Virus record (IMG/VR): IMGVR_UViG_3300004369_000076
Location: 1 to 31,899 of that record
Direction: 5' to 3' (one strand)
Origin: a virus
Length of the DNA: 31,899 nucleotides
Shown piece after piece: positions 1 to 31,899 of the stretch. The notes below the pieces were generated by a model, which worked only from the letters and a program-made list of their open reading frames with translations, made no database searches and was not told where the DNA came from. A program made the position numbers and the translations under genes. Position 1 is the stretch's first letter. Each line of letters opens with the position of its first letter.

Positions 1-627
1 CTTGACAACAACCTTGGGAGGAAGAATGTAACCCTCTTCCACAAGTTTGGGAGCAGGAACGTTGCAGATCACGTTACCATAAACGGCAACATCATTCATC
101 CCAGGTTTGGAAACAGTGAGAGAATGCTTAGGAGTAGCAGTGAAGAAATAGCAGCGGTTAGTGCTAGCAGAGAAGTGCTCCGTAGCAGGAAAGAAGTTAC
201 GCTGAACTGAGTTGTGCGCTTCATCGAAGTAAATGCAATCAACATTGATGCCTGCCTCTTGAAGGCGGGGCAGAGAATGATAGGTAGTGAAGATCAGTTG
301 CTTGCGGTATGCTTGCTGACTCCAGTTACGAATAATAGCAGGGCGAGTGCTACTGAAGTGATGAGTCTCACCACTGTGAACGTGCATCACAGCAACATCA
401 GTGTGAAACTCAAGGAACTCAGCAGAGAGTTGCTCGGCAAGCAGAATACGAGGAGCAACCACAATCACGATACCACGATCGCAGGCATCCAGATAATCAA
501 GAGAGTCCTTGATCATACACATGGTCTTACCACCACCCGTGGGGATGATGACCTGTCCTTTGTCGTGCGCCAGCATAGCGGTCAGAGCATCTTGCTGGTG
601 GGGACGGAGTTGCATCACAGATCTCAT
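1..627 (-). CDS. SF2 DEAD/DEAH-box helicase, N-terminal part (runs off window)
   Basis: The frame is open from an ATG at 627 to the window edge, about 209 residues, so the C-terminal helicase domain lies outside. Near the N-terminus is LRPHQQDAL, a Q-motif-like entry of superfamily II helicases. It is followed by Walker A PTGGGKT (about residues 29-35), VAPRILLAEQL (motif Ia), FDEAH (Walker B, motif II) and FTATP (motif III). It should be an ATP-dependent nucleic-acid translocase. The protein starts almost directly at the RecA-like fold and lacks the N-terminal extension of T4 UvsW, so UvsW identity is not claimed. An alternative ATG at 615 exists. A terminator and an extended -10 promoter lie just upstream, so it is probably transcribed separately from the methyltransferase cassette. 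Confidence 0.85.
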   Translation of the reverse strand, partial: MRSVMQLRPHQQDALTAMLAHDKGQVIIPTGGGKTMCMIKDSLDYLDACDRGIVIVVAPRILLAEQLSAEFLEFHTDVAVMHVHSGETHHFSSTRPAIIRNWSQQAYRKQLIFTTYHSLPRLQEAGINVDCIYFDEAHNSVQRNFFPATEHFSASTNRCYFFTATPKHSLTVSKPGMNDVAVYGNVICNVPAPKLVEEGYILPPKVVVK

Positions 628-640
628 CGCGTATGGGACT

Positions 641-649
641 ATTATAGCA
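641..649 (-). promoter_or_regulatory. Extended -10 promoter for the helicase gene
   Basis: On the - strand TGCTATAAT is a consensus extended -10 element. It lies 13 nt before the ATG at 627, and the start would fall near 634. The expected -35 position (664-669, TTTCCT) is poor, so recognition would rely on the TG extension. The 9-mer CTATAATAG is shared with the promoter at 1208-1213. The element begins 1-2 nt after the T tract of a terminator hairpin. Confidence 0.6.
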
Positions 650-650
650 G

Positions 651-682
651 AAAACCGCCCACCAGGAAACCCAGTGGACGGT
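651..682 (-). terminator. Intrinsic terminator after the methyltransferase-associated small gene
   Basis: On the - strand ACCGTCCAC (674-682) pairs with GTGGGCGGT (654-662) in a 9-bp stem with one T-G wobble. The loop is 11 nt, and the hairpin is followed by a short run of four T. It sits 15 nt after the stop codon at 697, where the upstream unit should end. The T tract is short, so read-through is likely. Confidence 0.6.
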
Positions 683-696
683 CTGTGAACTGGTTG

Positions 697-1182
697 TCAG
701 TTGTTATCGTGTAGGTCAGAAAGAAGTTTGCCTTTGTAAGTCCAATACTTTGGACCACGGTTAGAACCACCTTTAAGACTATTGACAATAGCACTCATGC
801 TAGTCTTATCCCCATTGTAAATGACACTATTACCACCATCAGCAACAGTACACTTAATATGTGGGTTCAAGGTGGATACAAGTTCTGCCCCTACAGGAAT
901 TTTATATGTAGCAAACTTGAAAGAAGGACGTTTCTGCTTTACAGAAATGAGAGGTTTTTCTGTCACATCTCCCACTTTTTCTAATTCTTCTAATTGATCC
1001 TCTCTATCATATTGATTTAGAGTCTCGGATGTTAGTTTTAAAACAGTACCAACCAGATCAGGATTTTTTATAGCATATCCTGGGCAAAATCGCGCATCGA
1101 TGCTCTTAATGGAAAAATCTAAGAGTTGATCGACTGACCATTCTGCTCGATCTCGGTTTGTAATTTTTATAGTAGTTGCCAT
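697..1182 (-). CDS. Small protein with restriction-modification-associated-like C-terminal domain
   Basis: A 161-residue protein from the ATG at 1182; an ATG at 1188 is also possible. The frame is open further upstream to 1236, but that start would precede the transcription start predicted from the promoter at 1208-1236, so it is rejected. Residues 86-157 form a compact domain (PSFKFATYKIPVGAELV, then IYNGDKTSMSAIVNSL, then GPKYWTYKGKLLSDL). From memory this resembles small domains attached to restriction-modification proteins (RAMA-like): a modified-base-reading or DNA-binding accessory fold with a conserved YNG...S...GPKYwtYKGK pattern. No catalytic motif is visible. It follows two methyltransferase ORFs, which supports a role in DNA modification or its targeting. 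The family assignment is an inference. Confidence 0.6.
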   Translation of the reverse strand: MATTIKITNRDRAEWSVDQLLDFSIKSIDARFCPGYAIKNPDLVGTVLKLTSETLNQYDREDQLEELEKVGDVTEKPLISVKQKRPSFKFATYKIPVGAELVSTLNPHIKCTVADGGNSVIYNGDKTSMSAIVNSLKGGSNRGPKYWTYKGKLLSDLHDNN

Positions 1183-1207
1183 TTGCATATGTGTTGTGGA
1201 CGTCTCT

Positions 1208-1236
1208 ATTATAGGAGGAAAGAGGATAAATGTCAA
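1208..1236 (-). promoter_or_regulatory. Consensus sigma70 promoter, TTGACA-N17-TATAAT
   Basis: On the - strand TTGACA (1231-1236) and TATAAT (1208-1213) are separated by exactly 17 nt, a perfect match to the bacterial housekeeping consensus. The TGA at 1233-1235, stop codon of the preceding methyltransferase ORF, lies inside the -35 box. The predicted start near 1201 gives a leader of only about 13-19 nt with no clear Shine-Dalgarno sequence. A strong host-polymerase promoter fits early expression. Confidence 0.85.
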
Positions 1237-1721
1237 TCCAAGGGCAACCGTGCTTCGCTGGGATCATCGTTTCGTGGTGGAGGAGTATATTTTTTAGGTT
1301 TCGGCATCTTACCCAAACCATGATCTTCTAATCCAATAGTAGATCCAAAACCATAATCATATGTGAGAGCATCATGGCACACATAATGTGGATGGTCAAC
1401 AGGGACACCCACTCTTTCACACATTTCTTTATGATTATCTTCCATCAACTCAACGGCATAAAGCATGTTGTTTAGAACGTGCTCCTCTGAGTGATACTTA
1501 AGCAATTCATTCTTCAGAGCAAGGATAAAGTTACCAGAACCAGCAGAGTTGTCCAAAAACTTAGAGTTTGGGTTCTTTCTCTTCTCAATATCAATCATCT
1601 GAACCATCTCTTCACACATCTCCATTGGTGTGAATACTTCTTGAGTCTCGGCAATTCTTTCATCCGAACGCTCAATATTTGATCCAGTTTTCTTATTATG
1701 TTTGTTCTTATCAGTGCCCAT
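1233..1721 (-). CDS. Adenine-N6 DNA methyltransferase component carrying motif I (SAM-binding part)
   Basis: A 162-residue protein. The ATG at 1721 is preferred over the one at 1727 because AGAGG lies 7 nt before it. Residues 29-32 are VFTP, typical of the entry to gamma-type N6-adenine methyltransferases. Residues 55-65, FLDNSAGSGNF, are a clear SAM-binding motif I. AVEL at 89-92 and HDAL at 116-119 sit where motifs II and III are expected. The chain then ends in a proline/lysine-rich tail with no NPPY catalytic motif, so alone it is only the SAM-binding half. The catalytic NPPY is in the gene immediately before it, which overlaps it by 11 nt. The two products probably act together. A decayed, split single methyltransferase is the alternative, but both frames are clean and closely coupled. 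Confidence 0.75.
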   Translation of the reverse strand: MGTDKNKHNKKTGSNIERSDERIAETQEVFTPMEMCEEMVQMIDIEKRKNPNSKFLDNSAGSGNFILALKNELLKYHSEEHVLNNMLYAVELMEDNHKEMCERVGVPVDHPHYVCHDALTYDYGFGSTIGLEDHGLGKMPKPKKYTPPPRNDDPSEARLPLD

Positions 1722-3066
1722 TACCATACCTCTTGGTATAAAGAGTGATCAGTTTTGTCTTACCAAGGTGTGGAATACCATTAGTAGTTTCCATTGAAGT
1801 CTTACGGAAAGTATTATCGCCGTTCTGACCCATGGCAATAATATTGTTCAGGATTTGCTCCTTGGTAGTATTTTCATCTGGACGAATGCGGATGTAGTTG
1901 TGAGAGGAAGATTTCTCATAATCAGTCCACTCTTTACCACCCTCATTTTTCTCACCAGGAAGGAATACTTTGCCAGAAGCACCACCACCATCTCCACCAA
2001 CAAAGATGTCAGCGTCATAACGCTGCTCATACTTGAGGAACTCAATATGAGGATGTTCTCTATACTCAGGATCTAGTTCTCGTTGTTTTTCACCAATCTT
2101 CCACTCTTGAATACAGGCATCGATACTAGCAGCAAAATCATTATCGGCACAATCATTGTTAGATACCAATTCAAGATCACGATTGATTTTATTGTAGTTG
2201 GCAGAACCTTGCTTCACAGATTTGGGAAGAACAAGAATAATTTGCCCATTCTTTGCGCGAACTCGATCAGCGGCATTGTTCAAAAACTTTAATGCCAATC
2301 TACCACCTTTTCCGTAAGGAGGATTGCCAATAGTAGCATCAAAATCCATATTGTTGTATTCTTCCTCAGTGATGAACTTTACTGTATCTGGTATATATCC
2401 CATCCCAATATTCATATCATAATCTTTGTCTGTGTAGATATTTGTATATCCAAGGTTTGACAAAGTGATACAAAAATGACCAAAAGAGTCCATTGGTACA
2501 TATATCATAGCATCTTTTGATGCTAATTTCAACTTATCAACGATTTCACAAACCAAATGTAGTTTAGGAGCCCTAACTGCCTCTGGGTTCTTCTCTTTAA
2601 TCTTCTTGGCATGAGACTCTGGAGTGTATCCATACACTCTTTCTTGCTCATAAAATTTATCACTAAGGTCAATTACTTTTTCTCGAAGAAAAGAAAGAAA
2701 CTCAGAATAAGTTTTAATCCACAAAGGAGCAACAACAACCTCTGGAGAACCACCAAGTTCTGTCTTCCTACAACCATAGGAGTATAAACTTGATCGGATA
2801 TAGTGGTCCGACAATTCCTTATGAACTTTTAAAAATAGATCCGGAACAACCTTTTCTGGAAGTTTTGAATAATCTCCGTCCTTAAATCTACTCAGACCAC
2901 GAGAGGGATCAGTCTGTCCCACATAGGCACACACTGGTCGTCGATTGAGTTCAATGAGTTCTTTGATGGATGGTTGTTGATGAAAATATATTCCGTTCTT
3001 TTCTTCACTAATCGGGTCACTGTAAAAAGGATCGACTTCCTTAATACACTCCATTAGAGCATTCAT
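1711..3066 (-). CDS. Adenine-N6 DNA methyltransferase component with NPPY catalytic motif
   Basis: A 451-residue protein. Residues about 171-251 look like a Rossmann methyltransferase core: a poorly matching motif I (MIYVPMDSFGHF, 187-198, lacking the usual GxG), IYTDKDYD as motif II, and DATIGNPPYGKGG with the catalytic NPPY at 248-251. QIILVLPKS (about 275-283) matches the strand after motif IV. The C-terminal 150 residues could be the target-recognition region. The N-terminal 130 residues are not recognised; they contain GIY (26-28) and YVGQT (48-52), reminiscent of GIY-YIG nucleases, with atypical spacing. It leads the cassette under its own promoter. With the next ORF it probably modifies phage DNA against restriction; the target site cannot be read from the sequence. 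Confidence 0.75.
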   Translation of the reverse strand: MNALMECIKEVDPFYSDPISEEKNGIYFHQQPSIKELIELNRRPVCAYVGQTDPSRGLSRFKDGDYSKLPEKVVPDLFLKVHKELSDHYIRSSLYSYGCRKTELGGSPEVVVAPLWIKTYSEFLSFLREKVIDLSDKFYEQERVYGYTPESHAKKIKEKNPEAVRAPKLHLVCEIVDKLKLASKDAMIYVPMDSFGHFCITLSNLGYTNIYTDKDYDMNIGMGYIPDTVKFITEEEYNNMDFDATIGNPPYGKGGRLALKFLNNAADRVRAKNGQIILVLPKSVKQGSANYNKINRDLELVSNNDCADNDFAASIDACIQEWKIGEKQRELDPEYREHPHIEFLKYEQRYDADIFVGGDGGGASGKVFLPGEKNEGGKEWTDYEKSSSHNYIRIRPDENTTKEQILNNIIAMGQNGDNTFRKTSMETTNGIPHLGKTKLITLYTKRYGNGH

Positions 3067-3104
3067 AATGTAAGTAGAGCTGTCTCTTCAACCTCAACAA
3101 AGGT

Positions 3105-3133
3105 ATTCTAGTGGTATTTTAGGGGTTTGTCAA
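3105..3133 (-). promoter_or_regulatory. Sigma70-type promoter of the methyltransferase cassette
   Basis: On the - strand TTGACA (3128-3133), a 17-nt spacer and TAGAAT (3105-3110, five of six to consensus). It lies 3 nt after the stop codon of the upstream structural gene and about 35 nt before the methyltransferase ATG at 3066. The predicted start is near 3098. It would let the cassette be transcribed early, independently of the late tail genes before it. Confidence 0.8.
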
Positions 3134-3136
3134 GTA

Positions 3137-4702
3137 TTATGCAAGTGCTAATGTTGTAGATCCAACTCCAGGAACTGTAAGAATTAGATTTCCACCAGAA
3201 ACAAAGAACTGAAGTAGATTTGAACCATTACTTATTTGAGAACATCTAACCGTTGTACACGTAACAACTCCTGCAGATCCCAATTCAATATTGGCATTTA
3301 CATCAATGTAATTTGCTGATACAAAAGGTGCTGTTACTGATTGTGATGCTACAACCGTTCCTGTTGAATTAATTCCAACACCAACTGATGCTGGATTACC
3401 AACTTGTAGGTCATTCGTTACACTATCTGTTATAATACCTACTCTACCACTGAAGATAGAAGTTCCACTTACATTTAGAGTACTTGGACTGATATTACCA
3501 ACTATTTCGACATTTCCACCAAAATATGTATTTCCAGTTACCGTAGATGTTCCTACAACGTGTAAGGTTTCATCTGGATTTGTTTTACCAATGCCCAACT
3601 TACCATCATATGTGAGTGACATTGCTTCAAATAGGGTTTGACCATAAATCCATCCCCATCTGCCAGTATTAATACCAGCATCACCAAGATGTAGATAAGT
3701 ATTGACACTTCCAGTATCATAGTTTACAATATCTAATGATTTACTATTACTTGCTAAGTAAGAACCATTTGTATTACCAAATTGAATATATCCATAACTA
3801 GAAGCTGCTCCAGTAATAGATTTTCCAAGTATTAGTCTTGCTTCTTGGGTTGTACTGACAACTTGAATAGAGGAAATACCTGCGCTTCTAACTTCAATAT
3901 CTGCTTGTGGATCTTGATCTCCAACAGCGAGTTTTGCCCCATCAACAACTCTCAGAGTGTTGTATACCGTTGAAATACCAGCAGTAGAATAACCAACGTT
4001 AGATCCTACAATACTGATATTTGCCGTTGATAAGAGATCACTAGCAGTATCGGCATTTCCAGTTAAATCACCCAGAAAACTAGATGCTGTAACAATACCT
4101 GTTGGTTTATTAATATTGGAAGGAAGTCTATCATTATCAAGTGTTCCTGTTGCTATAGCATCAGTAGCATTTAAACCAGTAACACCAATACCATATCCAT
4201 AAATTTTGGTGATAGTAGCAATACCAGCAATTCTTACATCTCCTACATCACTAATAGCAACACCACGAGAGAAGTTTAAAACGTCATTATTTCCACCGAC
4301 TTGGAAGGTAAATCTTGGGTCTACTGTACCCACTCCAACATTTCCAGCAGCGTATATACTTGTATATCCCAGTCCTACATCAATATCAACCCACTGAGAA
4401 GTGGGCATTCCCTGTAAATATCTCGCATCACCATAATAAGTGACAATACCAGATTTGGCAGTAATAATACCAGAACTGAAGGAAGTAATTCCAACCTCTA
4501 GTTTTTCAGTAACAGTTCCTACACCAATAAAAGCATCTTGGATGGTTGCAATACCAACAACTTTTAAAGATCCTCTTACATCAAGGAACTCGGTGGGAAC
4601 GGATGTTCCAATTCCCACCAATCCAGCAGAGTTTACTATAAAGTTATCTTCATCTACCTGAACACCATTACGAAAGTTAAACGACTTCCTAAAATTTGCC
4701 AT
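3137..4702 (-). CDS. Fibre-like virion structural protein
   Basis: A 521-residue protein starting MANFRKSFNFRNGVQV. It is rich in glycine, threonine, serine and valine. Short repeats of the kind VGIGTsvPtefLDVrGSlkVvG recur at roughly residues 29-50, 121-137 and 370-385. This pattern is common in phage tail-fibre shafts and S74-type fibres. There is no S74 chaperone domain at the end; the chain finishes with VPGVGSTTLALA. No enzyme motifs are seen. It lies after the giant collar-domain gene, separated only by a late-promoter-like site, so both probably form part of the same host-recognition or baseplate appendage. The exact T4 counterpart is not clear. Confidence 0.7.
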   Translation of the reverse strand: MANFRKSFNFRNGVQVDEDNFIVNSAGLVGIGTSVPTEFLDVRGSLKVVGIATIQDAFIGVGTVTEKLEVGITSFSSGIITAKSGIVTYYGDARYLQGMPTSQWVDIDVGLGYTSIYAAGNVGVGTVDPRFTFQVGGNNDVLNFSRGVAISDVGDVRIAGIATITKIYGYGIGVTGLNATDAIATGTLDNDRLPSNINKPTGIVTASSFLGDLTGNADTASDLLSTANISIVGSNVGYSTAGISTVYNTLRVVDGAKLAVGDQDPQADIEVRSAGISSIQVVSTTQEARLILGKSITGAASSYGYIQFGNTNGSYLASNSKSLDIVNYDTGSVNTYLHLGDAGINTGRWGWIYGQTLFEAMSLTYDGKLGIGKTNPDETLHVVGTSTVTGNTYFGGNVEIVGNISPSTLNVSGTSIFSGRVGIITDSVTNDLQVGNPASVGVGINSTGTVVASQSVTAPFVSANYIDVNANIELGSAGVVTCTTVRCSQISNGSNLLQFFVSGGNLILTVPGVGSTTLALA

Positions 4703-4719
4703 CTTATATGGTTTTTAGT

Positions 4720-4727
4720 TATTTATG
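4720..4727 (-). promoter_or_regulatory. T4-late-like promoter motif CATAAATA
   Basis: On the - strand CATAAATA lies 18 nt before the ATG at 4702 and matches seven of eight bases of the T4 late consensus TATAAATA. The stop codon TAA of the upstream gene (4723-4725) is inside the motif. Presence of gp33 in this genome supports T4-type late transcription. Confidence 0.6.
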
Positions 4728-7700
4728 AAGTTCTCATGATATAGCAGAGAGCATAATATGGAGGTCTATTTTCATGCGCCTGAGTGACTCCACCAGATCC
4801 ACCAGCAGTACCAACGGAGATGTTTGCATATCCAGTACCAGTATTTTGATTGCTATAATTAACAGCATCACCAGATCCAGATCCAGGTTGGTCTTGTCCA
4901 GGACCAGGAGAGTTTCCTCTCGAATATTGGTGTGAGTGACCAGAATCAGTTGCCGTATGAGTGTGTGCTGGCATCTCAGGCGTACTGAGCGTAACTGTGT
5001 TAGAACCGCCAGTGTCATTTACTGCGTATCCAGTGGTTCCACTAACTGTTGAGTTATCACCACCAGCACCAACAACAAATCTTTCTCTTAAATCTGGTGT
5101 TGTATATGCTCCAACTGTTTGTCCATTACAGAGTGACCATCCAGATGGAATAGCTCCTACAGCACCATACCAAAGAATGATAGAACCGATTGGGAATAGT
5201 CCAGTTCCTTCAACAATAATATTACCTTTAACTCGAAGATCTCCAGTGATTGAAGTAGCACCACCAACAGTTAAGTTTTCTGCAATACCAGCACCACCAT
5301 CAATTTGAAGGGATCCAGTGTTTACATCTCCAAGAGTATTACCAGTGGTATCTTGGATTTTAACTGTTCCCTGAGTTGTTGTAACACCGACAATCTCTGC
5401 ATTTCTACCAACATAAAGATCATCTGATATAGATGATGCTGCTCCAACATAAAGATTTTTCTCTATGCCAACGCCACCATCAACAATCAGTGCTCCAGTA
5501 TCCTTAGAAGTTGATTGTGTTGTATTTGTGACCGTAAGTTGACCAGATGATGTAAATGCGCTATTGAGTTTGAGAACATCATTAAATTTAGTTTCCCCAT
5601 TAAATGTAACTGGTCCATCAAACTGCGAAAGAACTGTTCCTGAGTTACCACCTTCAACCTTGAGTCTTTCTTTGACAACTATTTCATCAAATACAGCACT
5701 TAGAATACTTGTTTCTTGTCCAGTTGTTGTAGGAATTGGAGCATCAAAAGTTCTTTCCTGACCAGTTGCAGAACTAACTCTCTTGTTACCAATGTAGAAG
5801 TCACCGTCATTGTTCATACCAGTGTAAACAATGATACCACCTGCTTTCTCTTGAGATTGTGCCAGGAACACTTCTCTTTCATTAAGAGATTTAACTTGAA
5901 CTTGTGGTAAACCAGTTGAATAGTTACCAGGTCCAAATCCTAGGTATTCGAACGTATGTCCAGAAGCACGTGCAATAGAAGGTCTTCTAACTTCAGTTGG
6001 GATTGGTTTGATTTTTTTGATCAATGTCCCTGCTTTATGCTCAGTAACGACCGTCCCAAGAGCACCACGAATAACTGTAATTTCATCATTACCAGATCCA
6101 CTTAAGGTGCTGCTAACAATACGCATAATCTCAGCACCAACTTGAATATGTGATCCAAGTGGGAATCTTGCCAGAGTTCCAATACCCGAAGATGGTAAAG
6201 AAACGGCGAGAGCAGTACCTGCTGCTGTAATATCACCAGACAAAGTTAAGTAGTCATTACCATAGAAAGTAATGCTTCTAGTTCCAAGATTTTCATTCGA
6301 TGAGTCTGAAATTGCATCGTTGGCAGAAATACCATGTCTTAAGATATACTCTGCAGATCCAACTGATGATCCAGTGTGAATTGTGAATGTATTAACACCA
6401 ACTCTTTCTTTAACAAGATAATCGCCAAGATTGTTGTTACTGCTATCAATAAATCTAAATCTATTTCCAGCAAAGAGACCGTGAGCACCAGAACATGTAA
6501 TTGTCGAAATACCAGTTACCGAGTCGTATGTTGTTACTGAAGAAACTTTTACTGAAGGACCAAGTGGTAGTGCATAAGAACCAGTAATGATTACAGGATC
6601 TCCACCAGTGTGACCAACAGCAATTTGGTTCTTGGAAGGAATAGATGCAATTCTATAGTATCCGTCGCTAGTTGTTCCAATACCAGTTAATTGAACAACA
6701 TCACCAATATTGGTTGATATTCCAGATGAAGTAACTGTTAAACCCGCACCTGCACCAACCCCAATAGTCGCAGTGTCAAAATCCAATTCTTCACCGCTAG
6801 TATATCCAGAACCACCAGAGATAATATCAACAGTTTGAATGGATCCTCCAGAGATTGTAACTTTGGCAGTTGCACCATCCCAAGTGGATGTTCCATTATT
6901 GAATAGTTTAACATTATAGAAAGTTCCATCATTATATCCATTTCCTCCAGCAAAATTACTGTAAGTTACAATACCAGAGAAACTATGTTCTCTATCAAAT
7001 GTAATTGTAGAAATACCGGAAGAGGTGGTAACACCAGTAACTTCTAAACCTTTACCAAACGACTTGAGAGTTACGTCTACACTTTCTCTTGTAATACTTC
7101 TCTTAAGATCATTTGTAACGACCTCACCAATAGGAGATCTACTAGCGAATGAAACTGCGGAAGAAGGACTATCATTTTCATTATCTTTATCTAATTGTGG
7201 ATAAAGATCTTCAATCTGTTGACTATATTTGTAGGAACTAAATTCGGTTAAAAGTGAATTATCCGAATTTGTAATGTATAGATGATATACACCATCCTGT
7301 ACCCCATTAATATACGGAGTAATTAACTCTTTTCTGTAAATATAGAGGTTCTTTTTAAGATCATTTCTTTCAAATCTTGGTAGAGATGTTGATCTTACAT
7401 GAGTGTCATTGGTATAGGTTCCTAGACTGTGAACAATACCATTTACATCCGTTGAACTATAAGAGAATGTGTTAGCATTTGAAACTGCTGTAACTTCGAA
7501 AGTTCCATTAAATCCAACATTATCTGCAGCAGATGCGTTAGTTGTACTGGTTACGTTCTTAATAACTACTTGGTCACCAACATTAAGATTGTGTGGTAAA
7601 TCTGCAATTACTGTAACTGTAGATAATGCAACAGTACATGTTGAAATAAATCTTGGGTTTCTATTATAATCGTAATCTGCTGAAGTAATTGAAGTTAGCG

Positions 7701-10176
7701 TAAAATCAGAGTCAGATCTTGCGCCAGTTGTACTTGTTTCTTGGATAATAAATCCTTCTCCAGGATCTTTGGCACTTGGAACATCTTTAGGAACAACATA
7801 ACGAACTTTGAAAATTTTCTCGTCTAAACTTCTCTCATCATCAATTCTAAGAACGTAAGTATCATTCGATCTTACTCCAATACCAGCAACACCTTCAGAA
7901 TTTAGAATTCTATAAATTTCGTTATCTTGATCGGAAAGGACGAACCAATTAGAATACACAGTATCCCATTGTATTGGATGACCAATATCTCCAGGATTTT
8001 TATCAGATACTCTACTTTCTACGCGAAGTTCTGTACCACCATAAATTGTAATTGGTAAATTATTTTCAGCATTTGCTTTAGTTGCTGCAACCTTAATCTC
8101 TGATGTGGAGACTCTAATTGCATAGTAAATTTTATTTGGTTCTAAATTTTCTGGTAGATCTCCAGAGTCACTTATAATTCGAATTGTTTCTCCAGTTTGT
8201 ATGTTATGGGAAACAATATCGAGAATATTGGAACTTGGACCACTGAAAACTTTGTGTGATTTTTCAGATGTTACTGATCCATATGCAACTGTTGAACTAG
8301 ATCCAACAGCATTATCTGCCATTCTAATTGGTGCTACGCTAGTTCCAGCACCAGCAACAACATGTAGTTGATCATTTAGTCTTGAACCAATTCTATATCC
8401 TTGAGTAATACTTGGTGGATAGACATCTGCATTATCATATCCAAATAGATATAGGTGACTTGAAATTCCAATCTGGGTTGTTAATCCAACATCAATAGAA
8501 ACCCAATCAATTTGTTCCTGTGATGCTGTAATTGCTCTTGGTGTAATAATATTGGTTATGTAACCATGAGTATCTTTATTGAATGCTTCCTTTCTAAATC
8601 CTTCAGCATGTAGAGAGTGCTGACCAAAGTTAGAGTTGGAGTTAGTAATAGAAGCATCACCACCGCTTCTAATATCAAAGTGGAAAGTAAATCCAATTGC
8701 GAACACAGAAACAATCTGCACAAACGCATCATTTGACATCTTAATGTGACTGGTTTCCCAACCACTTCTATAGATCGCATCAGGATCTAGGTGATAAACT
8801 GTATCTGGATTTGTTGATGATGATTGAGTAGAAAGAGTAGAACCAGTTTGCTTAGTGATAGCAATCGAGTCATATACTCTTGATGACTGATTATACTTTA
8901 CAAATGCTCTATCATCCTTCTGTAGGGAAACAGCGGTGAACTGAGCAACAACCATGGAGCGGAAACCAGATGCTTTCGCACCATCGGCGTGCATACCCTG
9001 CATACCCCATACAGATCTCAAAGAAATATTAAAGATGTAAGGTGATGCACCAGAAACTGTGTCTGTTTCAATAGTAACCGTTGCTGAAGATACGCTAGGA
9101 GATGCTGGTAGGTTTGCTCTTACAAAAGGAATAGAATAAGTAAATTGTGTTTCGCTTAGAACTGCCTGAACCTTTCCAGAAACGTTATAATCTGCCTCAG
9201 CAACTCCTTTAATCTTAATGGGAGTATCTGCTGTTAGACCGTGCTCTGTTGAAGTAGTAACTGTAATAACAGAACTTGGAGTAAATCCATCTCCAGAAAT
9301 AACTGAAGAAATGCTAATTGGATCTGCTGCAAATGCTCCAACAATTTCCCATTCTGGTCTCTGTGGATAGAAACCTAGTGGTTCATCAGGATATTTTTGA
9401 TCCACATCTCTACCAGATGCCAAGTTAAAGGCATTTGATAGTTTGCTATAGTACATCTGGAGATCAGTTAGATCATATCCAGAAGGAATATTTACACCAT
9501 CAGCATACTCAAAACATGTGAGTTTGTGGTGAGAGAATGTTGGTTTAGATTGATTGTTTGCAGAGAAATCTACAGGGTCTGTATAAACAACACCATCTTC
9601 TCTACCATCAAAGATGGAGAACTGCCAGAAGTAACAAGCACCAGTAACTCTAAAGATTGCTGATTGATCTACATCACCATCTGTTGGGTTTGGAACATAC
9701 TTAGGTCTAATCTTTGTCTTTCTTAGATCCAGACCAACAATAGAAGTACCTCTAGGTACAACAACACCACCATTAATACTGTTAAACTTATAAAGAATAT
9801 TATCGTTCTGTGTTAAATCGAATACCGACTCTAAAGTTAGAGAGAGTGTAGTTTGTGCCGCAGTCTCTGCACCTGATGGAGATACTGCCGTTGCAGTTCC
9901 AGTGACTGTTTTGATTGCAAATCCAGGACGGTTATCAACTACGTGCTCTCCTGGCATGAGAAGAATAGTTGTCTTCTCAACAATATCGTTATTACTACCT
10001 CTCAAATATGAGAACCTTGCCGACTCAATCAGCGCCCTTTGGATCGTTTTGAAAGGTTTTGTGAGTGAATTACCTTGATTGGTTACATCATCACTTGAGT
10101 TAATATCGTTGGGATTAACGTAGAGTATTCTCCCTTCAGTACTCTTAATAAAGTTCTCTAGCTTATTGAGAGGCAT
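4723..10176 (-). CDS. Giant virion appendage protein with C-terminal tail-collar domain
   Basis: At 1817 residues this is the largest gene in the window. The N-terminus (GRILYVNPNDINSSDD, then LTKPFKTIQRALIESA) looks like the entry to a right-handed beta-helix, the pectate-lyase-like fold of many phage appendages. The middle is beta-rich, with repeated Ser/Thr/Gly stretches and GGxGY-type motifs (GGSGYTSG, GGNGYNDG). From about residue 1659 there is a tail-collar domain as in T4 gp12-type short fibres: PIGSIILWYG, IPSGWSLCNGQ, PDLRERFVVGAG, EMPAHTHTATDSGHSH, RPPYYALCYIM. The HTHT and HSH histidines would suit metal binding in a trimer, as in gp12. It probably encodes a fibre or baseplate protein that contacts the host surface. 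Confidence 0.8.
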   Translation of the reverse strand: MPLNKLENFIKSTEGRILYVNPNDINSSDDVTNQGNSLTKPFKTIQRALIESARFSYLRGSNNDIVEKTTILLMPGEHVVDNRPGFAIKTVTGTATAVSPSGAETAAQTTLSLTLESVFDLTQNDNILYKFNSINGGVVVPRGTSIVGLDLRKTKIRPKYVPNPTDGDVDQSAIFRVTGACYFWQFSIFDGREDGVVYTDPVDFSANNQSKPTFSHHKLTCFEYADGVNIPSGYDLTDLQMYYSKLSNAFNLASGRDVDQKYPDEPLGFYPQRPEWEIVGAFAADPISISSVISGDGFTPSSVITVTTSTEHGLTADTPIKIKGVAEADYNVSGKVQAVLSETQFTYSIPFVRANLPASPSVSSATVTIETDTVSGASPYIFNISLRSVWGMQGMHADGAKASGFRSMVVAQFTAVSLQKDDRAFVKYNQSSRVYDSIAITKQTGSTLSTQSSSTNPDTVYHLDPDAIYRSGWETSHIKMSNDAFVQIVSVFAIGFTFHFDIRSGGDASITNSNSNFGQHSLHAEGFRKEAFNKDTHGYITNIITPRAITASQEQIDWVSIDVGLTTQIGISSHLYLFGYDNADVYPPSITQGYRIGSRLNDQLHVVAGAGTSVAPIRMADNAVGSSSTVAYGSVTSEKSHKVFSGPSSNILDIVSHNIQTGETIRIISDSGDLPENLEPNKIYYAIRVSTSEIKVAATKANAENNLPITIYGGTELRVESRVSDKNPGDIGHPIQWDTVYSNWFVLSDQDNEIYRILNSEGVAGIGVRSNDTYVLRIDDERSLDEKIFKVRYVVPKDVPSAKDPGEGFIIQETSTTGARSDSDFTLTSITSADYDYNRNPRFISTCTVALSTVTVIADLPHNLNVGDQVVIKNVTSTTNASAADNVGFNGTFEVTAVSNANTFSYSSTDVNGIVHSLGTYTNDTHVRSTSLPRFERNDLKKNLYIYRKELITPYINGVQDGVYHLYITNSDNSLLTEFSSYKYSQQIEDLYPQLDKDNENDSPSSAVSFASRSPIGEVVTNDLKRSITRESVDVTLKSFGKGLEVTGVTTSSGISTITFDREHSFSGIVTYSNFAGGNGYNDGTFYNVKLFNNGTSTWDGATAKVTISGGSIQTVDIISGGSGYTSGEELDFDTATIGVGAGAGLTVTSSGISTNIGDVVQLTGIGTTSDGYYRIASIPSKNQIAVGHTGGDPVIITGSYALPLGPSVKVSSVTTYDSVTGISTITCSGAHGLFAGNRFRFIDSSNNNLGDYLVKERVGVNTFTIHTGSSVGSAEYILRHGISANDAISDSSNENLGTRSITFYGNDYLTLSGDITAAGTALAVSLPSSGIGTLARFPLGSHIQVGAEIMRIVSSTLSGSGNDEITVIRGALGTVVTEHKAGTLIKKIKPIPTEVRRPSIARASGHTFEYLGFGPGNYSTGLPQVQVKSLNEREVFLAQSQEKAGGIIVYTGMNNDGDFYIGNKRVSSATGQERTFDAPIPTTTGQETSILSAVFDEIVVKERLKVEGGNSGTVLSQFDGPVTFNGETKFNDVLKLNSAFTSSGQLTVTNTTQSTSKDTGALIVDGGVGIEKNLYVGAASSISDDLYVGRNAEIVGVTTTQGTVKIQDTTGNTLGDVNTGSLQIDGGAGIAENLTVGGATSITGDLRVKGNIIVEGTGLFPIGSIILWYGAVGAIPSGWSLCNGQTVGAYTTPDLRERFVVGAGGDNSTVSGTTGYAVNDTGGSNTVTLSTPEMPAHTHTATDSGHSHQYSRGNSPGPGQDQPGSGSGDAVNYSNQNTGTGYANISVGTAGGSGGVTQAHENRPPYYALCYIMRTS

Positions 10177-10208
10177 TGGATTATAATCGCCAAAATATTT
10201 CTATGTTT

Positions 10209-10216
10209 TATTTATC
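10209..10216 (-). promoter_or_regulatory. T4-late-like promoter motif GATAAATA
   Basis: On the - strand GATAAATA lies 33 nt before the ATG of the 1817-residue gene. The upstream gene's TGA stop (10215-10217) overlaps the motif. Confidence 0.6.
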
Positions 10217-10520
10217 AACCCATTAAATCTTCCTCATCGTGATAATATACTTCATCCTCAGGCATATCTTCTGGATTTTCTAAATCAACAGGGAACAAAC
10301 AAGGATGTACTTCTTCATCTATGAGATAAAAAGAACTCCTGTATAAGTCTTCTGGTTCAAATGAGGTTTCTTTATTTGCAAGTTCTACTAATTCTTCATC
10401 TTCCAAGTGCCCATCTGGAAGTTCATCAAAAGTAAATGGAACTTGATTGATAAAATACATCTTTACTATCATACTGTGGTCCAAATACCAGCAGTATGCA
10501 GTGTCAATCTTATAAGACAT
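10215..10520 (-). CDS. Acidic small protein of unknown function
   Basis: A 101-residue protein, not recognised. It is strongly acidic, with clusters such as HLEDEELVEL, EDMPEDEVYYHDEEDL and very few basic residues after the first 20. There is no signal peptide, membrane segment or zinc motif. The start at 10520 has a late-promoter-like site 18 nt upstream, so late expression with the structural genes is likely. Such acidic small proteins can be DNA mimics or assembly chaperones, but nothing here distinguishes these. Confidence 0.65.
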   Translation of the reverse strand: MSYKIDTAYCWYLDHSMIVKMYFINQVPFTFDELPDGHLEDEELVELANKETSFEPEDLYRSSFYLIDEEVHPCLFPVDLENPEDMPEDEVYYHDEEDLMG

Positions 10521-10537
10521 AGCGGATGCTTTTGTCT

Positions 10538-10545
10538 TATTTATT
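10538..10545 (-). promoter_or_regulatory. T4-late-like promoter motif AATAAATA
   Basis: On the - strand AATAAATA lies 18 nt before the ATG at 10520, between the 3' end of the tRNA cluster and the acidic protein gene. It differs from TATAAATA at one position. Confidence 0.5.
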
Positions 10546-10550
10546 TTTTA

Positions 10551-10634
10551 TAGGACGAGGGGGACTTGAACCCCCACGGGAATACTCCCAACAGATTTTA
10601 AGTCTGGTGCGTCTACCACTTCCGCCACCGTCCC
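10551..10634 (-). tRNA. tRNA-Leu (anticodon UAA)
   Basis: An 84-nt cloverleaf with a long variable arm, as expected for a class II leucine tRNA. The acceptor GGGACGG pairs with TCGTCCT (two G-T wobbles). The D arm contains GGTAGACGC. The anticodon stem CCAGA/TCTG encloses loop CTTAAAA, giving anticodon TAA. The T arm is GGGGG-TTCAAGT-CCCCC and the discriminator is A. CCA is not encoded. It would read UUA, a codon favoured by AT-rich phage genes. Confidence 0.9.
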
Positions 10635-10639
10635 TTAGG

Positions 10640-10712
10640 TGCTCCTTGCGTGGATCGAACACGCCTCAGGCGAATTATGAGTTCGCTGCATTCACCAGAT
10701 TGCTAAAGGAGC
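10640..10712 (-). tRNA. tRNA with CAU anticodon (Met or lysidine-modified Ile2)
   Basis: A 73-nt cloverleaf. The acceptor GCTCCTT/AAGGAGC is perfect, the anticodon stem GCGAA/TTCGC encloses CTCATAA (anticodon CAT), the T arm is GCGTG-TTCGATC-CACGC, and the discriminator A is followed by CC. The D stem has three pairs and a mismatch. Sequence alone does not tell elongator Met from Ile2, where the C is converted to lysidine to read AUA. Confidence 0.85.
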
Positions 10713-10715
10713 AGA

Positions 10716-10787
10716 TAGTGTAGAAGACAGGATTTGATACCTGCATACCCTCATAGAGGTGTGTTTCCTTACATCACATCTACACTA
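10716..10787 (-). pseudogene. Degenerate tRNA-like element
   Basis: Seventy-two nt between two intact tRNAs, closed by a perfect 9-bp inverted repeat (TAGTGTAGA/TCTACACTA) like an acceptor stem. Near the 3' end GCAGG-TATCAAAT-CCTGT resembles a T arm with one extra loop base. TGTG/CACA can form a D-like stem around a loop containing GG. The anticodon region has no regular 5-bp stem with 7-nt loop: CACACC/GGTATG carries a mismatch and an 8-nt loop, and a short CCTC/GAGG hairpin competes. It is probably a decayed tRNA or tRNA-shaped spacer; a working tRNA with odd arms is not excluded. Confidence 0.45.
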
Positions 10788-10788
10788 A

Positions 10789-10860
10789 TAGGAGTACTGG
10801 GAGTTGAACCCAGACTACCCCGTTATAAGCAGGGCGCTCTAACCATTAAGCTATACTCCC
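10789..10860 (-). tRNA. tRNA-Ile (anticodon UAU)
   Basis: A 72-nt cloverleaf. Acceptor GGGAGTA/TACTCCT, D arm GCTT-AATGGTTA-GAGC, anticodon stem CCCTG/CGGGG around CTTATAA (anticodon TAT), T arm CTGGG-TTCAACT-CCCAG, discriminator A. It would read AUA, which AT-rich phage genes use more than most hosts do. It is first in the tRNA cluster, 10 nt after the Phd/YefM-like gene, and probably transcribed with it. Confidence 0.85.
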
Positions 10861-10870
10861 AGATGATGAA

Positions 10871-11044
10871 CTACGATGCTTCGTTATTGTTCTCCGTGTA
10901 TATTCGGAGAAGTTCATCATCATAAGGCATCATAACTGCTGCTCTTCCTTCTTCGTCTATGACACCAATGCGCTCTCCGTTTTCTACACGTTCTAGGAGA
11001 GCATCAAAGTTATCTTCCCATTCTTTCACTGTGTAAACTTCCAT
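10871..11044 (-). CDS. Phd/YefM-like antitoxin-family small protein
   Basis: A 57-residue protein, MEVYTVKEWEDNFDALLERV followed by ENGERIGVIDEEGRAAVMMP. This matches the N-terminal Phd/YefM fold (xxVxEarxnfxxLldrVenGErixIxxxgxpvAvmvp): an amphipathic DNA-binding half followed by the ENGE turn and beta strands. In toxin-antitoxin pairs such proteins repress their operon and neutralise a toxin. No toxin-like ORF lies next to it: the flanks are tRNAs and a 67-residue protein of another kind. The chain is shorter than usual after the fold, so the toxin-neutralising tail is reduced to about 18 residues. It may be a free-standing regulator or may act against a host toxin. Confidence 0.75.
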   Translation of the reverse strand: MEVYTVKEWEDNFDALLERVENGERIGVIDEEGRAAVMMPYDDELLRIYTENNNEAS

Positions 11045-11052
11045 AGATCTGA

Positions 11053-11060
11053 TATTTATC
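11053..11060 (-). promoter_or_regulatory. T4-late-like motif GATAAATA before the antitoxin-like gene
   Basis: On the - strand GATAAATA lies inside CTGATAAATATCAG, 9 nt before the ATG at 11044. It includes the TGA stop of the gene before it. The flanking CTGATA/TATCAG inverted repeat could be an operator for the Phd/YefM-like protein itself. The motif is too close to the ATG for a normal leader, so the operator reading is at least as likely. Confidence 0.35.
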
Positions 11061-11262
11061 AGTATTCCTCACCCTGAATTGCCAGATCCGCATACTCAAT
11101 TTGATCTTCCGAAAGATTAGCAGTTACCACTTCCAGAACGTTCATAAATTCCTGGACGGTATCGCAATTTACCATCTTTTCATTACCCTCATCGCTCAGG
11201 AGAAGGAAAGAGCGGGTGCAAACGTCGATCACGATGCCTTGGACGCATTCAGTGTTGCTCAT
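11059..11262 (-). CDS. Small conserved-looking protein of unknown function
   Basis: A 67-residue protein, MSNTECVQGIVIDVCTRSFL followed by a short beta-rich core and an acidic C-terminus ending AIQGEEY. No known family is recognised. The frame extends to a GTG at 11283, but that codon lies upstream of the transcription start predicted near 11279, so the ATG at 11262 is chosen. It is the first gene behind a perfect sigma70 promoter, so it is probably expressed early. It appears to share a transcript with the antitoxin-like gene and the tRNAs. Confidence 0.7.
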   Translation of the reverse strand: MSNTECVQGIVIDVCTRSFLLLSDEGNEKMVNCDTVQEFMNVLEVVTANLSEDQIEYADLAIQGEEY

Positions 11263-11285
11263 GGTGTTCCGTTGATTACCCACAT

Positions 11286-11314
11286 ATTATAGGGCATCTG
11301 CGGTGGGGTGTCAA
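11286..11314 (-). promoter_or_regulatory. Consensus sigma70 promoter, TTGACA-N17-TATAAT
   Basis: On the - strand TTGACA (11309-11314) and TATAAT (11286-11291) are 17 nt apart. The TGA stop (11311-11313) of the structural gene upstream lies inside the -35 box. The predicted start near 11279 leaves a leader of about 17 nt before the ATG at 11262. It separates the late baseplate genes from an early unit of a small gene, the antitoxin-like gene and the tRNAs. Confidence 0.9.
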
Positions 11315-12291
11315 GTGGTTAGGTTGGTGACAGCAGAAACAGTGGCACTGTTCTTGGTTTTTTGATCTTCGACCTTCTTCCTTGTGTTCTTTGCACCCCA
11401 ATTTTGTAATTCTTTTTCTCTTTTCTTGATTTTTACAGAATTTAAATCACTTCTACTTACGGCAGCATCTCTTTGTGATCTCAATGATGCGATTTGATCC
11501 TCAAGAGAAGCAATAGAAGAAGCAATGGATACACAATGATTTTGACCATCAACTCCAATTAATGAAATATCCGAAGCATCAGGAGCAACACCAACACCAG
11601 CATATGCGCGGAAGGTTCCCACATTTCTTGGACCCGCATGATCCCCAGAAGTACCAGAAACTGTTCTTGCCGTTCCTACGGTTGTTGAACCACCATCATT
11701 GGTGATTACATTTTCATATCCATATCCAGAGTTTGATGAGGTTAAATCAACAGTGCTATCTGGATCAAATGGATTTGTTGCCCCATAATTAGCACTTGGA
11801 CCCCACAGTGTTGGGAATATTTTTAATTTATCAACATCCTGTTTAAGATCAAAATCTCCACCAAGGTTTTCTGTTAATGAATTAATTCCAGTATTTCTAG
11901 TAGTACCACCAGATGTTGTTGTGCTATAAGCAATACCTGGCCAACAGTTTCTGTTTATCGCATCGGTAGATAGTTCAACTATCTGAGTCTTTAGAGCATT
12001 GATTTGGGCATTCCATGAGACGATTTGATCATCAAAGTCTCCACAAAATTGCTGAAGAACAATTACGTCCTTTTCATACTGATCTTCTATCTTATCCCCA
12101 GAATTTTCTGGATATAATTCTGCGAATTCTTCTTCGTTTTCTTCCCATTTTCCAGATTCATTTTGAGTTACTGTTTTCTTTGTTATGGATGTAGGAACAC
12201 CTACAGTACTCTGATTTTCATAAACACCATCAAGTTCATCCTGTTCTTTCTCCAGAATTTCAGTAACTTGATTTTTTAAGATGATATCCAT
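11311..12291 (-). CDS. Putative virion structural protein with terminal coiled coils
   Basis: A 326-residue protein. The ATG at 12291 is chosen; a TTG two codons earlier is possible. Residues about 1-110 and 255-315 have heptad-like Leu/Ile and charged patterns (SIASLEDQIASLRSQRDAAV) suggesting coiled coils. The Gly/Ser/Thr-rich centre contains aromatic stretches such as WPGIAYSTTT and NSGYGYENV. The end is basic and lysine-rich. No enzyme motif is visible. It follows the S74 protein gene after a late-promoter-like site and closes the baseplate run, so a tail or baseplate accessory role is likely. Its family was not recognised. Confidence 0.6.
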   Translation of the reverse strand: MDIILKNQVTEILEKEQDELDGVYENQSTVGVPTSITKKTVTQNESGKWEENEEEFAELYPENSGDKIEDQYEKDVIVLQQFCGDFDDQIVSWNAQINALKTQIVELSTDAINRNCWPGIAYSTTTSGGTTRNTGINSLTENLGGDFDLKQDVDKLKIFPTLWGPSANYGATNPFDPDSTVDLTSSNSGYGYENVITNDGGSTTVGTARTVSGTSGDHAGPRNVGTFRAYAGVGVAPDASDISLIGVDGQNHCVSIASSIASLEDQIASLRSQRDAAVSRSDLNSVKIKKREKELQNWGAKNTRKKVEDQKTKNSATVSAVTNLTT

Positions 12292-12311
12292 ACTCAAGAA
12301 TAATATTTTCT

Positions 12312-13106
12312 TTATTTATTTCCCTCTAGGGTCGCTACTCTTTCTTTTAATTCTTCTATCTGTTGCTGCTGTTCTTTAATTGCCTCAACCAGAACGGCAA
12401 CTAGATTTTCATATTCAACTGTTTTTAGATCTTTATCTTCAATTTTTTCTGTAACAACAACTTCAGGTATAATTTTCTCGACTTCTTGGGCAATCAAACC
12501 AATCGAGGATTTTTGTTTTTCTGCTTTCTTTGGAACAACTTCTGGGTTCCAATCGAAAGAAACTCCCCTCAAACTCAGTACTTTATCTAGAGAACTTTCT
12601 AGATTAACTACATTTGTTTTTGCTGTTTGATCTGATGGGCAAGGAGCACAAATATTCGATCCATTATACAACCATAATCCATTTAAAAGACCCAAGGGAC
12701 TATTTAAAAGAATTGTAATACCATTTATTGTCACAATAGGTGCGGTGGCACTCCAAGAACTAGAAACGGCAGATTTTATTGCGTTTATATCGTTGTTGAC
12801 ACCGGTGTATGAAACATCAAGTGCTCCAAATTTAAGATCCGATCCGATTTTAATATCAGAACCAAATACGTTTCTTACTCCAGTTAAAACTTCAAGACCA
12901 AGAGTATTGATTGAAAGTGGTGAAGTTACAGATGGACCGACATTTAGAGAAGCAAGAAAGGGGGCAACCGTTGCTCCCTGCCCAAAATGCCCTTTGTGTA
13001 CCGATAAGGATCCTGGTTCCCAAAATCCTTTTGGAAACTGCAAAGCACCACCAGCGATGGGTGATAAGATATCTACAGTGAATGTTGATAAATGATCGAA
13101 TGCCAT
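12312..13106 (-). CDS. Short fibre protein with S74 intramolecular chaperone domain
   Basis: A 264-residue protein. Residues 1-150 are a beta-rich fibre part. From about 158 there is a peptidase S74 (chaperone of endosialidase) domain: SDQTAKTNVVNLESSLDKVL, then GVSFDWNPE, IGLIAQEVEKIIPEVV (202-217), YENLVAVLVEAIKEQ, and a C-terminal coiled coil to residue 262. In this family the domain trimerises the fibre and then cuts itself off before the serine of the SD motif, here Ser158. Lys163 follows as in related proteins. The mature product would be about 157 residues. A CAPCP cysteine pair lies just before the predicted cut. It sits among baseplate genes, so the mature trimer is probably a small fibre or tip. 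Confidence 0.85.
   Translation of the reverse strand: MAFDHLSTFTVDILSPIAGGALQFPKGFWEPGSLSVHKGHFGQGATVAPFLASLNVGPSVTSPLSINTLGLEVLTGVRNVFGSDIKIGSDLKFGALDVSYTGVNNDINAIKSAVSSSWSATAPIVTINGITILLNSPLGLLNGLWLYNGSNICAPCPSDQTAKTNVVNLESSLDKVLSLRGVSFDWNPEVVPKKAEKQKSSIGLIAQEVEKIIPEVVVTEKIEDKDLKTVEYENLVAVLVEAIKEQQQQIEELKERVATLEGNK
12313..12320 (-). promoter_or_regulatory. T4-late-like promoter motif AATAAATA
   Basis: On the - strand AATAAATA lies 22 nt before the ATG at 12291. Its first bases overlap the TAA stop (12312-12314) of the S74 gene. Confidence 0.5.
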
Positions 13107-13108
13107 AT

Positions 13109-13690
13109 TTACTTACAAGATTGAGTAACGCCAGTGATTAATTCTTTGATTGGACCAGGTAGAAGAGCTTCAATAATAGGATTAAGTGGAGAAACTTTGT
13201 TTATATCGGTACAAGTAAGATTCAAAAGACCTTGTGCTGTCATATTAATGGAGTCGCTACTAGTTATACAAACTTTAGCACCACCCAAAGTCATCTGCTC
13301 ACCAGCAGTCATGGTTATAGCTTCATTGGCACTGACCATGAAGTTACCATCAGTATCATCACCAAGTGTTTCAATGTAAATGTTTTTCGCTATGATTTTT
13401 AAATTGCCTTGTTGGCAATTGATAATCATATCTCCATTTTCACAGATGATTGCTTTAGCAATATTTTCATTCTCACCATCTTTTCTTTCTTCAGTGAAAT
13501 CTCTACCACAATATTCTTCAGACTTCTTTGGAGTTATACTTGTTTTATTTCCATTACTATTATAATGGTCGTGGTGACCTTTTGTTGTTGCGACGTTCAG
13601 TACAGAACCATCATTTTCGGTTCCCACTGGTCCAAAGATAATGGCACCGTGTGGATTATTAGTAACTGTATGCTCTGGTATATGTGCCAT
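13109..13690 (-). CDS. Beta-helical baseplate spike candidate (gp5 C-terminus-like)
   Basis: A 193-residue protein. From about residue 80 it has short regular beta repeats (GDMIINCQQGNLKIIAKNIY, then ANEAITMTAGEQMTLGG and SDSINMTAQGLLNLTC). These resemble the triple-stranded beta-helix of T4 gp5C and other spike tips. The N-terminal part (HGAIIFGPVGTENDG, TKGHHDHYNSNG) is histidine-rich and may bind metal. The OB-fold hub is a separate gene at 15768-16718, so this may be the spike half of a split gp5. No lysozyme domain lies in either. Assignment rests on the repeat pattern and gene context. Confidence 0.55.
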   Translation of the reverse strand: MAHIPEHTVTNNPHGAIIFGPVGTENDGSVLNVATTKGHHDHYNSNGNKTSITPKKSEEYCGRDFTEERKDGENENIAKAIICENGDMIINCQQGNLKIIAKNIYIETLGDDTDGNFMVSANEAITMTAGEQMTLGGAKVCITSSDSINMTAQGLLNLTCTDINKVSPLNPIIEALLPGPIKELITGVTQSCK

Positions 13691-13693
13691 ATC

Positions 13694-15736
13694 TTATGAA
13701 ACGCAATCAATAACACGAACGAGATCTTGTGGAGCTGGAGCACCTGCCAAACGATCAAAGTCTTCTATTCTTGTGAATGTAAGAATTGGTCTTACTTGAA
13801 GTCCACCACCAGTGAGACTATTTATTGTAATCTCTGGAATGGTGGTTAAATTACATGCTTCTTCCAAAACATCAATCGCTATAATTTGACCTGCTTCGGT
13901 CATCTTAACTCGTGCTTTGAGATTTGGTATATCTGGAGTAATTGTAATCTCATCAGTTGGTAAGTATCCAATACCAGTAGAAATAACTTCTATTTCCTTC
14001 AAACAAACAACATAATCAGTGACTCTTTCTTCCACTGGGAATGGAATAGTAATATCTTCCGGATCATCATCAAACTCAGTAGTTCCATCAACAATATTCA
14101 TGTATCCAGATCCATTATTGACCATCACAACTTCAATTACTTGCCCGTTGTCATCAATTTTTGTGTATCCACTCGCATAGTTTCCTCTTCCACAAGAGTC
14201 CATGAACGTTACGAATGGTGGTCTAGTATAACTTGATCCACCATATACTAGATCAACGCCCAATATCTTACCAGCGGTATCAACAACTGCTGCTCCAACT
14301 GCTCCAGCACCACCTCCACCAAAGAACTCAACAGTTGGTGGACCACATTTAAATGGTGCCGTACTACAATCAGTAACACTGCCAGGAGGTGCTTGTATAC
14401 TTTCTCCACCAACACCCTTATCAAGAAATCCTAATCCAAGCTTGTCATTAAGGGTATTATTGATAAATGTAGTTGCTTCTCCAGCATCAAGATCTGGTGA
14501 TGCTAAGAAACGTTCAAAAGCATTTGGGTTTGTTGGTGATGGACCACCCCAAGGTCCAGCAGCAAATTCATTGATCTCTGGACAATTTGGTTTGGCGCAC
14601 AGGAATGCCTCAAATCCTAAAATAAAGTCTAGTGCTTCAAATACCTGACCAGCAAACCTAGTTACGTTACCAAGAACATCGGCAATGTCTTCCAAAACTG
14701 GACCGATTGCCTTGTCTATACTTGATGCCAGATTATTCACCAAAGCATTTGTAAATTGTTCTGCCACACAGAACGGAGCATTTGCTACCTTACCAATCAG
14801 TTCAAACAAGAAATCAACTACGAGATCCTTCAGTCCTTTGATAATATCTTTGAACTTACAAAGAATGGTGTCTATAATTCTTTGAAATAAAGTGTTTTTT
14901 ACATTCGTTACTAGATTTGGGAAAAGTTTATCAATAACATCAATAATACCTCTCCTTATCTTGTACAGGATATAGTTTCTAAATCTTTGAACTAGACCCT
15001 TTAGAACTGAAGAAATAATCGTGGATGTACTTCTTACAAGACTTATAAGATTGCTGGTCTTATTGAGTACACCATTTAGATATAAATTTCCATATTTTTT
15101 AATTCCCTTAAGTGTAATGAAGAACTTCTGAAGTGCGGTATTAATCTTTGCTAACTCAGAAGTTCCGCAAGGATCTGGTAAAGAATATTTTTTCTGTGCG
15201 AGTGCCGCCATATTATTGGCGAGAACAGACTTTAAAAACTGTTCACATTCTGGAGTCTTGTCAAATGTATATGAGTTATCACTTTCTTTCTTAACACAGT
15301 TTGGATTTCTCTTCTTAGCTTCCTCCAAGAGTATATTTCTAGTTGCAAAAACTGCTGCATATACACTATTTTGTTCATCACTTAATGAACCAGTTTGTAC
15401 AAATCCATCATTAAGTAAATCGAGTGCCCTTTGATTTTCTTTAAGTAAATCAGCAAGTTCTTCATCACTAACAGTTTTAACATCTACACCACCAATTTCT
15501 GTAGGATCAGCAACTTCTGCTACTGGTTGTGTTGCTCCTGATGCTGGTGCTCCTGGTGCTGTTTCTTGAGATAAGACTTGTGTTTCTACAGAACCAGATA
15601 TTGGTTGAGCCCCAGAAGGCAAATTTTCTTTTAAAATTGATACTGGAGAACCACCATTTGTATAAAGTATGACTATTTCTTTACCATCAGGACTTTTCTG
15701 ACTATATGGTTCATATGTGTAGTTTGGTGCTGCCAT
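13694..15736 (-). CDS. Large baseplate or tail structural protein
   Basis: A 680-residue protein. The N-terminus is low-complexity and rich in Pro, Ala and Gly. Residues about 190-370 are helical and amphipathic (repeated LVRS, ILYKIRRGIIDVIDKLF, FLFELIGKV). The C-terminal third is beta-rich, with three copies of a GGSSYT/NGSGYM/TGIGYL motif also seen in the giant appendage protein. Several Cys pairs occur (CAKPNCPE, CSTAPFKC). AAGGAGGT at 15747-15754 is an excellent Shine-Dalgarno 10 nt before the ATG. It lies between the gp5 OB-fold gene and the spike candidate, pointing to the baseplate. No T4 counterpart is recognised. Confidence 0.65.
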   Translation of the reverse strand: MAAPNYTYEPYSQKSPDGKEIVILYTNGGSPVSILKENLPSGAQPISGSVETQVLSQETAPGAPASGATQPVAEVADPTEIGGVDVKTVSDEELADLLKENQRALDLLNDGFVQTGSLSDEQNSVYAAVFATRNILLEEAKKRNPNCVKKESDNSYTFDKTPECEQFLKSVLANNMAALAQKKYSLPDPCGTSELAKINTALQKFFITLKGIKKYGNLYLNGVLNKTSNLISLVRSTSTIISSVLKGLVQRFRNYILYKIRRGIIDVIDKLFPNLVTNVKNTLFQRIIDTILCKFKDIIKGLKDLVVDFLFELIGKVANAPFCVAEQFTNALVNNLASSIDKAIGPVLEDIADVLGNVTRFAGQVFEALDFILGFEAFLCAKPNCPEINEFAAGPWGGPSPTNPNAFERFLASPDLDAGEATTFINNTLNDKLGLGFLDKGVGGESIQAPPGSVTDCSTAPFKCGPPTVEFFGGGGAGAVGAAVVDTAGKILGVDLVYGGSSYTRPPFVTFMDSCGRGNYASGYTKIDDNGQVIEVVMVNNGSGYMNIVDGTTEFDDDPEDITIPFPVEERVTDYVVCLKEIEVISTGIGYLPTDEITITPDIPNLKARVKMTEAGQIIAIDVLEEACNLTTIPEITINSLTGGGLQVRPILTFTRIEDFDRLAGAPAPQDLVRVIDCVS

Positions 15737-15761
15737 TTATACATTCACCTCCTTATCCTGA

Positions 15762-15769
15762 TATTTATC
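15762..15769 (-). promoter_or_regulatory. T4-late-like promoter motif GATAAATA
   Basis: On the - strand GATAAATA lies 26 nt before the ATG at 15736 and is followed by an AAGGAGGT ribosome-binding site. The TGA stop of gp5 (15768-15770) overlaps it. The 12-mer TGATAAATATCA also occurs at 11050-11061. Confidence 0.6.
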
Positions 15770-16718
15770 AAGCACCACGAACACCAACGCCATTGATACG
15801 ATTGATAATTTGTTGAATTTGAGCATCTGGAACTGGACCAAGTTCACCTCTTTGGATGGATCTAAGAAGTAACTTGTCTTCTGCCTTGTCTTTTGCTGTA
15901 TATTGAGCAACTTGTTGATCTTGAAAATCAAATGTGCCAGCATCTCTAAAGGCAGAAAAAGGAGTCTCCCTTCCTGCTGCTCTATCCGCAAAATAAGATG
16001 CGGACTGATAATCATCACGAAGTAATGCTTCTTGACTCATCTGTAAGTTGAAATTAGTTTCCTGCATTTTGTTAAAGGTTTTAAGAGTTCCTGGACTAAT
16101 TTCTTCTCCTGCTTTAAATGGATAATTTACCTTAGTTCCATCACTATTAACAATTGTGACTGTTTTTGATCCATCTTCATTCACTGTAATTATAGGTTCT
16201 TTGGGAACACCATTCTCAGTAACAGTTTGAGATGTTGGATCTGTCTTAGCATCTTCCTTAATATCATTTCCGATCGGCAGAGTTCTTGGATCCGATCTCT
16301 TAGAACTTCCACCTGTTAATTGATGATTACCCGGTTGAAGACCACCATTATATGTACTTACGTCTTTATACTGTGTTGTTCCATTAATAGACGCAGTAAT
16401 TTCTGGCATATTTGCTGCTCTACCAAAACTTCCAATGATAATTGGGTCTTGACCAGCATAATCAGAAGCAACACATAATACCCACTCACCACCCCAAATT
16501 CCAGTTGATCCTCTATCAAAATGACCCTGAGAAGTTGGTTTTGAAACTATTGCCCAAGGAAGATCATCATCTTTTATTTCTGATGTCTCAGGATGTTTAC
16601 CCGGAATTCTTATCTTTACGCGACTACCAAAAGCATCACTCCAAGAAGCACCTTTAACATGCTCATTCTGTCCTGGAGCAACTTGAGCAACAAATATAAC
16701 GTCTTTATTGCTGTTCAT
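15768..16718 (-). CDS. gp5: Baseplate hub protein with gp5-type OB fold
   Basis: A 316-residue protein. Residues about 8-105 are an OB-fold domain as at the N-terminus of T4 gp5: GSRVKIRIPGKHP, DDDLPWAIVSKPTSQG, GIWGGEWVLCVASD, DPIIIGSFGR. This domain anchors the spike to the gp27 hub. The remainder is polar linker with helical segments (FNKMQETNFNLQMSQEALL). T4 gp5 carries a lysozyme and a beta-helix after the OB fold; neither is found here. The spike may be supplied by the beta-repeat protein at 13109-13690. It overlaps the gp27-like gene by 4 nt, matching the physical partnership of the two proteins. Confidence 0.8.
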   Translation of the reverse strand: MNSNKDVIFVAQVAPGQNEHVKGASWSDAFGSRVKIRIPGKHPETSEIKDDDLPWAIVSKPTSQGHFDRGSTGIWGGEWVLCVASDYAGQDPIIIGSFGRAANMPEITASINGTTQYKDVSTYNGGLQPGNHQLTGGSSKRSDPRTLPIGNDIKEDAKTDPTSQTVTENGVPKEPIITVNEDGSKTVTIVNSDGTKVNYPFKAGEEISPGTLKTFNKMQETNFNLQMSQEALLRDDYQSASYFADRAAGRETPFSAFRDAGTFDFQDQQVAQYTAKDKAEDKLLLRSIQRGELGPVPDAQIQQIINRINGVGVRGA

Positions 16719-18022
16719 TTCTTATTTTTATTAGTATATAGACCGTATGAATCACGAACCAAAGTTAAAGAAGTTATAGATCTCTTCGAATCAAAATGAT
16801 GACATAGATTAAGTATTAGGTACTTTCCACTCTGGACAGGATCGGGAACTCCTTGATCCTTACTATCTTTAGTGATTGTTTCAAAATTACATACTATAGT
16901 ATCACCAGCAGCGAGATTGAGATTACAAGGAACCTGAATATGCATAATCTGACTAAACAATAGATTATATCTCATTATTGCTTTCACTTTCCATTGTTCT
17001 GGATCATTATCTACCTCACCAGCAGGAGTTTTTTCATGTGTTCCTACAGATTTGATATCAAAGAGAGTTCTAGCAAATCCACCAGTTTTTGGTGCATCAA
17101 CTTCTTTTCCTAAGGATTTTTTCAATCCATCAAACTTATACACTACTGTTTTGCAAGTTCTATCCTTTAGATTCAAGGTTATCTGTCTTGTTTGAAAAAC
17201 ACCACTTTTCAACATAGTCAACAGATCTTCCGATTTTAGATCAGTCTTGACCTGTATTTTATAGTTGTTCTGATCATCTTTTAAACCAGATTTCATTACT
17301 TCATTGAAAAAATACTCTTCAACTGGTGGTTGGGTTATAAGATCATCGATAGATTTAAAATTAAATCCTCTTTGAGTTTCATAGAAAAAGTATCCAGGAT
17401 ATGTTTCATCAGCAGGTGCTGATTGTGATGCTAACCACATTATAATATCAAAAACAGATTCACTATATCCATTAAAACTTTTAGAATTTTTTGTTGGAGT
17501 TATTGCAACTTGCTGGTTTAGATATTGTTTCACTAATTTTTTAACAGTATCACCAATATTTCCAGAATATTTTTCTTTAACTACATTTTCCTGATTATCT
17601 TTTGCTGATTTAGAAACAAGACTCATAAAAATTCCTTCACGTCCCGATTGTTGATCTAACTTATATTTCTCAACAAAACTCAGTGGTTTATTGGAAAAAT
17701 CTAAAACTCTTCTCTGTCCTGTTTTATCATCAATCCAATTAGAAGTTATTTTAAATCTAACGTTTACATCTCCAGTTAAAGGTAGTGCCGAACTCAGTGT
17801 TCCACCTCTACCCTGATTATCATATTTTTCATCAAAACCAACAGTAGATCCACCATCAAATACACTCATAACAGCAGTGATGTTTGGTGAAAGAAGACTT
17901 TCATAATAATCTAATGATGTTACTGAAGCTCCACCATTTACCTCACCAGTAACAACTACTGTCCTACCATTTTTTTCAATCTGAAAAATTTCATAGGTTG
18001 ATGCGGAAGATGCGTTTGCCAT
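16715..18022 (-). CDS. Baseplate hub subunit, gp27-like
   Basis: A 435-residue protein. The gp27-like reading rests on the order of segments (VVVTGEVNGGASVTSLDYYE, then VRFKITSNWIDD, FSNKPLSFVEKYKL, VKKLVKQYL, DIIMWLASQS) and on its place next to gp5. It contains two parts that look like beta-barrel tube folds with an insert, and a C-terminal GDTIVCNFETIT barrel strand. In T4 the gp27 trimer forms a cup under the tube to hold the gp5 spike. GGAGGAGAT lies upstream of the ATG. A different hub protein is possible because the primary sequence is distant. Confidence 0.65.
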   Translation of the reverse strand: MANASSASTYEIFQIEKNGRTVVVTGEVNGGASVTSLDYYESLLSPNITAVMSVFDGGSTVGFDEKYDNQGRGGTLSSALPLTGDVNVRFKITSNWIDDKTGQRRVLDFSNKPLSFVEKYKLDQQSGREGIFMSLVSKSAKDNQENVVKEKYSGNIGDTVKKLVKQYLNQQVAITPTKNSKSFNGYSESVFDIIMWLASQSAPADETYPGYFFYETQRGFNFKSIDDLITQPPVEEYFFNEVMKSGLKDDQNNYKIQVKTDLKSEDLLTMLKSGVFQTRQITLNLKDRTCKTVVYKFDGLKKSLGKEVDAPKTGGFARTLFDIKSVGTHEKTPAGEVDNDPEQWKVKAIMRYNLLFSQIMHIQVPCNLNLAAGDTIVCNFETITKDSKDQGVPDPVQSGKYLILNLCHHFDSKRSITSLTLVRDSYGLYTNKNKK

Positions 18023-18027
18023 TTATT

Positions 18028-19665
18028 TTAAGATCTCCTCCATATTGCTGATTGTTTTTTTCTTCTTACTGTAGGTTTTGATGGTGCTTGCATCATGATT
18101 GGAATCGGAACCGTTACTACAGTTTCCACAGGTTGTATGAGAATGATAGGTTGTGGATCATCATAACTATTTAATCCCCTTAAACTACCTCCCCCCTTTA
18201 CTTTCGCTTGAGACAAGTTTGTTTTATTGCCACCAAAAGATAAATCAATTCTATTGACCAAACTTCTCCATCCGGGATACCTTCTGTTTGATCCTGGTTG
18301 TAGAAAATCAATACTAGTATGGGCTCCTGTTCCACTACCAACTCTTACTCTTGTTTGGGGATTCTCAAATTCTGCAGCGGTTGCCATTCTTCCCAAATTT
18401 TGTCCAACAGTAACTTTATCCCCCCGCTTTACTTTTATTTCTCCATCTGGAAAGTGAGCATAAAGTGCATCATAATCTTTACCGTTGGTATCTTTACTTC
18501 TAACTACAACGTAATTTCCATAACCAGAACCCATTCTTCCATCACCACCCGTTTTATTTGGATTATATTGATGACCTATTTCTACGACTTCTCCAGCAAA
18601 AAATGCTCTATTATTAGGACCAATCAAACCTGCACCAAAATCAGCGCCAGGTTCTCCAGAAGCATCAATATATTGTGAGTTTGGACCAGATGGGGTAGTT
18701 AGTAGACCAAGGAAATTTTGAGCAGCAGATTTTGCTTTTTCAATAAATGAAGGGTCTGCTAATTTTGAATCTTTTGGATCCCCTTTCTTAATACCACTCC
18801 AAGTACTAAAAGTTTTTGAAAGATCTTTGATAGATTCTACGCTTTTTGATTGAAGTGCAGTTGTTTCTTCAATACTATTAACAGCAAGGGAAAAATCTAA
18901 AAATCCACTCCCCATTCCTCTCTGGGCAGATTTTAGTGATCCACTTGCTCTTGGAGTACCTGGGGTCTTTCCTTCTGATGTAACTGTTCCTCCTCTAGAA
19001 TATCCTTTTGGTTTAGGTGCTGGTGAAACTGGTTCTGTATTTGTGCTTGTTGGTTTTGGATTGGGAAACAAATCCATAAAGTCCCACCACTGGTTCTTTC
19101 CTTTATCCTGTTTCTCAGATTCTCTTCTTGCTAGTTCTGCATCCAATGCTGCAATGTCCGATTCTGCCTGAGACATTGAAGACATATCAGCATCAATATC
19201 ATTACCAAATTTCTTTAGTTTATTATCTACATCTCTTTGTACTGATGGAGAAATAATTTTTACTAAGTTCTCAAGTTGTTCAAATCCATATCCCAAAGCA
19301 CCTATTATTGCTTTAAAACCTTTTATAAAATTACTATTAAAAAATTCCTCTACTTTTTTAATAATCTGTGGCAGTTTATTGACTAAAATTCCAAGAGCAA
19401 CTAAACCGAGAAAATCAAACATCTTATCAAAGATACTTCTCGCAGGAGCAGTTAGAGTATTTGCTATTTTAGAAAATCCACTACCTATTCCCAAATTTTT
19501 TGTTTCTATTCTTTTCTCTGCCGATCTAACTTCCTGTTTTTTTGCAAGTCTAATAGTAAGATCTTTTCTTTGTGATTTAAGTCTTTTCAACTCTTTATTT
19601 GAGTTGATCAGATAACTCTTGATATTAGTTACATTTAACTTTAAATTAGATACTTGTGTTTCCAT
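18028..19665 (-). CDS. Tail protein with degenerate M23 peptidase-like domain
   Basis: A 545-residue protein. Residues 1-55 form a coiled coil, followed by a hydrophobic amphipathic block (SIFDKMFDFLGLVALGILVN) that recurs in the next gene upstream. The middle is Pro/Ser/Gly-rich. Residues about 340-455 resemble an M23/LytM endopeptidase: GADFGAG, FFAGEVVEIG, GYGNYVVVRSKD, ALYAHF, VKRGDKVTVGQNLG, GTGAHTSIDF. The zinc-binding residues are largely missing. The HxGxD motif reads EPGAD and the HxH motif reads HTS, so activity is doubtful. It may be a structural descendant of a tail lysin that cut host peptidoglycan. It lies between the gp27-like and tape-measure-like genes. Confidence 0.65.
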   Translation of the reverse strand: METQVSNLKLNVTNIKSYLINSNKELKRLKSQRKDLTIRLAKKQEVRSAEKRIETKNLGIGSGFSKIANTLTAPARSIFDKMFDFLGLVALGILVNKLPQIIKKVEEFFNSNFIKGFKAIIGALGYGFEQLENLVKIISPSVQRDVDNKLKKFGNDIDADMSSMSQAESDIAALDAELARRESEKQDKGKNQWWDFMDLFPNPKPTSTNTEPVSPAPKPKGYSRGGTVTSEGKTPGTPRASGSLKSAQRGMGSGFLDFSLAVNSIEETTALQSKSVESIKDLSKTFSTWSGIKKGDPKDSKLADPSFIEKAKSAAQNFLGLLTTPSGPNSQYIDASGEPGADFGAGLIGPNNRAFFAGEVVEIGHQYNPNKTGGDGRMGSGYGNYVVVRSKDTNGKDYDALYAHFPDGEIKVKRGDKVTVGQNLGRMATAAEFENPQTRVRVGSGTGAHTSIDFLQPGSNRRYPGWRSLVNRIDLSFGGNKTNLSQAKVKGGGSLRGLNSYDDPQPIILIQPVETVVTVPIPIMMQAPSKPTVRRKKQSAIWRRS

Positions 19666-19668
19666 ATC

Positions 19669-21489
19669 TTACACCGTATAACACATAATACCATAAATTT
19701 CAGAAGAAATCTCCATCCATGGATTCAAATCATTGAATGGGGAAACATATTGCACTTTTGTCTCTGGGCCAGCAATGTGGGGTACTTTTGGAGTATTACC
19801 TCTTTGTGTTGGAAGAACTATAGGACCCATTGGAAGAGATGATCTTCTTCCTGCAGGTGCTTGTTGAACCATTCTAGTGTTCTTTGGTATTACATTAACT
19901 GAACTTGGTGTTGCTTTAGTAGAACCATATCCACCACCGCCAACAGATGCACCACTTCCAAATTTCTTTTTGGCGATATCTTCTTTAAAAGCGCGATTGA
20001 GTGTATCGACAGATCTTCTCAGTTCTTCTGTTACTTCTTTATTATTTTTTGTAATAGAAAGTAATTTTTTAATCGCCATTGAAAAAACTGCCCATAATCT
20101 ACCAGCATTATCGTTAATATCTTTCAAAAGAGGTCTAAACAACATGGCAGAAGTTGTTTTAATAACTTCCTCCCCAGGAGCAAGCATTGCTCTCACACTA
20201 TCGACAGATCCAGATCCCCTTCCAGGAACTGTCATTCCATTGGAAGCACGGATCGTTCCACCATCTTTATATCCAAACAGTTTTCTAATACCAACATCTG
20301 TTCCATATCCAAGTGCCATGGAAGATGCTGCTAAACCAACTCCAGCAGCTAAACCAACACCTGTTGGAGCTGTTCCAATTCCAAATAAAGTTCCTATCGA
20401 AGCAGTTAGTGCAGTTACTGCCCAACCCAATCCATAAGCAGTTAATTTTACCGCAACTGCTTTATAATCACCTCTAGCCCAATCTTCTTTCAACTCTGCG
20501 ATTAAAAACGCAATACCAACAACTCTCAAAAGACGTCCCAACCATCCAGGAAAAGGAATTCTTCCTTTTGGTGCTGCTGGTTTTGGTTGAGGTTTAACAC
20601 CAGCCCCTGGTTTAGGAATTCCTGGTGCTATTGCTGGCGCTGATCCAGCACCTTTATATGGCGATAAAGGACTACCTAGTGGTTGACCCGAAGGACTTAC
20701 TATTGGTGCTGGTGGTCGTGGTCTTGGAACAGGACCAGATCCCTTAGGTTTAGTTAAACTAGGACTTGGTTGACCTGGTCCAGGAGGTTTTGGTCCAACA
20801 GGAGGTCCGCTAGGACCAGGCAGTCGAGGACCAAATCCAAGTACACTTCTCAGTCTACCAGGAAGTCTCCAGAACCATTTTCCTATTTTGAAAAGTCTAT
20901 ATCCCCATTTTATAAGCTTATATGTAACAATACCAATTAATACAGGAACGAATGAATTTCCTATCCAATCAAATATAGTGAAGAGTAAATTTTTATTATT
21001 CTCGTCTTGTAACCAATTGAATGCCTTATTATAGACAATACCTATTAATATCAAACTAAAAAATTCTTTTATTCTATCAAAAACACTTTTTACAGGTGAT
21101 GTAAGTCTTTGAACTGCTCCACCCAAAGCACTACCAATTTTTTTGGTAGTCGATTCTACAGCTGCTTCTCTTCCTGTAAATTTTCTTTTTGATTCTGCTG
21201 CTTTTATTTTCTTTAGTTCTTCTTTCTCCTCAGCGATTCTCATCGCAAAATCAAGAGAAAGTTGATTTTGTATTTCTACTAAAATTCTATTCGTTTCTAC
21301 TAGAGTTTCAGATACTTTTAATGCCGAAGTATCTGTTTTAAGAGTTTCGGTACTGAGTTTAGATTTTACAAAACTAAATTTGGTTGTTTTTAATTTTGGA
21401 GTCGCAGCACCACGCAGCACCGAAGAAGATATATTCTTCTTACTTAACTTCGGTACTGATGGTGCTTTGTAAACCTGATTAATGTCCAC
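19669..21489 (-). CDS. Tape-measure or hub protein candidate (gp29-like position)
   Basis: A 606-residue protein starting with GTG at 21489, overlapping the small upstream gene by 11 nt. Order: N-terminal helical region (TRILVEIQNQLSLDFAMRIAEEKEE), hydrophobic block (SVFDRIKEFFSLILIGIVYN, then FDWIGNSFVPVLIGIV), a proline-rich linker of about 90 residues, a glycine/alanine membrane-like stretch (about 340-400), then GYKDGGTIRASNGMTVPG and SVRAMLAPGEEVIKT. That last pattern is typical of the C-terminal part of tail tape-measure proteins. T4 gp29, the tape measure/hub protein, has 590 residues. Length, membrane-active stretches and position between gp26 and hub genes support a tape-measure role that sets tail length. 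Confidence 0.6.
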   Translation of the reverse strand: MDINQVYKAPSVPKLSKKNISSSVLRGAATPKLKTTKFSFVKSKLSTETLKTDTSALKVSETLVETNRILVEIQNQLSLDFAMRIAEEKEELKKIKAAESKRKFTGREAAVESTTKKIGSALGGAVQRLTSPVKSVFDRIKEFFSLILIGIVYNKAFNWLQDENNKNLLFTIFDWIGNSFVPVLIGIVTYKLIKWGYRLFKIGKWFWRLPGRLRSVLGFGPRLPGPSGPPVGPKPPGPGQPSPSLTKPKGSGPVPRPRPPAPIVSPSGQPLGSPLSPYKGAGSAPAIAPGIPKPGAGVKPQPKPAAPKGRIPFPGWLGRLLRVVGIAFLIAELKEDWARGDYKAVAVKLTAYGLGWAVTALTASIGTLFGIGTAPTGVGLAAGVGLAASSMALGYGTDVGIRKLFGYKDGGTIRASNGMTVPGRGSGSVDSVRAMLAPGEEVIKTTSAMLFRPLLKDINDNAGRLWAVFSMAIKKLLSITKNNKEVTEELRRSVDTLNRAFKEDIAKKKFGSGASVGGGGYGSTKATPSSVNVIPKNTRMVQQAPAGRRSSLPMGPIVLPTQRGNTPKVPHIAGPETKVQYVSPFNDLNPWMEISSEIYGIMCYTV

Positions 21490-21658
21490 GCTGTTGTTGT
21501 GCCTTTAGATTTTCCTCTTCAATATGCTGTTCGAGTAAAGCAAGGTATACTTCCCTCTCCCACGGAATCATGTTTTCTAGCTCAGTCAATGAATATTTAT
21601 GGTGCTGCATCAAGGCAAAATTAATTTTATAGTATGACTCAAGATTGGTATGAGCCAT
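21479..21658 (-). CDS. Small baseplate/tail assembly protein candidate
   Basis: A 59-residue protein from the ATG at 21658; the reading frame extends two codons to a TTG that overlaps the gp26 stop. It is helical and charged (YYKINFALMQHHKYSLTELE, then PWEREVYLALLEQHIEEENL). It follows gp26 with no gap and overlaps the tape-measure-like gene, the usual place for a small tail or hub assembly chaperone. The exact T4 counterpart is not certain. Confidence 0.6.
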   Translation of the reverse strand: MAHTNLESYYKINFALMQHHKYSLTELENMIPWEREVYLALLEQHIEEENLKAQQQRGH

Positions 21659-21660
21659 AC

Positions 21661-22383
21661 TCAACTGAAAAAACTTGCGAGTCCCTCCAGAACAACATCA
21701 CTCTTCACTTTCGTGTTGGGATTTGTTACTTTTATTGTATGAGTTAATTTAGGCATAGTTGAAAAGAAAGTTTCAATCTCTTTGAACTGTTTTGTATTCA
21801 GTTGCTCAATAAATTCCTCAAGTTCTTTTTTAGTACAGTCAGATGCACTCCAACTCTCTTCTTCATCATAAACAATATCAATACACGATGCAATCATATT
21901 AAGAGATCTGCTTACTTCATTTACAGACTCGTTGATCTCAAAGTTATTTTCTACAAACTGATCCAGTGAAGGATACTTTAGTTTCATAGAAAGATTTTCG
22001 TCTAATTTGATTGTATTTTTGTGATTCTTATCTTTTTGTACCTTGATATTATCAATTGGAATTTCAACCTGAACGGTTGTTTCTCCATCATCTGGGCAAG
22101 TAACATTAACTTCTACAGTTTCACCAACAGATTTTGCACGAACGTTTAAGAAGATGTACTCAATATCAAAGGTAGACAAATCTGCAACTTTGACACCTCT
22201 TGTCATAATGCAATCAGTTAGAATCTGAACAATTGCCTGAGTGATCTGCTTCATATCCTCAGATTCAAGAGCCATAATGAGGATTTTTTCTTCTCTTACT
22301 AGAAAGGGGCGATACTTAATTGTCTTTCCAGTAGAAGGTAATTCCAACTCATATGTTGGGGTATTAATTTTTGGTAAAGGCAT
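21661..22383 (-). CDS. gp26: Baseplate hub subunit gp26
   Basis: A 240-residue protein with the T4 gp26 family layout (PF12322 type): N-terminal PTYELELPSTGKTIKYRPFL, then REEKILIMALES, ILTDCIM, DIEYIFLNVRAKSVGE, a beta-hairpin VNVTCPDDGETTVQVEI, and a C-terminal helical part ending with THTIKVTNPNTK. T4 gp26 has 208 residues. In T4 it is part of the hub assembly pathway with gp27, gp28 and gp29. A late-promoter-like site lies 28 nt before the ATG, and the next genes follow with almost no gap. Confidence 0.75.
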   Translation of the reverse strand: MPLPKINTPTYELELPSTGKTIKYRPFLVREEKILIMALESEDMKQITQAIVQILTDCIMTRGVKVADLSTFDIEYIFLNVRAKSVGETVEVNVTCPDDGETTVQVEIPIDNIKVQKDKNHKNTIKLDENLSMKLKYPSLDQFVENNFEINESVNEVSRSLNMIASCIDIVYDEEESWSASDCTKKELEEFIEQLNTKQFKEIETFFSTMPKLTHTIKVTNPNTKVKSDVVLEGLASFFS

Positions 22384-22410
22384 AATAACCTATAGAACTT
22401 CAGTTGTGAT

Positions 22411-22418
22411 TATTTATT
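22411..22418 (-). promoter_or_regulatory. T4-late-like promoter motif AATAAATA
   Basis: On the - strand AATAAATA lies 28 nt before the gp26 ATG. The motif overlaps the TAA stop (22417-22419) of the preceding tube-like gene. Confidence 0.6.
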
Positions 22419-23277
22419 ATCGCTCTCTAGGTCCTTTAACGCCAGGAACACCATTTACTCTCTTAGATCTTTGTTCTTTAGTATACGCTTGTATCCACTC
22501 TTCATCAGACAAGAATCCAGTGGTGCTTCTCTCTACAGGTTCACCTGTTACTGGATTGATTGGGAATTCTACTGGTGGTTTATCTCTTCTTGGTTCCGGT
22601 TCCGGTACTTGTGGTCCACCTGGTCCACCTGAAGAAGAAATAGTATTTCTTGTTACAATATAGCGATCATAATTAAAAGTTACTGTTACTTTCAATAAAT
22701 CTGCTGGACCATAAGATACTGGAATAGAGGTTAATCCTTTTGGAAAGACATTTATGAAATCAAAAATTAATTCCGAATCTATATTTCTTTCAAATTTGGA
22801 AATACTAAATCCACTAGCGACCTTATAATCATCTGGAAAAGCAAATCTCCTATAATAATGTCTAACATTCCCCTGATCTTGAGAGACCTCTCCTCCCCCA
22901 GAAATATAGTCCATCCAACCTTCAAAAAATCTCAATATTCTGTAATCACCATCAACATAAAAAGTAAAGTCAAGGTCTGTATAAAGACGTGTGTGGGCAA
23001 ATTCTTGAGTTACTCCATGAAAATTATCTTTAACTTCAGCAGTTGCATATGAAGATACTGGAAGTGTTGCTTCACTGCAGTAAAAACCCAATTGACTTTG
23101 AGCAAAATTTGCTACTGCCGTTCCCATGAAGGGTTCTTTGGGATAATTATTTTTAAAATGATCTACTACTTTTTGAGGAGCATTTAAATTAACATAATAA
23201 TTATTTGTCAGTGCCAAATTTCCTAGGACGGTTTTCATCCTAGACATGTTTATAGCTCTGGAGATTGGAGTTGACAC
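22417..23277 (-). CDS. Tail-tube-associated baseplate protein (gp54-like candidate)
   Basis: A 286-residue protein starting with GTG at 23277. An AAGG 8 nt upstream supports this start; an ATG at residue 11 is the alternative. The body resembles a tail-tube fold: CSEATLPVSSYATAEV, RLYTDLDFTFYVDGDYRILR, FFEGWMDYISG, YYRRFAFPDDYK and a C-terminal VTVTFNYDRYIV strand, then a Pro/Gly/Arg-rich tail of about 70 residues. In T4, gp54 and gp48 are tube-like proteins that begin tube growth on the baseplate. Gp48 is encoded divergently nearby, so gp54 is the natural candidate. Confidence is moderate because tube-fold proteins look alike. Confidence 0.55.
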   Translation of the reverse strand: MSTPISRAINMSRMKTVLGNLALTNNYYVNLNAPQKVVDHFKNNYPKEPFMGTAVANFAQSQLGFYCSEATLPVSSYATAEVKDNFHGVTQEFAHTRLYTDLDFTFYVDGDYRILRFFEGWMDYISGGGEVSQDQGNVRHYYRRFAFPDDYKVASGFSISKFERNIDSELIFDFINVFPKGLTSIPVSYGPADLLKVTVTFNYDRYIVTRNTISSSGGPGGPQVPEPEPRRDKPPVEFPINPVTGEPVERSTTGFLSDEEWIQAYTKEQRSKRVNGVPGVKGPRER

Positions 23278-23278
23278 T

Positions 23279-23285
23279 CTAAATA
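23279..23285 (+). promoter_or_regulatory. T4-late-like motif CTAAATA for gp4
   Basis: CTAAATA on the + strand ends 33 nt before the gp4 ATG at 23319. It mirrors the - strand motif at 23312-23318, so two late promoters face away across the same 41-nt gap. Confidence 0.6.
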
Positions 23286-23311
23286 CCTTATACGATCTCT
23301 ACATTATTAAG

Positions 23312-23318
23312 TATTTAG
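23312..23318 (-). promoter_or_regulatory. T4-late-like motif CTAAATA for the gp54-like gene
   Basis: CTAAATA on the - strand lies 34 nt before the GTG at 23277 and abuts the gp4 ATG. It forms the other half of the divergent promoter pair. Confidence 0.6.
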
Positions 23319-23756
23319 ATGTCATATAAGGGAAAATTTCAACCATCATACCCACAAAAATACAAAGGTGACCCAACAAACATAATCTATCGTTCTCTTT
23401 GGGAGCGAAAGTTTATGGTCTACTGTGATAAAAGTCAAAACATTCTAGAGTGGGGTAGTGAAGAAATTGCCCTTCCCTATCGTTCCCCAATCGATAATAG
23501 AATTCACAGGTACTTTCCCGACTTCTATATTAAAGTACGAGAAACGAGTGGTCAAATCAAAAAATATATCATCGAGATCAAACCCAAGAAGCAAACAGTC
23601 GAACCAAAAGTTCAAAAGAAGAAAACGAAAGGATATATTTACGAAGTCTACGAGTATGCCAAGAACCAGGCAAAGTGGAAAGCAGCACGAGAATTTTGTA
23701 AAGATAGATTATGGGAGTTCAAAATCATCACAGAAGACGAACTAGGTATTAAGTAA
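23319..23756 (+). CDS. gp4: Head completion protein gp4 (nuclease-like)
   Basis: A 145-residue protein, same length class as T4 gp4 (150). The T4 pattern is clear: KYKGDPTNIIYRSLWERKFM, then EWGSEEIALPYRSP, RRYFPDFYI-like (RYFPDFYIKV), YIIEIKPKKQT, NQAKWKAAREFC, WEFKIITEDELG. Residues E29, D68 and E86-I-K88 are in the order of PD-(D/E)xK nucleases. Gp4 completes filled heads so that tails can join. It starts the only + strand group and its stop overlaps the next start (TAATG). Confidence 0.9.
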   Translation: MSYKGKFQPSYPQKYKGDPTNIIYRSLWERKFMVYCDKSQNILEWGSEEIALPYRSPIDNRIHRYFPDFYIKVRETSGQIKKYIIEIKPKKQTVEPKVQKKKTKGYIYEVYEYAKNQAKWKAAREFCKDRLWEFKIITEDELGIK

Positions 23757-24157
23757 TGCCGAGAAAAACTCTTAAACAGAGAAAAGAAAAATATCCAACA
23801 GAGAACGAAGTTAATCGAATTCGTTCTGTAATGGATAATATTGTTGGTATGGAAGATCCTGATGATGTGATGATGGAACTTATGAGTACCATACCCGAGA
23901 GTGGCAGAGCACCAAGTGCTGGAAAGTATTATGCCTTTGTTTATAATCCCAAGACTCCTAACATAATATATGACCAAAATCCCTTAGTTGCCGTCACTGA
24001 TGTATTCGAATGGGGATTTCGTGGTCTTAATTATCATTGGGGTGAAATGCGCCAATATACTTGGAATGAAATCCCAGGGCAGTTGTATGAAATCTATCCC
24101 GAAGAACTTGCTGATGCTAGAGAACTGCCTTTTATGAAACAGCGTCTAAATAGTTAA
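23756..24157 (+). CDS. Conserved T4-like cyanophage protein of unknown function
   Basis: A 133-residue protein translated with gp4 through a TAATG overlap. The N-terminus is basic (MPRKTLKQRKEKYPTENE). The rest is a compact mixed fold with many aromatic residues: KYYAFVYNPKTPNIIYDQNP, then VFEWGFRGLNYHWGEMRQYT. No catalytic motif, signal peptide or membrane segment is seen. The position between gp4 and gp48 suggests a head or baseplate completion role, but nothing in the sequence proves it. Confidence 0.7.
   Translation: MPRKTLKQRKEKYPTENEVNRIRSVMDNIVGMEDPDDVMMELMSTIPESGRAPSAGKYYAFVYNPKTPNIIYDQNPLVAVTDVFEWGFRGLNYHWGEMRQYTWNEIPGQLYEIYPEELADARELPFMKQRLNS
24146..24152 (+). promoter_or_regulatory. 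T4-late-like motif CTAAATA before gp48
   Basis: CTAAATA inside the last codons of the preceding gene, 19 nt before the gp48 ATG at 24172. Same core as the divergent pair at 23279 and 23312. Confidence 0.45.
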
Positions 24158-24171
24158 AAAAATAGCCAAAA

Positions 24172-25182
24172 ATGGCACGACAAATATTAAGATATCCTAG
24201 GGCAGAACTAAACAAGCAAGACGATTTTCTTCATATTCAGGAATTCGCTTATGTTGCTAGTGGAGTTAAATTCACACGAGGTAGTAGTCAAAAAGTAACC
24301 ACTCCAGATCCAGACGATCCCAGTAAAAGTGTACAAACCAATGTCGGGGTTGGAGGAATAGCTAGCGTAAACCAAATAGATAGAAAAAATAGGAGTACAA
24401 AAACTGGTGGAGATACAATAATATTACCTATACCATCAAATATTCAAGACTCGAATTCTGTCAAGTATACTGAAGGCAATTTGGATGGATTAACTGCTTC
24501 TGTTTTAGGAATAGTTAATTCCGCAGTACAAAATGACACTAAAAATATCTCTGAAGTCATATCCGATTTATTAAAAAACTCCACAACTTTAGGTTTAGAT
24601 CCAGGAACAAAGGAATATTTTCTACGATCTTTGGCAGCACAAGCAGCAAATATTCCTTTCGGTGGAAACTTAACTGCTTCCCAATTATTAGCAAGAACAA
24701 CCGGAAATATCTTAAATCCAAATTTAGAATTACTATTTGATGGAGTAACACTAAGAACTTTTAAATTCTCTTTCAAGTTTACTCCAAGAAATGAACCTGA
24801 AGCAAAAGATGTTAAAAACATTATAAGATCTTTTAAAAAGAACATGCACCCAAATTTTGGTACTACAGGATTTAGTAATAAAGAATCTAGTAACATAAAG
24901 AATCTATACTTATCAACTCCCAGAGTATATCAACTAAGATATATGAGGGGAGACCAACCACATCCTTTCTTAAATAAATTTAAGCAGTGTGCTCTTACAG
25001 ACATGTCTGTAAACTATACTGGTGATGGAACTTATGCAACCTACGGAGATGCTAACGCTACTCCAATTTCTATGGTTATGGATTTATCGTTCAAAGAACT
25101 AGAGCCAATTTATGCTGGTGATTATAGAGAACAAGGTGCTGATGGTTATGATGAAGATTTACACGGAGGAGTAGGATACTAA
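24172..25182 (+). CDS. gp48: Baseplate tail-tube cap protein gp48
   Basis: A 336-residue protein; T4 gp48 has 364. N-terminal RQILRYPRAELNKQDDFLHI and the C-terminal half (LELLFDGVTLRTFKFSFKF, TPRNEPEAKDVKNIIRSFK, TPRVYQLRYMRG, CALTDMSVNYTGDGTYATY, PISMVMDLSFKELEPIY) carry the tube-fold features of gp48. In T4 gp48 sits on the baseplate and with gp54 starts the tail tube. The ends of the tube-fold domain are separated by a helical insert of about 70 residues. It is followed directly by gp53, a baseplate wedge gene. Confidence 0.8.
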   Translation: MARQILRYPRAELNKQDDFLHIQEFAYVASGVKFTRGSSQKVTTPDPDDPSKSVQTNVGVGGIASVNQIDRKNRSTKTGGDTIILPIPSNIQDSNSVKYTEGNLDGLTASVLGIVNSAVQNDTKNISEVISDLLKNSTTLGLDPGTKEYFLRSLAAQAANIPFGGNLTASQLLARTTGNILNPNLELLFDGVTLRTFKFSFKFTPRNEPEAKDVKNIIRSFKKNMHPNFGTTGFSNKESSNIKNLYLSTPRVYQLRYMRGDQPHPFLNKFKQCALTDMSVNYTGDGTYATYGDANATPISMVMDLSFKELEPIYAGDYREQGADGYDEDLHGGVGY

Positions 25183-25183
25183 A

Positions 25184-25834
25184 ATGGGATATTTTAGAGA
25201 ACTTCCAAATATACTTTATCCATCATATCTCTCAGACAAGAATTCATCTCTCAACTACACTGAAGTAAAAAACCTCTTCCGTAGAGTAAAGTTGAGAGAT
25301 GATCTTCAAAATGTTTTTACACTTTTTGATAAGTATCAAATACCAGATGGATCAAGACCTGAATTAGTGGCAGAAGAACTTTATGGTTCTGCAGAATTAG
25401 ATTGGGTTGTTTTAATGACTGCAGGGATTATTAATGTGAGAGATGAATGGCCTCTAAATGATAGAGACCTTTATAATTATTCCCTGAATAAGTATGGTTA
25501 TAGTGATTTAAACACAACTCGTTTTTATGAAACAACGCAAGTTAAAGACTCTAATGATCGTTTAATTCTTCCAGCAGGTAAGGTAGTTGATGGCAACTTC
25601 ACAATTACAAATCCTACCAATCCATTATTAACTTTAAATCCCGTTGTTGGTATTAGCAACTACGAATACGAAGTTCGTAAAAATGATAAGAAGAGAAGTA
25701 TCTATCTTTTAAAACCAAGTTATCTCCAGCAGTTCTTGAATGATATGAGACAGATTATGATTTATGATGAGTCTTCTCAGTATATCAATGAAAAATACAT
25801 TCAAACTGAGAATTTAAACATCACTCTTCCATAA
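25184..25834 (+). CDS. gp53: Baseplate wedge subunit gp53
   Basis: A 216-residue protein; T4 gp53 has 196. The T4 gp53 pattern is visible: YFRELPNILYPSYLSDKN, then EVKNLFRRVKLRDDLQNVFT, FDKYQIPDGSRPELVAEELY, DWVVLMTAGIINVRDEWPL, and a C-terminal YLQQFLNDMRQIMIYDESSQ. In T4, gp53 joins wedges around the hub. Its last 21 nt overlap the end of the opposite-strand Mom-like gene, so the two transcripts converge. Confidence 0.85.
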   Translation: MGYFRELPNILYPSYLSDKNSSLNYTEVKNLFRRVKLRDDLQNVFTLFDKYQIPDGSRPELVAEELYGSAELDWVVLMTAGIINVRDEWPLNDRDLYNYSLNKYGYSDLNTTRFYETTQVKDSNDRLILPAGKVVDGNFTITNPTNPLLTLNPVVGISNYEYEVRKNDKKRSIYLLKPSYLQQFLNDMRQIMIYDESSQYINEKYIQTENLNITLP

Positions 25835-26413
25835 GAGTTCTAGTTTCTTATCAAACATCATAACGTATCGGTGCTTGCGGGAGCGTTCTTTCCATTCTCC
25901 CTCGGCACCTTTTATTTTACCTCTTGAATGCTTGGTGCCATCGGCATAGTAGAAATCTTTTTTAGGGTCTGTGAGACCTGCATATTTAAAGTTACAAGCA
26001 CGATAAATTGTACCAGAATGGTAATCTGAATCAGCATAAGAAATGATTGCTTTAACTTCAGTATCTTTCCGAAGTTGTCTAATCGCTCGTGACACAAACC
26101 AAGAAGTGATGTTATATTCGCATGACTGCGTATCAGGGTGGATGCAAAGTCTTGAGAGTTCGAAGAGTCCTTGTTGTTCATTACGTTCTAATCCAAATGC
26201 TCCTTGTGCGACTTCGGGAACAGGGAGTCCAGTAAAAATACAGACTCCCTTGATACCACCGATATTCAGTGGACTGAAATCATTGCTCTCATACAGACCG
26301 TAGTTGTATCCAGACTTAAAGGACTTCGAAAAGTCCTTAAGATAATGAAACCGCAGAAGTAACTCTGCGGCTTCGGATTTACTTACTCGATCGATGTGGT
26401 AATTAGATTTCAC
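25814..26413 (-). CDS. Mom-like DNA adenine modification protein
   Basis: A 199-residue protein starting with GTG at 26413; no in-frame ATG precedes it and the ribosome-binding site is weak. It has the GNAT-like Mom family features: HYLKDFSKSFKSGYNYGLYE, FELSRLCIHPDTQSCEYN, SWFVSRAIRQLRKDTEVKAI, ISYADSDYHSGTIYRACNF, KYAGLTD and a C-terminal RKHRYVMMFDKKLE. Phage Mu Mom converts adenine to N6-carbamoylmethyl-adenine and blocks restriction. The ISYADSDYHSGTIYRA core is the best match. Its 3' end overlaps gp53 on the other strand. It is a second modification gene besides the methyltransferase ORFs. Confidence 0.75.
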   Translation of the reverse strand: MKSNYHIDRVSKSEAAELLLRFHYLKDFSKSFKSGYNYGLYESNDFSPLNIGGIKGVCIFTGLPVPEVAQGAFGLERNEQQGLFELSRLCIHPDTQSCEYNITSWFVSRAIRQLRKDTEVKAIISYADSDYHSGTIYRACNFKYAGLTDPKKDFYYADGTKHSRGKIKGAEGEWKERSRKHRYVMMFDKKLELLWKSDV

Positions 26414-26435
26414 TTGAACAGTAAGTTAATGTATG

Positions 26436-26461
26436 CTGCCACAACTAAAAGTGTGAGGCAG
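26436..26461 (-). other. Weak hairpin in the 61-nt gap between gp32 and the Mom-like gene
   Basis: On the - strand CTGCC (26457-26461) pairs with GGCAG (26436-26440), with two further CA/TG-type pairs inside. No T run follows, so a terminator is not supported; it may be an RNA stabilising or processing structure after gp32. Confidence 0.25.
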
Positions 26462-26474
26462 ATTTGGTTGTAGT

Positions 26475-27407
26475 TCACTCGTCGGCAAGACGTGCGAAGT
26501 ACGAGAGAGCATCATCATCCTCATCTTCATCAGAGGAAGAGGAAACGGTGCGAGTGGGTTGAAGAGTGTTCAGTTCATCACGGAGATCTTCAGTGAGTTC
26601 ACGGGTAGAACCACGGGTGGTTTCTTCCTCATCAAACTCTTCAGGATCCTGATAGCGGGGAGTGCCCTTGTTACCCAGCACATAGTCCAGGCGCTTCTTC
26701 AGATCATCATAGGACTTGAACTGATCAGCAGCAACAAGTTCAGCAAGAGAATACTGCTTCTTCCACACTGCTTCCATGGCATCATCATCGTCCAGGAGAG
26801 CATCGGGGCGAGCAAACTCGCTGGAGTCGTAGTTACGATAACCAGCAACGTTCTTTGCCTTCAGTTTGAAGTTAGCACCTTGCCAGAAATCGAACGGATC
26901 GATTGCTTCCTCGTCCTCAAACTCAGGTTGCATAGCAGCAGTGAGTTTGTCGAAGATCTTCTTACCGAACTTGAACAGGAACACACGACCTTCATTGGAA
27001 GGATTGGCGGGATCCTTGACCACATAGATGTTTGCCATGTAGGTCAGTTTACGCTTCTGCTTACGTGCCTGCTCTTTACCAGCATCGGTGCCGTTGTTCC
27101 ACAGCATCGTGTTGTACTCAGAAACAGGATCCTTCTGACCAAGAGTAGTCAGGGAGTTCTCAATATACCAACCACCAGGACCTTGGAAGGCGTGACTGTA
27201 GAGTTTCACAAAAGGAAGGTCCTCACCATTAGGAGCGGGGAGGAAACGGATCACGGCATAACCGTTGCCGCTCTTATCACATTCCAGTTTCCACAAGCGA
27301 TCATCGCCGCTGGAACCGCTATTGTTATTCATCTTTTCGACTTCCTTGACCAGTTTCGCGGTCAGGGAGCCAAGCTTAGATTGCTTTTTAAGGTCTGCGA
27401 AAGACAT
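26475..27407 (-). CDS. gp32: Single-stranded DNA-binding protein gp32
   Basis: A 310-residue protein, same size as T4 gp32 (301). The N-terminus is a basic cooperativity arm. The core is clear: SGNGYAVIRFLPAPNGEDLP, FVKLYSHAF, KLTYMANIYVVKDPANPSNE, VFLFKFGKKIFDKL, FDFWQGANFKLKAKNVAGYR. The C-terminus is acidic (SSSSDEDEDDDALSYF). Of the T4 zinc ligands (His64, Cys77, Cys87, Cys90), only the His (His72) is kept: the cysteine positions read Ser85, Asp93-like and Ser96 in ENSLTTLGQKDPVSEYN. It coats ssDNA in replication, recombination and repair and interacts with gp59, encoded next door. Codon use looks more GC-rich than the tail genes, fitting high expression. Confidence 0.92.
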   Translation of the reverse strand: MSFADLKKQSKLGSLTAKLVKEVEKMNNNSGSSGDDRLWKLECDKSGNGYAVIRFLPAPNGEDLPFVKLYSHAFQGPGGWYIENSLTTLGQKDPVSEYNTMLWNNGTDAGKEQARKQKRKLTYMANIYVVKDPANPSNEGRVFLFKFGKKIFDKLTAAMQPEFEDEEAIDPFDFWQGANFKLKAKNVAGYRNYDSSEFARPDALLDDDDAMEAVWKKQYSLAELVAADQFKSYDDLKKRLDYVLGNKGTPRYQDPEEFDEEETTRGSTRELTEDLRDELNTLQPTRTVSSSSDEDEDDDALSYFARLADE

Positions 27408-27409
27408 TT

Positions 27410-27453
27410 GGATTACCTCGGATTGATTTGGATTCGGGGGATTTACTCGGATA
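27410..27453 (-). promoter_or_regulatory. gp32 leader: phased AATCC repeats, candidate autoregulatory operator
   Basis: On the - strand AATCC pentamers end at 27410, 27420, 27430 and 27439, and a near copy (TATCC) at 27449, giving spacings of 10, 10, 9 and 10. They fill the leader between the predicted start (about 27446) and the ATG. The GAGG ribosome-binding site (27416-27419) sits between the last two. T4 gp32 represses its own mRNA by binding a repeated unstructured leader; this could be the equivalent. Confidence 0.5.
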
Positions 27454-27481
27454 GTATAGCAAGGATGCCCTCAGTCGTCAA
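27453..27481 (-). promoter_or_regulatory. Sigma70-type promoter of gp32, TTGACG-N17-TATACT
   Basis: On the - strand TTGACG (27476-27481) and TATACT (27453-27458) are separated by 17 nt, each one mismatch from consensus. The -35 box lies inside the last codons of the DUF1825 gene, and its TGA stop (27471-27473) falls in the spacer. The predicted start is near 27446, leaving a 39-nt leader. Confidence 0.8.
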
Positions 27482-27803
27482 GATATTGCTTGAGGGATTC
27501 GATTGTCTGGTTCATACTATTGAATAAAACTGACATATCAGTCTCTGGTGGGAAACCCATCAGCGCAACTGATTTGCGTAGGTTCTCTTTCATCTCAACC
27601 GCCATTGGGTCGTCTGAAAGGGATAACCTAGTATACATCACTCTCTGCTTTTCTAGCAAGCTTTGGAGTTTCTCAATGTGTTCTAACTTAGTCTCATTAG
27701 ACATTGAACCAAAAGTCAATATACTTCCATAGATTTGTTCTTGGAGTTTATTGATTTCTTTTAGTTCATCCTGAATAATATCAGACTCAAAAAATTCACT
27801 CAT
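27471..27803 (-). CDS. DUF1825-family protein
   Basis: A 110-residue all-helical protein. The layout matches the DUF1825 family known from cyanobacteria and cyanophages: FFESDIIQDELKEINKLQEQ, GSMSNETKLEHIEKLQSLLE, QRVMYTRLSLSDDPMAVEM, ENLRK and a final helix NSMNQTIESLKQYLDD. Function is unknown; family members are small and cytosolic. Its start overlaps the gp59 stop by 8 nt and its end is built into the gp32 promoter, so it is part of the replication cluster. Presence of this cyanobacterial family supports the host inference. Confidence 0.75.
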   Translation of the reverse strand: MSEFFESDIIQDELKEINKLQEQIYGSILTFGSMSNETKLEHIEKLQSLLEKQRVMYTRLSLSDDPMAVEMKENLRKSVALMGFPPETDMSVLFNSMNQTIESLKQYLDD

Positions 27804-28395
27804 CGATTATAGACCGCAAAATTTTCTTGTAGTTGAACACATCAATATTTAGGAATGGAGTATACTTCTTTAATTTTAAACTTACGGTTTCCCACACTGG
27901 GTCCAAAAGTTGCTTGTCAAACTTATTCCCAAACAGGAATATTTTATTGTAAATCACTAGGGTCTCTAGTGAAATTGTCCCGCTCAGGAACTTTTTTAGA
28001 ACGGGTGGATGTCCTTTCGAACAGTCGAAAACACTCTCTAATTCGTTCTCCGAGAACAATTCGTTGCTTTGCTCTTTGAACAAGTAGGTCAAACTCTGCT
28101 GTCGTTTCATCCACTCGGCGTAGTTTCTTTCGCCAGAATTGATAATTTCTCCAATCCATAGGTTCTGTGGGTTATCGGTGGCAGTGAAATTGGATACAAG
28201 AAAATCTACGACTTCCTTATCACTATATTTACGCGAAGTTTTTTCAAACCAATACTTATCCTTCCTCTTATTAAAAGAGGTTACACTTGCACGGGTCTTA
28301 GCACCGTACTTGAAAAAATCATATTTTGGATTAGTAAAATGATTTTTTAGTGAAAGATAATGTTGGTAGGTTTCAAAGGGGCTCACTTTCAGCAT
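27796..28395 (-). CDS. gp59: Helicase loader gp59
   Basis: A 199-residue protein; T4 gp59 has 217. Start MLKVSPFETYQHYLSLKNHF, then YDFFKYGAKTRASVTSFNKR, KYWFEKTSRKYSDKEVVDFL, NPQNLWIGEIINSGERNY, KRQQSLTYLFKEQ and HPPVLKKFLSGTISLETLVI follow the gp59 order closely. In T4 gp59 loads the gp41 helicase onto gp32-coated forks. The gene order gp59 then gp32 is the same as in T4, except that the DUF1825 gene is inserted between them. It overlaps the upstream small gene by 23 nt. Confidence 0.9.
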   Translation of the reverse strand: MLKVSPFETYQHYLSLKNHFTNPKYDFFKYGAKTRASVTSFNKRKDKYWFEKTSRKYSDKEVVDFLVSNFTATDNPQNLWIGEIINSGERNYAEWMKRQQSLTYLFKEQSNELFSENELESVFDCSKGHPPVLKKFLSGTISLETLVIYNKIFLFGNKFDKQLLDPVWETVSLKLKKYTPFLNIDVFNYKKILRSIIDE

Positions 28396-28573
28396 CGACT
28401 AATTCAAGATCTTCAATACAATCAACGGTAACTTCATGCTCGGCAATACGATACCAATGCTTATGTACACCAAGAGTATCCTCGTAAAACCCAAGATACT
28501 CCAAGTCGTCACATTTATTTTCACGCAACCATGCCTGTAGGCGATGATGCATTAATTCATCACGAGAAATCAT
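28373..28573 (-). CDS. Small protein of unknown function
   Basis: A 66-residue protein, MISRDELMHHRLQAWLRENK followed by a beta-rich part GFYEDTLGVHKHWYRIAEHE and an acidic end. No family recognised. It overlaps gp33 at its start (ATGA) and gp59 at its end, so it is translated within the same replication operon. Confidence 0.65.
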   Translation of the reverse strand: MISRDELMHHRLQAWLRENKCDDLEYLGFYEDTLGVHKHWYRIAEHEVTVDCIEDLELVDAESEPL

Positions 28574-28830
28574 AGAGGAAGTTTTGCTCTTGAGGTTCGC
28601 TTCATGAAGTTAAGACGGGTAGCGTCCCACTTCAACCTTTCTTTCAAAGGTTTTGAAACGAGTTTCGTAACAGATTCTACCTCAAGATTATTGATCTCGC
28701 AATAGTGGACAATTGCGTCAATATAATTAAGGTTTTCTTCTGCTACGATTTTTTCGATTTCTAGTGCAAATTTAGAAGGTGTCAAAAATTTACTTTCTAT
28801 CGCTTGTTCTAGTTCCTTATTTGGTTCCAT
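28570..28830 (-). CDS. gp33: Late-promoter coactivator gp33
   Basis: An 86-residue protein from the ATG at 28828-28830, which has GGAACT upstream; the longer frame to 28935 would overlap the exonuclease gene by more than 100 nt and is rejected. The gp33 core KFALEIEKIVAEENLNYIDA, IVHYCEINNLEVESVTKLV and SKPLKERLKWDATRLNF matches the T4 protein (112 residues) in the middle helix and C-terminal part. In T4, gp33 and the gp55 sigma factor bridge RNA polymerase to the sliding clamp for late transcription. Late-like motifs across this window fit its presence. Confidence 0.7.
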   Translation of the reverse strand: MEPNKELEQAIESKFLTPSKFALEIEKIVAEENLNYIDAIVHYCEINNLEVESVTKLVSKPLKERLKWDATRLNFMKRTSRAKLPL

Positions 28831-29497
28831 AGAGTTCCAGTTTATCTCTAACAAACTTTCTAACGTATTCGGTGAGAAGTTTGATGTACTTTGATTTGTC
28901 TCGTTCTTCATAGACGACGCATTCTCCATTTTCACATGCCATGATAATTACAAGTTTTTTGACTGAAATACCAGTCAGTTCATACAACATACAACCGTAT
29001 GCCATACATTGTACAAAGTAGTGTTCGATCCACTCTCGTGGTTTGGGTTTTTTAGAAGTTTTAAAATCGATTATCGCTAACTCGCCGTCGTATTCGGCAA
29101 TACAGTCAACGGTCCCAGCAATGCCTAGTTGCTTACTATATAGGGACCCTTCTAAAGCGTAAATATTATTTATACGTTTTAGATCTGTTTTTGCGATCTT
29201 GAATAAGAAATCTGACATTGGTTGAACCTTTGGTAGTTCCTCATTCTTGAGGTGGTGTTCTACCAAGGTATGCATATCTGTACCACGACTTGTTGCTTTT
29301 TTCGTGATACGTTCTGCTTCTTCTTCACCAACTTTTTTTCTCCAGTTAATGAAGATCTCCTTATTAAAATGACTGGTCACCGAAGTAATCGAGACCAGTC
29401 GGAGAAGTTCTTCATCATCAGGAACTTTATAGTACCTTACCCCATCAATAGTCTCCCTCTCAAGTTGAGGGAGATCAATATCAACATGATTGAACAT
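28817..29497 (-). CDS. RecB-like PD-(D/E)xK exonuclease
   Basis: A 226-residue protein. Nuclease motifs in order: RGTDMH (71-76), YALEGSLYSKQLGIAGTVDC (E116, D131), LAIIDFKTSK (D144, K146) and QCMAYG (163-168). This is the Cas4/RecB-type arrangement, with Asp131, Asp144 and Lys146 as the metal site and the QxxxY motif after it. There are no clustered cysteines as in Cas4 iron-sulphur proteins. In a T4-like phage it could degrade host DNA or process recombination ends. It overlaps PhoH by 1 nt and gp33 by 14 nt. Confidence 0.85.
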   Translation of the reverse strand: MFNHVDIDLPQLERETIDGVRYYKVPDDEELLRLVSITSVTSHFNKEIFINWRKKVGEEEAERITKKATSRGTDMHTLVEHHLKNEELPKVQPMSDFLFKIAKTDLKRINNIYALEGSLYSKQLGIAGTVDCIAEYDGELAIIDFKTSKKPKPREWIEHYFVQCMAYGCMLYELTGISVKKLVIIMACENGECVVYEERDKSKYIKLLTEYVRKFVRDKLELYGTK

Positions 29498-30255
29498 TAA
29501 AAACCTGCTTCCATTTTTGCAATAATGTATTCTTTAACGAGTCCAGAACGTACAATGTCATCTACACCAAATTCAATTAGATCAAAGGATGGCATTTTAC
29601 GCAGAATATTCATAAAATCATGAATACCATTACGCTCGTTTGACTTCTGCAAATCAGACTGAACAGCATCACCGCAGAAGCAAATTTTGGTATTTTCACC
29701 AACACGAGTAATTATACTATCTAATTCATGAAAATTCAAGTTTTGATATTCATCAACGATAACAATAGCGTTATCTAAGGTAGTACCACGAAGGAACGAA
29801 GTAGACCAGAACTTGATAGTTTCTTGAGACTTGAGATTACCATAGAGCATCTCAAAGTCAGCATCACTAGGCATCTGGAACATATACTTCACCATATTCT
29901 TATATGGAATTTGGTAGATGTCTGCCTTATCTTCATGGGATCCAGGGAGGAAACCAATCTCTCTGGTTGCTACAAGCGAGCGTACAAGGTAGATACGCTC
30001 ATAAGGTGTAGTTTCATCCAACACATCTTGAAGTGCGTTGTAGAGCGTAATAAAGGTCTTACCAGTACCAGCACAACCATAAGCAACAATGTGCTTACCA
30101 TCTCTATATGACTCAAACAGAGTTTTTTGATTTTCTGTGAGTGGTTCAATATCGACCAAATAATCAGCATTGAGAGGTTTCTTCCTCTTCATCTGCTTTG
30201 CCGTGAGTCCAACCCCGATAGGTTGCTCTGCAGATGATCTTTTTCTTCTTGCCAT
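29497..30255 (-). CDS. phoH: PhoH-like P-loop ATPase
   Basis: A 252-residue protein. A basic N-terminus (RRKRSSAEQP, KRKKPL) precedes a PhoH core: PLTENQKTLFESYRDG, Walker A AYGCAGTGKTF (about 58-68), YLVRSLVATREIGFLPGSHE, KFWSTSFLRGTTLDNAIVIV, DEYQN (Walker B region) and FCGDAVQSDL. PhoH is an ATPase of uncertain target that is widespread in marine phages and often linked to phosphate stress, though its role in infection is not settled. Stop/start overlaps (TAATG) join it to both neighbours. Confidence 0.92.
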   Translation of the reverse strand: MARRKRSSAEQPIGVGLTAKQMKRKKPLNADYLVDIEPLTENQKTLFESYRDGKHIVAYGCAGTGKTFITLYNALQDVLDETTPYERIYLVRSLVATREIGFLPGSHEDKADIYQIPYKNMVKYMFQMPSDADFEMLYGNLKSQETIKFWSTSFLRGTTLDNAIVIVDEYQNLNFHELDSIITRVGENTKICFCGDAVQSDLQKSNERNGIHDFMNILRKMPSFDLIEFGVDDIVRSGLVKEYIIAKMEAGF

Positions 30256-30503
30256 TAGATTTTCTTTACTCTAGAACGAGGTGCTTTTGCTGCTTTACCT
30301 AGGACATCATTCCAACCAGGATTTTTAGCGATGAGTTTGTCTCGCCACTCTCCAACTTCCCCAGGTTGTGGACAGGTTGATGGATCCGACCAATCCCGTT
30401 GCCAATCGGGATTGTCTTTACACCATTGAGACCAGTCGTGAACACTCATTACCACTTCTTTTTGTTCACCAGTCTCTTTGTGAATAACAGGATAAGTCGC
30501 CAT
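30255..30503 (-). CDS. Small protein resembling FmdB-like proteins without zinc cysteines
   Basis: An 82-residue protein, MATYPVIHKETGEQKEVVMS followed by VHDWSQWCKDNPDWQRDWSD and a C-terminal basic end KAAKAPRSRVKKI. The N-terminal 30 residues look like the start of FmdB-type zinc ribbons (MPTYxxxCxxxGexxe), but the CxxC pairs are absent. It is tied to phoH by a TAATG overlap and has a late-promoter-like site 21 nt upstream. Function unknown. Confidence 0.65.
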   Translation of the reverse strand: MATYPVIHKETGEQKEVVMSVHDWSQWCKDNPDWQRDWSDPSTCPQPGEVGEWRDKLIAKNPGWNDVLGKAAKAPRSRVKKI

Positions 30504-30523
30504 AGTTACAAATTCAAGATGAT

Positions 30524-30531
30524 TTATTTAG
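30524..30531 (-). promoter_or_regulatory. T4-late-like motif CTAAATAA after thyX
   Basis: CTAAATAA on the - strand, 21 nt before the ATG at 30503. The thyX stop TAA (30528-30530) is inside it. It would give the phoH-exonuclease-gp33-gp59 group a second, late promoter besides the sigma70 promoter further upstream. Confidence 0.45.
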
Positions 30532-31163
30532 ACCCACTCCAGTGCTTCTGCAACTGTAGGGAACTGCTCTGAGAAGATCTTCTTACATGCTTCTGCGATC
30601 TCCATGTGCTCCTTCTGGGTGCCATTAGCAGAGCGCAGTTGAATGTAGTGGATCCAAGAACGGCAGGAACCACTCATATAAAGACGAGTAGGAGTTGCCA
30701 GAGGAAGCACAAAGCGAGCACATTCCTTTGCCACACCATTATCAAGCAGATGCTGATACAGACTCATACCTTGAGCAAAGTAAGTTTCAATCTGCTTGTT
30801 AGATAATGCTACAAACTCAGGATCCAGGTCGTCAATAGAATTCTGGCGATTCTTGGTGTCTTGACGGCGAAGTTCGGGGACTGGGATCGTCTCTGCGAGT
30901 AGGGAAGAATCAGCATAGCGTTGGGAAAACTCTTGATATGTGAAACTACGGTGACGCAAGATCTGAGCCGCCAGACCACGGGTGGTTTCGATTTCCAGAG
31001 TCATGAAACTCTGTTCAAACACAGACCAGTGGTTGTGCTTGATACAATAACCCAACAACTTGGCATAGTTGGGGTTTTCCTGATTGTTTGGGTTTGAGAC
31101 ACGGGCAACATATGCCATTGTCTGTTCTGCATCAGGGGTTACACTAACCAGTTTTACGCTCAT
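30528..31163 (-). CDS. thyX: Flavin-dependent thymidylate synthase ThyX
   Basis: A 211-residue protein with the ThyX signature [14 protein letters not shown] at residues 70-83 (family pattern RHRxxSxNExSxRY). Further family segments are [32 protein letters not shown] and [19 protein letters not shown]. ThyX methylates dUMP to dTMP with a flavin cofactor and methylene-tetrahydrofolate, supplying dTTP for phage DNA. It is preceded by a 54-residue coiled-coil protein whose TGA overlaps the thyX ATG (ATGA). Confidence 0.95.
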
Positions 31164-31324
31164 TTACCAAATCCTTTTGATGTTTTCTTTTCGATTTCTG
31201 CGAGTTGCTCTTTCAACTCCTTGAGTTGTGCTTTCATCTCTATGATCTTTTCTTCAGTGTAGAGATGATCTTGCTTGATTAAACGCTCAAGCAACTTGAT
31301 AAGTCTTTTAGATCTACTAACCAT
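31160..31324 (-). CDS. Small coiled-coil protein upstream of thyX
   Basis: A 54-residue basic protein, [20 protein letters not shown] followed by a continuous heptad-like helix [20 protein letters not shown] and a short end KTSKGFGK. It should form a short coiled coil. It overlaps thyX by 4 nt (ATGA) and the upstream gene by 1 nt (TAATG), so translation is coupled. No family or function is recognised. Confidence 0.6.
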
Positions 31325-31488
31325 TAGTCTGGGTATCCATCATCGTCATCAAAGATTTCATCATAATCATGAAGTGTCTGGTCTTTAAACTCTAAGTAAC
31401 TTTGAGTATCAGAGTATATTTCTGCTTTGAGAGAATCAACCAACAGTTCAAGATTACGGACGATGAGTTTTAATTTGTCTTTGTCCAT
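31324..31488 (-). CDS. Small acidic protein, first gene of the thyX unit
   Basis: A 54-residue protein, MDKDKLKLIVRNLELLVDSL followed by KAEIYSDTQSYLEFKDQTLH and a very acidic end (DEIFDDDDGYPD). The predicted transcription start near 31503 leaves a leader of about 15 nt. It begins the ladder of overlapping genes towards thyX. Function is unknown. Confidence 0.6.
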   Translation of the reverse strand: MDKDKLKLIVRNLELLVDSLKAEIYSDTQSYLEFKDQTLHDYDEIFDDDDGYPD

Positions 31489-31509
31489 AAGATACTATTC
31501 TCTCAACTC

Positions 31510-31538
31510 ATTTTACACAAAAAAAGAGGGGGTGTCAA
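31510..31538 (-). promoter_or_regulatory. Sigma70-type promoter with -35 box in a terminator loop
   Basis: On the - strand TTGACA (31533-31538), a 17-nt spacer and TAAAAT (31510-31515, five of six to consensus). The -35 box fills most of the loop of the terminator hairpin at 31526-31546, and the spacer holds the hairpin's 3' arm and T tract. The TGA at 31535-31537 inside the -35 box is the stop of the upstream 51-residue ORF. It should drive the unit running to thyX and possibly on to phoH and gp59. Confidence 0.8.
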
Positions 31539-31546
31539 TCCCCCTC
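31519..31546 (-). terminator. Strong intrinsic terminator
   Basis: On the - strand GAGGGGG (31540-31546) pairs with CCCCCTC (31526-31532) around a 7-nt loop, followed directly by seven T (31519-31525). This textbook rho-independent terminator closes the micro-ORF transcript, and its loop contains that transcript's stop codon and the next promoter's -35 box. Confidence 0.9.
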
Positions 31547-31690
31547 AAATCTTAGAATTTTTTCAAACCATTCGTCCAGATGGACTAGGTAACATGACCA
31601 ATAGTTGCAACCTCTATAAGTTAACTGATAACAGGCAGGTGGTCTGTTATCTTTATCCATATCATCATAATGATATGTGTAATTTTGCAT
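31535..31690 (-). CDS. Micro-ORF with aromatic and cysteine residues
   Basis: A 51-residue protein, MQNYTYHYDDMDKDNRPPAC followed by YQLTYRGCNYWSCYLVHLDE and WFEKILRFEGD. Three cysteines and a high Tyr/Trp content suggest a compact fold, perhaps metal-bound. The start overlaps the preceding stop (TAATG). The stop codon lies inside the terminator loop. No known family. Confidence 0.55.
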   Translation of the reverse strand: MQNYTYHYDDMDKDNRPPACYQLTYRGCNYWSCYLVHLDEWFEKILRFEGD

Positions 31691-31776
31691 TACTTACTCA
31701 GCAATAGTACTTCGGCATAAATCAGAAGCATAAATGCAGTCGAACCTAAAACGATTCCACTGATTAAACCAATCAC
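31690..31776 (-). CDS. Single-span membrane micro-peptide
   Basis: A 28-residue peptide starting with GTG at 31776 (overlapping the previous TGA as GTGA). Nearly its whole length is one hydrophobic helix: IGLISGIVLGSTAFMLLIYA, then EVLLLSK. It would insert as a single transmembrane segment. Coupled overlaps on both sides argue that it is translated. A holin-like, antiholin-like or membrane-modifying role is possible but unproven. Confidence 0.5.
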   Translation of the reverse strand: MIGLISGIVLGSTAFMLLIYAEVLLLSK

Positions 31777-31883
31777 TTTTTACCTACCTGGCAGTGCCCT
31801 GCCATGCAGAGAACTGCTTTATGACGCTTCTCTTCTTTTTGCTTCTGCTCTTTAATGAGTTGAAGGAAATTGAGTTTCTGCAT
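31773..31883 (-). CDS. Basic micro-ORF with strong ribosome-binding site
   Basis: A 36-residue peptide, MQKLNFLQLIKEQKQKEEKR followed by HKAVLCMAGHCQVGKK. AGGAGG lies 7 nt before the ATG at 31883, the best Shine-Dalgarno in this end of the window, so translation is likely. It is highly basic and helical, with two cysteines near the C-terminus. Function unknown. Confidence 0.55.
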   Translation of the reverse strand: MQKLNFLQLIKEQKQKEEKRHKAVLCMAGHCQVGKK

Positions 31884-31899
31884 CACTTGTCCTCCTTGA
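31883..31899 (-). CDS. Last codons of a gene running in from outside the window
   Basis: The frame (K)-E-D-K-stop ends with TGA at 31883-31885, sharing the first base of the next ATG (TGATG). Only four codons are visible, so nothing can be said of its function. Confidence 0.35.

Follow-up and report, generated by a model that had tools for sequence, protein, structure and literature searches.

RNA polymerase of E. coli stays on the DNA after termination at a hairpin and restarts at nearby promoters in vitro, and close terminator-promoter pairs in bacterial genomes have been used to explain this recycling of polymerase (PMC6978380, PMC11347151). Immediate restart in vivo after intrinsic termination is regarded as plausible, not yet demonstrated (PMC11347151). 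The bacterial pairs consist of separate sites, mostly within ~1000 bp (PMC11347151, PMC6978380). Here we describe an element in the virus-classed record IMGVR_UViG_3300004369_000076, whose 31,899 bases are referred to below as the window; it resembles these pairs in that a promoter adjoins a terminator, but differs from them in that the two signals share bases. Like an intrinsic terminator, it closes a short-ORF unit with a G+C-rich hairpin and then U7, and its stem covaries among relatives, whereas its loop holds a conserved -35 hexamer and a -10 hexamer follows its T tract. Like a sigma70-type promoter, it reads TTGACA-17-TAAAAT (an 11/12 match, the best within 24000-31899) with a predicted start, at 31503, lying 15 nt before the ATG at 31488, yet its -35 and spacer form part of a terminator hairpin. 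Some of the cyanophage promoters of the form ACTGGCAC - 30 nt - TATAAT likewise have a hairpin and a T run before the -10, but these promoters possess a separate upstream box, in contrast to the element of the window. A search of full-text, open-licence literature returned no description of such fusions, or of their recurrent use as a module, in cyanophages, and within that literature we judge the element to combine two signals that are ordinary in themselves, in a merger that one phage group employs repeatedly.

The 37-bp element and its gene setting

The window carries T4-like structural, replication and late-regulator genes, and its top matches are Synechococcus phages, which belong to Kyanoviridae in those looked up. 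The element lies on the minus strand between a short ORF and a tightly packed run of genes that includes thyX (Table 1). Its layout agrees with the first-pass annotation, which had described a GC hairpin with a T7 tail, TTGACA in the loop, TAAAAT at a distance of 17 nt and the TGA of the upstream ORF within the loop. The distal part of the run encodes a phrog_385 transcriptional regulator, phoH, an exonuclease, a gp33-type late promoter regulator, a helicase loader and a single-strand DNA binding protein, all of which would share one transcript with the fused promoter. Elsewhere on the same strand, an ORF at 25814-26413, located between the replication and structural genes, resembles the Mom-like DNA modification protein family, with weaker matches to HNH/homing endonucleases.

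Table 1. Positions of the element, its component signals and the neighbouring genes in the window
Feature	Position	Strand	Remarks
Whole fused terminator/promoter element, 37 bp	31510..31546	-	GAGGGGG-ATTGACA-CCCCCTC-TTTTTTT-GTG-TAAAAT
Terminator hairpin, 7 pairs, 7-nt loop ATTGACA	31526..31546	-	Fold; stem covariation in relatives
Stem arms GAGGGGG / CCCCCTC	31546-31540 / 31532-31526	-	
T7 tract, also within promoter spacer	31519..31525	-	Relatives have T runs at this position
-35 hexamer TTGACA, in hairpin loop	31533..31538	-	TTGA[CT] in most relatives with a fused -10
-10 hexamer TAAAAT, 17-nt spacer from -35	31510..31515	-	
Predicted transcription start, ~7 nt beyond -10	31503	-	Inferred from promoter geometry
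Upstream ORF, 51 aa	31535..31690	-	TGA at 31537-31535 in loop; EGD codons form 5' stem arm
Downstream unit, gene 1, 54 aa, phrog_878	31324..31488	-	Predicted ORF of no assigned role
Downstream unit, gene 2, 54 aa	31160..31324	-	
thyX	30528..31163	-	Pfam Thy1, E 1e-47
Rest of tightly packed same-strand run	26475..30503	-	

Folded in isolation, the hairpin has a free energy of -12.8 kcal/mol (z -3.7), a stability equalled by none of 200 shuffled sequences; in a longer context its z-score is -1.9. The window has a single TTGACA promoter whose -35 falls within a terminator hairpin, and 100 Markov-simulated windows had none. Extending the count to ten whole cyanophage genomes (1.9 Mb), we found seven strict fusions with TTGA[CT], as against 0-1 in each of five simulations and 0-1 for each of 12 control words put in place of TTGA[CT], although the Fisher test on these ten genomes alone is modest (p 0.009). 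None of the Rfam 15 covariance models matched at the element. As expected of an intrinsic terminator, a G+C-rich hairpin directly precedes a U run and compensatory stem changes occur in relatives; as expected of a sigma70-type promoter, near-consensus hexamers lie within the 16-18 nt spacing and both are conserved in relatives while their surroundings vary. We consider it highly likely that this one 37-bp sequence is both the intrinsic terminator of the upstream unit and the sigma70-type promoter of the thyX/late-regulator/replication unit.

Relatives of the flanking genes

The merging of terminator and promoter in one element, which was the core of the first-pass annotation, gains strong support from the comparison of related sequences. 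A search with the protein of the first 54-aa gene reached 80 viral contigs, most of which have the same arrangement before the gene, with varied stems. In a pooled set of loci, which is partly selected because it came in part from a pattern demanding one stem type and a -10, the 139 distinct upstream regions of this family contained a promoter in 125 cases, a hairpin in 128 and a -35 inside the hairpin in 117, with the fusions comprising 76 distinct elements and 49 different 5' arms. The promoter spacing was exactly 17 nt in 117/125 of the pooled regions, under a scoring that gives this spacing a half-point advantage. Restricting the count to regions picked by protein gives fusions in 40 of 56 distinct regions and 28 different arms among them; the sequences compared here and below are kin, so that counts are not independent trials and p-values overstate independence. 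Arm length, T run and the number of bases after the T run each vary singly while their sum stays constant, a pattern that fits the need of a promoter and not that of a terminator.

The stem itself behaves differently from the loop. In an ungapped alignment of 29 elements in one register, seven of the eight pairs had changed on both sides and 97.4% of cells were paired; the covariation score of 0.776 compares with 0.284 for shuffled alignments (0/500 as high) and with at most 0.34 when the register was slid, and the loop letters TTG were invariant. A covarying stem around an invariant loop word indicates that selection acts on pairing in the stem and on sequence in the loop. At the level of sequence, then, comparison shows that stem pairing is constrained, that the loop word is retained together with the -10 and that the spacing stays at 17 nt. 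Four loci (L045, L060, L075 and L083) have the promoter with a weak or absent hairpin, and three of them (L045, L060 and L075) keep TTGACA-17-TAAAAT beside a weak one, which suggests that the terminator is dispensable in some lineages. The survival of the promoter at these four loci would also be expected if the element were a plain promoter whose hairpin, spanning the -35 and spacer, has a role in DNA or RNA unrelated to termination, such as that of a palindrome bound by a protein. However, the 49 arms and the wide variation of the stems are unlike a protein site, a run of T6-8 follows them, a hairpin placed upstream of the start would be absent from the new transcript, and the hairpin persists without a promoter after the 51-aa gene; we regard this reading as most improbable. 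The data are best described as a stop-and-start fusion, which is very probably present in this cyanophage and kept by many relatives while most other letters of the hairpin change.

In a separate search with the 51-aa gene, the stop codon was found inside the terminator loop in 73 of 76 distinct gene ends. Among these homologues, a -10 after the T run goes together with TGA as the loop stop in 51/51 cases, versus 8 TGA, 10 TAA and 4 TAG in those without a -10 (Fisher 9e-10 for the association of stop type with the -10, and 6e-8 once near-identical sequences were collapsed). With regard to a check named in the first-pass annotation, whether relatives keep the hairpin but drop TTGACA, the loop TGA proved to be lost only where the -10 was also absent. 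Thus L087, with a coding tail near-identical to that of the window, has the loop TTAACA in place of TTGACA and is without a -10, and in L152 the loop stop is TAG while a separate TTGCCA-17-TAGAAT lies further downstream, ahead of a 54-aa-like gene. Relatives lacking the loop TGA after the 51-aa gene have either a different downstream sequence or, as in L152, a separate promoter further on. Because fused, unfused and promoter-only relatives all occur, terminator and promoter are, as judged from these alignments, separable parts that are usually merged here. We also observed, past the terminator of L087 (204-236) and of other unfused 51-aa loci, a GTATAAAC..GTAGGCATAAATTTTT stretch that is conserved and similar to late promoters of the T4 type, followed by a possible separate CTGACA-17-TAGAAT.

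The position of the stop codon raises the further question of whether translation acts on the element. A ribosome at the loop stop would cover the stem. The first-pass annotation had proposed that it could thereby open the hairpin and couple translation to read-through. On such a reading a translation-coupled attenuator would act on top of the fusion, ribosomes at the loop TGA blocking the hairpin and permitting transcription into the thyX unit; the stop in the loop, both in the window and in the 73 of 76 gene tails, is what such a device would have. Fusions elsewhere mostly end no ORF, however: in the pooled set, 58 of the 108 whose -35 contains TGA close no ORF of at least 25 aa, and in the protein-picked subset only 8/32 end one and 24/32 do not. 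The fold offers no alternative antiterminator pairing, and the geometry is kept with or without an ORF. Since about half of the fusions end no ORF, the stop codon does not belong to the conserved module, and with promoterless relatives keeping a TAA, TAG or TGA in the loop, coupling is unsupported as a conserved function. From the gene ends compared, the stop in the loop is a property of the end of the 51-aa gene, whether a promoter is present or absent. Ribosome coupling in this one phage is possible, and we rate an attenuator on top of the fusion as unlikely.

Occurrence in other phages and in cellular genomes

Fusions are also present at other cyanophage loci, for example in MS29 (675 and 2192), S-SRM01 (13403), S-PM2 (124302), S-RIM32 (170568) and P-SSM2 (142791), and in the IMG/VR record G001 (155452). 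When viral contigs were scanned blind to the loop for terminators of the form GAGGG-N11-CCCTC-T7, 86 distinct sequences were obtained; among these, a -10 directly followed the T run in 21 of the 23 with a TTGA[CT] loop vs. 15 of the 63 without (p 1.5e-8); several of the latter 15 carry TTTACA, which is likewise -35-like. These numbers bear on the possibility that the element is a plain terminator, its TTGA coming from the upstream stop codon or from a loop that suits the hairpin and its -10 being a chance product of AT-rich sequence. That the upstream ORF of the window ends in the loop, that promoterless homologues end there too and that S-RIM32 has a TTGA loop without a -10 are all in keeping with such a terminator. 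It would leave unexplained, however, the association of the TTGA[CT] loop with the -10 in a loop-blind sample, the 0-1 counts of the 12 control words, the confinement of TAA and TAG to ends without a -10, the spacing held at 17 and the fact that more than half of the fusions end no ORF. Keeping both sides in mind, we find a plain terminator very improbable and retain the fusion.

A second fusion pattern yielded at least 54 distinct elements in viral contigs. Among the matches listed, 51/54 have perfect stems of at least seven pairs, although the pattern demanded only three, and they precede about 10-11 clusters of first ORFs, including hli, glutaredoxin and exonuclease-like ones. Two fusion patterns, both common in viral contigs, were all but absent from 84,980 bacterial and archaeal genomes, with 0 and 1 matches there; the lone match (L631 7247-7280) sits in a metagenome bin of Anaerolineales, on a contig of 10.3 kb, and may be phage DNA. 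Scans of T4, T5 and RB49 detected no fusion at 10/12 or better, and the same scan of cyanophage Syn19 detected one with TTGACA in the loop. A proposed parallel with overlapping terminators and promoters in T5 was dropped, the T5 scan being without a fusion at 10/12 or better, as was an early pattern scan of all viral contigs, which returned mostly non-hairpin matches and only ~7/80 clear fusions. In the ten cyanophage genomes, 68 of 149 terminators have a 5/6 match to the -10 that starts no more than 18 nt after the hairpin. Many terminators of these genomes have a TATAAT-like -10 directly behind the T run although their loop is not -35-like, a point that weighs against the fusion reading.

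Proposed working of the fusion

The terminator loop carries the -35, the 17-nt spacer takes up the 3' arm together with the T tract, and the -10 comes directly after that tract, so that the same letters would serve in two forms. As RNA, the hairpin and U tract would release, in the T tract, the host RNA polymerase finishing the upstream short-ORF unit; as duplex DNA, the same bases would bind a new sigma70 holoenzyme, presumably with the housekeeping sigma factor of the host, and transcription would start near 31503, ~16 bp beyond the release point. Termination and initiation at these sites are what we infer from the arrangement. Loop letters are nearly free for a terminator, so that a -35 placed there is cheap, and spacer letters are nearly free for a promoter, so that the T tract is cheap as well; with both costs small, the fusion is a cheap way to abut two units, the gain probably being the insulation of consecutive units in minimal space. 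A polymerase paused in the T tract and one bound at the promoter would have to exclude each other.

It is also conceivable that a released polymerase would be captured at once by the adjacent promoter. On this proposal the fusion was selected because polymerase stays on the DNA once its RNA is released and is captured at the -10 a short way on, a view we hold only tentatively; to the same limited degree, the start frequency of the second unit would be expected to follow the traffic of the first. The restart of E. coli polymerase nearby after hairpin termination in vitro (PMC6978380, PMC11347151) favours it, with the distance being minimal here; against this, the supporting data come from E. 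coli and not from cyanobacteria, compactness alone accounts for the overlap, and a polymerase that pauses on the T tract would lie over the promoter and might just as well hinder it. There is accordingly some chance, in our estimate a small one, that fused cassettes of cyanophages are relays in which consecutive units are insulated in RNA and coupled in polymerase traffic. Polymerase capture and ribosome-dependent attenuation would each be added to the fusion and would not replace it, and our likelihoods for them do not add up to a whole with that of the fusion.

The fusion shows how compact phage genomes may separate and start consecutive units with almost no non-coding DNA, an economy that here reaches a single shared stretch for stop codon, terminator and promoter. 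The fusion may further serve as a sequence signature for unit boundaries in unannotated marine phage contigs, and the availability of natural variants (fused, unfused, promoter only and terminator only) makes the module a ready test bed for restart in vivo.

Alongside the fusions, a second class of cyanophage promoters was noted, with a partly palindromic box, roughly GACAnTTnnnnACTGGCAC, and TATAAT 30 nt later. The distance from box to TATAAT is 30 nt in 24 cases, 31 in 8 and 29 in 5, with ~1-4 at other distances. These promoters, found at loci L291-L388 in S-SRM01, P-SSM2, S-PM2, S-CRM01, G001, Syn9, MS29 and others, are often followed by GTAATCAA and a start codon, and some have a hairpin in the spacer; by its form, the box looks like the activator site of a separate promoter class. 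A search of the window for the box of the ACTGGCAC class found none. Within the structural gene region of the window, a 12/12 match to the promoter consensus, TTGACA-17-TATAAT, lies at 11314-11286 of the minus strand; after it come ATGTGGGTAATCAAC and an ATG, the start codon being at 11261, and the downstream part of this promoter is similar to the ACTGGCAC class.
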